This document shows, in pieces, positions 1 through 64,000 of a stretch of DNA of 64,000 bases (positions are counted from its first letter, which is position 1; every line of letters begins with the position of its first letter). A program made the position numbers and the translations under genes. Source of the stretch: Candidatus Gemmiger excrementigallinarum (lineage in GTDB: Bacteria > Bacillota > Clostridia > Oscillospirales > Ruminococcaceae). The notes under the pieces are model-generated. The model was given only the letters and a program-made list of their open reading frames with translations, did not search any database and was not told where the DNA came from. The DNA lies in NCBI GenBank assembly GCA_019116445.1, contig DXBP01000002.1, positions 1-64,000 of the forward strand, read 5' to 3'.

Positions 1-1
1 C

Positions 2-63
2 CTCCCTTTGCTTGGTTGTGCAGTTGGCAGACCGCACTTCTATTTTAGCAAAGGGAGTTTTTT
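2..63 (+). terminator. Stem-loop with T-run, probable terminator of a plus-strand gene left of the window
   Basis: Perfect 11-bp inverted repeat CTCCCTTTGCT (2-12) / AGCAAAGGGAG (47-57) followed by TTTTTT. Confidence 0.6.
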
Positions 64-93
64 GTTTCCATAATCGGCACAAGCCTTCTTTTG

Positions 94-116
94 AACCACT
101 CGCCTAGCGAGTGGTT
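94..116. repeat. Compact palindrome AACCACTCGC-CTA-GCGAGTGGTT
   Basis: Perfect 10-bp inverted repeat with 3-nt loop followed by TTTTC; not needed to explain the flanking terminators. Confidence 0.6.
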
Positions 117-126
117 TTCGGCATAC

Positions 127-158
127 AAAAAGGCCGCCGCCCAAGGGCGTGCGGCCTT
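127..158 (-). terminator. Rho-independent terminator of pfkA
   Basis: Minus strand AAGGCCGC-A-CGCCC-TT-GGGCG-GCGGCCTT hairpin followed by TTTTTG, just after the pfkA stop. Confidence 0.85.
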
Positions 159-175
159 GCAATCAGCTTTACAGC

Positions 176-1150
176 TCAGATGGAAATCGCATTGGCGATG
201 TCAATCATTTCACGGTCGATGGTCTTGTGCATCGAGAGCGCCACATTGACATCATAGTCCACGATCTTATCGCCGGAAACTGCCACAACACGATTGTAGA
301 TGCCCTTGTCCAGCAGGTCGATCGCATGGTAGCCCATCAAAGAGGCATTGACGCGGTCACGAACCGTGGGAGAACCGCCGCGCTGAATATGGCCCAGAAC
401 CGTTGCGCGGGAATCAACACCGGTAGCTGCCTGGATCTGGTTGGCCAGTTCCTGTGCATCCACCACGCCTTCCGACACGATGATGATAAAGTGCTTCTTG
501 CCGGTGACCTGGGTCTGGCGCATACGCTGCAGAATATCACGCTCGAAATCAAACGGAATCTCCGGCAGCAGGACCGCCACGGCGCCGGTGGCAATGCCAA
601 CATTCAGGGCAATATAACCGGCATGATGCCCCATGACCTCAACCACGCTGCAGCGGTCATGGCTCTGGGTGGTGTCGCGCAGTTTATCAATGGCCTCCAC
701 GGCGGTGTTCATAGCCGTATCATAGCCAATGGTATACTCACTGCAGGCAATATCATTGTCAATGGTACCGGGCAAACCAATGCAGGGGATCCCCTGATTT
801 GCCAGCGCGCGGGCGCCCATGAACGAGCCGTCGCCACCGATAACAACCAGCGCGTCAATGCCCAGCTCCTTGCAGCGCGCCAGACCTTTGGCCTGACCTT
901 CCTGCGTCTTGAACTCAAGGCAGCGTGCCGTATACAAAATTGTGCCGCCGCGGTGAATAATCTCCGAAACGCTGCGGACATTCATCTCATAACATTCGCC
1001 GTTAATCAAACCATTATATCCGCGCTGAATGCCCATCATGCGGTAGCCTTTGCTGATACCCGCACGGACGATTGCACGTACAGCGGCATTCATGCCGGGC
1101 GCGTCACCGCCACTGGTCAGAACACCGATTGTTTTGATTTCCTTAGCCAT
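176..1150 (-). CDS. pfkA: ATP-dependent 6-phosphofructokinase
   Basis: MAKEIKTIGVLTSGGDAPGMNAAVRAIVR; GGDGS and PGTIDND motifs; SD AGGAGGAG before the ATG at 1150, so the tracked ORF start is too long. Confidence 0.97.
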   Translation of the reverse strand: MAKEIKTIGVLTSGGDAPGMNAAVRAIVRAGISKGYRMMGIQRGYNGLINGECYEMNVRSVSEIIHRGGTILYTARCLEFKTQEGQAKGLARCKELGIDALVVIGGDGSFMGARALANQGIPCIGLPGTIDNDIACSEYTIGYDTAMNTAVEAIDKLRDTTQSHDRCSVVEVMGHHAGYIALNVGIATGAVAVLLPEIPFDFERDILQRMRQTQVTGKKHFIIIVSEGVVDAQELANQIQAATGVDSRATVLGHIQRGGSPTVRDRVNASLMGYHAIDLLDKGIYNRVVAVSGDKIVDYDVNVALSMHKTIDREMIDIANAISI

Positions 1151-1219
1151 AAAGCAACTCCTCCTGTTCGGGAACATAGCGTTACTTAGAATAATTTTTT
1201 AACAATCTTGAACATTCAC

Positions 1220-1228
1220 ATTATACCA
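1220..1228 (-). promoter_or_regulatory. Predicted extended -10 (TGGTATAAT) of pfkA
   Basis: Minus strand TGGTATAAT about 70 nt upstream of the pfkA start; no good -35. Confidence 0.45.
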
Positions 1229-1275
1229 CATCTCTTGCGCTTCGATTATGGACGATTCGCGCAAAACACATGGAT

Positions 1276-4200
1276 TTATTTTGCATGCTGAGCAGTTCCC
1301 TGTACTTTTACGTGTTCTGAGCCCAAAATGCGGACCAGTTCTTCCCGCAAAAGCGGATCATCCCGGACTGCCATGTGCCGTGCCCATACTTTTTGCCCGG
1401 TATCGGCAAATCGAAAATAGACTTTTACCGTTCCACCGTCAAAGATGTTGCAAAGCAGATTCTCAACTTTATGCATTTCGGTACAATCCCTGGCCGGCAC
1501 CGTCAGGAAATATCCCGAGGCCACTTCCCCGTGGGCTTCCTGTCGGACACGGTCCACACGGTTACGTCCAAAACTCTTGTTGGGATCGTAAGATTCAATC
1601 GGCTGTATGCCTTCCACAATCAGGCGGGCCGCCTCATCCTCTTTAACCGAAACGCGGCCATGGGCCACTACAACCGCGTTTTCCTGCAAGGCAGCTCTGC
1701 ATTCAGCCAAAACACGCGGAAATACCAGCAGTTCCATGGTACCGGTCAGATCTTCAATGGTGGTAAAGGCCATAAGCGTATTGGACTTGGTCGTCATAAC
1801 CTTATTTTTGACAACAGTACACAGGATCGTCACTGTCTGATTGTCAAATTGTTTGGCTTCTTCGCCCAAAAGCTGGGCGATCGTACAAGTAGAGATCTGC
1901 GCAATCTGTGTACGATACGCATCCAGCGGATGTCCGGAAAGGTAAAGGCCCGAAACCTCTTTTTCCATTTTGAGCAATTCCGCGGTGGGATATTCCGCCA
2001 GCTTGGGGACCTTATAATCATTGGCAGCTTGCTCCTGCGCCTCTCCGCTCATCATACCGAAGAGATCCATCTGCCCTTCCAGATTTTGGCGCATATCGGT
2101 TTCAACGCTTTTGAGAATTCCTTCCACGCATTCCAGCATACCGTGACGCGAAGGCTCCAGCGTATCAAAGGCGCCGCTTTTGATCAGATTCTCCAGCGCT
2201 CTGCGATTCAATTCGTTACCATACATTCTGTGGCAGAAATCATACAGTCCCCGATACGGCCGGTCCTCCCTTTCCTTGACCACCGCATCAATCAAACCGC
2301 GCCCCACACTTTTGACCGCGTTCAACCCGAAGCGGATGCAATCGCCGTCTGCCGTAAATCCCCCGCGGGAAACGTTGATATCCGGCTGCAGCACCTTGAT
2401 GCCCAGTCGCTGACATTCCGTGGTGTATTCGATGACCTTGGAAGTATTGTCAAGCACGCTGGTCAGCAACGCTGCCATAAATTCATGGGGATAATGGCAT
2501 TTGAGATATGCCGTCTGGAATGCCACATACGCATAGCAGGCCGCATGGGACTTATTGAAGGCGTAGGAGGCGAAACTGATCATTTCGTCATAAATCTCGT
2601 TGGCAACATTTTCCGGGATGCCATTTTTGACGCAGCCGGCGCACTCCTTTCCCGGTTCCGTGCAGCCATGCACAAAATGCTCCCGTTCCGCCTCCATGAC
2701 CTTGTGCTTTTTCTTGCTCATGGCACGGCGGATATTGTCCGCCTGCCCGAAACTGAAACCTGCCAGTTCCCGGAAAATCTGCATAACCTGTTCCTGGTAC
2801 ACAATGCAACCATTGGTAACATCCAGGATATGCGCCAGCTGCGGGGTCTTATAGCTGATCTTACCCGGTTCCCGGCGGTTACGCAGATACATGGGAATGG
2901 AATCCATAGGGCCCGGCCGGTACAGTGAGATCAGGGCAATGATATCTTCCAGATTTTTGGGGCGCATACTCACAAGAACCTGCGTCATTCCTGTAGATTC
3001 AAGCTGGAATATACCCTCGGTTTCCCCTTTTGCCAGCATCGCATAGGTTTCCGGATCATCGTAGCTGATCTCCGACATACGGAAGTCCGGCACCTTGCGC
3101 CGCACGGCCAGTTCGGTATCATGAATGACCGTCAGCGTGCGCAAGCCAAGGAAATCCATCTTCAGAAGGCCCAACCGCTCGATTTCCACCATGTTGAACT
3201 GCGTAACAGGCAGCCCGTCGTTGGTGGACAGCGGAACATACTCCGTCGCAGGCTCCCGCGTAATCACCACACCGGCTGCGTGAGTCGAGGCATGGCGCGG
3301 CATCCCCTCCACTTTCAGGGAGGTGTCGATCAGTTCATGAACCTGAGGGTCGGCATCATACATAGCCTTAAGATCAGGGCTGACTTCCAACGCTTTTTTG
3401 AGCGTCATCTTCAGTTCCATCGGGATGAGCTTGGCAACCTTGTCCACATCCTGGTAAGCCATCCCCATAACCCGGCCCACATCACGGACCGCGGCACGGG
3501 CCGCCATGGTGCCAAAGGTTACGATTTGCGCCACATGGTCCCGACCATACTTTTCGTTGACGTAGTCAATGACTTCCTGCCGGCGCTCGTAACAAAAATC
3601 CACATCAAAGTCCGGCATCGAAACGCGTTCCGGATTGAGGAACCGTTCAAAAATCAGGTTATAGCGTATGGGGTCGATATCCGTGATTCCTACACAGTAA
3701 GCCGCCAGGCTGCCCGCGCCGGAACCACGACCGGGGCCAACCGGAATATCCCTACTTTTGGCATAATTGATAAAGTCGTATACAATGAGATAGTAGTTGG
3801 TGTACCCCATTGTTTTGACCACATTGATTTCATGCGCCAGACGTTCCCGCAGGGCATCCGTCACTTGGCCGGGATAGCGCCGTTCCAGCCCCTCCCAGCA
3901 GAGTTTTTCAAAGTACGCCTGGTTTTCCATGCCGTCGGGTGCCTGAAAATACGGCAGCTTGGTTTCACCAAAGGTGAATTCAAAATTGCACTGTTCCGCG
4001 ATTTTGTTGGTATTTTCACAGGCTTCCGGCACCATGGAGAACAGCTCGTACATCTCGCCGGCACTTTTCAGGTAGAATTCATCGGTCTGGAATTCCATCC
4101 GGTCCGCATCCGCAATCGTCTTACCGGTCTGAATGCACAGCAGAATGCTTTGCATTTTGGCGTCTTCTTTAGTGATATAATGGGCATCATTGGTTGCCAC

Positions 4201-4815
4201 CATCGGGATTCCTGTTTCCCGGGAAAGACGGATCAATTGCGGCAGCACGACCTGGTCTTCCTCCAGACCATGGTCCTGCAGTTCAATGTAATAGTTCCCC
4301 TCTCCGAACAGATCGCGATAGTACAGCGCTGTCCGTTTGGCCCGTTCATAGTCCCCGGCCAGGATTGCTTTGGGGATTTCGCCGGCCAAACAGGCGGAAA
4401 GGCAGATCAGGCCCTCGTGATGCTGTTCCAGCAAATCCTTGTCAATACGAGGTTTGGAGTAAAAGCCTTCCACGAATCCGGCCGAAACCATTTTGATAAG
4501 ATTTTTGTAGCCCGTTTCATTTTTGCACAGCAAAATCAAATGACTGTTGCCGTCAATTCGGTTTACCTTATCAAACCGGGTGCGGGTAGCCACATAAACC
4601 TCACAGCCAATGATCGGCTTTATGCCCGCCGCCTTAGCCGCATCAAAGAACGCCACCGAACCGTACATGACACCGTGGTCAGTGATGGCACAGGCCGTCT
4701 GCCCCATCGCTTTGAGATGATCGAACATCCGGTCGATCCGGCAGGCACCGTCCAGCAGACTGTATTCTGTATGCACATGCAGGTGCGTAAATTGTCTTGG
4801 AGTCATTTCAGACAT
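1276..4815 (-). CDS. dnaE: DNA polymerase III alpha subunit (DnaE)
   Basis: PHP N-terminus (FTHLHVHTEYSLLDG), VGPGRGSGAGS, DFDVDFCYERR polymerase motifs; 1179 aa. Confidence 0.97.
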   Translation of the reverse strand: MSEMTPRQFTHLHVHTEYSLLDGACRIDRMFDHLKAMGQTACAITDHGVMYGSVAFFDAAKAAGIKPIIGCEVYVATRTRFDKVNRIDGNSHLILLCKNETGYKNLIKMVSAGFVEGFYSKPRIDKDLLEQHHEGLICLSACLAGEIPKAILAGDYERAKRTALYYRDLFGEGNYYIELQDHGLEEDQVVLPQLIRLSRETGIPMVATNDAHYITKEDAKMQSILLCIQTGKTIADADRMEFQTDEFYLKSAGEMYELFSMVPEACENTNKIAEQCNFEFTFGETKLPYFQAPDGMENQAYFEKLCWEGLERRYPGQVTDALRERLAHEINVVKTMGYTNYYLIVYDFINYAKSRDIPVGPGRGSGAGSLAAYCVGITDIDPIRYNLIFERFLNPERVSMPDFDVDFCYERRQEVIDYVNEKYGRDHVAQIVTFGTMAARAAVRDVGRVMGMAYQDVDKVAKLIPMELKMTLKKALEVSPDLKAMYDADPQVHELIDTSLKVEGMPRHASTHAAGVVITREPATEYVPLSTNDGLPVTQFNMVEIERLGLLKMDFLGLRTLTVIHDTELAVRRKVPDFRMSEISYDDPETYAMLAKGETEGIFQLESTGMTQVLVSMRPKNLEDIIALISLYRPGPMDSIPMYLRNRREPGKISYKTPQLAHILDVTNGCIVYQEQVMQIFRELAGFSFGQADNIRRAMSKKKHKVMEAEREHFVHGCTEPGKECAGCVKNGIPENVANEIYDEMISFASYAFNKSHAACYAYVAFQTAYLKCHYPHEFMAALLTSVLDNTSKVIEYTTECQRLGIKVLQPDINVSRGGFTADGDCIRFGLNAVKSVGRGLIDAVVKEREDRPYRGLYDFCHRMYGNELNRRALENLIKSGAFDTLEPSRHGMLECVEGILKSVETDMRQNLEGQMDLFGMMSGEAQEQAANDYKVPKLAEYPTAELLKMEKEVSGLYLSGHPLDAYRTQIAQISTCTIAQLLGEEAKQFDNQTVTILCTVVKNKVMTTKSNTLMAFTTIEDLTGTMELLVFPRVLAECRAALQENAVVVAHGRVSVKEDEAARLIVEGIQPIESYDPNKSFGRNRVDRVRQEAHGEVASGYFLTVPARDCTEMHKVENLLCNIFDGGTVKVYFRFADTGQKVWARHMAVRDDPLLREELVRILGSEHVKVQGTAQHAK

Positions 4816-5743
4816 TACTTGTTTCCTTTTCTGGTGACGGAGATTCCTGCAGACGCTGCGCGGCCTCCTGGATACGCTTTAACCGGTGAGAAAGTCCCGC
4901 TTTACTTACCGGCGGGTCCATCTTCTGTGCCAGTTTGGCCAGCGGAAGATCCGGGTACTGCATCCGCATCTTTGCCGTTTGCTGCAGCGGCTCCGGAAGT
5001 GCCGCAAGTGCGCCCGCTTCTTCCAGTCGTTCAATTGCCATCTGGACCTGCACTGCCGCCTGAACGCTCTTTCCCAAATTGGCTGTTTCGCAATTGGAAA
5101 GCCGGTTGGTTTTATTGCGCATTTCGTTGTACAGGCGCTGGTCCATAATGCGCATCGCCGCACCGCCGGCCCCCATAAACGTAAGCAGATCCTCGATATG
5201 ATCGGCGGCTTTGATATATATGGTATTGGCACCTTTGCGCAATGCCCGATGCGGGTGAAAGTCATGTTCAGCCAACATCGCTTCCAGCTGCTGGGAAAGA
5301 TAGTGGCGTGTGGACAGGAATTCCAAATTATAACTTTTTTCCGGGTCAGTCATCGTACCGCAACACAAAAAAGCCGTCGCGATGAAGGTCTGCATACATT
5401 TTTGGCATTTGAAATTTTCAGGACGGATACGCAGTGTAGGCTCCTTGCCGGTATGGCAAAACAGCTCCAGCATCTTTTGGATTTCTTCGGGTGTCTTGAC
5501 GCTGAACTCAAATACCGCACCGGTCGGTCTTTCTTTGCTCAGGATTTCCCCCTGAATTCCGCAGCGCCGATATGCTTTCTGGGCAAACAAGGCGACCCCC
5601 TCGTTTTCCGTTTGCAGCACAACACCGCGATCATCAAAATACTTACCAAAACAGGCCACCGCATAAGCGGCGGCCACGTTACAGCATGGTTTTGAGATCC
5701 TGTGGCGCAGGATCTCATTTTTTACCTCTTGTGAAAAACTCAA
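4808..5743 (-). CDS. whiA: DNA-binding protein WhiA
   Basis: MSFSQEVKNEIL start, LAGLIDADG-like region and C-terminal HTH (LPLAKLAQKMDPPVSKAGLSHRLKRI); next to rapZ. Confidence 0.93.
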   Translation of the reverse strand: MSFSQEVKNEILRHRISKPCCNVAAAYAVACFGKYFDDRGVVLQTENEGVALFAQKAYRRCGIQGEILSKERPTGAVFEFSVKTPEEIQKMLELFCHTGKEPTLRIRPENFKCQKCMQTFIATAFLCCGTMTDPEKSYNLEFLSTRHYLSQQLEAMLAEHDFHPHRALRKGANTIYIKAADHIEDLLTFMGAGGAAMRIMDQRLYNEMRNKTNRLSNCETANLGKSVQAAVQVQMAIERLEEAGALAALPEPLQQTAKMRMQYPDLPLAKLAQKMDPPVSKAGLSHRLKRIQEAAQRLQESPSPEKETSNV

Positions 5744-5776
5744 ACGGATGTTCCTCCTTGACGCTTTTGCAAAGGC

Positions 5777-6640
5777 TTACAGCGTCCGCTTTGCGTCACG
5801 GTGTTGTACGCTGGGTTCATAGCCCAATTTTTGGCAGAACTCGCCGATTTTCCGGGCAAAGGTAATAGAACGGTGTTTGCCGCCAGTACATCCCACGGCA
5901 ATCATCAGCTGGCTTTTGCCCTCTTTCACATATAGCGGAAGGGCATATTCCAACATGCTTTCGTATCGGCGCAGCAGTTCCTGTGATTCCGGAGCGGCCA
6001 TTACATAATCTACTACCGCCTGATCCATACCGGTCAGATTTTTGAGTTCCGGGACATAAAAGGGGTTCGGCAGACAGCGGACATCCAAAACCAGGTCAGC
6101 TTCCTGCGGCAAGCCGTATTTGAAACCGAACGACACCACCGTCAACGCCATCGGACTCTTGCCTTTGTCCAGAAACAGGCTGCAAACGCGCTCTTTGTTT
6201 TGAGCCACATTCAAAAGTGAAGTGTCAATCACATATTTGGCACGATTGCGCAGCGGCTGCAAAAGACGGCGTTCCCGTTCGATTGCCTCCTCAATGGATA
6301 CATGATCCGTCAGCGAGATGGGATGCTGGCGGCGTGTTTCTTTATACCGCCGCTGGATCGTGTGGTTATTGGCGTCCAGGAAGAGGATTTCATATTCAAT
6401 TTTCTTTGCGTCCAGGTCCGCCAGCGCTTCTTCCAGCTGTTCCTTGTTCCGTACGCCGCGAACGTCCATGACAACGGCCACACGGCTGAGCTGGTTTTCG
6501 CCCTGCAGGGCAAAATCCACGATACGCGGCAGCAATGCCACCGGGATATTGTCAATGCAGAAGAATCCGATATCTTCCAATGCATTGACGGCCATGGATT
6601 TGCCTGCACCCGAAAGCCCCGTAACGATCAGAAAATTCAT
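5777..6640 (-). CDS. rapZ: RNase adapter protein RapZ (YvcJ family nucleotide-binding)
   Basis: VTGLSGAGKSMAVNALEDIGFFCIDNIP; GCTGGKHRSI. Confidence 0.95.
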   Translation of the reverse strand: MNFLIVTGLSGAGKSMAVNALEDIGFFCIDNIPVALLPRIVDFALQGENQLSRVAVVMDVRGVRNKEQLEEALADLDAKKIEYEILFLDANNHTIQRRYKETRRQHPISLTDHVSIEEAIERERRLLQPLRNRAKYVIDTSLLNVAQNKERVCSLFLDKGKSPMALTVVSFGFKYGLPQEADLVLDVRCLPNPFYVPELKNLTGMDQAVVDYVMAAPESQELLRRYESMLEYALPLYVKEGKSQLMIAVGCTGGKHRSITFARKIGEFCQKLGYEPSVQHRDAKRTL

Positions 6641-6654
6641 CTTCCATCCGCCCC

Positions 6655-7581
6655 TTATTTTACCACTCTAATTTCACGTTCCAAGACAAAACCGGTTTTT
6701 TCATATACGATCCGTTTGACGTCATCGGTCAGCGCCACAACATCTGCGCAGGTTGCGCCGCCTTTGTTGATCACAAATCCACAGTGTTTTTCGCTGATCT
6801 GCGCGCCGCCCACTGTGTAGCCGCGCAATCCACAATCCTCGATCAAGCGTCCGGCAAAGGCCCCCTGCGGACGTTTGAAAGTGCTTCCGGCACTGGGCCA
6901 TTCCAACGGCTGCTTCGATCTGCGGCGTTCCAGATACTCCTGCATCTGTGCAAGAATTTCTGCACCATCTCCTTTTTGCAGCCGTACACAGGCAGACACA
7001 ATGCACCAGGAAGGATTTTTCTCAAAGATGCTGGTTCGATACCCCATTTGGAGGTCGGAAGCGGGAAGCGTGCGAAGGTTGAGGTTATCATCCAGAAACG
7101 AAACCCACGCAACGACATCTTTCATTTCACCGCCATAGGCACCTGCGTTCATATACATAGCGCCGCCCACTGTGCCGGGAATCCCGCAGGCAAATTCCAG
7201 GCCTGCCAGGGCCCGCTGCTGTGCTTCTGCACACAAGCGGCCCAACGTCATTCCCGCACCGGCTGTCAAAAGCACAGTATCCGCCTGCTCTGTAGCGGTT
7301 ACAGAAGGGGCAATACCGCGAAGATCCACAACCGCACCGTCAAATCCTTCATCGGCAAACAATGTGTTGGAGCCGTTTCCCAGCAAGTACACACGCACCT
7401 CCTGATCTTTGCAGCACTTCAGCGTTTGCCGCAGCTGCCCAACATCCTGCGGCGCACACCAGAAAGCAGCAGGGCCACCGATCCGGAACGTGGTATGCAT
7501 CGCCAAAAGTTCTTGCTCTGCAAAGGGGAGTTCCGCTCTTTGCAAGGCGCCGCGCAGCGCCACTTTAATTTGCTCGTGCAT
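6655..7581 (-). CDS. murB: UDP-N-acetylmuramate dehydrogenase
   Basis: TFRIGGPA, GNGSNTL, FACGIPGTVGGAMYMNAGAYGGE, AGSTFKRP motifs. Confidence 0.96.
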   Translation of the reverse strand: MHEQIKVALRGALQRAELPFAEQELLAMHTTFRIGGPAAFWCAPQDVGQLRQTLKCCKDQEVRVYLLGNGSNTLFADEGFDGAVVDLRGIAPSVTATEQADTVLLTAGAGMTLGRLCAEAQQRALAGLEFACGIPGTVGGAMYMNAGAYGGEMKDVVAWVSFLDDNLNLRTLPASDLQMGYRTSIFEKNPSWCIVSACVRLQKGDGAEILAQMQEYLERRRSKQPLEWPSAGSTFKRPQGAFAGRLIEDCGLRGYTVGGAQISEKHCGFVINKGGATCADVVALTDDVKRIVYEKTGFVLEREIRVVK

Positions 7582-7621
7582 ATTTTTCCCCTTTACAAAG
7601 CAATTTTACAGAGTATGGTTT

Positions 7622-8578
7622 TCAGATGGAAACCTCCAGTGCTGCCGCGCCGATCACACCGGCATCATTGCGGAGCTCACAGGCACGGATTTCCGGCACA
7701 CGGCCACCGGTGATGTCATGCGTTTCTTTTTCCACATACGCGCGTACAGGAGCCAGCAGCGTTTCGCCCTGATTGGAAACACCGCCGCCCACGCAAATCA
7801 CTTCTGGCTCAAAGGTATTGACCACGTTGGCCAGGCCGCAGGCGACGTATTCCATCCAGTTCTCAACGACCTGTTTGGCCAACGCATCCCCCTTTGCCAT
7901 GGCGTCAAAGGAAGTTTTGGCATTGACATGATCGATGTCCTGCACCAGCTTCCACATCAGCGTATCGCTGTGCTCTTTCATAGCAGCCTTGGTGTCCTCC
8001 GTCAGGGCGCGGGCGGAAGCATACCGTTCCCAGCAGCCGCAGCGGCCGCAGTTGCATTTCCGGCCGCCTTTTACAATGACCGTGTGCCCCATCTCACCGG
8101 CTGCAAAATTGAAGCCGCGTACGATTTTGCCACCCAGAATAATGCCGCTGCCAATACCGGTGCCCAAGGTTATCACAACTGCGTCTTTGTACCCTTTGGC
8201 GCCGCCCGCAATGTACTCGCCGAATGCCGCTGCATTGGCGTCGTTTTCCACATAGACCTTGCAGCCCAGGAGTTTTTCCATATCAGGGCCCAGGTTCCAG
8301 TCATAATAACCGAAGTTGGTGTTATATCCGACAAAACCGGTGGTAAAATTCACGCTGCCCGGTGTACCGATTCCCACATATTTTACGTCGGAAAAATCCA
8401 CGTTATTCTCTTTGGCAACCGCACGGCAAAGATCCGCCAGGGCCTTCTCCAGGTCCGCAGCCGGTCGGGGCAACCGCGTCGCCCAGGTGATTTTGCCTAC
8501 GATCTCATAATTTTCGTTGACAAGGCCGGCAGTCATGGTGGTGCCGCCCAAATCAATTCCGATGGTATACTGACTCAT
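7622..8578 (-). CDS. ROK family protein, probable glucokinase
   Basis: IGIDLGGTTMTAGLV; ROK zinc motif GHTVIVKGGRKCNCGRCGCWE. Confidence 0.9.
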   Translation of the reverse strand: MSQYTIGIDLGGTTMTAGLVNENYEIVGKITWATRLPRPAADLEKALADLCRAVAKENNVDFSDVKYVGIGTPGSVNFTTGFVGYNTNFGYYDWNLGPDMEKLLGCKVYVENDANAAAFGEYIAGGAKGYKDAVVITLGTGIGSGIILGGKIVRGFNFAAGEMGHTVIVKGGRKCNCGRCGCWERYASARALTEDTKAAMKEHSDTLMWKLVQDIDHVNAKTSFDAMAKGDALAKQVVENWMEYVACGLANVVNTFEPEVICVGGGVSNQGETLLAPVRAYVEKETHDITGGRVPEIRACELRNDAGVIGAAALEVSI

Positions 8579-9324
8579 AATACAATGCCTCCTATTTCTT
8601 CTGCACAGCGACGGCCATGCAGTTTCAGTTCCTGTACCAGGTTTTCCCGCGTTGCATTGACGATCAATTCCTGCGGAAACGACAATTCATCCAACAAGCT
8701 GTACAGCGGCGGCAAAGCCGTCTGCAGACGCCAGGCGCTATGTGCGTCACTGTCCACCGCAATATGGCAGCCGTTCGTCAGGCATGCCGTCAACAACGCC
8801 CGCATATTGGGGATTCCGTCTTTTCGTACAGCGAATGAGCCTCCGTTCAACTCCACAACCTTATGATTTTTGGCAAAGGCTTTGGTAACAAGATCGTAAT
8901 CGTAACGGTAATTTTCCTGCTCCGAATGACCGATACAATCGACATAAGGGTTCTCCGCTACGCTCAGCCAGATCCGGTTCGCCTCTTTACGGGTCAATAG
9001 TCCCGGCATACAAGGGCTGTGGATGGATGCCACCACCCAATCCTGTGCCGCCAGAAGTTCCTGGGAAAGATCCAAACCGCCTTTGGTATCCATAATATTG
9101 ACTTCAGCGCCATACATCATGGCCACTCCGTCAATGTTTCTGGGCAGAGCGGAACCGTTTGCAAAATGCCAGATATGGGGGGAGTCCGGCATGGCCGGAG
9201 CGTGGTCAGTAATGGCCATTGCGCAGTAGCCGGCCTGCCTGGCGGCTGCCGCCATTTCGTTCAAAGTTTGAAAAGCGTGGGAAGCACACAACGTATGTGT
9301 GTGGAGGTCTGCAATCATCTGCAT
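8575..9324 (-). CDS. PHP domain phosphatase (YcdX-like)
   Basis: ADLHTHTLCASHAF, AITDHAP, DSDAH; start/stop overlap with the ROK gene. Confidence 0.88.
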   Translation of the reverse strand: MQMIADLHTHTLCASHAFQTLNEMAAAARQAGYCAMAITDHAPAMPDSPHIWHFANGSALPRNIDGVAMMYGAEVNIMDTKGGLDLSQELLAAQDWVVASIHSPCMPGLLTRKEANRIWLSVAENPYVDCIGHSEQENYRYDYDLVTKAFAKNHKVVELNGGSFAVRKDGIPNMRALLTACLTNGCHIAVDSDAHSAWRLQTALPPLYSLLDELSFPQELIVNATRENLVQELKLHGRRCAEEIGGIVL

Positions 9325-9361
9325 GAATTCGGTATCTCTCTTTTCCTGTTTTACTTATGCA

Positions 9362-10324
9362 TCACAGCGAAATATCATCCTGCAGGCCCAGCTGTGCCAG
9401 CAGTTCTTTGGCTGCGTTGTACCCCATTTCCTTGGTACGATTGTTGATGGCTGCTGTTTCCAGAATGACCGCCAGATTTCGACCGGGCATGACCGGAATC
9501 AGCATACTGGGAACCTTCACGCCCAGGATATCGTAATATTCGGTATCCAAACCGGTGCGGTCGTAATTTTTGGTACGGTCCCACGGTTCCAGCTGCACAA
9601 CCATTTCCACTTCTACACTGCTGCGCACCGAGCCGATACCAAAAACATGGGCCACGTTGATAATGCCGATACCGCGCAGTTCGATGAAGTGGCGGATGTT
9701 GGCCGGTGCCGTACCCAGAATACTGCGATAGGACACGCGCCGCAGTTCTACCGCATCGTCTGCAATCAGACGATGACCGCGCTTGACCAATTCGATGGCG
9801 GTTTCGCTTTTTCCGACACCGGAATCGCCTAGAATCAGAATACCTTCGCCATACACTTCCACCAGTACGCCGTGGCGTGTGATGCGCGGTGCCAGCTCCG
9901 TGTTCAGTGTGGTGATCAAAACGCCCATCAAAGCCGAGGTCATCTCGGTAGACATCAAAAGCGGCACAGAGTACTGCTTGGCATACTGCATCATCTCAGA
10001 AAGCGGCTGCATATTGCGGGTCAGAATCACAGCCGGCGGTTGGAAAGAGAACAGTTTTTCCAGCCGCATATTCCGCAAGGAAGTGGAGAGTTCTTCCAGG
10101 TAGGACATCTCCGTCAAGCCGATGATCTGGACACGGGTATTATCGAAGTTTTCATAATACCCGGCCAGCAAAATACCGGGGCGGTATACCTCAGTCGCCG
10201 TTACTTTGACCTTTTCCAGCTCACAGGGAGTATATGCCACCGTCAGATTTGCTTCCTCCGCCAATTTCGCCAGGGATACAGAGAATTCAGACACAACCAA
10301 ACGCCCCTTTCGTGAGGTATTCAA
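9362..10324 (-). CDS. hprK: HPr kinase/phosphorylase
   Basis: P-loop GDSGVGKSETAIELVKRGHRLIADDAVEL; HFIELRGIGIINV. Confidence 0.96.
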   Translation of the reverse strand: MNTSRKGRLVVSEFSVSLAKLAEEANLTVAYTPCELEKVKVTATEVYRPGILLAGYYENFDNTRVQIIGLTEMSYLEELSTSLRNMRLEKLFSFQPPAVILTRNMQPLSEMMQYAKQYSVPLLMSTEMTSALMGVLITTLNTELAPRITRHGVLVEVYGEGILILGDSGVGKSETAIELVKRGHRLIADDAVELRRVSYRSILGTAPANIRHFIELRGIGIINVAHVFGIGSVRSSVEVEMVVQLEPWDRTKNYDRTGLDTEYYDILGVKVPSMLIPVMPGRNLAVILETAAINNRTKEMGYNAAKELLAQLGLQDDISL

Positions 10325-10334
10325 TATTAGTCTT

Positions 10335-10363
10335 ATTATACCGTACCGTCCGATTTTTGTACA
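10335..10363 (-). promoter_or_regulatory. Predicted sigmaA promoter of hprK
   Basis: Minus strand TGTACA-17 nt-TATAAT immediately upstream of hprK. Confidence 0.55.
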
Positions 10364-10384
10364 GAGGTCATAACGTTCCCTGAC

Positions 10385-10416
10385 AAAAAAAGTGCCTGCC
10401 GCAAAGCGACAGACAC
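10385..10416 (-). terminator. Terminator of the glycan operon
   Basis: GTGTCTGTCGC-TTT-GCGGCAGGCAC hairpin followed by TTTTTTT (minus strand), just after the stop at 10424. Confidence 0.88.
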
Positions 10417-10423
10417 AATTCCA

Positions 10424-11428
10424 TTATCCTCTTGCCCGCATAGCTGTAAATCCCTTTTTCAGCAGATTTTGCAGCCAAAGCAAGGCTTCTGCTGCAGCCC
10501 ATACGGCCGCCAAATAAATGAGGAACAAAAAGGCCGTATCCCGGCGGGTCAAAGCCGCCAGATCAAACTGTTCCGCCATGCGCTGAATCAAAACATGGTG
10601 TACAAGAAAGACTGCATAAGAAATCTTTGCCAATTTGGCGCAAATCGCGCGTGGCCAGGGATAGTCCAGCCATTTGGAAACGCCGGCGAGCAGTGTAAAC
10701 GCAACCACGCTGAACAAGGCACAGGTAATTTTGCTGTCAACGTTCGCCAACATAACGGTGCCTGCCGTGCAAGCCACTGCCGTAATCACCTTGTGTTTTT
10801 TCTTCATAGAAAGGTACTGCATTCCGAACAAAAATTCAAGAAGGTGAATGGCCACCAGATGCGCGTCCAGGCCCATCCAATGAATCGGCAGGCAAACAAC
10901 AAGCGCGAAGAGCCAGGTCAAAAGAGGGGCTCGCTGCAAACCGCGAGACAGCAACGGAAACAACAGATACAAAAACAGAATACTGCCCAGGAACCATTCC
11001 CCTACGCAGGCAAAGTCCATGCCTACCCAGCCGGCTGCCACTGCAAAGTTATCAAGTCCCAGGACCGTCAGAATCAGCGTTGGAGATTTGGCCGCTGCGT
11101 AATAGCCCGGCTTCGCAAGGAATCGCAGGGAAAAACAGATTCCCCACGCCAACCAAAACAGCGGATAAATCGCTTTGGCACGCTTTTTGTAAAACACCAA
11201 TGGGCTTTGCGTTTCCGGCACAGTCAAAGCCAACGCCGCCCCCGACACCATAAAGAACAGGGAGGAGCCAAAATCCCCCAGATAGATCCCGAAGGGCAGC
11301 ACACTGGCAAACAATTTATGCGGCAGTGTAAAATACCCCGTCACGGTCGCATTAAAATGGATGATCAAGATGGCAGCGAGTGCCACAGCGCGGATAAAGT
11401 CCAGATAGAATAACCGTTGCTTTTTAAT
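10424..11428 (-). CDS. Membrane acyltransferase (acyltransferase-3 family)
   Basis: Multi-TM protein with acyltransferase-3 N-terminus. The in-frame extension KKQRLFYLDFIRAVALAAILIIHF carries the family motif and begins at an ATT at 11428 with SD GGGGAG. Tracked GTG start is 11386. Confidence 0.8.
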   Translation of the reverse strand: MKKQRLFYLDFIRAVALAAILIIHFNATVTGYFTLPHKLFASVLPFGIYLGDFGSSLFFMVSGAALALTVPETQSPLVFYKKRAKAIYPLFWLAWGICFSLRFLAKPGYYAAAKSPTLILTVLGLDNFAVAAGWVGMDFACVGEWFLGSILFLYLLFPLLSRGLQRAPLLTWLFALVVCLPIHWMGLDAHLVAIHLLEFLFGMQYLSMKKKHKVITAVACTAGTVMLANVDSKITCALFSVVAFTLLAGVSKWLDYPWPRAICAKLAKISYAVFLVHHVLIQRMAEQFDLAALTRRDTAFLFLIYLAAVWAAAEALLWLQNLLKKGFTAMRARG

Positions 11429-11443
11429 GATCCGACTCCCCTT

Positions 11444-12853
11444 TTATCCTTTCAGTTTGTGTTTTACAAGTCTGCCCAATTGCCGGACAACCGCAGCCGG
11501 CTCTGACGCAGCCCGGGCATACATACACAGGTGTTCTGTACGGGCAGCCGCCTGCGAAGCGCTTTCAAAAGTAGCGCTGTAATACCCATTTTGCTGGGCA
11601 AGCAATGGCAGAAGCCAAATATCCTGTATCGCCTTTCCGACGGGGATTCCCTGCGGGAAAGCCGCCCTCCGTACCAATGCCCATCCCGCACAAGGCGCGG
11701 GCGGCGGGTCTTCCCCCATAGATACGGAAACCTGTCCGGAAAGTTCTTTCCGGTTTGCCTGCCACTCCTGCCGTACAAATCGCAATGCTTCCGGCCACAA
11801 AGGCAACGCCGGACTCAGAACACCAAGCAGAGGATTTCTTTCAAACAGCGCCGCCGCCTGGGCGATCTGCTTTTCAGCACTTTGCACACTCTGGCGTAAA
11901 TACCAATCGGTAACTGTATCCCTTTCGGGGACGATCAGGCGGACCAACGCAAGACCTTGCGTCTGCAAGCTGATTGATGGATTTCCCCCATCTTCGCCCA
12001 CGATGTAGTGCCAATGCAGATTCTTTGCCAGTGAGGACAGCGGCTGCGTGCGAAGCAGTGACTGCAGGAGTGCATCCACCGGATACCCTGTACGGCCTTT
12101 GAGATATTCATACAGTTCTCTGGCCGCCAATCCATCCGTACGGCGCAGCTCATCCTCATAGGGGGTAAAAAAACTGCGGCGTTTAAAAAACGGGCAACCG
12201 CGATTTTCCAGCAGTTCCTTGGGGCAGGCCATTATGGGATTTACAAAAACAGACTTCAGATCCTCTGTCTGAACGTAGCTGTCCCAAGTATATCCCAATT
12301 CCGAAAAATACCGGGTAAAGCGCGTTTCATGGCGGATGACCGATTCTTCATAACTGCGTGGCAGCTCCATCTTCTGCCAGTAATCCCAGAAAGCATCTGC
12401 TTGCATCATATTCTGGCGAATTGCCAAAAAATGGGATTGAAGATGTTCCGGTACCTGCCCGCCAAATCGACGGCTACGCATGGCATAGTGTCGCGTCAGT
12501 CCCCAAAAATCCAACTCCGGATGCGTTTGCATGGCATCCAACATAGGCTTCAACGAGCAGACCGGTCCCGCCAGCGTGTAGTTCATGAGGATCAGTTCCT
12601 CGTAGCCAGACACCGTTTCCCGCCCCAGGGCAAGAAGGGCCTGGCGATACGCGCCTACATCAAACCCGGTATTTTCCCTTTCTATCAGTCGTAGACCCAC
12701 CCCGACAACCCAATCGCGGCTTTCCCGGGAAAGGGTGCCGTTGGTGACCAGCACCAGTTCCGCCTCCGTGCATAAAGCCCGTATCGCAAAGCGGCAGGGC
12801 TCGTCCAGCGAGCCCTGCGCATCATAGTGAAAGTAAATCACCAGCCGCTTCAT
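11444..12853 (-). CDS. RgpF-like rhamnan-synthesis F family protein (short form)
   Basis: MKRLVIYFHYDAQG...LVTNGTLS...RENTGFDVGAYRQAL, characteristic of RgpF. Confidence 0.85.
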   Translation of the reverse strand: MKRLVIYFHYDAQGSLDEPCRFAIRALCTEAELVLVTNGTLSRESRDWVVGVGLRLIERENTGFDVGAYRQALLALGRETVSGYEELILMNYTLAGPVCSLKPMLDAMQTHPELDFWGLTRHYAMRSRRFGGQVPEHLQSHFLAIRQNMMQADAFWDYWQKMELPRSYEESVIRHETRFTRYFSELGYTWDSYVQTEDLKSVFVNPIMACPKELLENRGCPFFKRRSFFTPYEDELRRTDGLAARELYEYLKGRTGYPVDALLQSLLRTQPLSSLAKNLHWHYIVGEDGGNPSISLQTQGLALVRLIVPERDTVTDWYLRQSVQSAEKQIAQAAALFERNPLLGVLSPALPLWPEALRFVRQEWQANRKELSGQVSVSMGEDPPPAPCAGWALVRRAAFPQGIPVGKAIQDIWLLPLLAQQNGYYSATFESASQAAARTEHLCMYARAASEPAAVVRQLGRLVKHKLKG

Positions 12854-12856
12854 ACA

Positions 12857-14797
12857 TCAGTCCTCATACGGGCCATGGTGCGGTCCCAGAACCGCCCGTT
12901 TGGTGGTGATCAAGCCTTTGTACACCGGTGCGGGAAGGTTATCCCGAAGCCAGTTGCGCGCATGGCGGCGCCGCGTATTGGCATAGGGTCCATACACACC
13001 AAACCAGTGCTTTTTAGCGGCAAAAGCCGTCGCCGCCGTGGAGGCCGCCCAGAACGTAGTACAGTCAAACACCCGCGCCAAAGGCCGAATCATACCGTTG
13101 GCATACGCCTGCATGGTATCATTGCGCAATGCCACAAAGGAACTGCTCATGACAACTGCCGGATAATATCCCGCTGCTTGCGCCACGAAGGGATAAATCC
13201 GCTCAATGGCATGGCTGATGGTGCCATCCTGAGGCAGCGGTTCCGGCGGAAAGTCCGTATGCTGCCAGCCATGTGCAAACAACGGCTCCAGCGCTTTTGG
13301 GCGGAACCAGAAAACACTGCCAAACGGTGCAATAGGAGATTCTTCCCCGGAAATGGGAACATCCAGCCCCAGATCTTTCATCAGCTTTTTGGTGTTCTCA
13401 AAATTGGGGCCCCAGCCGCCCGAGCACATATTCATAAAGTACAGGCCATGTGTGGGGTAGGGCGGGCACAGAATTCCCAGATACGGGTCATTTTCAAATT
13501 CGCACAGCACATTCAGCACATGGGCTGCATTTTTGCAGACGTTCTCATTGCAGACATAGCCAAAACTTGCACCGACACTGCCCGGCTTGGTCTGGATTGC
13601 CTTCTTATCATGCATAAAGCACGCGTAGTCATACGCCCGAAGTTCCGGTGCCAGGTCACACAAAAAGGCGGCAACATCCCGGCCGCGGTTTTCAACCACC
13701 CGCACCGTTACACGATGCAGGTTCCGCCCCGCAAAAGCCTTCTCGATCTGTGCCTTTTTATCCTCGCTGTTTGTAGAGATGAACACATCGGTCTGCGGCG
13801 GGAATTTCGCTGCAAAGGCAATGCTCTGATCCAGCATATCCATAAAATACAGGTGCATAGCCAGTGCGATACGCCGCTGCGCACAAAGTTCCTGCGCCTG
13901 CGCCGGATTCTGTACTGTCGGCTGGATAATCCGAGTCAGCCCAAGATTCCGGGTAAAATCATGGGGATGCATCGTGCGGATCATATTTTTCCAAATCAAA
14001 TCCAACGGATAGTCGGTTTCATCCCGCAGATAGTCGTACAATTCCCGTACGGGTTCACCGGCGGTATCATTGAGGTACGCCTCCAGCGGGTGCATAAAGC
14101 TGCGGCGTTTGAATAGCGGGCACTTTTTATCACGCAGAAGACGCACCGGACACACCAGCAACGGATAATCGGCAAACTCCTTCAGATCATCCGATTTTAC
14201 ATAGACATCCCACTTGAATCCACGGTCTGCAAACTGCTTGGTGAATACCGCTTCGTACCGCTGTACCGAATCGGTATAGCTTTCGATCATCGGCATCTCA
14301 TTCCAGTAATTTTGCAGTTCCGCACTCTGAACAAACCGCTTGCGGTACACAATGAAGTGGGACTGAATGTGCACCGGAAGGTACCGGTACAAATGCTTGC
14401 CTTTGAACGGGTTGGTTTTGGCTCCATGATGCATCGTCAGGCCCCAGAAATCAAGATCTTCGTTCCGGGCCATTTCGTCAAACATTTCCTTCAACGGGCG
14501 CACCGGTCCCATCAGGGTTGAATTGGTCATGACGATTTCGTCAAATTCCGAAAGCCGTTCCCAGCCATAGTGATCCAATGCCGTTTTATACGCCCAGACG
14601 TCCAGTCCCTTATTTTCACGCACAAGAATCTGATCGGTAAACTGTGAAAAAGCCTTGCGCCCCTGTTCGCTGAGTTTTCCGTTGCAGACAACTACCAGTT
14701 CGCTCAGGTTTTTTGCCAGGTCTACCAGGTAATAGGTAATGAAGTCATCTACATCACCGTTTTTCTCATAGAAGAAGAAGATTCCGAGTCTTTTCAT
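12857..14797 (-). CDS. RgpF-like rhamnan-synthesis F family glycosyltransferase (long form)
   Basis: MKRLGIFFFYEKNGDVDDF...VVCNGKLS...RENKGLDVWAYKTAL; C-terminal NRGRDVAAFLCDL, HDKKA. Confidence 0.88.
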   Translation of the reverse strand: MKRLGIFFFYEKNGDVDDFITYYLVDLAKNLSELVVVCNGKLSEQGRKAFSQFTDQILVRENKGLDVWAYKTALDHYGWERLSEFDEIVMTNSTLMGPVRPLKEMFDEMARNEDLDFWGLTMHHGAKTNPFKGKHLYRYLPVHIQSHFIVYRKRFVQSAELQNYWNEMPMIESYTDSVQRYEAVFTKQFADRGFKWDVYVKSDDLKEFADYPLLVCPVRLLRDKKCPLFKRRSFMHPLEAYLNDTAGEPVRELYDYLRDETDYPLDLIWKNMIRTMHPHDFTRNLGLTRIIQPTVQNPAQAQELCAQRRIALAMHLYFMDMLDQSIAFAAKFPPQTDVFISTNSEDKKAQIEKAFAGRNLHRVTVRVVENRGRDVAAFLCDLAPELRAYDYACFMHDKKAIQTKPGSVGASFGYVCNENVCKNAAHVLNVLCEFENDPYLGILCPPYPTHGLYFMNMCSGGWGPNFENTKKLMKDLGLDVPISGEESPIAPFGSVFWFRPKALEPLFAHGWQHTDFPPEPLPQDGTISHAIERIYPFVAQAAGYYPAVVMSSSFVALRNDTMQAYANGMIRPLARVFDCTTFWAASTAATAFAAKKHWFGVYGPYANTRRRHARNWLRDNLPAPVYKGLITTKRAVLGPHHGPYED

Positions 14798-15633
14798 GTC
14801 CGTTCCTTTTCGAGAATTTGGTTGATCTTGGTAGCATCGCCCCAGGTCCCCGGGCTGTCATACGGGCGGTCAGGGAATGCGCCGTAGTCCAGTTTGATTT
14901 TGTATTGTTTTTCTTTGAGGAAGGCTTCCACGCGGTCAGCCAGCGACTGCGGCTTACCGGTGCAAACATTGATAATGCCGTTGATCTCCGTCTGTACACT
15001 GGCAGCCACGATCATATTAGCCAACTCTTCCACATCAATAAAATCATACAGATTTTTGCCGCTGGTAAAGGGGAAGGTCGCCTTCCCCTCCTCTTCGGCC
15101 TGTGCCAGTTTGGCAAAAATCGAACTGCCGTGCGCCTCATCGCCTGTAATATAATACGCACGCAGCCAATGCAGCTTGCAGGGACCATCCGCCATCGAGA
15201 GCATCAGGCTCTGCCGCAGGGCATTTTTGGCAATTCCGTACTGGCTCTGTGGTTTACAAGGCGTGCTTTCATTGATCGGGCCTTCCCAGTAACCGACCTC
15301 ATGCATGGTTCCCATGACACTAAGACACTGGAGCCCGCCTTCTACCAAATGATTCAGAAATACCACATGCGATGAAAGGTCCCGCATATGCGCCGGAGAA
15401 TTGTGACGGAATCCATCACGCCACGCCAAATGGATGCAGACGTCCGGGCTGCCCAGCTGACGGTAAACATCCCGGTCGCCGCTGAAAATCGGTACATCGC
15501 AAAACTCTGCCCGATCATCCAGTCCTTTGAAGGCAAAATCCGATGCAATCACACGGTATCCACGGTCCAGCGCATTTTTTACAACGTGGCGTCCGATGTA
15601 ACCGGCAGCGCCCGTCACCAAAATCGTTTTCAT
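14794..15633 (-). CDS. NAD-dependent epimerase/dehydratase (extended SDR)
   Basis: MKTILVTGAAGYIGRHVV Rossmann motif; YGIAKNALR; ATG at 15633. Confidence 0.88.
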   Translation of the reverse strand: MKTILVTGAAGYIGRHVVKNALDRGYRVIASDFAFKGLDDRAEFCDVPIFSGDRDVYRQLGSPDVCIHLAWRDGFRHNSPAHMRDLSSHVVFLNHLVEGGLQCLSVMGTMHEVGYWEGPINESTPCKPQSQYGIAKNALRQSLMLSMADGPCKLHWLRAYYITGDEAHGSSIFAKLAQAEEEGKATFPFTSGKNLYDFIDVEELANMIVAASVQTEINGIINVCTGKPQSLADRVEAFLKEKQYKIKLDYGAFPDRPYDSPGTWGDATKINQILEKERT

Positions 15634-15646
15634 GGCAGTTCCTCGC

Positions 15647-16660
15647 TTATTTCCTGCATTGTTTGCTTGTAAAAAGGTCGTACAGGCCCTGCATCCGAAG
15701 CTGATAGAGCAGCAGTGCCGCTGTTTTCTTTTTATTTTGCCCTGTCCCTTGCCAAAAGTCAAGTGCATGTGCACTGTATCCCGAAAGGATTTTGCGCAGT
15801 GTACGCCACGCATAGCGCCGCAACGCTGCCGGAGCGTTGGCATCCCGCAGCTGGTGCATCAAAAACGTTATGGCCTCCGCGCGGCGCAATGCCCAGACCT
15901 TGCCGCGTTCCGATTCCGGGCAGCGGCTTTGAATGGCGCTGTGCTCAGCTTCCATCCAGGGCCCCAATGCTCCGATCCTGGCCCGAAGCGCCTGCGTGGT
16001 CTGACACACGGACGTACTCTGCGCGCCCTCATAATGTCGGTAAACATTGTCAGGCAAATATACCGCACGATCCGTTTTGGCATACAAAGTCATGTTGAAG
16101 ATGAAATCTTCCAGCCCATAACGGCAGCGTTCATCAAAACGAACACCTTCCAGGATTTGCCGTCTGTACAGCGCATTCCAGACAAACTGCGGTCCGCTGT
16201 TTTGCAGAAAAGCAGCGTATCCCTCCTGCCACATCCGGCAGATCATTCCCGGTTCATGTTTCTGTTCGCGGAATTCCCCATCCGGTCCTTCCCGGTACAA
16301 CTGGTAATTGCCGCGGACTATATCCGCCTGTTCTCGCTCTGCGGTTTCATACAAACGCTGCAAGGCTCCCGGCAAAAAGGTATCGTCATCATCGCAGAAT
16401 GTAATATAATCGCCCCTCGCAACACTCAGGCCACGGTTCCGGGCAGCGCAGATCCCGGCATTTTTCTGCGAAATAACCCGGATACGGGTATCCAGCCGGG
16501 AGAGTTGATGGCAGATGGACGGTGTGTCATCTGTTGAACCGTCATCCACCAGAAGAAGCTCCATTTCTTCAAATTCCTGCGCCAGAATGGACTCCACTGC
16601 CGTCTGCAATGTGGATGCGGCGTTATATATCGGTATAATAATGCTGATCCGTATCGCCAC
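15647..16660 (-). CDS. Family 2 glycosyltransferase
   Basis: ISIIIPIYNAASTLQTAVESILAQ...LVDDGSTDDT...FCDDDDTF. Confidence 0.92.
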   Translation of the reverse strand: MAIRISIIIPIYNAASTLQTAVESILAQEFEEMELLLVDDGSTDDTPSICHQLSRLDTRIRVISQKNAGICAARNRGLSVARGDYITFCDDDDTFLPGALQRLYETAEREQADIVRGNYQLYREGPDGEFREQKHEPGMICRMWQEGYAAFLQNSGPQFVWNALYRRQILEGVRFDERCRYGLEDFIFNMTLYAKTDRAVYLPDNVYRHYEGAQSTSVCQTTQALRARIGALGPWMEAEHSAIQSRCPESERGKVWALRRAEAITFLMHQLRDANAPAALRRYAWRTLRKILSGYSAHALDFWQGTGQNKKKTAALLLYQLRMQGLYDLFTSKQCRK

Positions 16661-16682
16661 GCAGCGTTCGTTCCTTTCTGAA

Positions 16683-18446
16683 TTACTTTTTCAAAGCCAG
16701 ATACAGCCGGTCATACGGAAGATGAACCGGGAACAATCTTGCCAGAAAACCGATTTTCCAACGGGCCTCGGACAGATCCTTTTTCAACATTTTGGGATGG
16801 ACCACGTACCACCGGCACGGCCTAGGGGCAGCCAATGGATAAATACCTCCATCTTCGACCGATAAATCGCCCAACAGTTCCAACTGTGTACGATCCGGGG
16901 TACGTACCATCTGTAAAAACGGTTCGATTGCCAAATCAGGGCCAATCAGAAGTTCTGCCAGAACACTCTTGCCCCAGGCACGCGCAAATGCAAGCGCACC
17001 CTGCTGAAGCTCCGCAATCACCGGTTCGACAATCGCCTTTTCTCTTTGTACTGTGATCGTTTCGCCACAGCGGTGATATCCGGCGGTGGCGCCCACATCC
17101 TGCGAAATCATTCGTTCCAGCATGGGTTGCCCCGCCCAGTACAGCCGTACTTCTTCCTGTGCCAGGGAAAGAAAGACTTTCGCGCGCTCTGATGAAAGCC
17201 TTGCACGAAGCCTCGCATCTCCCGAGAGCTGCAGCCCATTCAGACGGATACCACACAGCGCTTCCAACAGCATCTGAGTCGTCCCTCCGCTGCCAATATC
17301 CACCAGAATATCTCCGTCCTTCAAACCGCTGTTTTTCAAGTACTCCAACACCAGCAAGGCATCCTGTGGCGCCTGCAGAACCGCCAGCAGTTCTTTGAGG
17401 GACTCCGGGATTTCTCCCAGCTGTACAGCCTTCAGATCAAAACGCTTTTCCGTCCATGCTTTCGGGCAGGTTGTTCCACAATATGCGGCAATCTGCGCAC
17501 CACTTAAAACCTGCCTGGGCAATGCATACACAAGTAGTTCATACTGCCGTTTCGCCAACAGGGCCGGACATAAGCTGCGCCGTGATATTTGAAGGTATTC
17601 GGTTTTTTCGCCGGGATACATAAGGGCATAGACAATGCGCGTCAGGTACATATCCCGTGCCAAAAAGAACACCCGTGCATTTCCCTGTTCCTGGCGGCGC
17701 TGATGAATCCATTGGCAGAAAGCCACTTCCAAGGGCCCCAGCACAGAAAAACCCAACGCTCTTCCGCCATAAGGCATTCCCGACAATCGGTTCTGCACAA
17801 AAGCCCGCACCGCTCCGGAGAGGAAGTCCCTGCTCTGAACGCATCCCGGCACAGGATCTGGTGCCGGCAAATGCCACGCACGAACGCCCGCCAGTGCAGC
17901 CCCCAGGACATCGGCGCGCCAACTGTCCCCTACGAACAGAACCTGGCGGGCTTTTAATCCTGTTTCCCGCAGAAAGCGACGGAACAAACCGCCGCTTCGT
18001 TTCTGCACACCGAAAGAACAGGATACGAAACCGCCTTCCATCATATCATAGCCGCATCGAAGCAGCATCGTATGAATCTGTTCGGGCGGCAGATACATAT
18101 CCGAAATAAAATAGATACGCTTTCCTTGTGCATGCAGTTTGCGGACCGCTTCCAGAACCGGAAGATTCGGCACGGCTGCCAAAACTTCCAGCGCGCACTC
18201 ACGCGAAGGATCCTCCCCCGAAAGCGCGGGCTGTTCATAAATTTTTGCAAGCGTCACTTCCTGCTGCGCGGCAGCGCGAGCCAGCTGTTCCGCCTGAATC
18301 CGTTTTTGAGCAAATTCCTCCCCAGCAAGCCTAAAGAGATCCGTGGGCTTGTCCACATCCCGTTTGAGCAATGTGTCAAATACGTCAAATGCCACTGCAT
18401 CATAGGATGCCGCCTGGCGAACAATCGCATTTTTAATATCCATCAT
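16683..18446 (-). CDS. HAD-like hydrolase with C-terminal PRTase-like region (COG5610-like)
   Basis: AVAFDVFDTLLKR and VGDSWRADVLGA HAD motifs; C-terminal FFLARDMYLTR...ISRRSL...ILVDIGSGGTTQ. ATG at 18446 overlaps the upstream stop (ATGA). Confidence 0.75.
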   Translation of the reverse strand: MMDIKNAIVRQAASYDAVAFDVFDTLLKRDVDKPTDLFRLAGEEFAQKRIQAEQLARAAAQQEVTLAKIYEQPALSGEDPSRECALEVLAAVPNLPVLEAVRKLHAQGKRIYFISDMYLPPEQIHTMLLRCGYDMMEGGFVSCSFGVQKRSGGLFRRFLRETGLKARQVLFVGDSWRADVLGAALAGVRAWHLPAPDPVPGCVQSRDFLSGAVRAFVQNRLSGMPYGGRALGFSVLGPLEVAFCQWIHQRRQEQGNARVFFLARDMYLTRIVYALMYPGEKTEYLQISRRSLCPALLAKRQYELLVYALPRQVLSGAQIAAYCGTTCPKAWTEKRFDLKAVQLGEIPESLKELLAVLQAPQDALLVLEYLKNSGLKDGDILVDIGSGGTTQMLLEALCGIRLNGLQLSGDARLRARLSSERAKVFLSLAQEEVRLYWAGQPMLERMISQDVGATAGYHRCGETITVQREKAIVEPVIAELQQGALAFARAWGKSVLAELLIGPDLAIEPFLQMVRTPDRTQLELLGDLSVEDGGIYPLAAPRPCRWYVVHPKMLKKDLSEARWKIGFLARLFPVHLPYDRLYLALKK

Positions 18447-19336
18447 GGCAAATAAGAAATTTTCGGGAAGAAGCGCACGCCCTCCCAAAAGCCTTTCCAG
18501 ATCGTTGCAATCCGTGCGAAACGTTGGCCGCGGGTATCACGCAAAACCTGCAGCGTATGCCACAGGTCTTTTGCCAGCAGCCACAGCCAGCCACGAATTC
18601 CCTCCCGCCGATACAAAACCACATCATTTCGATAGAAATAATGGTATCGGCTCCATCGGGACGGTGCATCGGTTGCAATGTTTACCGTTCCGGGATTTTG
18701 CATGGCATGAACCACACGACTGTTCGGAGCAACATAACAGGGCAGTTCCCGGGAAATACGCCGGGTATACTCCCAGTCGTCCGACCAGATAAAAAATTCG
18801 GCAATAGGCAATCCGTATTCCCGGATCACCGCCACAGGAAGAAACAAAGAAACAAAGCTGGCCATCACCGAAGGGATGGTCGCCCCTTCGTAATTTTCCA
18901 GGTCGGTATAGGGAGATTTGCGCTGCCGATTCATGGGCTGATCTGTACCATCCGGTGCCAGTGCGCGACTGGAAAGCCATCCGTAGGAACGCTGCAGTTC
19001 GTGATCCGCCTGCAGCAACTTTTCCAGTGCTTCCGGCTCGGGAATGGTATCATCATCCATCAGCCACAAGGCGTCGTACCCAGCCAACGCTGCCTCCCGC
19101 ACACCGTAGGCAAAGCCACCGGCACCGCCCAGATTGCGGCCCGTATTCCGGTAAATCAAATTCGGCAGATTCATTCCGCGAACTGCCGCTTCCGTTCCGT
19201 CTGTGCTGGCATTATCAATGACCCAAATGGCAGCAAGGGCCGCTGTTTGCGCATCCAATGCCTGCAAGCATTGCTGCAACAACGGCAATCGATTGTAGGT
19301 GACCACCACCGCAGCCACGTGCATCGGTTCAATCAT
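18443..19336 (-). CDS. Family 2 glycosyltransferase
   Basis: VAAVVVTYNRLPLLQQCLQAL...VIDNASTDGT...NLGGAGGFAYG...WLMDDDT. Confidence 0.92.
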   Translation of the reverse strand: MIEPMHVAAVVVTYNRLPLLQQCLQALDAQTAALAAIWVIDNASTDGTEAAVRGMNLPNLIYRNTGRNLGGAGGFAYGVREAALAGYDALWLMDDDTIPEPEALEKLLQADHELQRSYGWLSSRALAPDGTDQPMNRQRKSPYTDLENYEGATIPSVMASFVSLFLPVAVIREYGLPIAEFFIWSDDWEYTRRISRELPCYVAPNSRVVHAMQNPGTVNIATDAPSRWSRYHYFYRNDVVLYRREGIRGWLWLLAKDLWHTLQVLRDTRGQRFARIATIWKGFWEGVRFFPKISYLP

Positions 19337-20129
19337 GATTATTCGGGAAGAACTTCCGCTTTACAAACGAAAAGCCCTTATGCAACCAATTTTGATGTTC
19401 CATATATACAAGATCCAGTTCTTCGTAGCTGATATTATTGGTCATGAGCCATGCGTCCAGCAGACGTTCGCTCACAAAACCAAACACGCGCTTGTCATTA
19501 TCGGAATACCCGGTCATATCCAACTCTCGTTCCAGTTCAAACAAAATATCAAAAAGCCAGGTACAGTAATGGCACAACAACTCCCGCTTCATTACAAACA
19601 TATTGAAGTGATGGCCGTGAGTTTTGGACATATACAGGTCATACGCAGGCAGATATTCAGGGCACTTTCGTTCAATAATCGACCGCGTTACCGCCAGATC
19701 CTGCTTATGATGTGCGTGGATATACTGCGTGTAATTGGTTTCAATAAAATAGTGGCGCTCTTTTGGCAGTACCACGTTGGTGGTAGCCAAAATGGTTCCC
19801 AGTTCTTCATGCCCGATCACACGCTCTTTTTTCGGCGCGAAAATGCTCTTCCGGCGGCTGCCGAAATAGCGGCGGTAATGAACAATGCCGATATAATCGG
19901 AGTCAATATTATGGGCAGCCCAATAAAGGCCGGTCAGTTCGCAAAAGTTCGCATTGCGTTCCGATATATTTTCGCCCGTATCATCCCCGATGTATCCTAT
20001 CGCAGGGTGAACGGCATGCCCCATCTGAACCGGAAGATACATCGGATCATCCGGCACCCAGTATGGTTTATGCGTAGCAATGATTATGGTCGTCTGCAAA
20101 GTGGTCTCCCCGCTTCGTTTTGGCTGCAC
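19329..20129 (-). CDS. DUF4422 domain protein, putative glycosyltransferase
   Basis: TTIIIATHKPYWVPDD...IGDDTGENIS...CELTGLYWAAHN...GIVHYRRYF. GTG (20129) and TTG (20099) starts are both plausible. Confidence 0.88.
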   Translation of the reverse strand: MQPKRSGETTLQTTIIIATHKPYWVPDDPMYLPVQMGHAVHPAIGYIGDDTGENISERNANFCELTGLYWAAHNIDSDYIGIVHYRRYFGSRRKSIFAPKKERVIGHEELGTILATTNVVLPKERHYFIETNYTQYIHAHHKQDLAVTRSIIERKCPEYLPAYDLYMSKTHGHHFNMFVMKRELLCHYCTWLFDILFELERELDMTGYSDNDKRVFGFVSERLLDAWLMTNNISYEELDLVYMEHQNWLHKGFSFVKRKFFPNNHD

Positions 20130-20190
20130 ACAAATGTCACTTCACCTGTGCCGCCTGGCTTTTCACTATACTTGGCTATACATAAAATTT

Positions 20191-20218
20191 AGTATAGCGC
20201 TTTTTCGTCAGAATACAA
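20191..20218 (-). promoter_or_regulatory. Predicted sigmaA promoter of the glycan operon
   Basis: Minus strand TTGTAT-16 nt-TATACT. Confidence 0.55.
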
Positions 20219-20238
20219 GTTACAGAACGGTAACCGCC

Positions 20239-22128
20239 TTATTCTCCGTCTGCCTCAAACTGCTCCTGTTCTTCGGCCAGTCGTTCCCACTCATCGTACA
20301 ACTCCTGCTGATGAAACCGCGTATCATCCAGTTCATCACATTTATCGCGCAGCAGCAGATGGTCCCGCAGTACCTGCGGGTCATTGATTTCATTTTCCAG
20401 CTCCACAATATGTGCGCCCAGTTCTTCAATTTCAGTTTCTACTGCTTTTAACCGGGCCCGTACCTCTGCCCTGCGTCTGCGCTGTTCTTTGCCGTAAGTC
20501 TGGCGCTTTACTGATTCTTCGGGTTTGCTTTTTTCATTCGCCGATGCGGTGTTGCGGTTTTTGAGAGCCTCAAAATTGGCGTAAAAAGTTGCCTTGCCTT
20601 CTTCCAGGTACAAAATCGGGCACCCAAGCGACTGCATCAAATACCGGTCATGGGTTACCAGCAGCAATGTACCTGTGTAGGCCACCAACGCTTGCGTCAG
20701 GCTTTCCCGCATATAAATGTCCAGATGGTTGGTAGGTTCGTCCAGGAACATAAGATTCGGACGTTCCAGCGCCAGCTCCGAAAAGCGAAGCCGAGCCAGT
20801 TCTCCACCGGACAGCTGTGCACAATCTTTAAATACGTCTTCTCCTCGATAGCCGAATCGCGCCAGATGACTGCGCACTTCCAATTCCGTAAAGCGCGGAT
20901 ATTGATTCCAGATAGCATCTATGACCCGACCGGCGCGCCGAGCCTGCTGCTGTGTGAAGACACCTGGTTTGGCACCACTGCCCAGTCGAACCATTCCTCC
21001 GCTGGGGCGCCGCTTGCCATCCAGCACCTGCAGAAGGGTAGATTTGCCTGTGCCATTGGGGCCCGCGATAATCAGCTTATCTCCCCGATGCACCGTGTAA
21101 TCCAACCCGTCAATCAGTGTGCGTTCCCCGATGCGAACTGTAAGATTTTTCATAATCACCAATTCGTCATACGGCTCAATATCATAGGTAAAGCGGAAAT
21201 TTAATTCCCATGCTTCTGCAGACGGTGCCTCCACGATCTCCAGCTTTTCGAGCTGCTTGCGGCGACTTTGTGCCATTTTGGTTGTAGAGGCACGAACCAG
21301 GTTGCGATCAATATAGTCCTGCAGCTTTGCCGCCTTCTCTACAGCGGCATCATGCATTTTTTGTTGGCGCTCGTCTGCCGCCTGCCGCTGCGGGAGATAG
21401 GCTGAGTAATTGCCCCGATACGTATTGATTGTTTTCCCACGCAATTCCCAGATTCTGGTACACACCGCATCCAGAAAATACCGGTCGTGGCTGACAACCA
21501 GAACCGCACCGCGATACGATTTGAGATATTCCTCCAACCAGTCCATTGTTTCAATGTCCAGATGGTTGGTAGGTTCGTCCAGAATCAAAAGATCGGGCCG
21601 CTCCAGCAGCAGCCGCGCCAAACGCAAACGGGTTTGTTCTCCTCCAGAAAGCACACCGGCAGGCTTTTGCCAGGTTTCGGCAGGGAATCCCATGCCGTTA
21701 AGCACCTTCTTGATCTGGGTATCCATCTGGTAAGCATCCATGGCATCAATCACCGCGTTACAATGGTTGATATCCTCCTGGATGCGCTGATTCTCCGGGT
21801 GCACCGCCAGTTCTTTCTGAAGCGTTTCCAAACGTTCCATTGCTGTCAGGGCGGGGGCAAAAGCCAGTCGCATAGTCCCATAGACATCCAAAGACGGGTC
21901 CAGATGCGCATTTTGTTCCAGATATCCGCAGGTGACACCGTTACCAAAGGCAGCAGTACCGGCGTCCGGCAGACTTTCACCGTATAAAATCCGCAAAAGC
22001 GTAGTCTTTCCGGTTCCGTTTGCGCCAATGATTCCAATCCTGTCGCCGCGCTCCACGCCAGCATTCACATCCTGGAGAACTTCATGTTCACCAAAGCTTT
22101 TTCCCAATTGTTGCAGTTCCAGCAGCAT
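20239..22128 (-). CDS. ABC-F family ATP-binding protein
   Basis: Two ABC cassettes (GANGTGKTTLL/LSGGEQTRL and GPNGTGKSTLL/LSGGELARL), C-terminal coiled coil; start MLLELQQLGKSF at 22128. Confidence 0.93.
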   Translation of the reverse strand: MLLELQQLGKSFGEHEVLQDVNAGVERGDRIGIIGANGTGKTTLLRILYGESLPDAGTAAFGNGVTCGYLEQNAHLDPSLDVYGTMRLAFAPALTAMERLETLQKELAVHPENQRIQEDINHCNAVIDAMDAYQMDTQIKKVLNGMGFPAETWQKPAGVLSGGEQTRLRLARLLLERPDLLILDEPTNHLDIETMDWLEEYLKSYRGAVLVVSHDRYFLDAVCTRIWELRGKTINTYRGNYSAYLPQRQAADERQQKMHDAAVEKAAKLQDYIDRNLVRASTTKMAQSRRKQLEKLEIVEAPSAEAWELNFRFTYDIEPYDELVIMKNLTVRIGERTLIDGLDYTVHRGDKLIIAGPNGTGKSTLLQVLDGKRRPSGGMVRLGSGAKPGVFTQQQARRAGRVIDAIWNQYPRFTELEVRSHLARFGYRGEDVFKDCAQLSGGELARLRFSELALERPNLMFLDEPTNHLDIYMRESLTQALVAYTGTLLLVTHDRYLMQSLGCPILYLEEGKATFYANFEALKNRNTASANEKSKPEESVKRQTYGKEQRRRRAEVRARLKAVETEIEELGAHIVELENEINDPQVLRDHLLLRDKCDELDDTRFHQQELYDEWERLAEEQEQFEADGE

Positions 22129-22154
22129 AACGGTTCCTTCCCCATTCCCTCTCC

Positions 22155-22190
22155 CAAAAGATGCCGCTGCCTTATTGAAAAGCAGCGGCA
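22155..22190 (-). terminator. Terminator downstream of the YjjG-like gene
   Basis: TGCCGCTGC...GCAGCGGCA hairpin followed by TCTTTTG on minus strand. Confidence 0.65.
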
Positions 22191-22222
22191 CACAGCCCGT
22201 GGCTGCCCCCGTTCAGGGCCGC

Positions 22223-22972
22223 TCAGGCTTCGTTGCTGTGGCGGCGGTTGCGCACACCGATATTTTCCAGTTCTTCGGGTTCCATAACAATCTTGTACAG
22301 TTCCTCATAGGAATGGATCTCGTACTTGGGGTGGATATCTGTTACATTTTCTTCGTTTTTGAAATTGACCCAACAGGTATCCACGCCGGCATTTTGACCG
22401 CCTTTGATGTCGGCCAGAAGATCATCCCCCACCATCAGAACGCGGCTCCGGTTGGAAATTCCCAAGTCTTTGAGTACATGCTCAAACAGTTTGGCAGAAG
22501 GTTTGGCCGCACCGACTTTTTCGGAAATATAAATACCATCCATGTATTTTTCCACACCGGAATCCCGGATCCGTGCCTGCTGAACCATAGCCGCACCATT
22601 GGATACCGTTGCCAATGTTGCCACTTCCCCCAGTTCCTCCAGCGCATTCAGCGCGCCCGGGATCAGATCCGAATGTGTGGCAAGCAATTCTTCGTAGCGG
22701 TCATTCATGGCATGGCTCTTCCCATTATCCGGCAAGTCCATCGCCTGCAAAAAACGCAAAAACCGCGTCTGAAACAGCTTGGCCTTGTTGAGTTTTCCCT
22801 TTGCCAAAGCATCCCACAGTTCCCGGTTCACTTTGTGATAAACTTCGCAGGCGTGCCCATCATGCGGCAGATCATATTCTGCCAACATCTCTGTCAAAGC
22901 TTGCCGCTCTGCCGCATCGAAATCCAATAATGTGTTATCTACATCCAGCAAAACGCATGTGTAAATCGCCAT
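22223..22972 (-). CDS. HAD hydrolase, YjjG-like noncanonical pyrimidine nucleotidase
   Basis: CVLLDVDNTLLDFDAAE; VLMVGDDLLADIKGGQNAGVDTCWVN. Confidence 0.88.
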   Translation of the reverse strand: MAIYTCVLLDVDNTLLDFDAAERQALTEMLAEYDLPHDGHACEVYHKVNRELWDALAKGKLNKAKLFQTRFLRFLQAMDLPDNGKSHAMNDRYEELLATHSDLIPGALNALEELGEVATLATVSNGAAMVQQARIRDSGVEKYMDGIYISEKVGAAKPSAKLFEHVLKDLGISNRSRVLMVGDDLLADIKGGQNAGVDTCWVNFKNEENVTDIHPKYEIHSYEELYKIVMEPEELENIGVRNRRHSNEA

Positions 22973-23044
22973 TCTCGTCTTATTCCTCTCGCTCAGTTCG
23001 CGCTGCTCTGTTTTACGCAGGCAATACCATGGTCAAAAGTATCA

Positions 23045-24730
23045 TCAGCCTTCCTGCTTCGTGGAGTCTGACGAAGGTGCCGGGGACGCCGTGGGCGTAG
23101 GCACCGGCGTAGGTGCCGCCGAAACCTTCAATTCAAAAACCGCCTCTGCGCCGTTGTTGCTCGCACGGATATGATAGGTTCCCTCCTGGTTGGCCGTAAA
23201 GGTCACCTGATCACCCGTAGCTTGCCAGGAAGTTTCATCGCAGCGCCAGGTCACATCCCCCTGCTTGTTCTGCACATTGGCATTAAGCGTGGTGCTGCCT
23301 CCCGCAGTAATGGTACTGGTACCACTGATGCTGATTGCCGTCGGGTCCGACTGAACCGTTACCGTGATTTGAGCAGAAGAGAACGTACCGTTGATCTCAA
23401 TGCCGGCACGTACAACATAGCTGCCTGCTTCGCTGGGCGTGAAGGTAAACGTACCGCCGTTTTGCTCCAGTTCGTCATTAACCGACCATTGTACATTGCT
23501 ATTGTCGTAGCTCTTACCGCCCAGTTTCACTGTTGCGGTGATGGAAATGGATTCCCCTTTTTTGATGGTAGAATCTCCACGGTCCAATGTAAGCTCTACA
23601 CGCGCATCATTAAACATGGCCGTCACGGAAATATCTTTTTTTACAACATCATAGCGCGTAGCATCGGTCACACCATCGCTCCATTTATAGAAGGTGTACC
23701 CCTCCGCAGGCACCGCTGTCACGCTGACCTGGGCACCCGATTCCGCCTGGATTTCCAAGCTGGTAACACCGGTTTTACCATTTCCCGTCAAGGTTCCCTT
23801 GGCCGAATCCTCTACCGCATAATTGGCCGTGAATTTAGTCGGCGTGGCGGAGGGCGTGGGTGACGCGCTGCTTCCGGAAGCAGCCTGTGCCGCACGCTTG
23901 GGAATATCATCCGTATCCGGACGGGTGTCATCTGTCTGGTACGCATGGGATTTTACATATTCCAGAACGGCATTGGCTCCCGCCGCGTTCAGGGTTCCTG
24001 CCGAAGTGTCTACATAGCTGGCTTCTGCATAGCCTTTGCTGTCCTTGAGTACCTCGGAAAGATTCAGATACTTATACCCTATTTCATTACAGGCTTCTGC
24101 AATGGCCTGGTTGAACTGGTCGATAAGGGTCTGGGTTTGCGCGGCATTCTCGCTGTCCTTCACAACCGGCTGAATGGCACAGGCAATCAAATCACAGTAG
24201 GAATAAGAGTTCTTGATGTTCTGCAGGGCCTGTTTGTAATCGTTCATGAATTCATCAACGGTAACAGATCCATCCACATCATTGCTGCCGATCATAACAT
24301 ATACGCGGCGCGCCTTCATCTTGGCAATTGCCTGCGGAATGGTATACGTATTCGCATCGTCCTCAAATGCAACGCAGCTTTCCTTCAGGAAATTGGAGAT
24401 TTTCAAATCTTCCTTGCCCGCATATTGGTCCAAAGTAATACGTCCATCCTTTTGCAGCGCCAAAGCTGTACGATCGCCCACAAACAGGCTGGATGTAATG
24501 TAAGAATCATCTGCGGAAGCATCTTTCAAAACCGCTTCCAAGCTGGTATCCACAGGATAAAGATCCGGATCGTAAGAGTCATTTGCGCCAAACAAGTTCA
24601 GGCTTTGAGGCAGAATCCACGCCAAAACAAAACTGATAACCACCGCCAGTACGCACGCAGCCAGCACAATACAGGCTTTGCGTTGAATCGGGCTAAGGCC
24701 GGACGCGACACGGGATTGTTTACGGCTCAT
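23045..24730 (-). CDS. Membrane-anchored SGNH-fold protein with repeat and Ig-like domains
   Basis: N-terminal TM; SGNH-like FVGDRTAL...VYVMIGSND; InlB/Flg_new-like YTFYKWSDG; Ig-like tandem; Pro-rich tail; ATG 24730 with SD AGGAGGT. Confidence 0.75.
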   Translation of the reverse strand: MSRKQSRVASGLSPIQRKACIVLAACVLAVVISFVLAWILPQSLNLFGANDSYDPDLYPVDTSLEAVLKDASADDSYITSSLFVGDRTALALQKDGRITLDQYAGKEDLKISNFLKESCVAFEDDANTYTIPQAIAKMKARRVYVMIGSNDVDGSVTVDEFMNDYKQALQNIKNSYSYCDLIACAIQPVVKDSENAAQTQTLIDQFNQAIAEACNEIGYKYLNLSEVLKDSKGYAEASYVDTSAGTLNAAGANAVLEYVKSHAYQTDDTRPDTDDIPKRAAQAASGSSASPTPSATPTKFTANYAVEDSAKGTLTGNGKTGVTSLEIQAESGAQVSVTAVPAEGYTFYKWSDGVTDATRYDVVKKDISVTAMFNDARVELTLDRGDSTIKKGESISITATVKLGGKSYDNSNVQWSVNDELEQNGGTFTFTPSEAGSYVVRAGIEINGTFSSAQITVTVQSDPTAISISGTSTITAGGSTTLNANVQNKQGDVTWRCDETSWQATGDQVTFTANQEGTYHIRASNNGAEAVFELKVSAAPTPVPTPTASPAPSSDSTKQEG

Positions 24731-24801
24731 GGGTAACAGTGACCTCCTTGGTTGCAGCATGGGGTACGGCAAGCCATATCCCACCTAGTATAAACGAAAT
24801 C

Positions 24802-24810
24802 ATTATAGCA
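24802..24810 (-). promoter_or_regulatory. Predicted extended -10 (TGCTATAAT) of the SGNH gene
   Basis: Minus strand TGCTATAAT about 75 nt upstream of the start; poor -35. Confidence 0.45.
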
Positions 24811-24869
24811 TAAAATCAGCCTTTTGAATACACATTTTCCAAAAATGTAACGTATTACAAAAACATTAC

Positions 24870-24897
24870 AAAAAAAGGCCGGCTGTCCAGCCGGTCT
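24870..24897 (-). terminator. Terminator of the ABC importer operon
   Basis: GACCGGCTG-GA-CAGCCGGCC hairpin followed by TTTTTT on minus strand. Confidence 0.85.
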
Positions 24898-24907
24898 TTG
24901 TCATTTA

Positions 24908-25702
24908 TCAGGACAGAAGCATTCGGTCATTGGCAAAGTCGCCATCACTCACCTGTTCAAACCGCTTCAAAAGATCACTTACCTGCAAATTCGCCTTTTC
25001 CTCATCACGGACATCGTAGATCACACGACCTTCATACATCATGATCAGCCGATTCCCGTATCGGATGGCATCCTTCATGTTGTGCGTAATCATCAGTGTT
25101 GTAAGATGATTTTCATGGACAATTTTATCCGACAACGCCAGAACTTTTGCGGCGGTTTTCGGGTCCAGTGCCGCAGTATGCTCGTCCAAGAGCAGAAGCC
25201 GCGGCTTTTTCAGCGTTGCCATCAACAGCGTAACGGCCTGCCGCTGCCCGCCGGAAAGAAGTCCCACCTTGGTGGTCATACGGCTTTCCAACCCCAGATC
25301 CAGCGTTTTCAAAAGCTGATAATATTCTTCATGCTCTTTTTTGGTTATCCCCGTTCGAAGCGTTCTGGCCATCCCGCGCCGGGCTGCCAGCGCAAGGTTT
25401 TCATCGATCCCCATGGTGGCTGCCGTTCCCATCATCGGATCCTGAAAAACACGGCCGATATATTTTGCACGCTGATGCTCCGACAGGCGGGTCACATCTT
25501 TCCCATCGATGATGATTTTTCCCATATCAATGGGCCATACACCGGCCACAGCGTTCAGCATCGTAGACTTACCAGCGCCGTTACCGCCAATCACCGTAAC
25601 GAAATCCCCGTCTTCCAATTTCAAATCCAAACCGTTGAGAGCCACTTTTTCGTTTACCGTGCCAGCGTTGAAGGTCTTATAGACATTTTTGATTTCAAGC
25701 AT
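24908..25702 (-). CDS. ABC transporter ATP-binding protein
   Basis: Walker A GGNGAGKSTML, signature LSGGQRQAV, Walker B LLLLDEHTAALDP. Confidence 0.93.
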   Translation of the reverse strand: MLEIKNVYKTFNAGTVNEKVALNGLDLKLEDGDFVTVIGGNGAGKSTMLNAVAGVWPIDMGKIIIDGKDVTRLSEHQRAKYIGRVFQDPMMGTAATMGIDENLALAARRGMARTLRTGITKKEHEEYYQLLKTLDLGLESRMTTKVGLLSGGQRQAVTLLMATLKKPRLLLLDEHTAALDPKTAAKVLALSDKIVHENHLTTLMITHNMKDAIRYGNRLIMMYEGRVIYDVRDEEKANLQVSDLLKRFEQVSDGDFANDRMLLS

Positions 25703-26642
25703 TGTTTTTGTCCCCCTTCTTCACGGTTGGCTTGGTAAAATAGCGGCTCTTCCAGTAAGGAACCGTCAGGAACACCGCAACGACCAGCGCAGTGAGCAGC
25801 TTCAGGTCATCGGTAGACAGTCCCAGACGCAGTACAAAAGTCATAACCATATAATAGATAATCGCACCAATCACGGCTGCAATCAGTTTCAGCGCAAAGT
25901 TGCGGAACACCTTGCCGAAAATCACTTCTCCGATAATCACAGCCGCCAGCCCGATAACGATAGCACCGCGGCCCATATTGATATCAGAAAATCCCTGGTA
26001 TTGTGCCAGAAGTCCGCCGGACAGCGCCACAAGTCCATTGGAAATCATAAGTCCCAGAACCTTGGCAAAGCTGGTATTGATTCCCTGCGCACGGGCCATG
26101 TTCTGATTGGCACCAGTAGCGCGAAGCGAACATCCGAGCTCCGTGCCAAAGAACCAATAAAGCACCGCTACCAGAACGCCGCAGAATATCACAAGGGTCA
26201 GCAAGGGGTTATTCAACGCCGCATCCCGTACATAACGGGCCGATACCAGCAAATTGTACTTATCAACACTGACCGGAAGGTTGGCCTTACCGCCGCCTGT
26301 ACCAGTGCCCATGATTCGCAAGTTTACAGAATACAAAGCCAGCTGTGTAAGAATGCCGGACAAAATGGCCGGAATCCCGCACGCCGTATGGAACAGACCT
26401 GTCACCATACCTGCCAGCATACCGGCGAGTGTGGCCGCCAAAAGAGCAAAACCTACCGGGACTCCGTTCAATACCAGAACAACGCAAACAGCTCCTCCGG
26501 TTCCCAATGAACCATCCACTGTCAAATCAGCAATATCCAGAACTCGGTAGGTAATGTACACACCGATTGCCATAATGCCCCAAATCAAGCCCTGTGCCAC
26601 AGCACCGGGCATAGAATTGAGAAGTGAAACCAGAAATTCCAT
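25695..26642 (-). CDS. ABC transporter permease
   Basis: Multi-TM protein; TYRVLDIADLTVDGS and GCSLRATGANQNMARAQGIN typical of this import family. Confidence 0.9.
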   Translation of the reverse strand: MEFLVSLLNSMPGAVAQGLIWGIMAIGVYITYRVLDIADLTVDGSLGTGGAVCVVLVLNGVPVGFALLAATLAGMLAGMVTGLFHTACGIPAILSGILTQLALYSVNLRIMGTGTGGGKANLPVSVDKYNLLVSARYVRDAALNNPLLTLVIFCGVLVAVLYWFFGTELGCSLRATGANQNMARAQGINTSFAKVLGLMISNGLVALSGGLLAQYQGFSDINMGRGAIVIGLAAVIIGEVIFGKVFRNFALKLIAAVIGAIIYYMVMTFVLRLGLSTDDLKLLTALVVAVFLTVPYWKSRYFTKPTVKKGDKNNA

Positions 26643-26683
26643 CCGAAAGCCATCCTCCGTCCGCTGTATTTTTTAGCGCCAAA

Positions 26684-26719
26684 ACAGCGGAGAAAGGGCG
26701 CAGGCCCTTTCCCCGCTGT
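26684..26719 (-). promoter_or_regulatory. Strong intercistronic hairpin between binding-protein and permease genes
   Basis: ACAGCGGGGAAAGGGC-CTGC-GCCCTTTCTCCGCTGT, 16-bp stem with one G-T pair, followed by only TTTT. Confidence 0.75.
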
Positions 26720-26732
26720 CACTAAGTCCCTT

Positions 26733-27764
26733 TTACTCAGCGATTGCCTCGTAACCTTCCGGCGGAGTCAATCCCAATGCTTCGCAATTTGCCGCGTTAT
26801 ATTTTTTGGTTACATTGGGTGCAAATTCAACCGGCATTGTGGAGATATCCGCACCTTCTGCCAGAATCTGATACGCCATGGTACCGGTCTGGTAGCCCAG
26901 ATCATAGTAGCTGATGGACAATGTGGCCACACCGCAACCTTTGCAGATGCCTTCTTCACCGGCAATCACAGGCACCTTAGCGGGAAGCACCACATTTGCA
27001 ATCGCCTCGGTGTTGGACGCGGCCGTGTTATCCGTGGGAATGTAAATGACATCGGAAGCATCCGCAGCCGTCTGGGCCACAGACGTAACATCGTTGGTAT
27101 CTGTGAACGCATAACGGGTTACGGTATAACCGGCATCCGCCAGATAGCCCTCCATCACATCGCACTGATATACAGAGTTTGCCTCCGCACTGCAGTAAAG
27201 CAAGCCAACGTTGACGGCATCCGGGAACAATTCTTGAATCATTTCCGCCTGCTGATCCAACGGAGCAAGATCAGACGTACCGGATACATTCCCGCCTACC
27301 GTACCGGACCAGTCACTGATATCCAAGGCCGTGGCGTAATCCGTTACAGAAGTGCCCAGAATGGGGATATCGGAAGTTGCCTGTGTAGCAGTCTGAAGCG
27401 GCGCCGTGGCATTGGCCAAAATAAGGTCCACATCTGCAGAAACAAAACCGTTAATGATCGTAGAGCAGTTGGCCGTATCGCCGGAGGCATTCTGTTCATC
27501 AAAAGTAACGTTATCCGCGCCCAGTTTTTCCGTCAACGCATCCTTGAATCCCTGCGTAGCGGCATCCAGTGCATCATGCTGAACCAGCTGGCAGATACCA
27601 ATACGGTAAGTCTGCCCGGTTTCCGCTCCCGCTGCAGAAGTTTCGGCAGTAGTGCCGGTAGATTCAGCCGCCGAAGAGGTTTCTGCCGTGGAGGCAGATC
27701 CTCCACAAGCCGCAAGGCTCATGGCCATGGCAGCAGCTACCAACAGAGAAACAGATTTTTTCAT
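26733..27764 (-). CDS. ABC transporter substrate-binding lipoprotein (ABC_sub_bind type)
   Basis: Signal peptide plus lipobox MSLAACGG; IGICQLVQHDALDAATQGFKDAL; ATG 27764. Confidence 0.9.
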   Translation of the reverse strand: MKKSVSLLVAAAMAMSLAACGGSASTAETSSAAESTGTTAETSAAGAETGQTYRIGICQLVQHDALDAATQGFKDALTEKLGADNVTFDEQNASGDTANCSTIINGFVSADVDLILANATAPLQTATQATSDIPILGTSVTDYATALDISDWSGTVGGNVSGTSDLAPLDQQAEMIQELFPDAVNVGLLYCSAEANSVYQCDVMEGYLADAGYTVTRYAFTDTNDVTSVAQTAADASDVIYIPTDNTAASNTEAIANVVLPAKVPVIAGEEGICKGCGVATLSISYYDLGYQTGTMAYQILAEGADISTMPVEFAPNVTKKYNAANCEALGLTPPEGYEAIAE

Positions 27765-27837
27765 CGTTCTTCCTCCAAACAGTATCGGCTCCACGCTCAG
27801 CCTGTGCTGTATACTCCCTCCGCTTTGCCGATTTAGT

Positions 27838-27874
27838 GCTTTAAAGTATAGCATACTTCGCCTCTTTAAAGCAA
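27838..27874 (-). promoter_or_regulatory. Promoter with nested palindromic operator upstream of the ABC importer
   Basis: Minus strand TTGCTT-18 nt-TATACT; 9-bp inverted repeat GCTTTAAAG/CTTTAAAGC with inner AAGTAT/ATACTT. Confidence 0.6.
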
Positions 27875-27941
27875 CATGCTATTTGCACAAATTTCCCCTT
27901 CATTTTCCGTGACTATTGTGCAGTTCCGCCGCTTTTTGCAG

Positions 27942-27972
27942 CAAAAAAGCGGACAGAAACCATCTGTCCGCT
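27942..27972 (-). terminator. Terminator after the PTS IIA gene
   Basis: AGCGGACAGA-TGGTT-TCTGTCCGCT followed by TTTTT on minus strand. Confidence 0.88.
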
Positions 27973-27986
27973 TTCCTTATCCCGGA

Positions 27987-28460
27987 TCAATCGCCAAAAC
28001 AGGCATTTTCTACTTTTTGCAAAAGTTCCAAAAAGCGAGTCGGGCTACTGGCGTGACGCAGGGCGTCTACCAGTGTATTCCGCCCCAGCAGATTCACAAG
28101 CCTTGCAAGAATCTGCAAATGCAGTCCATCTTCATCTGGCGGCACCGCAATCATAAATAATAAATCTACCGGACGTCCATCCGGCGCGCCCCAGTCTACG
28201 CCGCGGCGCAATGTAAGAGCCGAAATACCTGGTGCAGATACACCTGCATTAACAGCATGCGGCAGCGCAATGCCTTCGCCTATTGCCGTTGTTCCGCCGA
28301 AGGTTTCGCGCTGGCAAACTGCATTATAATATGCCGTACCATTGGTAATAACGCCAATCCCTTCCTGCAGCTCCACCAAAATTCCCAAAGCGTCCGCTGC
28401 ATTATCGATATTGGCATAGAGCAGTATTCCTTTGGGGTCCATCAGTTTGCTTACTTTCAT
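27987..28460 (-). CDS. PTS EIIA (fructose/mannitol type)
   Basis: AIGEGIALPHAVN phospho-His motif; 157 aa. Confidence 0.88.
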   Translation of the reverse strand: MKVSKLMDPKGILLYANIDNAADALGILVELQEGIGVITNGTAYYNAVCQRETFGGTTAIGEGIALPHAVNAGVSAPGISALTLRRGVDWGAPDGRPVDLLFMIAVPPDEDGLHLQILARLVNLLGRNTLVDALRHASSPTRFLELLQKVENACFGD

Positions 28461-28483
28461 GGTCTATTCCCCTTTGACCGTTT

Positions 28484-29314
28484 TCAAACATCGGTCACTT
28501 TGCGGATCAGCTTGTATAAGTACTCGCCTACGGCACCTTCGGAACAGGTGCACGTTGTCACCTCGTCGGCCGTAGCCTTGACTTCTGCCGGCGCATTTGC
28601 AACTGCCACAGCATAACCGGCCGCCTTCATCAGTTCCAGATCATTGTAGTAATCGCCAATCACGATGGTCTTTTTCTGGGAACGGTTCATCAGCGCACAC
28701 AAGTCATGCATACCCGTTGCCTTGCTGACGCCCCCCGGCATAATTTCCAGATAGATGTTGTTGGTCGCCAGAAAATAGTTATCGCGCCCGTAATACTTCG
28801 TCTTGGCATATTGCCCAAGTTTCCGGATGGTTTCCGGGTCGGAGGCAAAAACCACTTTGACCCATCCATCCGGCACACACTCAATGGGGCACGCAATGCT
28901 TCCCAGATGTTCATCCACCTGGTGGGCATGCGTATATTCGTTGGCGCGGATCACATACATTTCCCCGTTACCGGCCATTACTTCTACACCCATGCGCGGA
29001 AATTTTGTCAGAACGTCTGCGATGGCAGTCGTAGCCTGTTCCCTGTTCAAGGTAGAACGGTGCAAAACCGATTCCGTTGAGAAATCATAGAGCAAAGCCC
29101 CATTACAGGAAATCGCTGGCAAAGAGAGCTGAATTCCCTCAAGCGCTGCGCGGATAGACTCCGGAGGCCGCCCGGTCGCTACCGTAAACATTCCTCCCAT
29201 TTCGACAAACAGCTGGATCACCGTCTTATTGCAGGTGGGAAGTCCCTCCTTTGCCGTAAGCAGGGTATTATCCATATCGCAGATGACAAGATAATCACTG
29301 AGTGCTGATTTCAT
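28484..29314 (-). CDS. Cof-type HAD hydrolase
   Basis: VICDMDNTLLTAKEGLP; VIGDYYNDLELMKAAGYAVAVANAPAEVKATAD. Confidence 0.9.
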   Translation of the reverse strand: MKSALSDYLVICDMDNTLLTAKEGLPTCNKTVIQLFVEMGGMFTVATGRPPESIRAALEGIQLSLPAISCNGALLYDFSTESVLHRSTLNREQATTAIADVLTKFPRMGVEVMAGNGEMYVIRANEYTHAHQVDEHLGSIACPIECVPDGWVKVVFASDPETIRKLGQYAKTKYYGRDNYFLATNNIYLEIMPGGVSKATGMHDLCALMNRSQKKTIVIGDYYNDLELMKAAGYAVAVANAPAEVKATADEVTTCTCSEGAVGEYLYKLIRKVTDV

Positions 29315-30249
29315 GCACGGTGTTCCTTTCTAAGCCGATTTAGAAATTCCGTAAAATAGGGGGGCAACGGCGAATCAAATTGAATCCACTCCCCTGTTGC
29401 AGGATGTACAAACCCCAATTCCTTGGCATGCAGGCATTGCCCATTCAAACTTTTAATACAATTGCGGGGCCCATATACAGCATCGCCCGCAAGGGGATGC
29501 CCCGTGGAAGCCATGTGTACGCGAATCTGATGCGTGCGACCAGTTTTCAGTTGGCAGGCAATATAGGTAAAATTGCCAAAGCGTTCCAACGCCCGCCATC
29601 CGGTATAGGCATAACGGGCACCTGCCGCTTCTTCCGGCACAACCGCCATTTTCTTGCGATCCCGGGGATCACGCCCCAGCCATGTTTCCACATAACCTTC
29701 GTCATCCTTGAGATTTCCGTACACTACCGCGTGATATACCCGATGGATGCTGTGCACACTCATCTGGGCGCTCAGCGCCTGATGGGTGGCATCGTTTTTG
29801 GCGACCACCAGCAGGCCGCTGGTATCCTTATCAATGCGATGCACAATGCCGGGACGAATTGCGCCTCCAATGCCAGACAGCTGGCCTTCGCAATGATACA
29901 GCAATGCGTTTACCAGCGTTCCGTCCGGATTTCCCGGTGCAGGATGCACAACCATACCCTTGGGCTTATTTACCACAATCAGGTCTGTATCCTCGTACAC
30001 AATGGAAAGCGGAATATTCTGCGGAACTGCTTCAATCGGTTTTGGTTCCGGCAGGCAAAGCAGATATTGAGCACCCGGGCAAACCTTCTCTTTTTTGTTC
30101 ACCGGACGCCCATTCTGAGTCACGCAGCCCTGCTCCATCAACGTCTGCAGTGCGCTGCGGGACAGGGACAAATCTGCACACTGTCTTGCCAGCCAGGCAT
30201 CCAGGCGTCCCTGGGCCTGGGGGCCGGCAACAATCTCAAGTGGTTCCAT
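29311..30249 (-). CDS. RluA/RluD family pseudouridine synthase
   Basis: S4-like N-terminus; IVHRIDKDTSGLLVVAKN; KTGRTHQIRVHM. Confidence 0.94.
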   Translation of the reverse strand: MEPLEIVAGPQAQGRLDAWLARQCADLSLSRSALQTLMEQGCVTQNGRPVNKKEKVCPGAQYLLCLPEPKPIEAVPQNIPLSIVYEDTDLIVVNKPKGMVVHPAPGNPDGTLVNALLYHCEGQLSGIGGAIRPGIVHRIDKDTSGLLVVAKNDATHQALSAQMSVHSIHRVYHAVVYGNLKDDEGYVETWLGRDPRDRKKMAVVPEEAAGARYAYTGWRALERFGNFTYIACQLKTGRTHQIRVHMASTGHPLAGDAVYGPRNCIKSLNGQCLHAKELGFVHPATGEWIQFDSPLPPYFTEFLNRLRKEHRA

Positions 30250-30757
30250 CCGAGGCCTCTTTTTGCTGTTTAGCCGCTTTTTCTGCCTTATCTTTCTGGA
30301 GGGAATCGTAAAAAATCCACAGCATCAGCAAAATAACACCCGTAGTAATACAGATATCTGCAAAGTTAAAGACCGCAAAATTGACAAACAGAACATTGAT
30401 ATAATCGACCACGACCCCATTCAGGAATCGATCAATCAGATTACCGATACCACCACCCAGAATCAGCGTCCAGGAAATGCGTTCCCACATTCCCATTTTC
30501 CGCAGCAGCAAAAGCAGCAGCACACAGATCAGCATAACGGAAGTTACGCCGATGAGCAGCATTTGTTTGCCTGCCAGCATAGAAAACGCCATTCCATCAT
30601 TCAGGTAATAGCGCAGTTCCAGAATGCCCGGCAGTACGGTTATGGCCCCCAGTGGTTGCAGTACCACGGTTGCCCAGTGTTTGATCAACTGGTCCACCAC
30701 CACCAAAATGGCAGCTACCAGCACAGATACAATGGAAACAATCATCTGAAACCCCAT
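30236..30757 (-). CDS. lspA: Lipoprotein signal peptidase
   Basis: VDQLIKHW, LNDGMAFS, GGGIGNLIDR, VNFAVFNFADICI motifs. Confidence 0.95.
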   Translation of the reverse strand: MGFQMIVSIVSVLVAAILVVVDQLIKHWATVVLQPLGAITVLPGILELRYYLNDGMAFSMLAGKQMLLIGVTSVMLICVLLLLLLRKMGMWERISWTLILGGGIGNLIDRFLNGVVVDYINVLFVNFAVFNFADICITTGVILLMLWIFYDSLQKDKAEKAAKQQKEASDGTT

Positions 30758-30763
30758 GATTTC

Positions 30764-30803
30764 AAAAAATCAGCGGTGCTTACACGAATATAAGCACCGC
30801 TGA
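30764..30803 (-). terminator. Terminator after ileS
   Basis: TCAGCGGTGCTTA-8 nt-TAAGCACCGCTGA perfect 13-bp stem followed by TTTTTTG on minus strand. Confidence 0.88.
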
Positions 30804-30811
30804 AAGTAAAA

Positions 30812-33586
30812 TTACATTCCGAGGACTTTTGCGCAACGCGGGCACAGACCGTTTTCGCCAACGGCCGTATCATACTTCCAGCAACGCAGGCACTTGGCGC
30901 CAGCCGCATGCTCAGCCTGTACGCCCAAGCCATCCACAACGCCCTTCACGCCGCCTTCTCCCTGTTCCAGACGAACCTGGGAAACGATAAACAAATCAGC
31001 CAGTTCATCCATCGGGATAGCATTCAGGAACGCGTAGACGTCTTCATTGCAGTACAGCGTCAAAGCCGCCTCCAGAGAAGAACCGATCAGCTTATCTGCA
31101 CGGGCCTGTTCAAGGACCTTCTTCACATCGTCGCGGATTGCCATGATGCGATCCCACTTGGCCGTGAAAGCCTCACCGGCCGCCGGCTTTGCTTCCGGCA
31201 TCTGCTCAAAGACAACATATTCCTTCATGCCGGGCATCTTGGGTACATAGCTCCAGATTTCCTGGCTGGTAAAGCACAGGATCGGCGCCAGCAGTTTGGT
31301 GAAATCCACCAGAATGCGGTACAGCGCCGTCTGGGCACAGCGGCGGGCATGATCGTCCGCGCAGTACAGGCGATCTTTGATGACGTCCATATAGAAGTTG
31401 GACATATCAATGACACAGAAGTTGTACAACGCATGGTAAGCGCGGGAGAAATCGTAATGATCGTAAGCATCCCGCATTGTAGCAGTCAGCGCATTGCAGG
31501 CTTCCAGTGCCCAGCGATCGATCTCAAAGAGCTGATCTTCCGGAACAGCATCTTTGTTCGGGTCGAAATCGCTGAGGTTGCCCAGCATAAAGCGGGCGGT
31601 ATTACGCATTTTGCGGTAGGCTTCCGACAGCTGCCGGAAGATTTCCTTACCGGCACGCACATCCACCGTATAGTCGCTGGAAGCCACCCACAGGCGGATG
31701 ATGTCTGCACCGTAATCACGGATGATCTCCGCGGGTTCCATACCGTTGCCGGCAGACTTATGCATCTGCTTGCCCTGGGCATCCACAACCCAGCCATGGC
31801 ACAGAACTTCACGGTACGGCGCGATTCCCTGCGTAGCCACACTGGTCAGCAAGCTGGACTGGAACCAACCGCGGAACTGATCCGCGCCTTCCATATACAT
31901 ATCAACAGGCCAGGTCAGTTCGGAACGTTCACGGCACACCGCGCTCCAGGTAGAGCCGGAATCAAACCAGACGTCCATGATGTCGGGATCTTTCTCCCAA
32001 TCCGAAGCACCACATTCGCAGACTTCCGTCTTGGGCATGATCTCATTGGCATCGTATTTATACCATGCGTCACTGCCCTCTTTGCGGAACAGGTCGGAAA
32101 CCGCCTTGATGGAGGCATCCGTGATGTGATACTTACCACACTTTTTGCAGTAGAACACCGGAATCGGCACGCCCCAGACGCGCTGACGGCTGATGCACCA
32201 GTCACTGCGATCCCGGACCATACCGGTCATACGGTCATGGCCCCAGGCCGGTTGCCAGTGCACACTGTCAATGGCCTTATAGACATCCTCCTTGAAGGCG
32301 TCAATGGAGCAGAACCACTGCTCGGTGGCGCGGAAGATGATGGGGTGATGGCAGCGCCAGCAATGAGGATACTGGTGGGTGATATGCTGTACCCCCATCA
32401 GGTGGCCGCTTTCCTTGATATGCTCCAGGATAACCTTATTGGCAGCCCAGACCTTCAGACCGGCAAATTCCTTACCAGCCTCCTCCGTCAGGCATCCGGC
32501 ATCATCCACCGGAACGACGATGGGCAGCTGGGGATAATGGTTGACGCAGACTTCAAAGTCCTCAACACCGTGGCCAGGCGCCGTGTGAACACAGCCCGTA
32601 CCGCCTTCCAGCGTAACGTGGTCGCCCAGAATCACGAGGCCTTTGCGCTCCAGGAAGGGATGCTGGTATTCCATCAGTTCCAGTTCATCACCATGAACCA
32701 CTTCGGGCAGCACTTCATATTCTTCAATATGGCAGGCTTCCATCGTGGGCTTGACCAGCTCAGCTGCCATGATGTGGTAGTCTTCGCCGATCTTGACGAA
32801 AGCATATTCAATATCAGGGTTCAGGCAGGTCGCCACGTTAGCGGGCAACGTCCAGGTTGTGGTCGTCCAAATCACGATCCATGCCTTATCCAGCGGAATA
32901 TTGTGCTTGGCCAGAACGCCCTTGGGATCAGCGGTCAGCTTAAAGCGGACATAAATGGAATCGCACTCGTCCTCAGCATATTCGATTTCGGCTTCAGCCA
33001 GCGCCGTACGGTCTTCCGGGCACCAGTAAACAGCCTTCATGCCCTTGTAGATGTACCCTTTTTTGGCCATCTCGCCAAAGATTTCGACCTGACGAGCCTC
33101 AAATTCAGGGCGCAGTGTCAGGTAGGGATTTTCAAAGTCACCCTGCACGCCAAGACGCTTGAACTGGTCGTTCATAACGTCAATATGCTCGGTAGCAAAC
33201 TCCTTGCAGATCTTGCGCAGTTCCAGCTTGGAAACACCGGACTTGTTATCGCCCAAAGAGCCCAAAGCCTTCAATTCAATGGGGAGGCCGTGGGTATCAT
33301 AACCGGGCACATAGGGAGCCTGGAAACCCGCCATGTTCTTGTAGCGGATGATGATATCCTTGATAATCTTGTTCAGCGCAGTACCCATGTGGATGCTGCC
33401 GTTGGCATACGGAGGGCCATCATGCAGAATGTAGCGGGGCTTACCCTCGTTATTGCGAATCATCTGCTCGTAGACGTGGTTCTGCTCCCAGTCCTCCAGC
33501 ATTTTGGGTTCCTTTTTCGGCAGGCCGGCCCGCATTTCAAAGGGCGTCTGCATCTTGTGGATGGTATCATTGTAATTCTGCGGCAA
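30812..33586 (-). CDS. ileS: Isoleucyl-tRNA synthetase
   Basis: HDGPPYANGSIHMGTALN, MHKSAGNG (KMSKS variant), C-terminal zinc motif CLRCWKYD...CPRCAKVL. Confidence 0.97.
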   Translation of the reverse strand: MPQNYNDTIHKMQTPFEMRAGLPKKEPKMLEDWEQNHVYEQMIRNNEGKPRYILHDGPPYANGSIHMGTALNKIIKDIIIRYKNMAGFQAPYVPGYDTHGLPIELKALGSLGDNKSGVSKLELRKICKEFATEHIDVMNDQFKRLGVQGDFENPYLTLRPEFEARQVEIFGEMAKKGYIYKGMKAVYWCPEDRTALAEAEIEYAEDECDSIYVRFKLTADPKGVLAKHNIPLDKAWIVIWTTTTWTLPANVATCLNPDIEYAFVKIGEDYHIMAAELVKPTMEACHIEEYEVLPEVVHGDELELMEYQHPFLERKGLVILGDHVTLEGGTGCVHTAPGHGVEDFEVCVNHYPQLPIVVPVDDAGCLTEEAGKEFAGLKVWAANKVILEHIKESGHLMGVQHITHQYPHCWRCHHPIIFRATEQWFCSIDAFKEDVYKAIDSVHWQPAWGHDRMTGMVRDRSDWCISRQRVWGVPIPVFYCKKCGKYHITDASIKAVSDLFRKEGSDAWYKYDANEIMPKTEVCECGASDWEKDPDIMDVWFDSGSTWSAVCRERSELTWPVDMYMEGADQFRGWFQSSLLTSVATQGIAPYREVLCHGWVVDAQGKQMHKSAGNGMEPAEIIRDYGADIIRLWVASSDYTVDVRAGKEIFRQLSEAYRKMRNTARFMLGNLSDFDPNKDAVPEDQLFEIDRWALEACNALTATMRDAYDHYDFSRAYHALYNFCVIDMSNFYMDVIKDRLYCADDHARRCAQTALYRILVDFTKLLAPILCFTSQEIWSYVPKMPGMKEYVVFEQMPEAKPAAGEAFTAKWDRIMAIRDDVKKVLEQARADKLIGSSLEAALTLYCNEDVYAFLNAIPMDELADLFIVSQVRLEQGEGGVKGVVDGLGVQAEHAAGAKCLRCWKYDTAVGENGLCPRCAKVLGM

Positions 33587-33636
33587 GATTTCCTACTCTC
33601 CTCTATTTGGAAAATTTCTTTTCTGTATCTGCAGGC

Positions 33637-34578
33637 TCAACTGTCAAAGTCTACGCCTTCAAAATTATCGAACGCGGGGGAAGCCAACTCCTCCTGCGGT
33701 TCTGCAGCAGCCTTGGGCTTGCGGGATGCACGCTTTCCCGTGCTGGATTTTCTGGTTTTGCGCGCCGGCTTTTCCACCGGAGGATCATCATACAACCCCG
33801 CGCCCGGCTGGAACGGAAGTTCCTCCTGCGGCTGCGCAGCGGGCTGTACAGGTGCTGCAATTTCTTCCGGTTCTTCCGGATGCGGCGCAATCGCAAATTC
33901 CACCGTGTCTACTTTTTCAGCTTCCTCTTCCGTAGACTCGGTCTGCTGCACGTTGCCTGCTGCATAATAACGGGCATCCGGCTGTGCAGCTGTTTCCTGC
34001 TGCACCGGTTGCACGGGTGATGCAGGCTGCACCGGTTCCGTATAAACAGGTTCCGGCGGCGCGGTCTGCACGGGCTCTGCCACGGCAGCAGGTTGAGCAG
34101 TTTCGGTTTGCTCCGGCTCATCCTCCGGTTTCTTGTACTCCGGCAGTTTGCTGATCAGGTTGATATGTTTGCGGTACATTTCCATCAGCGAACGTTTAAA
34201 ACTGTCCGCTTCGCTTTTCAGCGTGACCACTTCCTGTTTTGCCAGCTCCACATCATCTCTCGCGCGCTGCTCACGGTCATCCGCCTTCATGTTGGCAGCC
34301 CGGATAATTTCCGCTGCCTTCTGCTTGGCCTCACGGATCACGTTTTCTCCCAACCGCTGGGCATTGATCATCGTTGTGCGCAGGGTATCCTCCTCTGCGC
34401 GATATTGGTCGATGCGCTGAGCAAGCACCACGAGTTTTTTCTGCAAATCGTCGTTTTGTGCCGACAATTCCTCCATGCTCTCCGCAACCTGTTTGAGATA
34501 ATCGTCCACATCATCGCAGCGATAGCCGCGCATAGACTTTTCAAATGTTACGCGGCGGACATCCTCAGAAGATATCAT
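33637..34578 (-). CDS. divIVA: DivIVA domain protein
   Basis: VRRVTFEKSMRGYRCDDVDDYLKQVAESME; coiled coil; Pro/Val/Gln-rich C-terminus. Confidence 0.92.
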   Translation of the reverse strand: MISSEDVRRVTFEKSMRGYRCDDVDDYLKQVAESMEELSAQNDDLQKKLVVLAQRIDQYRAEEDTLRTTMINAQRLGENVIREAKQKAAEIIRAANMKADDREQRARDDVELAKQEVVTLKSEADSFKRSLMEMYRKHINLISKLPEYKKPEDEPEQTETAQPAAVAEPVQTAPPEPVYTEPVQPASPVQPVQQETAAQPDARYYAAGNVQQTESTEEEAEKVDTVEFAIAPHPEEPEEIAAPVQPAAQPQEELPFQPGAGLYDDPPVEKPARKTRKSSTGKRASRKPKAAAEPQEELASPAFDNFEGVDFDS

Positions 34579-34639
34579 GATTTTCCTCCTGTATTCGGAC
34601 TTTCCGGGGTAAGCTATCTGCCAAAAGCGGTTCTACGCT

Positions 34640-35446
34640 TCAGTACTGAAAGAAAGAAATAAAAACACGGTCTTTTCGGCTCTTGCCGCCGATTTCGGCC
34701 AGTTGGTAACGCCCCACACCACGCACCGTAAAAATATCCCGGGCATAGACGGGCTCGTGAGCAGCCCGCAACGGCAGATGGTTGATTTCTACACGTCCTG
34801 CCGCAATATAGTCTGCAGCTTTCGTCCGCGAGGTATGCATCATAGCGGCCAGTACCGCATCGGCCCGCAAAGAAGAAACCGTCGCTTCCTTCAGCGCTCG
34901 TTCTTCCCCCTGGTACAGATGTTCCGGAATCTGTTCACAAGGCGAAACCCGGACCGGGCATTTGCCCGCGCTTGTCAGTTCGGAAGCGATGAAATCCTGC
35001 TTATCTGCCAGCACCACCGCATAGCAGGATGCCGCATCTTTGGGATCACATAACAAATCGCCCAAGCAAGCCCGATCCAATCCCAGCCCCAGAATAGAAC
35101 CGAGATAATCCCGATGACCGGGCAGTTTATCTCCGCCGGAAGCAGCCAGCATCTGAAGATAAGCAAGCGGTTCTTCCTGCCAGGCATCCGCCGGTTCCAG
35201 ACAGAGCACCTTACGTTCGGCGCCTTCATAACCGCCCCAAAAGCGGAACTCCTCAAACGATGCCTTATGGCAGGCGGCTTCGGCCAGAATCTGTTCCCGG
35301 TCTGAAAGAAATCCTGTATAACGGGGAATCCCGCGATTTTGGGCCACACGGCAAAGTTCTTCCACGCGGCGCATCAATCTGCGCTCTTCATCATTTTGCG
35401 GCGGAATGAATCCCCGTGCCGCAGCAGTATCAGAAGAAGACGCCAT
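34640..35446 (-). CDS. YlmH family S4 RNA-binding protein
   Basis: C-terminal S4 domain; position between sepF and divIVA; start MASSSDTAA at 35446 (tracked start 35464). Confidence 0.88.
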   Translation of the reverse strand: MASSSDTAAARGFIPPQNDEERRLMRRVEELCRVAQNRGIPRYTGFLSDREQILAEAACHKASFEEFRFWGGYEGAERKVLCLEPADAWQEEPLAYLQMLAASGGDKLPGHRDYLGSILGLGLDRACLGDLLCDPKDAASCYAVVLADKQDFIASELTSAGKCPVRVSPCEQIPEHLYQGEERALKEATVSSLRADAVLAAMMHTSRTKAADYIAAGRVEINHLPLRAAHEPVYARDIFTVRGVGRYQLAEIGGKSRKDRVFISFFQY

Positions 35447-35879
35447 TATTTTCCAGTTCGTCAATCAGGTCGCCCATAATATCAACGTTATAAGGGGTAA
35501 TGATGAAAGTACTGGTTGCCACCCGCTTAATCTGACCGTTGTTGGCATAGGCAACGCCGGACAAAAAGTCGATCAGGCGACGGGAAACTTCCTTACCGGT
35601 AGACTCCAGGTTCAACACAACGGTACGCTTGGCGTTGAGCTGGTCAGCAATCGTGGAGGCATCCTCAAACCGTTCAGGCTTGACCAGCACAACCTGCAGC
35701 TGCGTGGTTGCGTTGATATTGACCACTTTGTTGCTATGCTGTTTGACTTCAGCCTGAGAATAACTCTGTACAGCGGTGCCCTGGCCGCCGGCAAAGATTT
35801 CGTCCTCGGTATCATCTATATAAGAATCGCCTTCCGGGTCGATTCCAAGCTTACTCTTCAAACTGTCAAACATAGACAT
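35430..35879 (-). CDS. sepF: Cell division protein SepF
   Basis: MSMFDSLKSKLG start; VVLVKPERFEDASTIADQLNAKRTVVLNLE; DFLSGVAYANNGQIKRV. Confidence 0.94.
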   Translation of the reverse strand: MSMFDSLKSKLGIDPEGDSYIDDTEDEIFAGGQGTAVQSYSQAEVKQHSNKVVNINATTQLQVVLVKPERFEDASTIADQLNAKRTVVLNLESTGKEVSRRLIDFLSGVAYANNGQIKRVATSTFIITPYNVDIMGDLIDELENNGVFF

Positions 35880-35949
35880 CGTCGTTACTCCTTTGGTCGA
35901 ACCTGCGCATGAGTACGCGCAGGAACTGTTACAGCGATATACACTAAAT

Positions 35950-35978
35950 ATTATCTTCTTTTTTATGTCAATTGTCAA
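35950..35978 (-). promoter_or_regulatory. Predicted sigmaA promoter of sepF
   Basis: Minus strand TTGACA-17 nt-GATAAT. Confidence 0.75.
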
Positions 35979-36000
35979 TATCAAACGGACAGTTTCTGCG

Positions 36001-37230
36001 CTACAGCAACTTGCCGTCCTGCAGATTTGTTCCCTGCACAATAATCTCATCATACAGGCGCACTTCGTTGTCCGTTCCGATTGCGCCGTCAGCAGGGATC
36101 AGGATATAATTTTCATCTTCGTACAAGGTCGTGATTTTTAAAAAGCGCTGCAGGTTTCCGTATTTTACATACACTCCGCGGGCACCATCCACAATATGCA
36201 GCGCTTCTTTATCAATACGGATTCCCTCATACGTCTTAATATCGATCTGCGCCGTTTCCTGCCCAAAGTTCAAGATTTCTGCATTGATCGTCTGGCATTC
36301 AAACACCAGCTTGGCAAGTCCCGATTCCTCATCGGTATTCATTTCCACAAGCGTTGCGGCAAGCGGAGTATTCTGCTTGCCGGGCACACTGATTTTTACC
36401 GATGTAATGCCATCAAACCGTGCTGCGGTTTCCAGATCACAGACGGCATAAAACCGCCAGCTGAATCCTGTGGCGATCTGACCGGCACAATTGGTATCTG
36501 TTGCAGGGAATCCATCTGTCAACATCTGCTGCAATTCTGCAGGAGATGCACCGTCCAGCGCAGCCTGATCCGTGACAATGGGCGCCATAGCCTCGGTACT
36601 GCTGAAATAGCCGTTGGTACTGGCCGTGATCGTCTGCAAAGAACTGAGCTGACTGTTGATTTCATCATACTCTGCCTGCAGCGAACTGATGGTCTGGGAA
36701 AAGTCTCCTGTTTGGCCGGTGCTGACTTGCAAACGGTTCTGTGCGAGCAAGAATTCATCCTCTGCATCGGTAATCCCGCTGTACTCAGCCGTATCCAGCT
36801 TATCCAGCAGATTGTACAGTGCCTGCCGCGTCTGAGTTGTCAGTACCGAGAGATCGCTGCCGGTAGAGTTCTGTGACTTACTCAACAGATCAATGGCACG
36901 CCCCAAGCGGTCAATGCGTTCCCGCAGCAAGCCCTGTGCATCATCGGTATAGCACTCCGCCACCACCGTACCATTGCTGACACGTTCACCATCCTTTACC
37001 AGATACCCAAGGTTTCCGGTACCGGGAACGGAAACCGTTTCAAAGGAAACGACCCCATCCAGTGTGACACTATCGGCCATTGTGTAGGCAATGGCGGTTT
37101 CCGTCTTATAGGACTGGTGAAAGATCACGAAGCATTGTATGACCACATACAAGGACACAGCGACCAGCAAAACGATGCCGATTGCTTTGGCGATATGCCC
37201 TATGGCAGAGCGCGTCTTCGTGGAATCCAT
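36001..37230 (-). CDS. HlyD-like membrane-fusion/adaptor protein
   Basis: N-terminal TM, lipoyl-like segment (GNLGYLVKDGERVSNGTVVAE), central coiled coil, C-terminal beta domain. Confidence 0.7.
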   Translation of the reverse strand: MDSTKTRSAIGHIAKAIGIVLLVAVSLYVVIQCFVIFHQSYKTETAIAYTMADSVTLDGVVSFETVSVPGTGNLGYLVKDGERVSNGTVVAECYTDDAQGLLRERIDRLGRAIDLLSKSQNSTGSDLSVLTTQTRQALYNLLDKLDTAEYSGITDAEDEFLLAQNRLQVSTGQTGDFSQTISSLQAEYDEINSQLSSLQTITASTNGYFSSTEAMAPIVTDQAALDGASPAELQQMLTDGFPATDTNCAGQIATGFSWRFYAVCDLETAARFDGITSVKISVPGKQNTPLAATLVEMNTDEESGLAKLVFECQTINAEILNFGQETAQIDIKTYEGIRIDKEALHIVDGARGVYVKYGNLQRFLKITTLYEDENYILIPADGAIGTDNEVRLYDEIIVQGTNLQDGKLL

Positions 37231-37253
37231 GCAGTGCTTCGCCTCCTTCCCTC

Positions 37254-38198
37254 TCAGTCCTGCAAAAATTGCTGTACCAATGTTATGGCATGCTGTGTAA
37301 CGTTTTCCTCATCCACATACAGCCACACAGCCTCGTTTTGGTGCCGAAACCAGGTAAGCTGCCGTTTGGCGTATTGGCGCGTCGCCTGTTTCAGGCGGGT
37401 TGTACATTCTTCCAGCGTTTGCCTTCCCTCAAAATAAGGAAAAAACTCTTTGTATCCAATCGCCTGTGCCGCTGTACGATAGTTTTCTTTCTGCTTCCAC
37501 ACAAGCTCTGCTTCCTTCAGAACACCGTCTGCCACCATACGGTCAACACGCTGATCGATACGTCGGTATAAAACCGAGCGATCGCGGCAAGTCAGACACA
37601 GACACAGCGAACGAAACGGCGGCGTTTCCGGTCTGGAATTCTGCTGCTGTTCGCTCATTCGGCGCCCCGTTATTTCAAACAGTTCCAGCGCCCGAATCAC
37701 ACGGGGGAGGTTGTTGGGGTGCACTTTAGCGGCATAAACCGGGTCTATCGCCGTAAGGCGATCATGCAAAACCTGTACACCGTTCGTCTGTGCCTCCTGC
37801 TGCAATCGCCTGCGAAGTTCCGGGTCTGTCTGTTCCGGAGCAAATGTCACACCATTCAGCAGGCTTGTGATGTACAAGCCTGTTCCTCCGACAACTAACG
37901 GCAGTTTTCCCCTGGCCGAAATCTGCGCAATCAAATCAGCCGCAGCAGGCACAAAATCCGCAACACTGTAGGGTTGTTCCGGCGAAAGGAAATCCAACAA
38001 ATGGTGCGGAATTCCTTCACGCTCTTCCATCGTTGCCTTCGCCGTTCCAATCGAAAGTTCCCGGTATACCTGCATGGAATCGGCATTGATGATTTCCCCG
38101 CCGAATTCCTTGGCCAGAGCAACGGAGAGGGCTGTTTTTCCTGTAGCTGTAGGGCCTCCGATCGCCACCACACGCAAACGGTCAGACAAGGCGTCCAA
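37254..38198 (-). CDS. miaA: tRNA dimethylallyltransferase
   Basis: IGGPTATGKTALSVALA; DSMQVYRELSIGTAKAT. Confidence 0.96.
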   Translation of the reverse strand: MDALSDRLRVVAIGGPTATGKTALSVALAKEFGGEIINADSMQVYRELSIGTAKATMEEREGIPHHLLDFLSPEQPYSVADFVPAAADLIAQISARGKLPLVVGGTGLYITSLLNGVTFAPEQTDPELRRRLQQEAQTNGVQVLHDRLTAIDPVYAAKVHPNNLPRVIRALELFEITGRRMSEQQQNSRPETPPFRSLCLCLTCRDRSVLYRRIDQRVDRMVADGVLKEAELVWKQKENYRTAAQAIGYKEFFPYFEGRQTLEECTTRLKQATRQYAKRQLTWFRHQNEAVWLYVDEENVTQHAITLVQQFLQD

Positions 38199-40251
38199 AC
38201 TGCTTTTCCAGCTCCTTCCGAGTAATTTTCAGTACGCAGGGGCGGCCATGCGGGCAAAATGGCGGGATAGAGCCATCCAGAATATTCTGCGCCAGGGACA
38301 ACATTTCCAACTCGCTGGTGCGGTCCCCCGCCTTGATGGCTGCACGGCAGGCAATGGAGTGCAGAACCCACTCGGTCTTTTCCCGTAGCGCATCCCGGCT
38401 GCCATCCACAAAGCGGGACGCCAGCTCCACGACCATATCCTCCACATCGTCCACCGGCACATCCGCCGGTACGGCGCGAACCATAACCGTTGAGCCACCG
38501 AAATCTTCTACTTCCAGACCGGCATCATTGAGCATCTCCTCATTTTGCAACAGCGCCTGTTTCTCCGCAGCCGTCAGATTGACCTGTACAGGCACCAGCA
38601 GCATCTGTGCAGGTACATTGCCATAATCTTTAGCCAATTTTTCAAACAGGATGCGCTCGTGGGCAGCGTGCTTGTCAATCAGGCAGAGCTCGCCTTCCCG
38701 CTCCGTGATAATATAGGTCTTGAACACTTCCCCCACCAGACGCAAAGGCTGAACACTCGGCGGAGCCATTGTAGTCTGCTGCGGGGTTTCCTTTTCCTGG
38801 GGCAAAGCACTCAGGGCATGCATGCTTTGCTGCTCCGGTTCCGGGACTGTTGGCGGCGTCGGCTCATTTTCTTCCTTAATGGTCGGAATCACCGCCGCCT
38901 TTTCTGTAACTGTTGCCGAAATTTCTTGCTTTTTTTCCGGCAAGTCAGGCAGAATATCCAGCACCGTGTCATTGCGCACCGTAGAAACAGCCGGCTGCGG
39001 CGCAATCGGCTTGGGAGCAGGCGCCGTCTGGTAGCGCGGCGCAGGAGATTCTACCGAAACTACCCCGGGCAAGGGACGTACCGGCACAGAGTCAGTCAAC
39101 TTGTTCAACGCCCGATATTCTGCCGCTGACAGTGTTGTGAAGCGAGGTTTTTCCGGCGCGCGCGGAGGAACCGGCGTTGCAGGTACGGTCGGTTCTGGCT
39201 CAGCCGCAGCAGGCTTGGGGGCAGGTGCGCCCTGCGCCATTGCAAATCGGCATTCACCACTACCGGGGGTTGTCAATGCCATGCGCACCGACCGGTATAC
39301 GGCGTCAAAGACATCGCTCTCTCTGGCAAAACGTATTTCGGTTTTGGCGGGATGAACGTTGACGTCGACCAGATCGGCCGGCATATCCAGCATAAGTACT
39401 GCGCCAGGGAACTTGCCCTGCATCATAGTTCCTTTATAAGCATTTTCCAGCGCAGCCATCATGGTACGGTTTTTGACATACCGTCCGTTAACAAAAAAGT
39501 GCTGCGTACCGCGGCTTGCCCGGCAGGCCCGGGGCGGTGTGATCAGACCTGTAATATGATAAACACCGCTGCCGCCGTCTACCGGAAGGAGGTCACGGGC
39601 AAAATCACGCCCCAACACAGCATACACGGCGCTGCGCAAATCCCCATCTCCCGGTGTCAGAAATTGCTGCTTGCCTTCCCGAATCAGGCGAAAACTGATT
39701 TCCGGATGGGACAGGGCGGCATGAAGTACCGTTTCCGCCACATAGGTTCCCTCACTGGCGTCCTTTTTCAGGAATTTCATGCGGGCGGGCGTATTATAAA
39801 ACAGTTCATTGACCGTAATCGTTGTACCCACGGGGCGGGCTCCGGGTTCCATGCCTTTCGGTTCGCCGCCCTCGATGCGATAGCAACAGGCATATTCATC
39901 CTGCTCCGTGCGGGTCAGCACTTCCACTTTGGCAACGCTGGCAATGGACGCCAGGGCTTCGCCGCGGAATCCAAGGGTATGGATATGGTTCAGATCCTCT
40001 GCCGAAGCAATCTTGCTGGTTGCATGGCGGATAAACGCTTTATCAATGTACTCCGCTTCGATACCGCTGCCATTATCCACGATCTGCAGCTGGGCGATTC
40101 CGCCGCGCGTGGCAGACAGTGTGATCTGGGTCGCACCGGCATCAATGGCATTTTCCAGCAGTTCCTTGGCAACCGATGCCGGGCGTTCCACCACTTCACC
40201 GGCCGCAATCAATTCCGCCGTATGTTTGTCCAGTACGCGGATCTCTGCCAT
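38182..40251 (-). CDS. mutL: DNA mismatch repair protein MutL
   Basis: IAAGEVVERPASVAKELLENAIDAG; GFRGEAL; start MAEIRVLD at 40251. Confidence 0.96.
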   Translation of the reverse strand: MAEIRVLDKHTAELIAAGEVVERPASVAKELLENAIDAGATQITLSATRGGIAQLQIVDNGSGIEAEYIDKAFIRHATSKIASAEDLNHIHTLGFRGEALASIASVAKVEVLTRTEQDEYACCYRIEGGEPKGMEPGARPVGTTITVNELFYNTPARMKFLKKDASEGTYVAETVLHAALSHPEISFRLIREGKQQFLTPGDGDLRSAVYAVLGRDFARDLLPVDGGSGVYHITGLITPPRACRASRGTQHFFVNGRYVKNRTMMAALENAYKGTMMQGKFPGAVLMLDMPADLVDVNVHPAKTEIRFARESDVFDAVYRSVRMALTTPGSGECRFAMAQGAPAPKPAAAEPEPTVPATPVPPRAPEKPRFTTLSAAEYRALNKLTDSVPVRPLPGVVSVESPAPRYQTAPAPKPIAPQPAVSTVRNDTVLDILPDLPEKKQEISATVTEKAAVIPTIKEENEPTPPTVPEPEQQSMHALSALPQEKETPQQTTMAPPSVQPLRLVGEVFKTYIITEREGELCLIDKHAAHERILFEKLAKDYGNVPAQMLLVPVQVNLTAAEKQALLQNEEMLNDAGLEVEDFGGSTVMVRAVPADVPVDDVEDMVVELASRFVDGSRDALREKTEWVLHSIACRAAIKAGDRTSELEMLSLAQNILDGSIPPFCPHGRPCVLKITRKELEKQFGRLV

Positions 40252-40266
40252 GCAATTCACCTGCCT

Positions 40267-42885
40267 TTAGTCTTTATCCAATACATTTTTCAGTTCATAC
40301 AAAAAGTTCAACGCTTCCAGCGGCGTCAGGGTTTCAATATCAACGCTGTGCAGTTTATCCACCACTTCACTGGGCACGGCAGGATTGTTGTAGGCTTCCA
40401 CCGTTTCAAAATCCAGTTGCATGGTCTGGTTGCGCCCCGGTGCATTGGCTTCCAGCTGACGCAGAATCACGTGGGCGCGTTTGGTCACGCTGGAGGGCAG
40501 ACCGGCCAGTTTGGCAACTTCGATACCATAACTGTCATCCGCCGGGCCTGCCACAATACGCCGCAGGAAAGTAATGTCCTCTCCGCGCTTCTTAACGGCA
40601 ATATTGTAGTTTTTGACGCCGTAGATATCTTTGTCCATGCCGGTAAGCTCATGATAATGGGTTGCAAACAGCGTCTTGCACCCAATGTTATCACAAATAT
40701 ACTCCACCACAGCCCGGGCAATACTCATGCCGTCAAACGTAGAAGTACCGCGGCCGATCTCATCCAGAATCACCAGACTGTTCTTGCTGGCGTGACGCAG
40801 AATTTCAGCCACCTCCGTCATCTCGACCATAAAGGTAGACTGTCCGGCTGCCAGATCATCCGAAGCACCGACGCGGGTAAAAATAGCGTCTACTACACCA
40901 ATGTGCGCACTGGACGCCGGCACAAAGCAGCCGATCTGTGCCATCAGGGCAATCAAGGCATTCTGCCGCATGAAAGTCGATTTACCGGCCATATTGGGAC
41001 CGGTGATCAGCAGCATACGGTTTTCGCCCTCATCCAGCAGGGTGTCGTTGGGCACAAAGAGCGTACCTTTCAGCATCTGCTCAATGACCGGATGACGCCC
41101 CTCCTTGATTTCGATGACACCGCTTTCGTCCACCGTCGGCCGCACATAGTTGTTCTGCACGGCCACTTCGGCAAACCCGGCCAGCACATCCAACTGTGCA
41201 ACCGCCAGCGCTGTGCGCTGAATTCGTACGATCTGGGCCGAAATATCCGCCAGAAGGTCTGCAAACAGCTGATGTTCCAACACCAGCAACCGCTCGTTGG
41301 CTCCCAGAATCTTGTTTTCCAGTTCCTTGAGTTCTGGGGTGATGTAACGTTCCCCTGTCGTCAGGGTCTGCTTGCGGGTAAAGTTGTCCGGGACCGAGTC
41401 TGTATAAGAGCGACTGACTTCAATATAATAGCCGAACACCTTATTGAAGCCGATTTTCAGCTTGGGGATTCCTGTTTCCTCACGCAATTTAGCTTCCAGA
41501 CTGGCCAGGTATCCCTTGCCGCCGTGCATGATGTCGCGCAGTTCATCCACTTCGCTGTTGTACCCGGCGCGAATGGCTCCACCGTCTTTCAGCGTGGCCG
41601 GCGGATCATCCACCAGAGCGGTGGTGATTTTCTGCAGCAGATCATCCAGCGGGTCGATCTGCTCTGCCAACTGTTTCAGCAAAACCGCACCGCAGCCAGC
41701 AGCCTGTGTTTTTACCTCCGGAAGGCGCGCACAGGTATCCCCCAGGGCTTTCACTTCCCGCGGCGTTGCAGATCCATACAGGATACGGGTCGTCAGGCGT
41801 TCAATATCAAATACGTGGGACAGTGCTTCTTTCAGATCCGCTCGGGCGATGTTGGCTGTATACAGCGCCTGCACTGCTTCCAGACGGGCGTTGATTGCCT
41901 GGGCGTCCACCAGCGGCTGTTCGATCCAGGAACGAAGCATCCGCTTGCCCATGGATGTTTCGGTTTTGTCCAACACCCAAAGCAACGTGCCGCGCTTCTC
42001 CCGCCCGCGCATCGTTTCCGTCAGTTCCAGGTTGGCACGGGTCACGGGCGACAGACGCATATACTGTGCATCGGCGTAGTTCTCCACCGTCTTGATGCGT
42101 TCCAGGCCATGCTTCTGCGTTTCCTGCAGGTAATTGAGCAATGCCGACATTGCGTACGGAACCAGTGCATCGCCTTCATACCCCAGCGTTGCTCGCCAAT
42201 CCGCACCAAATTGCCCCGCCATCGTAGATTCCATCAGGGCCTCTTTATAGCAGGATTCTTCCCGCAGTTCCACCAGCGCACTGGTATGTTGCTTGATGTA
42301 GGCGGTAACATCCTTGAAATCCAGCATAGACGGACAAATCAGGATCTCGCTGGGCATATAACGGCACAGTTCCGTAATGATGGCTCCGCCGATTTTTTCG
42401 GCATTGAGTTCTGTGGCGCGCGCTTCGCCGGTGGAAATATCGGCGAAGCAGATGCCCGCCTGCCAGCGGCCACGGCGACGCTTGCAGTAAATACTGCACA
42501 GATAGTTGTTTTTATCCTCTGCCAGCATACTGCTCTCAATGACGGTACCCGGCGTAACCACGCGGATAATATCCCGTTTGACAAGCCCTTTGGCCAGCGC
42601 CGGGTCTTCCATCTGCTCACAGATGGCCACTTTGTATCCCTTGGCAATCAGGCGGGCCACATAGGTTTCGTAGGAGTGGAACGGAACCCCGCACATGGGC
42701 GCACGTTCTTCCTTGCCGCAGTTTTTCCCGGTCAGCGTCAGTTCCAGTTCCCGCGAAGCTGTGAGGGCATCGTCATAGAACATCTCATAAAAGTCGCCGA
42801 CACGGTAAAAGAGAATTTCATTGGGATGCTGTTTCTTGATCTCAAAATACTGCTGCATCATGGGCGATACTGCTTGTTCGGCCAT
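40267..42885 (-). CDS. mutS: DNA mismatch repair protein MutS
   Basis: FYRVGDFYEMFYDDA; TGPNMAGKSTFMRQNALI; LDEIGRGTSTFDG. Confidence 0.97.
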   Translation of the reverse strand: MAEQAVSPMMQQYFEIKKQHPNEILFYRVGDFYEMFYDDALTASRELELTLTGKNCGKEERAPMCGVPFHSYETYVARLIAKGYKVAICEQMEDPALAKGLVKRDIIRVVTPGTVIESSMLAEDKNNYLCSIYCKRRRGRWQAGICFADISTGEARATELNAEKIGGAIITELCRYMPSEILICPSMLDFKDVTAYIKQHTSALVELREESCYKEALMESTMAGQFGADWRATLGYEGDALVPYAMSALLNYLQETQKHGLERIKTVENYADAQYMRLSPVTRANLELTETMRGREKRGTLLWVLDKTETSMGKRMLRSWIEQPLVDAQAINARLEAVQALYTANIARADLKEALSHVFDIERLTTRILYGSATPREVKALGDTCARLPEVKTQAAGCGAVLLKQLAEQIDPLDDLLQKITTALVDDPPATLKDGGAIRAGYNSEVDELRDIMHGGKGYLASLEAKLREETGIPKLKIGFNKVFGYYIEVSRSYTDSVPDNFTRKQTLTTGERYITPELKELENKILGANERLLVLEHQLFADLLADISAQIVRIQRTALAVAQLDVLAGFAEVAVQNNYVRPTVDESGVIEIKEGRHPVIEQMLKGTLFVPNDTLLDEGENRMLLITGPNMAGKSTFMRQNALIALMAQIGCFVPASSAHIGVVDAIFTRVGASDDLAAGQSTFMVEMTEVAEILRHASKNSLVILDEIGRGTSTFDGMSIARAVVEYICDNIGCKTLFATHYHELTGMDKDIYGVKNYNIAVKKRGEDITFLRRIVAGPADDSYGIEVAKLAGLPSSVTKRAHVILRQLEANAPGRNQTMQLDFETVEAYNNPAVPSEVVDKLHSVDIETLTPLEALNFLYELKNVLDKD

Positions 42886-42931
42886 GTTTCACACTCCTGT
42901 TACTTCTCAAAAATCCGTTTTTCTGCCCTCA

Positions 42932-43339
42932 TCAATGGCAGCCGCCGCAGGTGGCGCAGCTGCCGGTGCAACCGCCCTCGGGTTCACGGACAGTCATGGG
43001 ATCGCCGCCGTTCATGGCAGTGTTGATGATGGCATCGATATAGCTGACCATGGCTTCACACTCTGCCTTGGCAGCGGTGTAACGTACCATGCCCTCGCTG
43101 GCCATGATCTGGCTGTACAGATCATTGATGCGCTGGTTCAGTTCCGCAACGCGCGCAGCATCAGTTTCAGCCTTGGCACTCTCATTGTTGAGATCCAGAC
43201 GGGCCAGATTGAATTCCCCGATCATGTTCTGCAGTTCCTGGTCGGCGTCATTGGCACGGCGCGCCGCATCCAGTTCCAGATACCGGGGATCGGTCTGCAT
43301 CGCAGCCGCAGCTTTCTTGAACAAATCCATGCAATCCAT
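42932..43339 (-). CDS. YlbF/YmcA family protein with C-terminal cysteine motif
   Basis: [31 protein letters not shown]...; tail GGCTGSCATCGGCH; SD AAAGGAG. Confidence 0.85.
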   Translation of the reverse strand: MDCMDLFKKAAAAMQTDPRYLELDAARRANDADQELQNMIGEFNLARLDLNNESAKAETDAARVAELNQRINDLYSQIMASEGMVRYTAAKAECEAMVSYIDAIINTAMNGGDPMTVREPEGGCTGSCATCGGCH

Positions 43340-43359
43340 TTTCTATAACTCCTTTGTTG

Positions 43360-44754
43360 TTATTCTTTTTCTTCCGATACCAATTCTCCGGTCAGCAGTG
43401 CTGCCCGCGAGCCCGTAAGGCGAACCTGTGCCCACTGGCCGATCAGACTTTCCGATGCGGGAAATTCCACCACCAGGTTGTTATCCAATCTTCCGTTCAC
43501 CGTACCCGGCGTGCGGCCGGCGGCCTCTGCCAGAACGCGCACAGTCTGCCCCGTCATAGCGGCCACTGCAGAAAATGCAAACTCATCCTGGGTGCGCAGC
43601 AAACGTTCCATCCGGGCCGCTTTTTCAGCATGTGCCGTGGGGTCCGGCATCTTTGCTGCCGGCGTACCGTTGCGCTTGGAATAAATGAACGTGAACAGCT
43701 GCATATAGCCGACTTTGCGCACCAAATCCAGCGTTGCCTGGAAATCTTCCTCGGTTTCGCCCGGGAAGCCCACAATAATGTCGCTGGAGAAGGTTACGCC
43801 AGGAATCTTGTTGCGGGCATAATCCACCAGCTCCAGGTACTGTTCCACCGTGTAATGGCGGTTCATCTGCTGCAGCAGGCGATTGCTGCCGGACTGCACA
43901 GGCAAATGAATGTGTTTACAAAGATGCGGCTGTGCCGCGATGGTATCGATCAGTTTATGGCTGGCATCCTTGGGATGACTGGTCATAAAACGGATCTGAT
44001 AATCACCGGGCACCGCGCAGAGCAGATTGAGCAAATCGGCAAAGTCGATGGGATGTTCCAAGCCTTTGCCATAGCTGTTGACGTTCTGGCCCAGCAACGT
44101 GATTTCTTTGTAACCTTTTGCAATCAGATCCTTGAATTCCGCCAGAATCGCATCCGGTTCCCGGCTGCGCTCCCGCCCGCGTACATAGGGTACAATGCAA
44201 TAGGTGCAGAAATTGTCACAACCATACATGATCGGCAGCCAGGCCCGGAATCCGGAATCCCGCCGAATGGGCAGATCCTCCACCACAGCATTGCGCTGCT
44301 CGGGATTTTCCAGATAGCGTTTGCCGCGGCGCAGACGTTCCGCCAGCATGGAGGGCAGACGGTCGATGCCGTCCACGCCGAAAACCAGATCCACATACGG
44401 GTAACTCTGGCGCAATTTTTCCACGATATGGGGCTGCTGGGCCATACATCCGCACACGCCGATGATCAGCCGCGGATTCTGCTCTTTAAGCTTTTTGAGC
44501 GCACCGATGTTGCCAAACACACGCTGTTCGGCATGTTCCCGTACCGCACAGGTATTGAACAGAATCAAATCGGCATCTTCCAGGGTATCGCACAGTCCGA
44601 AACCGACGTCCTGCAAAACCCCCCGGATTTTTTCACCGTCATTCACATTTTGCTGGCAGCCGTAGCTGCGCACAAACGCCAAGGGCGGCGTTTCATAGTA
44701 AGCTGCCAGCGTTTTGGCAGCCGCTTCGTTATGGATATAAGTCAGTTTTTCCAA
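43360..44754 (-). CDS. miaB: tRNA methylthiotransferase MiaB (TTG start)
   Basis: YGCQQNVNDGE; GCDNFCTYCIVPYVRGRERSR; TTG at 44754 with SD AAGGAGAA 5 nt upstream. Confidence 0.95.
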   Translation of the reverse strand: MEKLTYIHNEAAAKTLAAYYETPPLAFVRSYGCQQNVNDGEKIRGVLQDVGFGLCDTLEDADLILFNTCAVREHAEQRVFGNIGALKKLKEQNPRLIIGVCGCMAQQPHIVEKLRQSYPYVDLVFGVDGIDRLPSMLAERLRRGKRYLENPEQRNAVVEDLPIRRDSGFRAWLPIMYGCDNFCTYCIVPYVRGRERSREPDAILAEFKDLIAKGYKEITLLGQNVNSYGKGLEHPIDFADLLNLLCAVPGDYQIRFMTSHPKDASHKLIDTIAAQPHLCKHIHLPVQSGSNRLLQQMNRHYTVEQYLELVDYARNKIPGVTFSSDIIVGFPGETEEDFQATLDLVRKVGYMQLFTFIYSKRNGTPAAKMPDPTAHAEKAARMERLLRTQDEFAFSAVAAMTGQTVRVLAEAAGRTPGTVNGRLDNNLVVEFPASESLIGQWAQVRLTGSRAALLTGELVSEEKE

Positions 44755-44796
44755 GAGAATTCTCCTTAAGGGCACACAAATCCAATATACCGTAAT

Positions 44797-44825
44797 AGTA
44801 TAGCAAATTACCCGGAAAAGTACAA
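44797..44825 (-). promoter_or_regulatory. Predicted sigmaA promoter of miaB operon
   Basis: Minus strand TTGTAC-17 nt-TATACT with extended TGC. Confidence 0.7.
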
Positions 44826-44891
44826 GCGGTTGTTTTCCTTTTTTGTGAGGCATACGCTATCCTGTGGTTTGCGATACTGTGAAACCGCAGG

Positions 44892-44932
44892 CAAAAATCC
44901 GGGAATCCCCGTCATGCGGGAACTCCCGGATT
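44892..44932 (-). terminator. Terminator of the uvrBA operon
   Basis: AATCCGGGA...TCCCGGATT with inner CCCG/CGGG, followed by TTTTTG on minus strand. Confidence 0.8.
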
Positions 44933-44942
44933 GTACCGATTT

Positions 44943-47834
44943 TTATTTTTGCAGCTGTCTGGCGCGTTCCAGCATCGGCTTCAGATACCGACCCGTAAAG
45001 GAATCCGGATTTTCCGCCACTTCCTCCGGAGTGCCCGTTGCCACGATGCGACCGCCCCCGCTGCCGCCTTCCGGTCCAAGGTCAATAATATAGTCAGCGC
45101 GCTTGATCACATCCAGGTTATGCTCGATCACAATGACCGTATTGCCAGCATCCACCAATTTGTCAAGCACCTTCACAAGACGGTGCACATCCGCCACATG
45201 CAAGCCGGTGGTGGGTTCATCCAGGATATACACAGTCTGCCCGGTGCCACGGCGTGCCAGCTCGTTGGCCAGTTTGACGCGCTGCGCCTCGCCGCCCGAG
45301 AGGGTCGTGGCGGCCTGGCCCAGTTGGATATAGCCAAGCCCCACTTCCTGCAGCGTTTGCAGCTTGCGGGCAATCTTCGGGATATTGGCAAAGAAGTTGC
45401 AGGCCTCCTCCACCGTCATATCCAGCACATCCGAAATGTTTTTATCCTTGTACTTCACTTCCAGCGTTTCCCGGTTGTAGCGTTTGCCTTTGCAGACATC
45501 ACAGGGCACATAGATATCCGGGAGGAAATGCATTTCGATCTGCAAGATACCGCCGCCTTCGCAGGCTTCGCAGCGGCCGCCCTTGACATTGAAGCTGAAA
45601 CGCCCAGGACCATATCCGCGCATTTTGGCATCCTGCGTGCTGGCAAACAGCGCACGGATATCCCCAAACACTCCTGTATACGTGGCCGGGTTGGAACGCG
45701 GTGTACGGCCGATGGGCGACTGGTCAATACCAATGACTTTATCCACCCATTCCATGCCCTGCACTTCTTCGCATTGTCCCGGCCGGCTGCGGGCGCCATT
45801 CAGCGCGGCAGCCAGCGTTTTGTAAAGGATCTCATTGATCAGGGTGGATTTTCCCGATCCGGATACGCCGGTCACGCAGATCATTTTGCCCAGCGGAAAA
45901 TCCACCGTAATATTTTGCAGGTTATTCTCATGCGCTTTGACCACCCGCAGGAACTTACCGTTCCCTTCCCGGCGCGTTTCCGGCACCTCCACAAACTTGC
46001 GGCCGGAGAGATAGGCTCCCGTAACGCTTCGTTTCACCTTGCAGATGTCGGCTACGCTGCCCGCGGCGACAATTTCGCCACCGTGTACACCGGCACCGGG
46101 CCCCACATCCACAATATAGTCCGCCTGCCGCATGGTATCTTCATCATGCTCCACAACGATCAGGGTATTGCCAAGGTCCCGCAAGCGCTTCATGGTTGCG
46201 ATCAGTTTGTCATTGTCGCGCTGATGCAGGCCGATACTCGGCTCATCCAACACATACAGGACACCGGTGAGCGCACTGCCGATCTGGGTCGCCAGACGAA
46301 TTCGCTGACTCTCGCCGCCCGACAGCGACGCCGCCCCGCGGGACAGAGTCAAATATCCCAAACCCACACTTTCCAGGAACCCCAAGCGCTCTTTGACCTC
46401 TTTAAAGATCGGTGCACCGATCATTTCATCGCGCTCACTGACCTTTGCGGTCTTGATGAACTCCAGTTCCTCGCTGACGCTCTTATCACAGAAATCCGCA
46501 ATGTTGATGCCCCCCACCGTAACCGCCAGACTCGTCGGCTTCAGTCGTCGGCCATGACAGGCCGGGCATTCTTCACTGGACATAACCTGCGCAATTTCTT
46601 CCTTGACCCATTCGCTGCTGGTTTCGCGGAAACGCCGTTCCAGATTGGGAATAATCCCCTCAAACTGGTTATAGTAGGTCCCGGAGCCAAACATACTTTC
46701 GCGCTGCATTTCAATGCGTTCCTCACCGGTACCGTAGAGGAGCGCGTGGATTGCTTCTTTGCTGAACTCCTTGACAGGAGTGTCCAGTGTAAAGCCATAT
46801 CGCTTGCCAAGGGCCACGTAGGTCATCTCAGAGATGGAACCTTCCGCATAATACCATCCGCTGGCCTTGATGGCACTTTCCCGGATGGATTTGCGCTTGT
46901 CAGGAATCACTCTGGCCGGGTCCACCTTCATAAAGGTGCCCAAACCGGTACATTTTTCGCAGGCACCAAAAGGATTATTGAAGCTGAACATCCGCGGTGT
47001 CAGTTCTTCCACCGAAACACCATGCTCCGGGCAGGCATAACTCTGGCTGAACATCATAGGCTCACCGCCAATTACATCCACCACAACCAAACCACCGGTC
47101 TGCGCCAAAGCGGTTTCAATGGAATCTGCCAGACGCCCGCGTACCGTATCGTTGATAACAAGGCGGTCTACCACGATTTCCACGGTATGCTTGATGTTCT
47201 TTTCAAGGCTGATCTCTTCACTGAGATCGTATATATTGCCATCGATCCGCACACGGGCAAAACCGGCACGGCGTGCCGCATCCAGTTCCTTAGCCTGAGT
47301 GCCTTTGCGTCCCCGTACTACCGGTGCCAGGACCTGGAACCGCGTACGTTCCGGCAATTTCATGACTTCATCCACCATTTCATCAATGGTCTGCTGCGTA
47401 ATCTCACGGCCGCAGATCGGACAATGCGGCACGCCGATACGCGCATACATCAGGCGGAGATAATCGTAAATTTCCGTCACCGTACCCACGGTAGACCGAG
47501 GATTGTGGCTGGTGGTTTTTTGATCAATGGAAATGGCCGGAGATAAACCCGTAATCTCATCCACATCCGGCTTTTCCATCTGACCCAAAAACTGCCGCGC
47601 ATAGCTGGACAGACTTTCCATATAACGGCGCTGTCCATCGGCAAAGATCGTATCAAATGCAAGGCTGGACTTACCGGAGCCGGAAAGCCCTGTCATGACA
47701 ATCAGTTTGTTCCGCGGAAGTTCCAAATCCACATTTTTAAGATTATGCTCCCGCGCGCCTTTAATCACGATCCGATTGTTTGGATCGATCTTGATTTTCG
47801 ACTTTCTTTTCGTTTCTTTCGGTGCAGTATTCAA
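44943..47834 (-). CDS. uvrA: Excinuclease ABC subunit A
   Basis: [27 protein letters not shown]; zinc motifs; [12 protein letters not shown]. Confidence 0.97.
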
Positions 47835-49870
47835 TTTTTATATTTCCTCCTGCCCTTTCTGGTTTTTGCTGCCGCTTTCCGTTCACTTGCATCTGCCGTT
47901 GTCGGGTCTTCACCGCGCTCCAGGCGGGCAATTTCATCACGCAGCTGTGCAGCCAGTTCAAACTGCAGCAGCCGGGCCGCTTCTTTCATTTCCTTTGTCA
48001 GGCGCTCAATGGTTTGCTGACGTTCGACACGGCTCATACGGTGCTGCCGCATCCGCTTGTTTTCCTCGCTCATGCTGATTTCCAGCCCGTCCCCAATGGC
48101 TTTCACAATGGTTTTCGGGGTGATGCCATGTTCCTGGTTGTAGGCATCCTGAATGGCACGGCGGCGTTCGGTTTCCATAATGGCGCGTTCCATGCTGGGG
48201 GTGATCTCGTCAGCATACATCAGAACCACACCATTGGCATTCCGGGCTGCGCGGCCAATGGTCTGGATCAGGCTGGTTTCGCTGCGCAGGAAGCCTTCCT
48301 TGTCGGCATCCAAAATGGCAATCAACGAAACTTCCGGCAGGTCCAGGCCTTCACGCAGCAGGTTGATGCCAACGATGACATCAATGGCACCCACGCGCAG
48401 GTCTTTGATGATTTCCATGCGCTCAAAAGTGTCCACCTCATGATGCATATATTTGGTTTTTACGCCATGCTCTTCCAGATAATCGGTCAGATCTTCCGCC
48501 ATTTTGACGGTAAGCGTGGTAACCAGCGCGCGTTCCCCACGTTCAATGCGTTGCTGGATCTCACCCAGCAGATCTTCGATTTGCCCTTCCACCGGACGTA
48601 CCATGATCAGCGGGTCCAGCAAACCGGTCGGTCGGATGACCTGTTCTGCCACGCGGCTGGAGTGTTGGCGTTCATACTCACCCGGTGTGGCGGATACAAA
48701 AATTTTCTGGTGTACTTTCTTTTCAAATTCCTCAAACCGCAGCGGGCGGTTATCAAAGGCGGACGGCAGCCGGAAGCCGTATTCTACCAGTGTTTTTTTC
48801 CGACTATAGTCTCCACCGTACATACCACGGACCTGCGGAAGCATAACGTGGCTTTCGTCTACCATAAGCAGAAAATCATCCGGGAAATAATCCAGCAGAG
48901 TGGTCGGTGTAGATCCCGGTGCCCGTCCGGACAATACAGCCGAATAATTTTCAATGCCCTTGCACATGCCGACTTCCTGCAGCATTTCCATATCATAATT
49001 GGTTCGCTGCTGAATCCGCTGCGCTTCCAGCAGCTTGCCTTCCTCGGTAAATTTTTTGACCTGCTCCTCCATCTCGACAGCGATCTTGGCAAGACCTTCT
49101 TTCATCTTTTCAGGTCCTACAATATAATGACTGGCCGGGAAAATGGCCACATGGCGCACCACGTTTTTGTGCTCCCCCGTAAGCGGGTCAAATTCGATAA
49201 TGCGATCCACCTCATCGCCGAAGAACTCCACACGAATGGCATACTCATCGTTGTAGGCCAGATGAATATCCACCGTATCCCCCTTAACACGGAACTTATT
49301 CCGGATAAAGTTCATATCGTTGCGTTCGTACTGAAGTTTGACAAGGCGGTTGCAAAGTTCATCCCGCTCGATCTGCATACCGGGGCGCAGGCTGATGACC
49401 ATACTGCGGTAATCAATGGGATCGCCCAAAGAGTAAATGCAGGAAACACTGGCTACAATGATGACATTGCGCTGTTCCGAAAGGGCTGCCGTGGCAGAAT
49501 GACGCAGCCGATCGATTTCATCATTGATAGCGCTGTCCTTTTCGATATAGGTATCTGTGGAAGGTATATAGGCTTCCGGCTGATAGTAATCATAATAGGA
49601 AACAAAGTATTCCACAGCATCGTCCGGAAAAAAGCTGCGCATCTCCGTACAGATCTGGCTGGCCAGCGTCTTGTTTGGTTCCAGAATCAGTGTGGGGCGA
49701 TTGCACCGGGCAATGATGTTGGCCATAGTAAAGGTCTTGCCGGAGCCGGTAACGCCCAGCAGTGTCTGCGCTTCGTCCTCTGCTTCAATTCCCTGCACCA
49801 GGGCTTCAATCGCCTGCGGCTGATCGCCGGTTGGCTGAAAAGGTGCCTTCAGATGGAAAACTTCATCCAT
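47831..49870 (-). CDS. uvrB: Excinuclease ABC subunit B
   Basis: [47 protein letters not shown]. Confidence 0.97.
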
Positions 49871-49890
49871 AACAAACCTCGCTTATATTA

Positions 49891-49905
49891 ACAACGTTTT
49901 GTTGT
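49891..49905. promoter_or_regulatory. Dyad ACAAC-GTTTT-GTTGT between the uvrB promoter and start
   Basis: Perfect 5-bp arms immediately downstream of the predicted -10. Confidence 0.45.
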
Positions 49906-49911
49906 AACCAG

Positions 49912-49940
49912 ATTATAGCATAGGCACTTTTATAAGTAAA
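49912..49940 (-). promoter_or_regulatory. Predicted sigmaA promoter of uvrBA
   Basis: Minus strand TTTACT-17 nt-TATAAT with extended TGC. Confidence 0.65.
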
Positions 49941-49974
49941 GGCCCTTGCCCACATTTTGTGTAGCCTCTTGCAA

Positions 49975-50007
49975 AAAATGCACCCCGCCGCCTGTGGCGG
50001 CAGGGTG
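49975..50007 (-). terminator. Terminator of radC
   Basis: CACCCTGCCGCC-ACA-GGCGGCGGGGTG followed by CATTTTTTG on minus strand. Confidence 0.88.
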
Positions 50008-50012
50008 TCGGT

Positions 50013-50750
50013 TCAACGCCTGCTGGATGCATTTAAAATATCGTTGCTGGCGCGGTACTCCGGCAAACAACCACGTTCCCGCATAGAACAGGACTCATCC
50101 CCTGCCACAATGATATGATCGATCACGCTGACGCCCAGGGGATCCAAGGCTTTCATAATACCAATGGTGGATATAAGATCCGCTTCGCTGGGCACCGCCA
50201 GCCCCGTAGGATGATTGTGCGCCAGAATTCCACAGGTTGCATCCGTACGTGCCACATCGCGCAGCAACTTGCGCGTATCAATATGCACCCGGTTGGGCAC
50301 CCCCTCCGCAACACGCAGATCACGGATTGGACGGCATTTGTCATCCAGCAGGATCAGATAAAGAAGTTCATTTTGCAATCCCAGAAATAGCGGTTTTACA
50401 TATTCCACAGCAGCTTCCGCATGGTCAAGCGCCACACGCTGCTTTCTTTTTTTCAATTCATAATAACGGCTGAAGGACATGACCGTAGAAATCACACGAG
50501 CGCTTTTGGCTCCGATTCCTTCCACCCTCATCAGTTCTTCGGGATCAGCCTCCATGACCTTGCAAAAATTCCCGAAATGCTGAATCAGACGATGGGCCAA
50601 CGCATTGGTATCTTTGCGTGGTATTGCCAAAAAGAGAAGGTATTCCAATGCTTCATGCTCGGCCAAACTTTCCAGCCCGTCACGGTCCACCCGCGCCTGC
50701 ATACGCGCCCGGTGGTTCTCATGGAGCGGATGCTCTTTGTTTTGGTCCAT
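50013..50750 (-). CDS. radC: RadC family JAB/MPN protein
   Basis: HNHPTGLAVPSEADL, GVSVIDHIIVAG motifs. Confidence 0.95.
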   Translation of the reverse strand: MDQNKEHPLHENHRARMQARVDRDGLESLAEHEALEYLLFLAIPRKDTNALAHRLIQHFGNFCKVMEADPEELMRVEGIGAKSARVISTVMSFSRYYELKKRKQRVALDHAEAAVEYVKPLFLGLQNELLYLILLDDKCRPIRDLRVAEGVPNRVHIDTRKLLRDVARTDATCGILAHNHPTGLAVPSEADLISTIGIMKALDPLGVSVIDHIIVAGDESCSMRERGCLPEYRASNDILNASSRR

Positions 50751-50776
50751 GCTTCCACATCCTTTTGTCTTTCCAC

Positions 50777-50805
50777 TTTACCTTTGTTTCATTTTATTAT
50801 ATACT
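50777..50805 (+). promoter_or_regulatory. Predicted promoter of the plus-strand pseudouridine synthase
   Basis: TTTACC-17 nt-TATACT. Confidence 0.5.
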
Positions 50806-50823
50806 GTAAAAAACATTTTGCAA
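50796..50823 (-). promoter_or_regulatory. Predicted promoter of radC
   Basis: Minus strand TTGCAA-16 nt-TATAAT. Confidence 0.6.
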
Positions 50824-50850
50824 AGAGCGAATTTACAAAGTGAGGATTCC

Positions 50851-51816
50851 ATGAAAAGTTTTACCGCAGGCCCCAATGAAAACGGTGTGCGTCTGAGCCG
50901 CTTTGTGGAAAGTGTAACGCAGCAGCTTCCACGCAGTTTGATGTACAAGGCTTTTCGCAACAAACGTATCAAGGTAAACGGAAAGCGGGCAGAACCGGAT
51001 ACTAGGCTTTCTTCCGGCGATGTGATTGAACTGTATATCAATGATGAGTTTTTCCCTGCTGAGCAGGTTTCTTCCAAACCAAAACCTGTGCGTAGGCAGC
51101 CTTCTGTTACCATCATTTATGAAGATGAAAATTTTGCAGTTCTATATAAACCGGCGCATTTGCTTTGCCATAGCGACCGTACCGGAGATCCCAACCTGGT
51201 AGATGCCTTTGCCGCTTATCTGGAAGGAAAAGGCGAATATGATCCCCGCGCGGAGCAGCGCTTTGCCCCCGCCTTGTGCAACCGCCTTGACCGCGGCACC
51301 GAGGGACTTGTTTTGGCCGCCAAAACTTATCCAGCCTTGCGGGATCTTAACGAAATCATCCGTACTGATCTTATGAAAAAAGAGTACCTTACAATTACCG
51401 TGGGAGCCCCTCCGGCGGGACGCCATGTAGCGTGGCTTCAGCACAGTGAAAAGAACAACAAGGTTCGCATCCACGCACGCGCCATAGATGGCTATAAGCA
51501 AATCATTACGGATGTAACGTTGATCCGTCAGTCAGGCCCCTTTGCCTTGTGCCGTATTGGTTTGATTACTGGCCGTACGCATCAGATTCGCGCCCATCTT
51601 TCTTATCTGGGTCATCCGGTTCTTGGCGACATCAAATACGGAAACCGCAAAATGAACGAACGTACCGGTCTGAAAACGCAAGCGCTTTGCGCCCAGCGTT
51701 TGACCTTCGGCCGAATCCCCCCGGAAAATACCTTACAGTATCTCTCCGGTCGCGTGATTAAACTTGACGACCCCGAAATCATCAAACTATATGACAAGCT
51801 GACGAAACAACAATAA
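50851..51816 (+). CDS. RluA family pseudouridine synthase
   Basis: S4 domain N-terminus; LCNRLDRGTEGLVLAAK; ITGRTHQIRAHLSYLGHPVLGD; ATG 50851 after TGAGGATTCC. Confidence 0.92.
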   Translation: MKSFTAGPNENGVRLSRFVESVTQQLPRSLMYKAFRNKRIKVNGKRAEPDTRLSSGDVIELYINDEFFPAEQVSSKPKPVRRQPSVTIIYEDENFAVLYKPAHLLCHSDRTGDPNLVDAFAAYLEGKGEYDPRAEQRFAPALCNRLDRGTEGLVLAAKTYPALRDLNEIIRTDLMKKEYLTITVGAPPAGRHVAWLQHSEKNNKVRIHARAIDGYKQIITDVTLIRQSGPFALCRIGLITGRTHQIRAHLSYLGHPVLGDIKYGNRKMNERTGLKTQALCAQRLTFGRIPPENTLQYLSGRVIKLDDPEIIKLYDKLTKQQ

Positions 51817-51857
51817 AAAACAAACCTCCGTTCCAAAATTGGAACGGAGGTTTGTTT
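51817..51857. terminator. Bidirectional terminator between convergent genes
   Basis: AACAAACCTCCGTTCC-AAAATT-GGAACGGAGGTTTGTT perfect 16-bp stem with flanking A/T runs. Confidence 0.92.
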
Positions 51858-51901
51858 TGCTTCACTCAAAAAGACTCTCGGAGATGTAACACAGCAAACG
51901 A

Positions 51902-52975
51902 TTACGCGATGACAAAATGATAGATCAGCGACACCGCAATAATCAATGCACAGACAATTGCCGTGATCGGCGGAGCCCAATGGATGATACGTTCAGCCAT
52001 AACGTCGTCTTCGCTGGCCTCATCATCGTCCGCATAACGACCGCGCTTTTTCCCACGCGGCGCATCATCCTCGTCCTCGTCATCATAGTCGAGTTCGTCA
52101 GTGTCATACATCTGGGTGCCTTCGTCGTCGTCCTCATCGTCGTCAAACAAACGGCCCTTGGGTGCATACCGGCGAACACGTTCCATTTCTTCGTCTTCCT
52201 CCTGCGCATACCCCTGCGGGTCATACGTAGCAGTGGCGCCATCGTCGTATTCTTCGGTCTGGTTGATAGCGGCCTGTGCCGCGGCTGCCGTAGCAGCCGG
52301 GCTGGCCTGTGCGCGCTGAGGGTCAACGTTGTTGGCAACAGAATTGATTTCCTGCTGCTGCCGTTCCGCCGCACGCCGCGCATCCTCCAGGATGCCGGTC
52401 AAAGTTGCCTTGATGCCGGCGCGATCGCCACCACATTCAGAGCAGAAGGTGCAGTTTTCCTCGTTGGGATGGAATGCACCACAAGCGCAGAACCAGCCAT
52501 ATTCCGTATCCTGCGGAACACAGGTAAGCTGGCTGTTACCGGTACGCTGCTGCAGCGTCTTCGCAATGGAAGCCGGCAGCACACGAGGCATCTGCAGCCG
52601 GACGCGCTTATAACCGCGCAGGTCCACCCCGCGGCCGTTCAGGAACGCACGGTCCTGCTCAACCTCCACGCTGGATACCGGCGTATCGCTGACATACACC
52701 GCATCGTCGCTGCCGAACACATCGCCCGGCTGCGCATCAAGCTGTTCGTAATAGAAATCGTCTTCGCACAGAACCTGGCCAGCGGCATCCTTGCACTTGA
52801 AGTGAACCACCAAACCAGTCAGGGGCTCTGTACCCACATTTTTGAAGGTAAGGCACACCGCAACTTCGCCGGTCACATCGCCTTTCAGCAATTCAACCCG
52901 TACAAACTGCACCGGGCTTCCGGCCGTGTAATAATTGGCGCGGGACTGCGCCATCAGGGAAAAATTCTGATCCAT
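51902..52975 (-). CDS. Tail-anchored zinc-ribbon protein of unknown function
   Basis: WFCACGAFHPNEENCTFCSECGG ribbon, acidic DDDEDDDE region, C-terminal TM; 17 nt downstream of ftsH. Confidence 0.8.
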   Translation of the reverse strand: MDQNFSLMAQSRANYYTAGSPVQFVRVELLKGDVTGEVAVCLTFKNVGTEPLTGLVVHFKCKDAAGQVLCEDDFYYEQLDAQPGDVFGSDDAVYVSDTPVSSVEVEQDRAFLNGRGVDLRGYKRVRLQMPRVLPASIAKTLQQRTGNSQLTCVPQDTEYGWFCACGAFHPNEENCTFCSECGGDRAGIKATLTGILEDARRAAERQQQEINSVANNVDPQRAQASPAATAAAAQAAINQTEEYDDGATATYDPQGYAQEEDEEMERVRRYAPKGRLFDDDEDDDEGTQMYDTDELDYDDEDEDDAPRGKKRGRYADDDEASEDDVMAERIIHWAPPITAIVCALIIAVSLIYHFVIA

Positions 52976-52992
52976 GATCCAACACCTACTTT

Positions 52993-55083
52993 TTACTCTT
53001 GGGCGTCCGGTCGGTCTGCATCCGGCTCGGCAGCAGTCTTAGGTTTCGGGGCTTCCTCCTGTTCAGGGGTCTGGACCGGAGCGGAAGTATCCTGTTCCGG
53101 CTTGGCCGTTTCACCCTTTCCCAGATCGAACGGCGGCAATGTTCCGCCTTCCATCAGCGTTTTGAATTCATCACCGCTGATTTTTTCGCGTTCCATCAAA
53201 ACGGTGGCTATCTTATGCAGCTCTGTCATGTGCTCCGTCAGCAGCCGCCGTGCCGTTTCGTATGCTTCATCTACAATATCACGGATTTCATTATCGATTT
53301 CCGACGCAATAGCCTCCGAATAGCCCTTTCCCTGGCCAAAATCACGACCCAGGAAGGTCTGCCCGGGATCACTGCCATATACAACAGGACCCATACGCTC
53401 AGAGAAGCCATACCGGGTAACCATCGCGCGAGCCGTATCCGTAGCACGCTGCAGGTCGTTCGACGCACCGGTCGAAATATCGTCGAGCACCAACTGTTCG
53501 GCCACTCGACCGCCCAACAGAGAAACAATGTTTTCAAACATCGCCGTCTTGGTTACATAGCTGGGATCCTTTTCCGGCAAATACATCGTATAACCACCGG
53601 CCCCGCCACGAGAAATAATGCTGATCTGGTGCACGGGATCATGATGCTTGCCGAAATAGCCGGTAATTGCGTGACCGGTTTCATGGTAAGCGACCAGACG
53701 GCGCTCATCGTCCGTCACCACATGGCTCTTCTTCTCAGGGCCCATCATAACCTTAACGGAAGCTTCTTCGATTTCCGGCTCAGTGATGGCCTTTTTGCCG
53801 CGGCGAGCGGCCAGCAATGCCGCTTCATTGACAAGATTTTCCAGGTCTGCGCCCGAGAATCCTGCAGTAGTACGGGCGATTGTTTTCAGGCTGACATCCG
53901 GTCCGAGCGGCTTATTCTTGGTATGCACCTTAAGAATCTCCTCACGGCCCTTGACATCAGGCAGCCCAACATAAACCTGGCGGTCAAAACGCCCAGGACG
54001 CAGCAAAGCCTTGTCCAGAATGTCGGCGCGGTTGGTAGCCGCCATGACGATAACGCCGTCATTGGCATCAAAACCATCCATTTCCACCAGCAACTGGTTC
54101 AGGGTCTGTTCACGCTCATCGTGACCGCCGCCAAGGCCAGCGCCGCGCTGACGACCAACGGCGTCAATCTCATCGATAAAGACGATAGAAGGCATCGTCT
54201 TTTTGGCTTTTTCAAACAGATCGCGCACACGCGAAGCACCGACACCGACATACATTTCCACAAAGTCGGAACCGGAAATCGCATAGAAAGGAACGCCCGC
54301 TTCACCGGCACAGGCACGTGCCAACAGAGTTTTACCGGTACCCGGAGGGCCTACCAGCAACACACCGTGCGGAATCCGTGCTCCCAGGGAATTAAATTTT
54401 CCGGGTGCCTTGAGGAACTCCACAACCTCCTGCAATTCCGCTTTTTCTTCATCAGCACCGGCCACATCCGCAAACGTGGCTCTGCGCTGGTTTTCCTGCT
54501 GATCTTTGACCTTGGCGCGACCGACGTTCATAATACCGCCGCCGGCACCGCCACGGTACATCGACATAAACAGCATACCAAGGCTGCCCAGCATCACCAC
54601 ATAGAAGATAATTTCCAGCCAGGGAATGCTGGTCTTGGCTGCCACATAGTCAAAAATCATGGGGGCATCGGGATTTGCTTCGTTGTAAGCATCCACGAAA
54701 TCGGAAATTTTGCCGGTATTGAAGTCAACACCATAGGGCAGCTTGTAGGTGACATACACCGTGCCGCCATTCGCAGGAAGCATATCTTCTTCAGCTGCTC
54801 CCAGGCTGTTGAGCAACCCACCGGTCTGCTCATCGTCCATCTGGACGGTAGCTTCCGGAAGAGGAATCTTGCCTTCCTTAAGCCACATTTCCAGCTTATT
54901 GGTTCCCATATCCAAACGGTACGAGGTAACCTGCTGGTTTTCAAAATAATAATAAATCTCAGAATAATTGATATGGTTCGATGCGGTAGCCGACAGCAAC
55001 GGCGACAGACTGACAAAGAACAAAACCAACACCATGAGCACGGCAACCACAAGGATGCCGCTGAAACGAGGTTTATGCTGCAA
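52993..55083 (-). CDS. ftsH: ATP-dependent zinc metalloprotease FtsH
   Basis: [31 protein letters not shown] zinc site; N-terminal TM segments. Confidence 0.97.
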
Positions 55084-55141
55084 GAAATCAACTCCTATCC
55101 GGTGCCTGACACCGGGTAATTTTGGCTGCCCGAATCAGCCC

Positions 55142-55693
55142 TTATTTGCTGTAGATTTCGGGTTTAAGAACACCCACATAAGGCAGGTTGCGATACTTCT
55201 CATCGTAATCCAGCCCGTAACCGACCACGAACTCGTCCGGGACTTCAAATCCAAGATAGTCCGGTTCAATATCTGCCTTGCGGCGGCTGGGCTTGCTCAG
55301 AATCGTACACAGGCGCACACTGTTCGGATTGCGCATCCGCAGCATGGGCAGCAGATGGGACAGCGTAATACCGGTGTCCAGAATATCCTCCACGATCAGA
55401 ACATCTTTGCCGGTGAGATCGGCATCCAGGTCCTTAACGATCTTAACGAGGCCCGTTGACTCAGTATTGGCTCCGCCATAACTGGAAACTACCATAAAAT
55501 CAATTCCGCAGGGAATCGTTACAGCGCGCATCAGATCAGCCATAAAGACGACAGACCCCTTGAGAATGGAAACCAGCAGCAGATCGCGGCCTTCATAGTC
55601 CCGGCTGATCTGCGCCCCCAGTTCTGCCACCTTCTGTTTGAGCTGTTCTTCTGATACCAAAATATGATCAATATCCTGATCCATGCTATGCAT
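55142..55693 (-). CDS. hpt: Hypoxanthine phosphoribosyltransferase
   Basis: VLIVEDILDTGITL PRPP motif; SD GGAGGA before ATG 55693. Confidence 0.94.
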   Translation of the reverse strand: MHSMDQDIDHILVSEEQLKQKVAELGAQISRDYEGRDLLLVSILKGSVVFMADLMRAVTIPCGIDFMVVSSYGGANTESTGLVKIVKDLDADLTGKDVLIVEDILDTGITLSHLLPMLRMRNPNSVRLCTILSKPSRRKADIEPDYLGFEVPDEFVVGYGLDYDEKYRNLPYVGVLKPEIYSK

Positions 55694-55697
55694 GCGC

Positions 55698-57089
55698 TTA
55701 ATCCTCCTCGGCTTTTTCCGTGTGCACCGTCCATACCTCGTTGGTATAAGAATCGGGAGCAACGCCTTCGGCAAAACCGCTGCCCCACAACCAGAGCACT
55801 TCACTTCCGTCCGCCAGCAAAGGAAGCAGCGAACGTTCATCCTGCGGAATTCCGAGTTCGTTATAGTATTTTTTCAACGTCTTGCGTACATGACGACCGG
55901 CCGGGCGGAAAAAATCCCCCGGCAGACGTGTACGCAAAAGTAGATTCTTCTGTATTTTAGCACAATCCGCGCAACAGTTTAAGTCTTTTTTGAAAATTGG
56001 TTGATTTTTTAGAAATTCTTCATACTTTACACGGCGAAATTCAACAAAATAACCACCCGGCAGCAGAAAACGCCCTTCGCTGAAAGGCTGCGGCGGCGCA
56101 GGCGGCGGACGTACGCCCCGGGGTGTCAGCCGCAACAAGACTCCATCCTTTACTTTGTAGGTCACTTCAGGCGTAAGCTGCAGGGCACCCTCACCGCGCT
56201 GAATCAGAAAGCGCAGTAGCGTAATATATTTTTCTTCCGCATCTCGCACCGGGCTTACCAGTGAATGCAGTGCCGCGTCCAGCACAGGGCCTTCTGCCTT
56301 ACGAAGAACGGATACCTCGTATCCATTCTCCACGGTGGCCGCCTGCAAAAGTGCAGCGGCCTCCCCCGTAAGCCACTGGTCCAGATCCCGTATCTGACGG
56401 CACAGCCGTGCAATGGCAACCTCCGCCGACGGATTTGCATATTGCAAAGCAGGGATGGCATCGTGGCGAATCCGATTGCGGGCATAGGTATTCTGTTCGT
56501 TGGTTTCGTCCTGAACATAGTTTTGCCCAAGTGCCGCACAGTATGCCTCAGTATCCGAACGGGTAAGGCAAAGACACGGGCGCACATAATAGCCCCGACG
56601 GGGCGGAATTCCTGCCAGGCCGTGCAGGCCGGTTCCCCGCGCCATGCGGAACAGGACGGTTTCCACCTGATCCGACATCGTATGGGCTGTTGCAATAAAT
56701 GCTTCTTCCTGAATCGCAAGGCGATCAAACCATCCGTAGCGAAGTCCGCGTGCCCATTCCTCACTGGGCTGCTGCGGGATTTCCACCCCTTCACGCAGGG
56801 CATCGTACAGGAACAGTTCCACACCGTTTTTGCGGCAGAAAGCTGTCACAAAATTAGCGTCAGCCACCGCATTGACGCCGCGGATTCCGTGATTGACATG
56901 GGTCGCCAGGACTTCAATTTCCAGATCCCGCCGCCGCCTAAGCAAAAAAAGCAACAAAGCCATAGAGTCTGCCCCTCCGGAGCAGGCTGCAATGACTCTG
57001 TCGCCAGACTTGAACAAGCCCTGTTGACGGCAATACGCCAGCAAGGTTTCTTCCACGTGTTGAATTACATTTTCGCTATCAGAACTCAT
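55698..57089 (-). CDS. tilS: tRNA(Ile)-lysidine synthase
   Basis: VIAACSGGADSMALLLFL PP-loop; HVNHGIRG; RNRIRHDAIP. Confidence 0.94.
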   Translation of the reverse strand: MSSDSENVIQHVEETLLAYCRQQGLFKSGDRVIAACSGGADSMALLLFLLRRRRDLEIEVLATHVNHGIRGVNAVADANFVTAFCRKNGVELFLYDALREGVEIPQQPSEEWARGLRYGWFDRLAIQEEAFIATAHTMSDQVETVLFRMARGTGLHGLAGIPPRRGYYVRPCLCLTRSDTEAYCAALGQNYVQDETNEQNTYARNRIRHDAIPALQYANPSAEVAIARLCRQIRDLDQWLTGEAAALLQAATVENGYEVSVLRKAEGPVLDAALHSLVSPVRDAEEKYITLLRFLIQRGEGALQLTPEVTYKVKDGVLLRLTPRGVRPPPAPPQPFSEGRFLLPGGYFVEFRRVKYEEFLKNQPIFKKDLNCCADCAKIQKNLLLRTRLPGDFFRPAGRHVRKTLKKYYNELGIPQDERSLLPLLADGSEVLWLWGSGFAEGVAPDSYTNEVWTVHTEKAEED

Positions 57090-58482
57090 GGGTCACATCC
57101 AAATTGCTGAAGCGTGTATGCGCACCATCCCAGCCAAGACGGACCACGCTGGTCTCACCGTGACGGTTTTTGGCCACGATACATTCGGCTTCGTTTTCGT
57201 TGGCCTGATTTTCTTCCCCATTCTGCGAGTTGTAATACGCAGCACGGTACAGGAACAGTACAATATCGGCGTCCTGTTCGATAGAGCCGGAGTCGCGCAG
57301 GTCAGAAAGCTGCGGCCGGTGATCGGAACGTCCCGCCGTCTTTTCCGCCGCACGGGAAAGCTGCGACAAAGCAATAACGGGAACATTGAGTTCCTTTGCC
57401 ATAATTTTCAGGTTCCGGGTAATATCGCTGATTTCCTGCACGCGGCTCTCGGTCCTTTTGGCGCTTTGCATCAGCTGCAGATAGTCAATGATCACCAGGC
57501 CGATTTTGTCTTTCTTGGGGTCCTGATTGATGGTGCGGATTTTGGCCTTGATTTCCGGCACCGAGATACCGGAAGTATCATCCATATAAATCGGTGCATT
57601 GTACAGCAGCGAGGTGGCCTGTGCAAAGTCGTTCCAGTCGGAATTATTCAGCCTGCCTGTGCGGAAGGCCTGACTGTCGATGTTGGCTGTACTGGAAAGA
57701 ATTCGGTCCGTCAGCTGTTCGCAGGTCATTTCCAGACTGAAAATAATCGTCGGCACCTTTTGCTGCCGTGCCACATTGGTTGCGATATTCAATGCAAAGC
57801 TCGTTTTTCCCATACCGGGACGCGCGGCCAGGATAATCAGGTCAGAGCGGCCGAGTCCGGTCAAGACGGTATCCAGGTAATTGAAGCCCGTGGGAATACC
57901 GGCGAACTTGTCGCGGTCCGCACCGCTGAGTTTCTGCATCGTATCAATGACTTCCAGGATGGATTCCCGGATGGTCTTGACGCCCGATTTATCACGACCA
58001 CTGCGAATATCGTAAATCTTCTGTTCTGCCGACTCCAGAAGCATATCGGCATCTTCGCCGCTAGTCGTTTCGCTCAGGATACTGCGGGCCGCCTCGATCA
58101 GACGGCGTGCCTGATACTTTTCCCTGACAATTTTAAAGTACGAATCAACATTGGAAATGGCCGGCACCGTTTCGGCAATATGGGTAATATAAATTTTGGC
58201 ATCGTCGGCACTGGCAAAAGTACCTGCGCCAGCCAGTGCGTTCACCAGTGTGATGATGTCGACGGCTTCACTCTCCGTATAAAGTGTGCGCATCGTTTCA
58301 TACACAGCGCGGTTCTGGTCCGAATAGAACATTTCCGGTTCCATATCGGTGATGAGGCGATTCAGAATCGTTTCATCCATCAAAGCCGCACCCAAAATGC
58401 TCTGCTCGGCCTGCATATTGTAGGGCATCTGGATGCCCAGGCTGGAAAGGCTCAATTCTTCATTGCGCGGCACAACAGGCAT
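57079..58482 (-). CDS. dnaB: Replicative DNA helicase
   Basis: MPYNMQAEQSILGAAL; AARPGMGKTSFALNIA; LSQLSRAAE. Confidence 0.97.
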   Translation of the reverse strand: MPVVPRNEELSLSSLGIQMPYNMQAEQSILGAALMDETILNRLITDMEPEMFYSDQNRAVYETMRTLYTESEAVDIITLVNALAGAGTFASADDAKIYITHIAETVPAISNVDSYFKIVREKYQARRLIEAARSILSETTSGEDADMLLESAEQKIYDIRSGRDKSGVKTIRESILEVIDTMQKLSGADRDKFAGIPTGFNYLDTVLTGLGRSDLIILAARPGMGKTSFALNIATNVARQQKVPTIIFSLEMTCEQLTDRILSSTANIDSQAFRTGRLNNSDWNDFAQATSLLYNAPIYMDDTSGISVPEIKAKIRTINQDPKKDKIGLVIIDYLQLMQSAKRTESRVQEISDITRNLKIMAKELNVPVIALSQLSRAAEKTAGRSDHRPQLSDLRDSGSIEQDADIVLFLYRAAYYNSQNGEENQANENEAECIVAKNRHGETSVVRLGWDGAHTRFSNLDVTHEF

Positions 58483-58520
58483 CCCCCTTCCCCACGCATT
58501 TTATGTAAAGTTTCTTTTCT

Positions 58521-58967
58521 TTACAGTTCTTCCACCTTGACCTTAAAAGGTGCCGAAACCCCTGCATACAGGCGAACGGTAGCATCATAGCTGCCAAACT
58601 CCTTGATGGCAGAGGGCAGTTCCACCTTTTTCTTGTCAATTTCCGTTCCGGTCAGCTGGGTCAGCAGTTCCGCCACTTCCTTGCCGGTAACTTTACCATA
58701 CAACTTGCCGGAAGCACCACCCTTGATCTTGGCAGTCACCGTTTTGCCCTTGATCTTGGCGGCCAGCGCTTCTGCAGCAGCACGGGCTTCCGCCTCGTGA
58801 TGGGCCTTAGCTTCGCTCTTGGTGCGGGCCTGGTTCAAAGCAGCAGCGTCAGCCGGTGCCGCCAGACCGCGCGGGAAAAGGAAATTGCGGGCGTACCCGT
58901 CAGAAACCTCATGGATCTCGTCCTTCTTGCCGATGGTTTTCACATCCTGTTTCAGAATGATTTTCAT
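58521..58967 (-). CDS. rplI: 50S ribosomal protein L9
   Basis: [36 protein letters not shown]. Confidence 0.98.
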
Positions 58968-58988
58968 ATCGTGTATCCTCCAATCATA

Positions 58989-60968
58989 TCAGTTTTGTCG
59001 TGTCGCGACGGCATTTGCCGCCTGCGAAGCACGGTAAATATCAATCTGTTCACGGATCTGCCGCTCCGCAGCATCCAGCGTACAATTCTGCAGCTGTGCG
59101 CCGGCCATCATCAGATGACCGCCGCCTCCCAAAGGTTCCAGGATCACCTGTACATTGAGGGCACCCATGCTGCGGGCAGAAATGTTGACTCCGCCGTTCT
59201 TGGCTACGGCAACAAAGCTGGCATCTACCCCGTTGATCGTCAACAGGTCATTGGCTGCCATAGGCAGAACCACGTTCATACCGGCGTCCAGTTCGCCGGA
59301 CAGTGCAATGGCACAGCCTTTGTATATGTAGGCACTCTCCACAATGTGAGCGCGCGCCTCATATTCCTCCTTCGAAGTGTTGAACAACAGTTTGGTTTCC
59401 GCCGTCTGTGCACCGCGGCTTCGCAGCCAGGCAGCAGCTTCAAAGGTACGCACCCCTACATGCAGTGCAAAGCTGCGGGTATCGAGCATGATGCCAGCCA
59501 GCAAAGCCTGTGCTTCCAGCGGTGTGATGTTGCCTTCCTTGGGCATGAACTGAAGCAATTCACAAATCAGTTCACTGGCGCTGGAAGCATACGGTTCGTG
59601 GTACAGCAGCAAAGGACGGTCAATGTGTCCAACCGCCATACGGTGATGATCGATCACCACAACGCGCTTGCACTTCTCGTATATTTTCTGGCTTTCCAGA
59701 AGTCGTTTCTGGTAGGTATCCACCACGATCAGCAACGTGTTAGGGGTGATGACATCCAGCGTTTGATCCGGTGCAATAAAGTCTTTACCGCAGCCTGCAT
59801 CCAGGAACGTTTTGAGCAGCGACCCTGCCAGCGTTGCATCGCTGTTGATGGCAATAACTGCCGGGACACCGCACATTTTGCAGATGCGCAGGGCACCGAT
59901 TGCGGAACCTACCGCATCCAGATCGCTCATGCGATGTCCCATGACAATGACGCTGTCGCTCTTCTTGATAAGATCGCACAGCGCACGGGAGATGATGCGG
60001 CTGCGTACATGGCTGCGTTTTTCCACGCCATGGGAAATGCCGCCATAGAACTCAAATCCGTCCACCGTCTTTACAGCCGCCTGATCTCCACCGCGCCCCA
60101 GCGCGATGTCGATGCTCTCACGCGCCATCTGATGGCATTCCTGAAGGGTTTTGCCGCCGTGGCCCACGCCAATAGAAAGTGTTGTAAGGCCTCCGGGATG
60201 CAATGCGCGCACTTTATCCAGAATATCAAACCGTTCCTGCAGCATCCAGCGCACATCGCGCTCCTCCACCACCGCAATATAACGGCTGTTGGAAACACGG
60301 CGCAGAAAACCGGTGCTTCTCCCGATGTACTCTTCCAGAAGACTGTTGATCGCTTCCAGTTCCTTGGCCTGTTCACTGTCTTTCATATCATCAAACAGTT
60401 CATCGTAACTGTCGATTACAATGATCAGACAGGCCGGACGGCTTTCGGTATATTCGTCAAGGGTCTGCTTGTAGAAGGTATTGTCGACCAGGTATACGAT
60501 GCTGGCGCCGCGGCTGCCCTTTGCAGAACCGGCGTAAGCCGTAAAACGCCGTTCTCCCACAACAAGATCCTGCCCGTGCGGACGCGAACAGACAGCCAAA
60601 TCCAGATCCGGCAAAACCCGTTCCACCGGACGCGTCACTGCGTCGCTGCCTTCCAGGACCTTTTCGCGGAAGAAAGTATTATACCACAGAATTCTGCCAT
60701 CCGCAACGAGTACCGTCGGGATCGGCAGCCCCGTAAGGCTGTACTGTATCCGGCTGTTTTCAAAATCTGTGCTGCACAGCTGTGCAGCCACATAGGCGCG
60801 CAGTCTGCGCCGTGTATACCACAGCACACACAGTGCAACAACGACCAGTACAAACGGTACGATAAGCCATTGCGGTGAAACAATTGCCACCGGAACAACC
60901 ATCGCCACCAACGCCACCAGCAGCAGTAAAAGCACTGCAGCCGCATCCAGGCCGTCTTTGTGTTTCAT
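58989..60968 (-). CDS. gdpP: GdpP-like DHH/DHHA1 cyclic-di-AMP phosphodiesterase
   Basis: N-terminal TMs, PAS-like and degenerate GGDEF region, VVVIDHHRM, LGGGGHLMMAG. Confidence 0.92.
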   Translation of the reverse strand: MKHKDGLDAAAVLLLLLVALVAMVVPVAIVSPQWLIVPFVLVVVALCVLWYTRRRLRAYVAAQLCSTDFENSRIQYSLTGLPIPTVLVADGRILWYNTFFREKVLEGSDAVTRPVERVLPDLDLAVCSRPHGQDLVVGERRFTAYAGSAKGSRGASIVYLVDNTFYKQTLDEYTESRPACLIIVIDSYDELFDDMKDSEQAKELEAINSLLEEYIGRSTGFLRRVSNSRYIAVVEERDVRWMLQERFDILDKVRALHPGGLTTLSIGVGHGGKTLQECHQMARESIDIALGRGGDQAAVKTVDGFEFYGGISHGVEKRSHVRSRIISRALCDLIKKSDSVIVMGHRMSDLDAVGSAIGALRICKMCGVPAVIAINSDATLAGSLLKTFLDAGCGKDFIAPDQTLDVITPNTLLIVVDTYQKRLLESQKIYEKCKRVVVIDHHRMAVGHIDRPLLLYHEPYASSASELICELLQFMPKEGNITPLEAQALLAGIMLDTRSFALHVGVRTFEAAAWLRSRGAQTAETKLLFNTSKEEYEARAHIVESAYIYKGCAIALSGELDAGMNVVLPMAANDLLTINGVDASFVAVAKNGGVNISARSMGALNVQVILEPLGGGGHLMMAGAQLQNCTLDAAERQIREQIDIYRASQAANAVATRQN

Positions 60969-61005
60969 GGTGAAAACCCCACATTCCCGCCGGGCGGGCG
61001 AATCC

Positions 61006-62994
61006 TCAAACTTCCAGTAAGATGGGCAGAATCATCGGGCTGCGCTTGGTACGGCGATAAATATAACTGGAAAGCGCCTCCCGCACACGGGCTTTCACAC
61101 TGGCCCAGTCATGCATATTGTCGCTCAGGCTGCGATCCAGCGCCATCTCGACCTGGGTGCGCAAACCGTCCATGAGTTCTTCGCTTTCCCGTACATAGAC
61201 AAACCCGCGGCTGACGATATCAGGCCCGGAAAGGACCTGACCGTTGGAACCATCCACTGCAGCGGTCACAATAATGATACCATCCTCCGACAGATGATGA
61301 CGGTCACGCAGGACAACATTGCCCACATCGCCCACGCCGTAGCCGTCCACCATGACAGCGCCTGCCGTCACGGTGTTTTCTACCGTCATACTGTCCGCCG
61401 AAATACGGATATTCTGTCCGTTTTCTGCAATATAGATATTCTGCTTCGGGATATATCCCAGATGTTCTGCCGTTTCGGCATGGCGCTTGAGCTGTTTGAA
61501 CTCGCCATGCACCGGCAGAAAATACTGCGGATGTGCCAGCGTGAGCATCAACTTTTGTTCTTCCTGGCAGGCATGGCCGGAAACATGCGTGTCGTACATG
61601 TTCTCATAGATAACTTCCGCGCCAAGGCTCAGCAGACCGTTGACGACTTTGGTCACCGTTTTCTCGTTGCCGGGAATGGGCCGCGCCGAAATGATGATAA
61701 AGTCATTGGGGCCGACCTTCACCTGACGGTGGCTGGCCTGTGCCATACGGGAAAGGGCGGACAGCGGTTCGCCCTGGCTGCCGGTGGTAATCAGGACCAC
61801 TTTTTCCGGCGGATACTTGTTGATTTCATCAATATCGATGAGCACGTTATCCGGTGCGTGGAGATACCCCAGTTCGCGGGCCATTTCCGTGTTGGAAACC
61901 ATGCTGCGGCCGCTGACCGCCACCTTGCGGCCCGACTCAATCGCCAAATCAATGATCTGCTGCACACGATAAATGTTGGAGGCAAAGGTCGCCACAATAA
62001 TTCTGCGGTTGCGGGCGCGAACAAACAACCGGCGCACACCTTCCGCCACCGTCTGTTCCGTAGCCGTAAAGCCCGGGCGCTCTGCGTTGGTGGAATCCGA
62101 CAGCAGGGCCAGCACACCTTTACGGCCGTACTCGGCAATGGTGGAAAGATCCGTGACAGCATCGCCCGAGAGCGGTGTATAGTCCACCTTGAAGTCGCCG
62201 GTATGGATCACCACACCCGCCGGGCACTCAATGGCAAATGCCAGCGCATCGGGGATGGAGTGGTTCACATGGATCGGCTCCACCGTAAAGCATCCCAGTT
62301 TGACCTTCTGGCGCGGACGAATTTCATGGAAAATCGCACTGGATGCCAGACCGTGTTCTTCGAGTTTATTCTTGATAAGACCGATGGTCAGCCGGGCGGC
62401 ATAAATCGGCACATCGAACTTCTTGAGCAGATACGGCAGACTGCCAATGTGGTCTTCATGACCATGGGTGATGAACAGGCCTTTGATCCGGTCCTTGTTT
62501 TCCAGCACATAGGTAAAGTCCGGAATCACCAGATCGACGCCGAACATATCGGCATCCGGGAATACCAGGCCGCAATCCACAAGGATCATATCGCCCTGGC
62601 ATTCATACAACGTGATGTTTTTGCCAACTTCGCCCAAACCGCCCAACGGACAGATATGCATAGGAATTGCGGGCGTCATTTCATAATTGTTGCGCTGCTG
62701 CTGTTTGCGGCTGCGGCGCGGCTGGGATTTGCTATTCGGGGCCGTTCCGTTCTGCAGTTGCTGGGCCGACGGATTACGGCCACGGCGTGGCCGCGGCGCC
62801 GGCACACTTTGTGCCGCTGCGGCAGACTCCGCAGCAGGTACCCCGTGCCCGGATTTGCGGCGGGGACGGCGCGGCGTGTTAGCGTTCTGCTGGGCTTTTT
62901 CGTTACGGGCCGCGCGGCGGGAAACGGTACGTTCCGCTGCGGCCTGTCCATTATTTCCATTCGACGATTTACGTTTCGGCTTGACTTCTTCCAT
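61006..62994 (-). CDS. rnj: Ribonuclease J with basic N-terminal extension
   Basis: PLGGLGEVGKNITLYE; THGHEDHIGSLPYLL; RNase J metallo-beta-lactamase; ATG 62994 with GGAGG; tracked ORF start (63753) is antisense to rnhA. Confidence 0.95.
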   Translation of the reverse strand: MEEVKPKRKSSNGNNGQAAAERTVSRRAARNEKAQQNANTPRRPRRKSGHGVPAAESAAAAQSVPAPRPRRGRNPSAQQLQNGTAPNSKSQPRRSRKQQQRNNYEMTPAIPMHICPLGGLGEVGKNITLYECQGDMILVDCGLVFPDADMFGVDLVIPDFTYVLENKDRIKGLFITHGHEDHIGSLPYLLKKFDVPIYAARLTIGLIKNKLEEHGLASSAIFHEIRPRQKVKLGCFTVEPIHVNHSIPDALAFAIECPAGVVIHTGDFKVDYTPLSGDAVTDLSTIAEYGRKGVLALLSDSTNAERPGFTATEQTVAEGVRRLFVRARNRRIIVATFASNIYRVQQIIDLAIESGRKVAVSGRSMVSNTEMARELGYLHAPDNVLIDIDEINKYPPEKVVLITTGSQGEPLSALSRMAQASHRQVKVGPNDFIIISARPIPGNEKTVTKVVNGLLSLGAEVIYENMYDTHVSGHACQEEQKLMLTLAHPQYFLPVHGEFKQLKRHAETAEHLGYIPKQNIYIAENGQNIRISADSMTVENTVTAGAVMVDGYGVGDVGNVVLRDRHHLSEDGIIIVTAAVDGSNGQVLSGPDIVSRGFVYVRESEELMDGLRTQVEMALDRSLSDNMHDWASVKARVREALSSYIYRRTKRSPMILPILLEV

Positions 62995-63180
62995 GAAAAC
63001 CTCCGTGCTCTCTTCTGACAGAACCCCCAGGTACAAAGACGTACACTTCGGGCCTCTGTGCTGAATTTGCGATTTATGTATGCAGAAAGGCCGTTTAGCC
63101 TTTCGTGTTTCGGTTGGGCGCGAAAAGTCCGCCTGAAAAGGCGCGGCCGGGCCCGGTCTATACACATCATTGCAGTTATT
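62995..63180 (-). promoter_or_regulatory. Long structured 5' leader of rnj
   Basis: About 185 nt between predicted +1 and ATG; hairpins incl. GAAAGGC-TAAACG-GCCTTTC (63085-63104) and a GC-rich stem at 63118-63160. Confidence 0.55.
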
Positions 63181-63184
63181 ATTT

Positions 63185-63213
63185 ATTATAAACGGATTCC
63201 ACTGCCTTGTCAA
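63185..63213 (-). promoter_or_regulatory. Consensus sigmaA promoter of rnj operon
   Basis: Minus strand TTGACA-17 nt-TATAAT, perfect consensus. Confidence 0.85.
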
Positions 63214-63215
63214 AC

Positions 63216-63244
63216 TTGCCATAAGTCTGTAAAGCGGGTATAAT
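63216..63244 (+). promoter_or_regulatory. Predicted sigmaA promoter of rnhA
   Basis: TTGCCA-17 nt-TATAAT. Confidence 0.75.
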
Positions 63245-63282
63245 TCCTGTACAAGGATTATTGTCAGTACCAGGAGATTTAT

Positions 63283-63744
63283 ATGAAACATATCGAGATC
63301 TATACCGACGGGGCTTGCAGCGGCAATCCCGGCCCGGGTGGCTGGGGAGCGATTCTGCGTTTCCGGGCCCGTGACAAGGTTTACGAGAAGGAACTTTCCG
63401 GCGGCGAAGCCCAGACTACCAACAACCGCATGGAAATGACGGCCCTGCTGGAAGCTCTGCGCCAGTTGAAAGAACCCTGCGCCATTGACCTGTACAGCGA
63501 CAGCCAGTATGTCATCAACGCGCTGGAAAAAGGCTGGGCAAAGGGCTGGCGTGCAAGAGGCTGGAAGAAAGCCGATAAATCTCCCGCTCTGAATTCGGAC
63601 CTTTGGGCCCCACTTCTGGCGGAAAGCGAGAAGCACCAGATCACCTATCACTGGCTCAAAGGTCATGCCGGCCATCCCGAAAACGAACGCTGCGACCGCA
63701 TGGCCGTTGAGCAGAGTAAAAAGTACGGCGGCCGCCAGGCCTGA
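63283..63744 (+). CDS. rnhA: Ribonuclease HI
   Basis: [49 protein letters not shown]. Confidence 0.96.
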
Positions 63745-63773
63745 CCGCACCAAGATAATAAGGAGGACCTCCC

Positions 63774-64000
63774 ATGGAAGGCTTCAATACCTTTGAAAAG
63801 CAGGATAAAGTTTTGATGGGGATGAGCGGCGGCGTGGATTCCAGTGTGGCTGTTCGCATTCTGCAGGAACAGGGATTTTCCGTACAAGGTGCGGTGATCC
63901 GCTTTTCCCCCGCTCACAATGCCGCAGTCGACGCCGCAAAAGCATCCGCTGAAACGTTGCAGATCCCGCTTCATGTGATTGATGCGGAGCAGGCATTTGA
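63774..64000 (+). CDS. mnmA: tRNA 2-thiouridylase MnmA-like (truncated by window end)
   Basis: KVLMGMSGGVDSSVAVRILQEQGFSVQGAVIRF PP-loop; SD AGGAGG; runs off the window. Confidence 0.75.
   Translation, partial: MEGFNTFEKQDKVLMGMSGGVDSSVAVRILQEQGFSVQGAVIRFSPAHNAAVDAAKASAETLQIPLHVIDAEQAF

Follow-up and report, generated by a model that had tools for sequence, protein, structure and literature searches.

A tail-anchored, putative zinc-ribbon protein encoded directly after ftsH in Gemmiger: a possible FtsH adaptor

What is the role of the conserved protein whose gene lies directly after ftsH in Candidatus Gemmiger excrementigallinarum, and is the protease FtsH its partner? The gene was analysed in a window of 64,000 nucleotides, the whole stretch of contig DXBP01000002.1 (assembly GCA_019116445.1) under study. 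An earlier note on this DNA had described a tail-anchored zinc-ribbon protein of no characterised family, tightly linked to ftsH, and had suggested that it is an adaptor, substrate or regulator of FtsH. The features of the locus are summarized in Table 1.

The start codon ATG was located at 52975 and the stop at 51902 on the minus strand, a strand left unnamed in the earlier note. The ftsH stop at 52993 leaves a gap of 17 nt before the ATG, as had been claimed; the gap includes AGTAGGTG, in which AGGTG is a plausible Shine-Dalgarno-like run. The reading frame had also been said to end at a common terminator, and this was confirmed by the 19-pair hairpin at 51817-51858, which lies 44 nt past the gene stop and has T-rich tails. 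The frame encodes a genuine protein under strong purifying selection, because there is a single copy in the 2.38-Mb assembly, 30 orthologous loci with 65-88% identity (nearly all named Gemmiger) were found in a scan of genome contigs, and dN/dS for residues 1-199 was 0.012-0.037, a rough range with synonymous sites near saturation. The equally rough values for the last 40 residues, near saturation and given where estimable, were 0.015-0.074. The gene was found in 24 of 25 Gemmiger genomes, the sole genome without it being an 83% complete assembly. In each of the 30 comparisons within Gemmiger, residues 1-199 showed higher conservation than the aligned portion of FtsH. Across genera this order was reversed, with 55% identity in the domain, 69% in the ribbon, 28% in the linker and 47% in the tail, against a mean of 78% for the partial FtsH.

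Table 1. Features of the ftsH-linked locus in the window, with residue ranges of the protein
Feature	Position	Strand	Basis
Protein gene, 357 aa	51902..52975	minus	ORF call; orthologues; purifying selection
ftsH, directly upstream	52993..55083	minus	ORF call; 78% mean identity (partial) across clade
hpt and tilS, remainder of operon upstream of ftsH	55142..57089	minus	Order kept in Gemmiger
Rho-independent terminator	51817..51858	minus	19-pair stem; common to convergent pseudouridine-synthase gene
Predicted beta-sandwich (Ig/FnIII/ApaG-like) domain, residues 18-130	52586..52924	minus	AlphaFold2; Foldseek; signature NYYxxGSPVQFVxVELLKG
Four-cysteine ribbon WxCxCGAFHPxEE...CSECG, residues 161-183	52427..52495	minus	Cysteines invariant in alignment
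Helix, then Ala/Gln-rich linker, residues 185-239	52259..52423	minus	Helix 185-198 in model; composition
Strongly acidic linker, presumably disordered, residues 240-327	51995..52258	minus	Composition
Thr motif DEGTQMYDTDE, family form [DE]x[PG]T[RQ][MV], residues 284-294	52094..52126	minus	Pattern count
C-terminal transmembrane tail anchor HWAPPITAIVCALIIAVSLIYHFVIA, residues 332-357	51905..51982	minus	Hydropathy; IIRWAPPIT..xC kept across genera

The N-terminal region had been read as a beta-rich domain of about 130 residues, and the structure prediction and structural search proposed in the earlier note were carried out. With a relative (L029) as query, the best AlphaFold2 model showed residues 15-130 as a predicted beta-sandwich with pLDDT 86.8 and pTM 0.79, a confidence reached in one model of five, with pLDDT 37-57 for the rest. 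The first model, made for residues 1-199 from an alignment of near-identical rows only, gave the same strands at lower confidence (pLDDT 63). Among solved structures, Foldseek gave ApaG proteins as the best compact matches (TM-score 0.55-0.64, E about 0.001-0.006); it also matched Ig/FnIII domains within larger proteins. The identity of these ApaG and FnIII-like proteins to the query is 13-18% and the fold is common, so that the matches are no evidence for membership. A fold match to the N-terminal region (TM 0.81, 26% identity) was also seen in a predicted structure of BFVD, A0A8S5NAK4, a 467-aa protein of Phage sp. ctv3H3 named as RNA-binding protein.

The ribbon has the pattern CxC-x12-CxxC, and its cysteines C163, C165, C178 and C181 were invariant in 19 of 19 rows of alignment A2. 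Four cysteines of the pattern CxC...CxxCxxC reported earlier are thus conserved, while the fifth (C175, the first of CxxCxxC) is replaced in relatives by T, A or other residues. The two invariant Cys pairs, CxC and CxxC, are those which characterise Zn_Ribbon_1 (PF13240), for which 4 of 19 members gave a match below the curated cut-off (best E 0.055); the ribbon probably binds zinc. The helix after the ribbon reads DRILLQN in most other genera. The composition agreed with the Ala/Gln linker and acidic stretch described before, residues 240-331 containing 38 D/E against 11 K/R. The single C-terminal transmembrane (TM) segment was likewise supported by hydropathy and by its conserved sequence. 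The final 26 residues carry zero charged residues, and the TM region IIRWAPPIT..xC is kept across genera beyond what a plain anchor or mere hydrophobicity would need. Since charged residues stand ahead of the TM and none after it, the N-terminus is probably cytoplasmic (N-in) and the protein would face the cytoplasm.

The protein may itself be degraded by FtsH, which would thereby control its level: the free N-terminus would be drawn into the protease, and the common operon would provide a feedback loop. The membrane anchoring, the presumed cytosolic terminus, the low confidence of residues 1-19 in the 1-199 model and the co-expression with ftsH would suit such a protein. However, the sequence of residues 1-20 is highly conserved, unlike a free degron, and FtsH substrates are not generally encoded beside ftsH. 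A role as substrate is therefore considered improbable.

The searches for known families gave zero matches for the window protein in Pfam, NCBIfam, PHROGs, PADLOC and PDB sequence. Viral contigs searched by sequence contained zero relatives, and in the phages collection the sole match was to the repeat region of a distant relative. The result is in accordance with the earlier statement that no characterised family is recognised; no curated entry covers the protein family, which within the reach of these searches is also uncharacterised. Membership in DUF5780 (PF19092) was rejected, as the window protein had no match and the hhalign probability was 9%. The N-terminal domain of one distant relative matches this family weakly (E 1.7e-4, below cut-off) with a similar strand pattern, and the single clear match (L138) sits C-terminal, past the ribbon and TM. 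TcaA-type zinc-ribbon membrane proteins of Firmicutes have a ribbon and then a TM, as in the window protein, which gave no match to the TcaA family; in TcaA the ribbon is N-terminal and the external part is large.

A diverse profile matched 48 of 295 genomes of the order and 4 of 399 drawn from the phylum, the window genome included. The distant relatives consist of core, ribbon, charged helix and TM, mostly followed by 150-460 residues of TPR-like, LRR or other repeats, and none of these core-ribbon-TM relatives lies next to ftsH. The Oscillospirales core-ribbon-TM family (L055, L073, L074, L080-L101) was matched with E-values down to 1.4e-55 by a profile which itself includes one of those distant relatives. 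The window protein shares with it the homologous N-terminal domain over its length, the GSPV signature and the CxCG...CxxCG ribbon after the domain; it ends at the TM, whereas the family continues into extracytoplasmic repeats. The window protein looks like a trimmed form of a sensor-like core-ribbon-TM-repeat protein, the direction of change being one that we infer. In L080, L086, L096 and L100 the repeats after the TM, HTVGLKSDGTVVATG, read like RCC1-type propeller repeats. Several tandem core-ribbon copies and fragments (five matches) on contig 11 of G265, a genome of the order, at about 24600-31450, suggest a local expansion.

These relatives, with ftsH absent nearby, favour the main rival to an adaptor role, namely an FtsH-independent membrane scaffold or signalling protein. 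Such a protein would be a trimmed descendant of the Oscillospirales core-TM-repeat proteins, its core would bind a cytoplasmic partner under control of Ser/Thr phosphorylation at EPTRM, and it would stand in the ftsH operon by history. The repeated Thr motif of the linker also favours it. The pattern [DEGPSQ][PGSEQ]T[RQ][MVTAF] occurred 33 times in 24 linkers against 1.3 expected from composition shuffles (maximum 7 in 500), a count which is inflated by kinship of the sequences and belongs to a pattern picked after inspection. The position and copy number of the motif vary (EPTRM, QPTRM, DEGTQMYD). The genome encodes a PASTA Ser/Thr kinase and FHA proteins, but among the FHA proteins of the genome, read for the Thr motif of the linker, none carry it and none are encoded nearby. 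The phosphoproteome of C. difficile PrkC reported no specific kinase motif (PMC9674922), which is neither for nor against the Thr motif as kinase site. As a possible site of phosphorylation or docking, the motif is taken as a lead only. Another locus (L150, G000 contig 35, 2930-7534) clusters a membrane protein with vWA and FHA domains, a small FHA-like protein with a zinc ribbon, an ATPase of FHA-FHA-ABC make-up and a permease, and may be a phospho-dependent transport or signalling unit.

The survey of synteny proposed in the earlier note covered 398 genomes and 126 genera of the family, and the orthologue was present in 49 genomes of 13 genera. The gene directly followed ftsH in 41 of the 49 carrier genomes and 11 of the 13 genera. 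In Gemmiger this position was found in 30 of 30 loci with a gap of 1-133 nt, and the order tilS-hpt-ftsH-gene was kept in all 27 loci whose flank extends to tilS and hpt. The tight linkage claimed before therefore holds in Gemmiger and in most carriers, but not in eight sister genomes nor across the wider domain family. The eight unlinked genomes belong to two genera (g48 and g63), and in them the gene always lies directly before the topoisomerase B gene. In five of the eight the protein stops shortly past the ribbon, without linker or TM; a TM-coding remnant was sought in the three forward frames 3' of these truncated genes and none was apparent. Among the three unlinked proteins which keep the TM, the two linkers measured were not acidic, with 8-9 D/E against 20-46 in the ftsH-linked clade. 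The Thr motif is present in the sister clade too. Every ftsH-linked protein with a complete ORF ends in a C-terminal TM. A quick tree, built without bootstrap, placed the ftsH-linked proteins in one clade (SH-aLRT 94) with three of the eight unlinked proteins as sister (SH-aLRT 85). The clade-level correlations count as a single evolutionary event. Most carrier genomes also have, at another site, a further FtsH paralogue of about 50% identity; the gene accompanies the closer copy (hpt-linked in Gemmiger), not this paralogue.

The other side of the gene was also compared. Topoisomerase B is its immediate downstream neighbour in roughly half or more of the loci outside Gemmiger that are linked to ftsH. 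Of 25 family genomes examined that lack the gene, 7 have topoisomerase B immediately after ftsH, a few others of the 25 being at contig ends or unresolved. The two genes were thus probably adjacent before the gene arrived between them, as this adjacency in genomes without it suggests, and its place beside ftsH may stem from one event or insertion. Such an origin would fit the FtsH-independent scaffold. Within the ftsH-linked clade, however, the junction with ftsH is intact throughout, whereas that with topoisomerase B has disappeared in Gemmiger and several other genera, which argues against pure chance for the linkage. This intact junction, together with the anchor and acidic linker which track ftsH linkage, speaks against the scaffold, and we regard that role as only slightly less probable than the preferred reading given below. 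The same comparison bears on whether the protein works with the topoisomerase B subunit encoded downstream, or in a nucleoid-membrane contact; the constant order in the eight sister genomes and its frequency in ftsH-linked loci may be cited in favour. The loss of the topoisomerase side in Gemmiger and elsewhere and the occurrence of the ftsH-topoisomerase B pair without the gene stand against it, and such a partnership appears improbable.

The preferred reading, held tentatively and a little short of even confidence, is that of a membrane-held, tail-anchored protein which acts as an adaptor or regulator of FtsH. It would be made from the tilS-hpt-ftsH operon, inserted by its tail and exposed to the cytoplasm. 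The C-terminal TM helix would dock beside FtsH in the membrane; the beta-sandwich and ribbon would capture a client protein or other regulator and present the captive to the protease; the long acidic linker would be a flexible arm, and the repeated Thr motif may serve as phosphorylation or FHA docking site. The contact with FtsH, the client capture and the phosphorylation are all steps that we infer. The adaptor reading is drawn from the adjacency to ftsH in most carrier genomes and genera and in every Gemmiger locus, from the ftsH side that was never lost, from the single TM-bearing clade with conserved IIRWAPPIT, from the loss of the TM in five of eight proteins away from ftsH and the non-acidic linkers there, and from the Gemmiger core being more conserved than FtsH. 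On the other hand, the core persists in the sister clade away from ftsH, and in part of it unanchored, so the core has an FtsH-independent use, and most genera of the family are without the gene, so FtsH does not generally need the protein. The possible origin of the adjacency in one insertion, and the single event behind the clade-level correlations, likewise weaken the adaptor reading. The suggestion of adaptor, substrate or regulator is hence supported by the shared operon and the conserved TM and weakened by a linkage that is no universal rule; the three are indistinguishable by sequence.

A comparable arrangement is known in E. coli, where the single TM helix of LapB binds FtsH and its cytoplasmic domains recruit LpxC (PMC9356133). 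LapB/YciM resembles the window protein in having a single TM, a zinc-ribbon-type domain in the cytoplasm and a domain that binds clients (client binding by the window protein being conjectural); it contacts FtsH by the TM helix, and the TM of the window protein is conserved. LapB/YciM has an N-terminal anchor, nine TPRs and a rubredoxin domain, whereas the window protein has a C-terminal anchor, a predicted beta-sandwich and an acidic linker. No TPR or rubredoxin match was obtained for the window protein in Pfam and NCBIfam, and membership in LapB/YciM fails on these domains and on the sole TM being C-terminal and not N-terminal. LpxC and LPS are not expected in the lineage of Gemmiger. The literature on FtsH with zinc-ribbon or tail-anchored proteins was searched and no paper was found. 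The most specific version, a lineage-specific FtsH adaptor of gut Oscillospiraceae in which a tail-anchored beta-sandwich and zinc ribbon carry an acidic linker switched by Ser/Thr phosphorylation, and which was derived by stripping the external part from the sensor-like family and entering the ftsH operon, is rather unlikely when taken as a whole.

The known FtsH adaptors are few, and none of such architecture was found in the literature searched. If the adaptor reading is true, an FtsH adaptor with a TM contact and a possible phosphorylation switch would be present in abundant human gut bacteria. A clean natural comparison is offered by the anchor and acidic arm, which are retained where the gene is linked to ftsH and often lost where it is not. 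Should the partner be something other than FtsH, the gene still defines an uncurated, strongly selected protein family.
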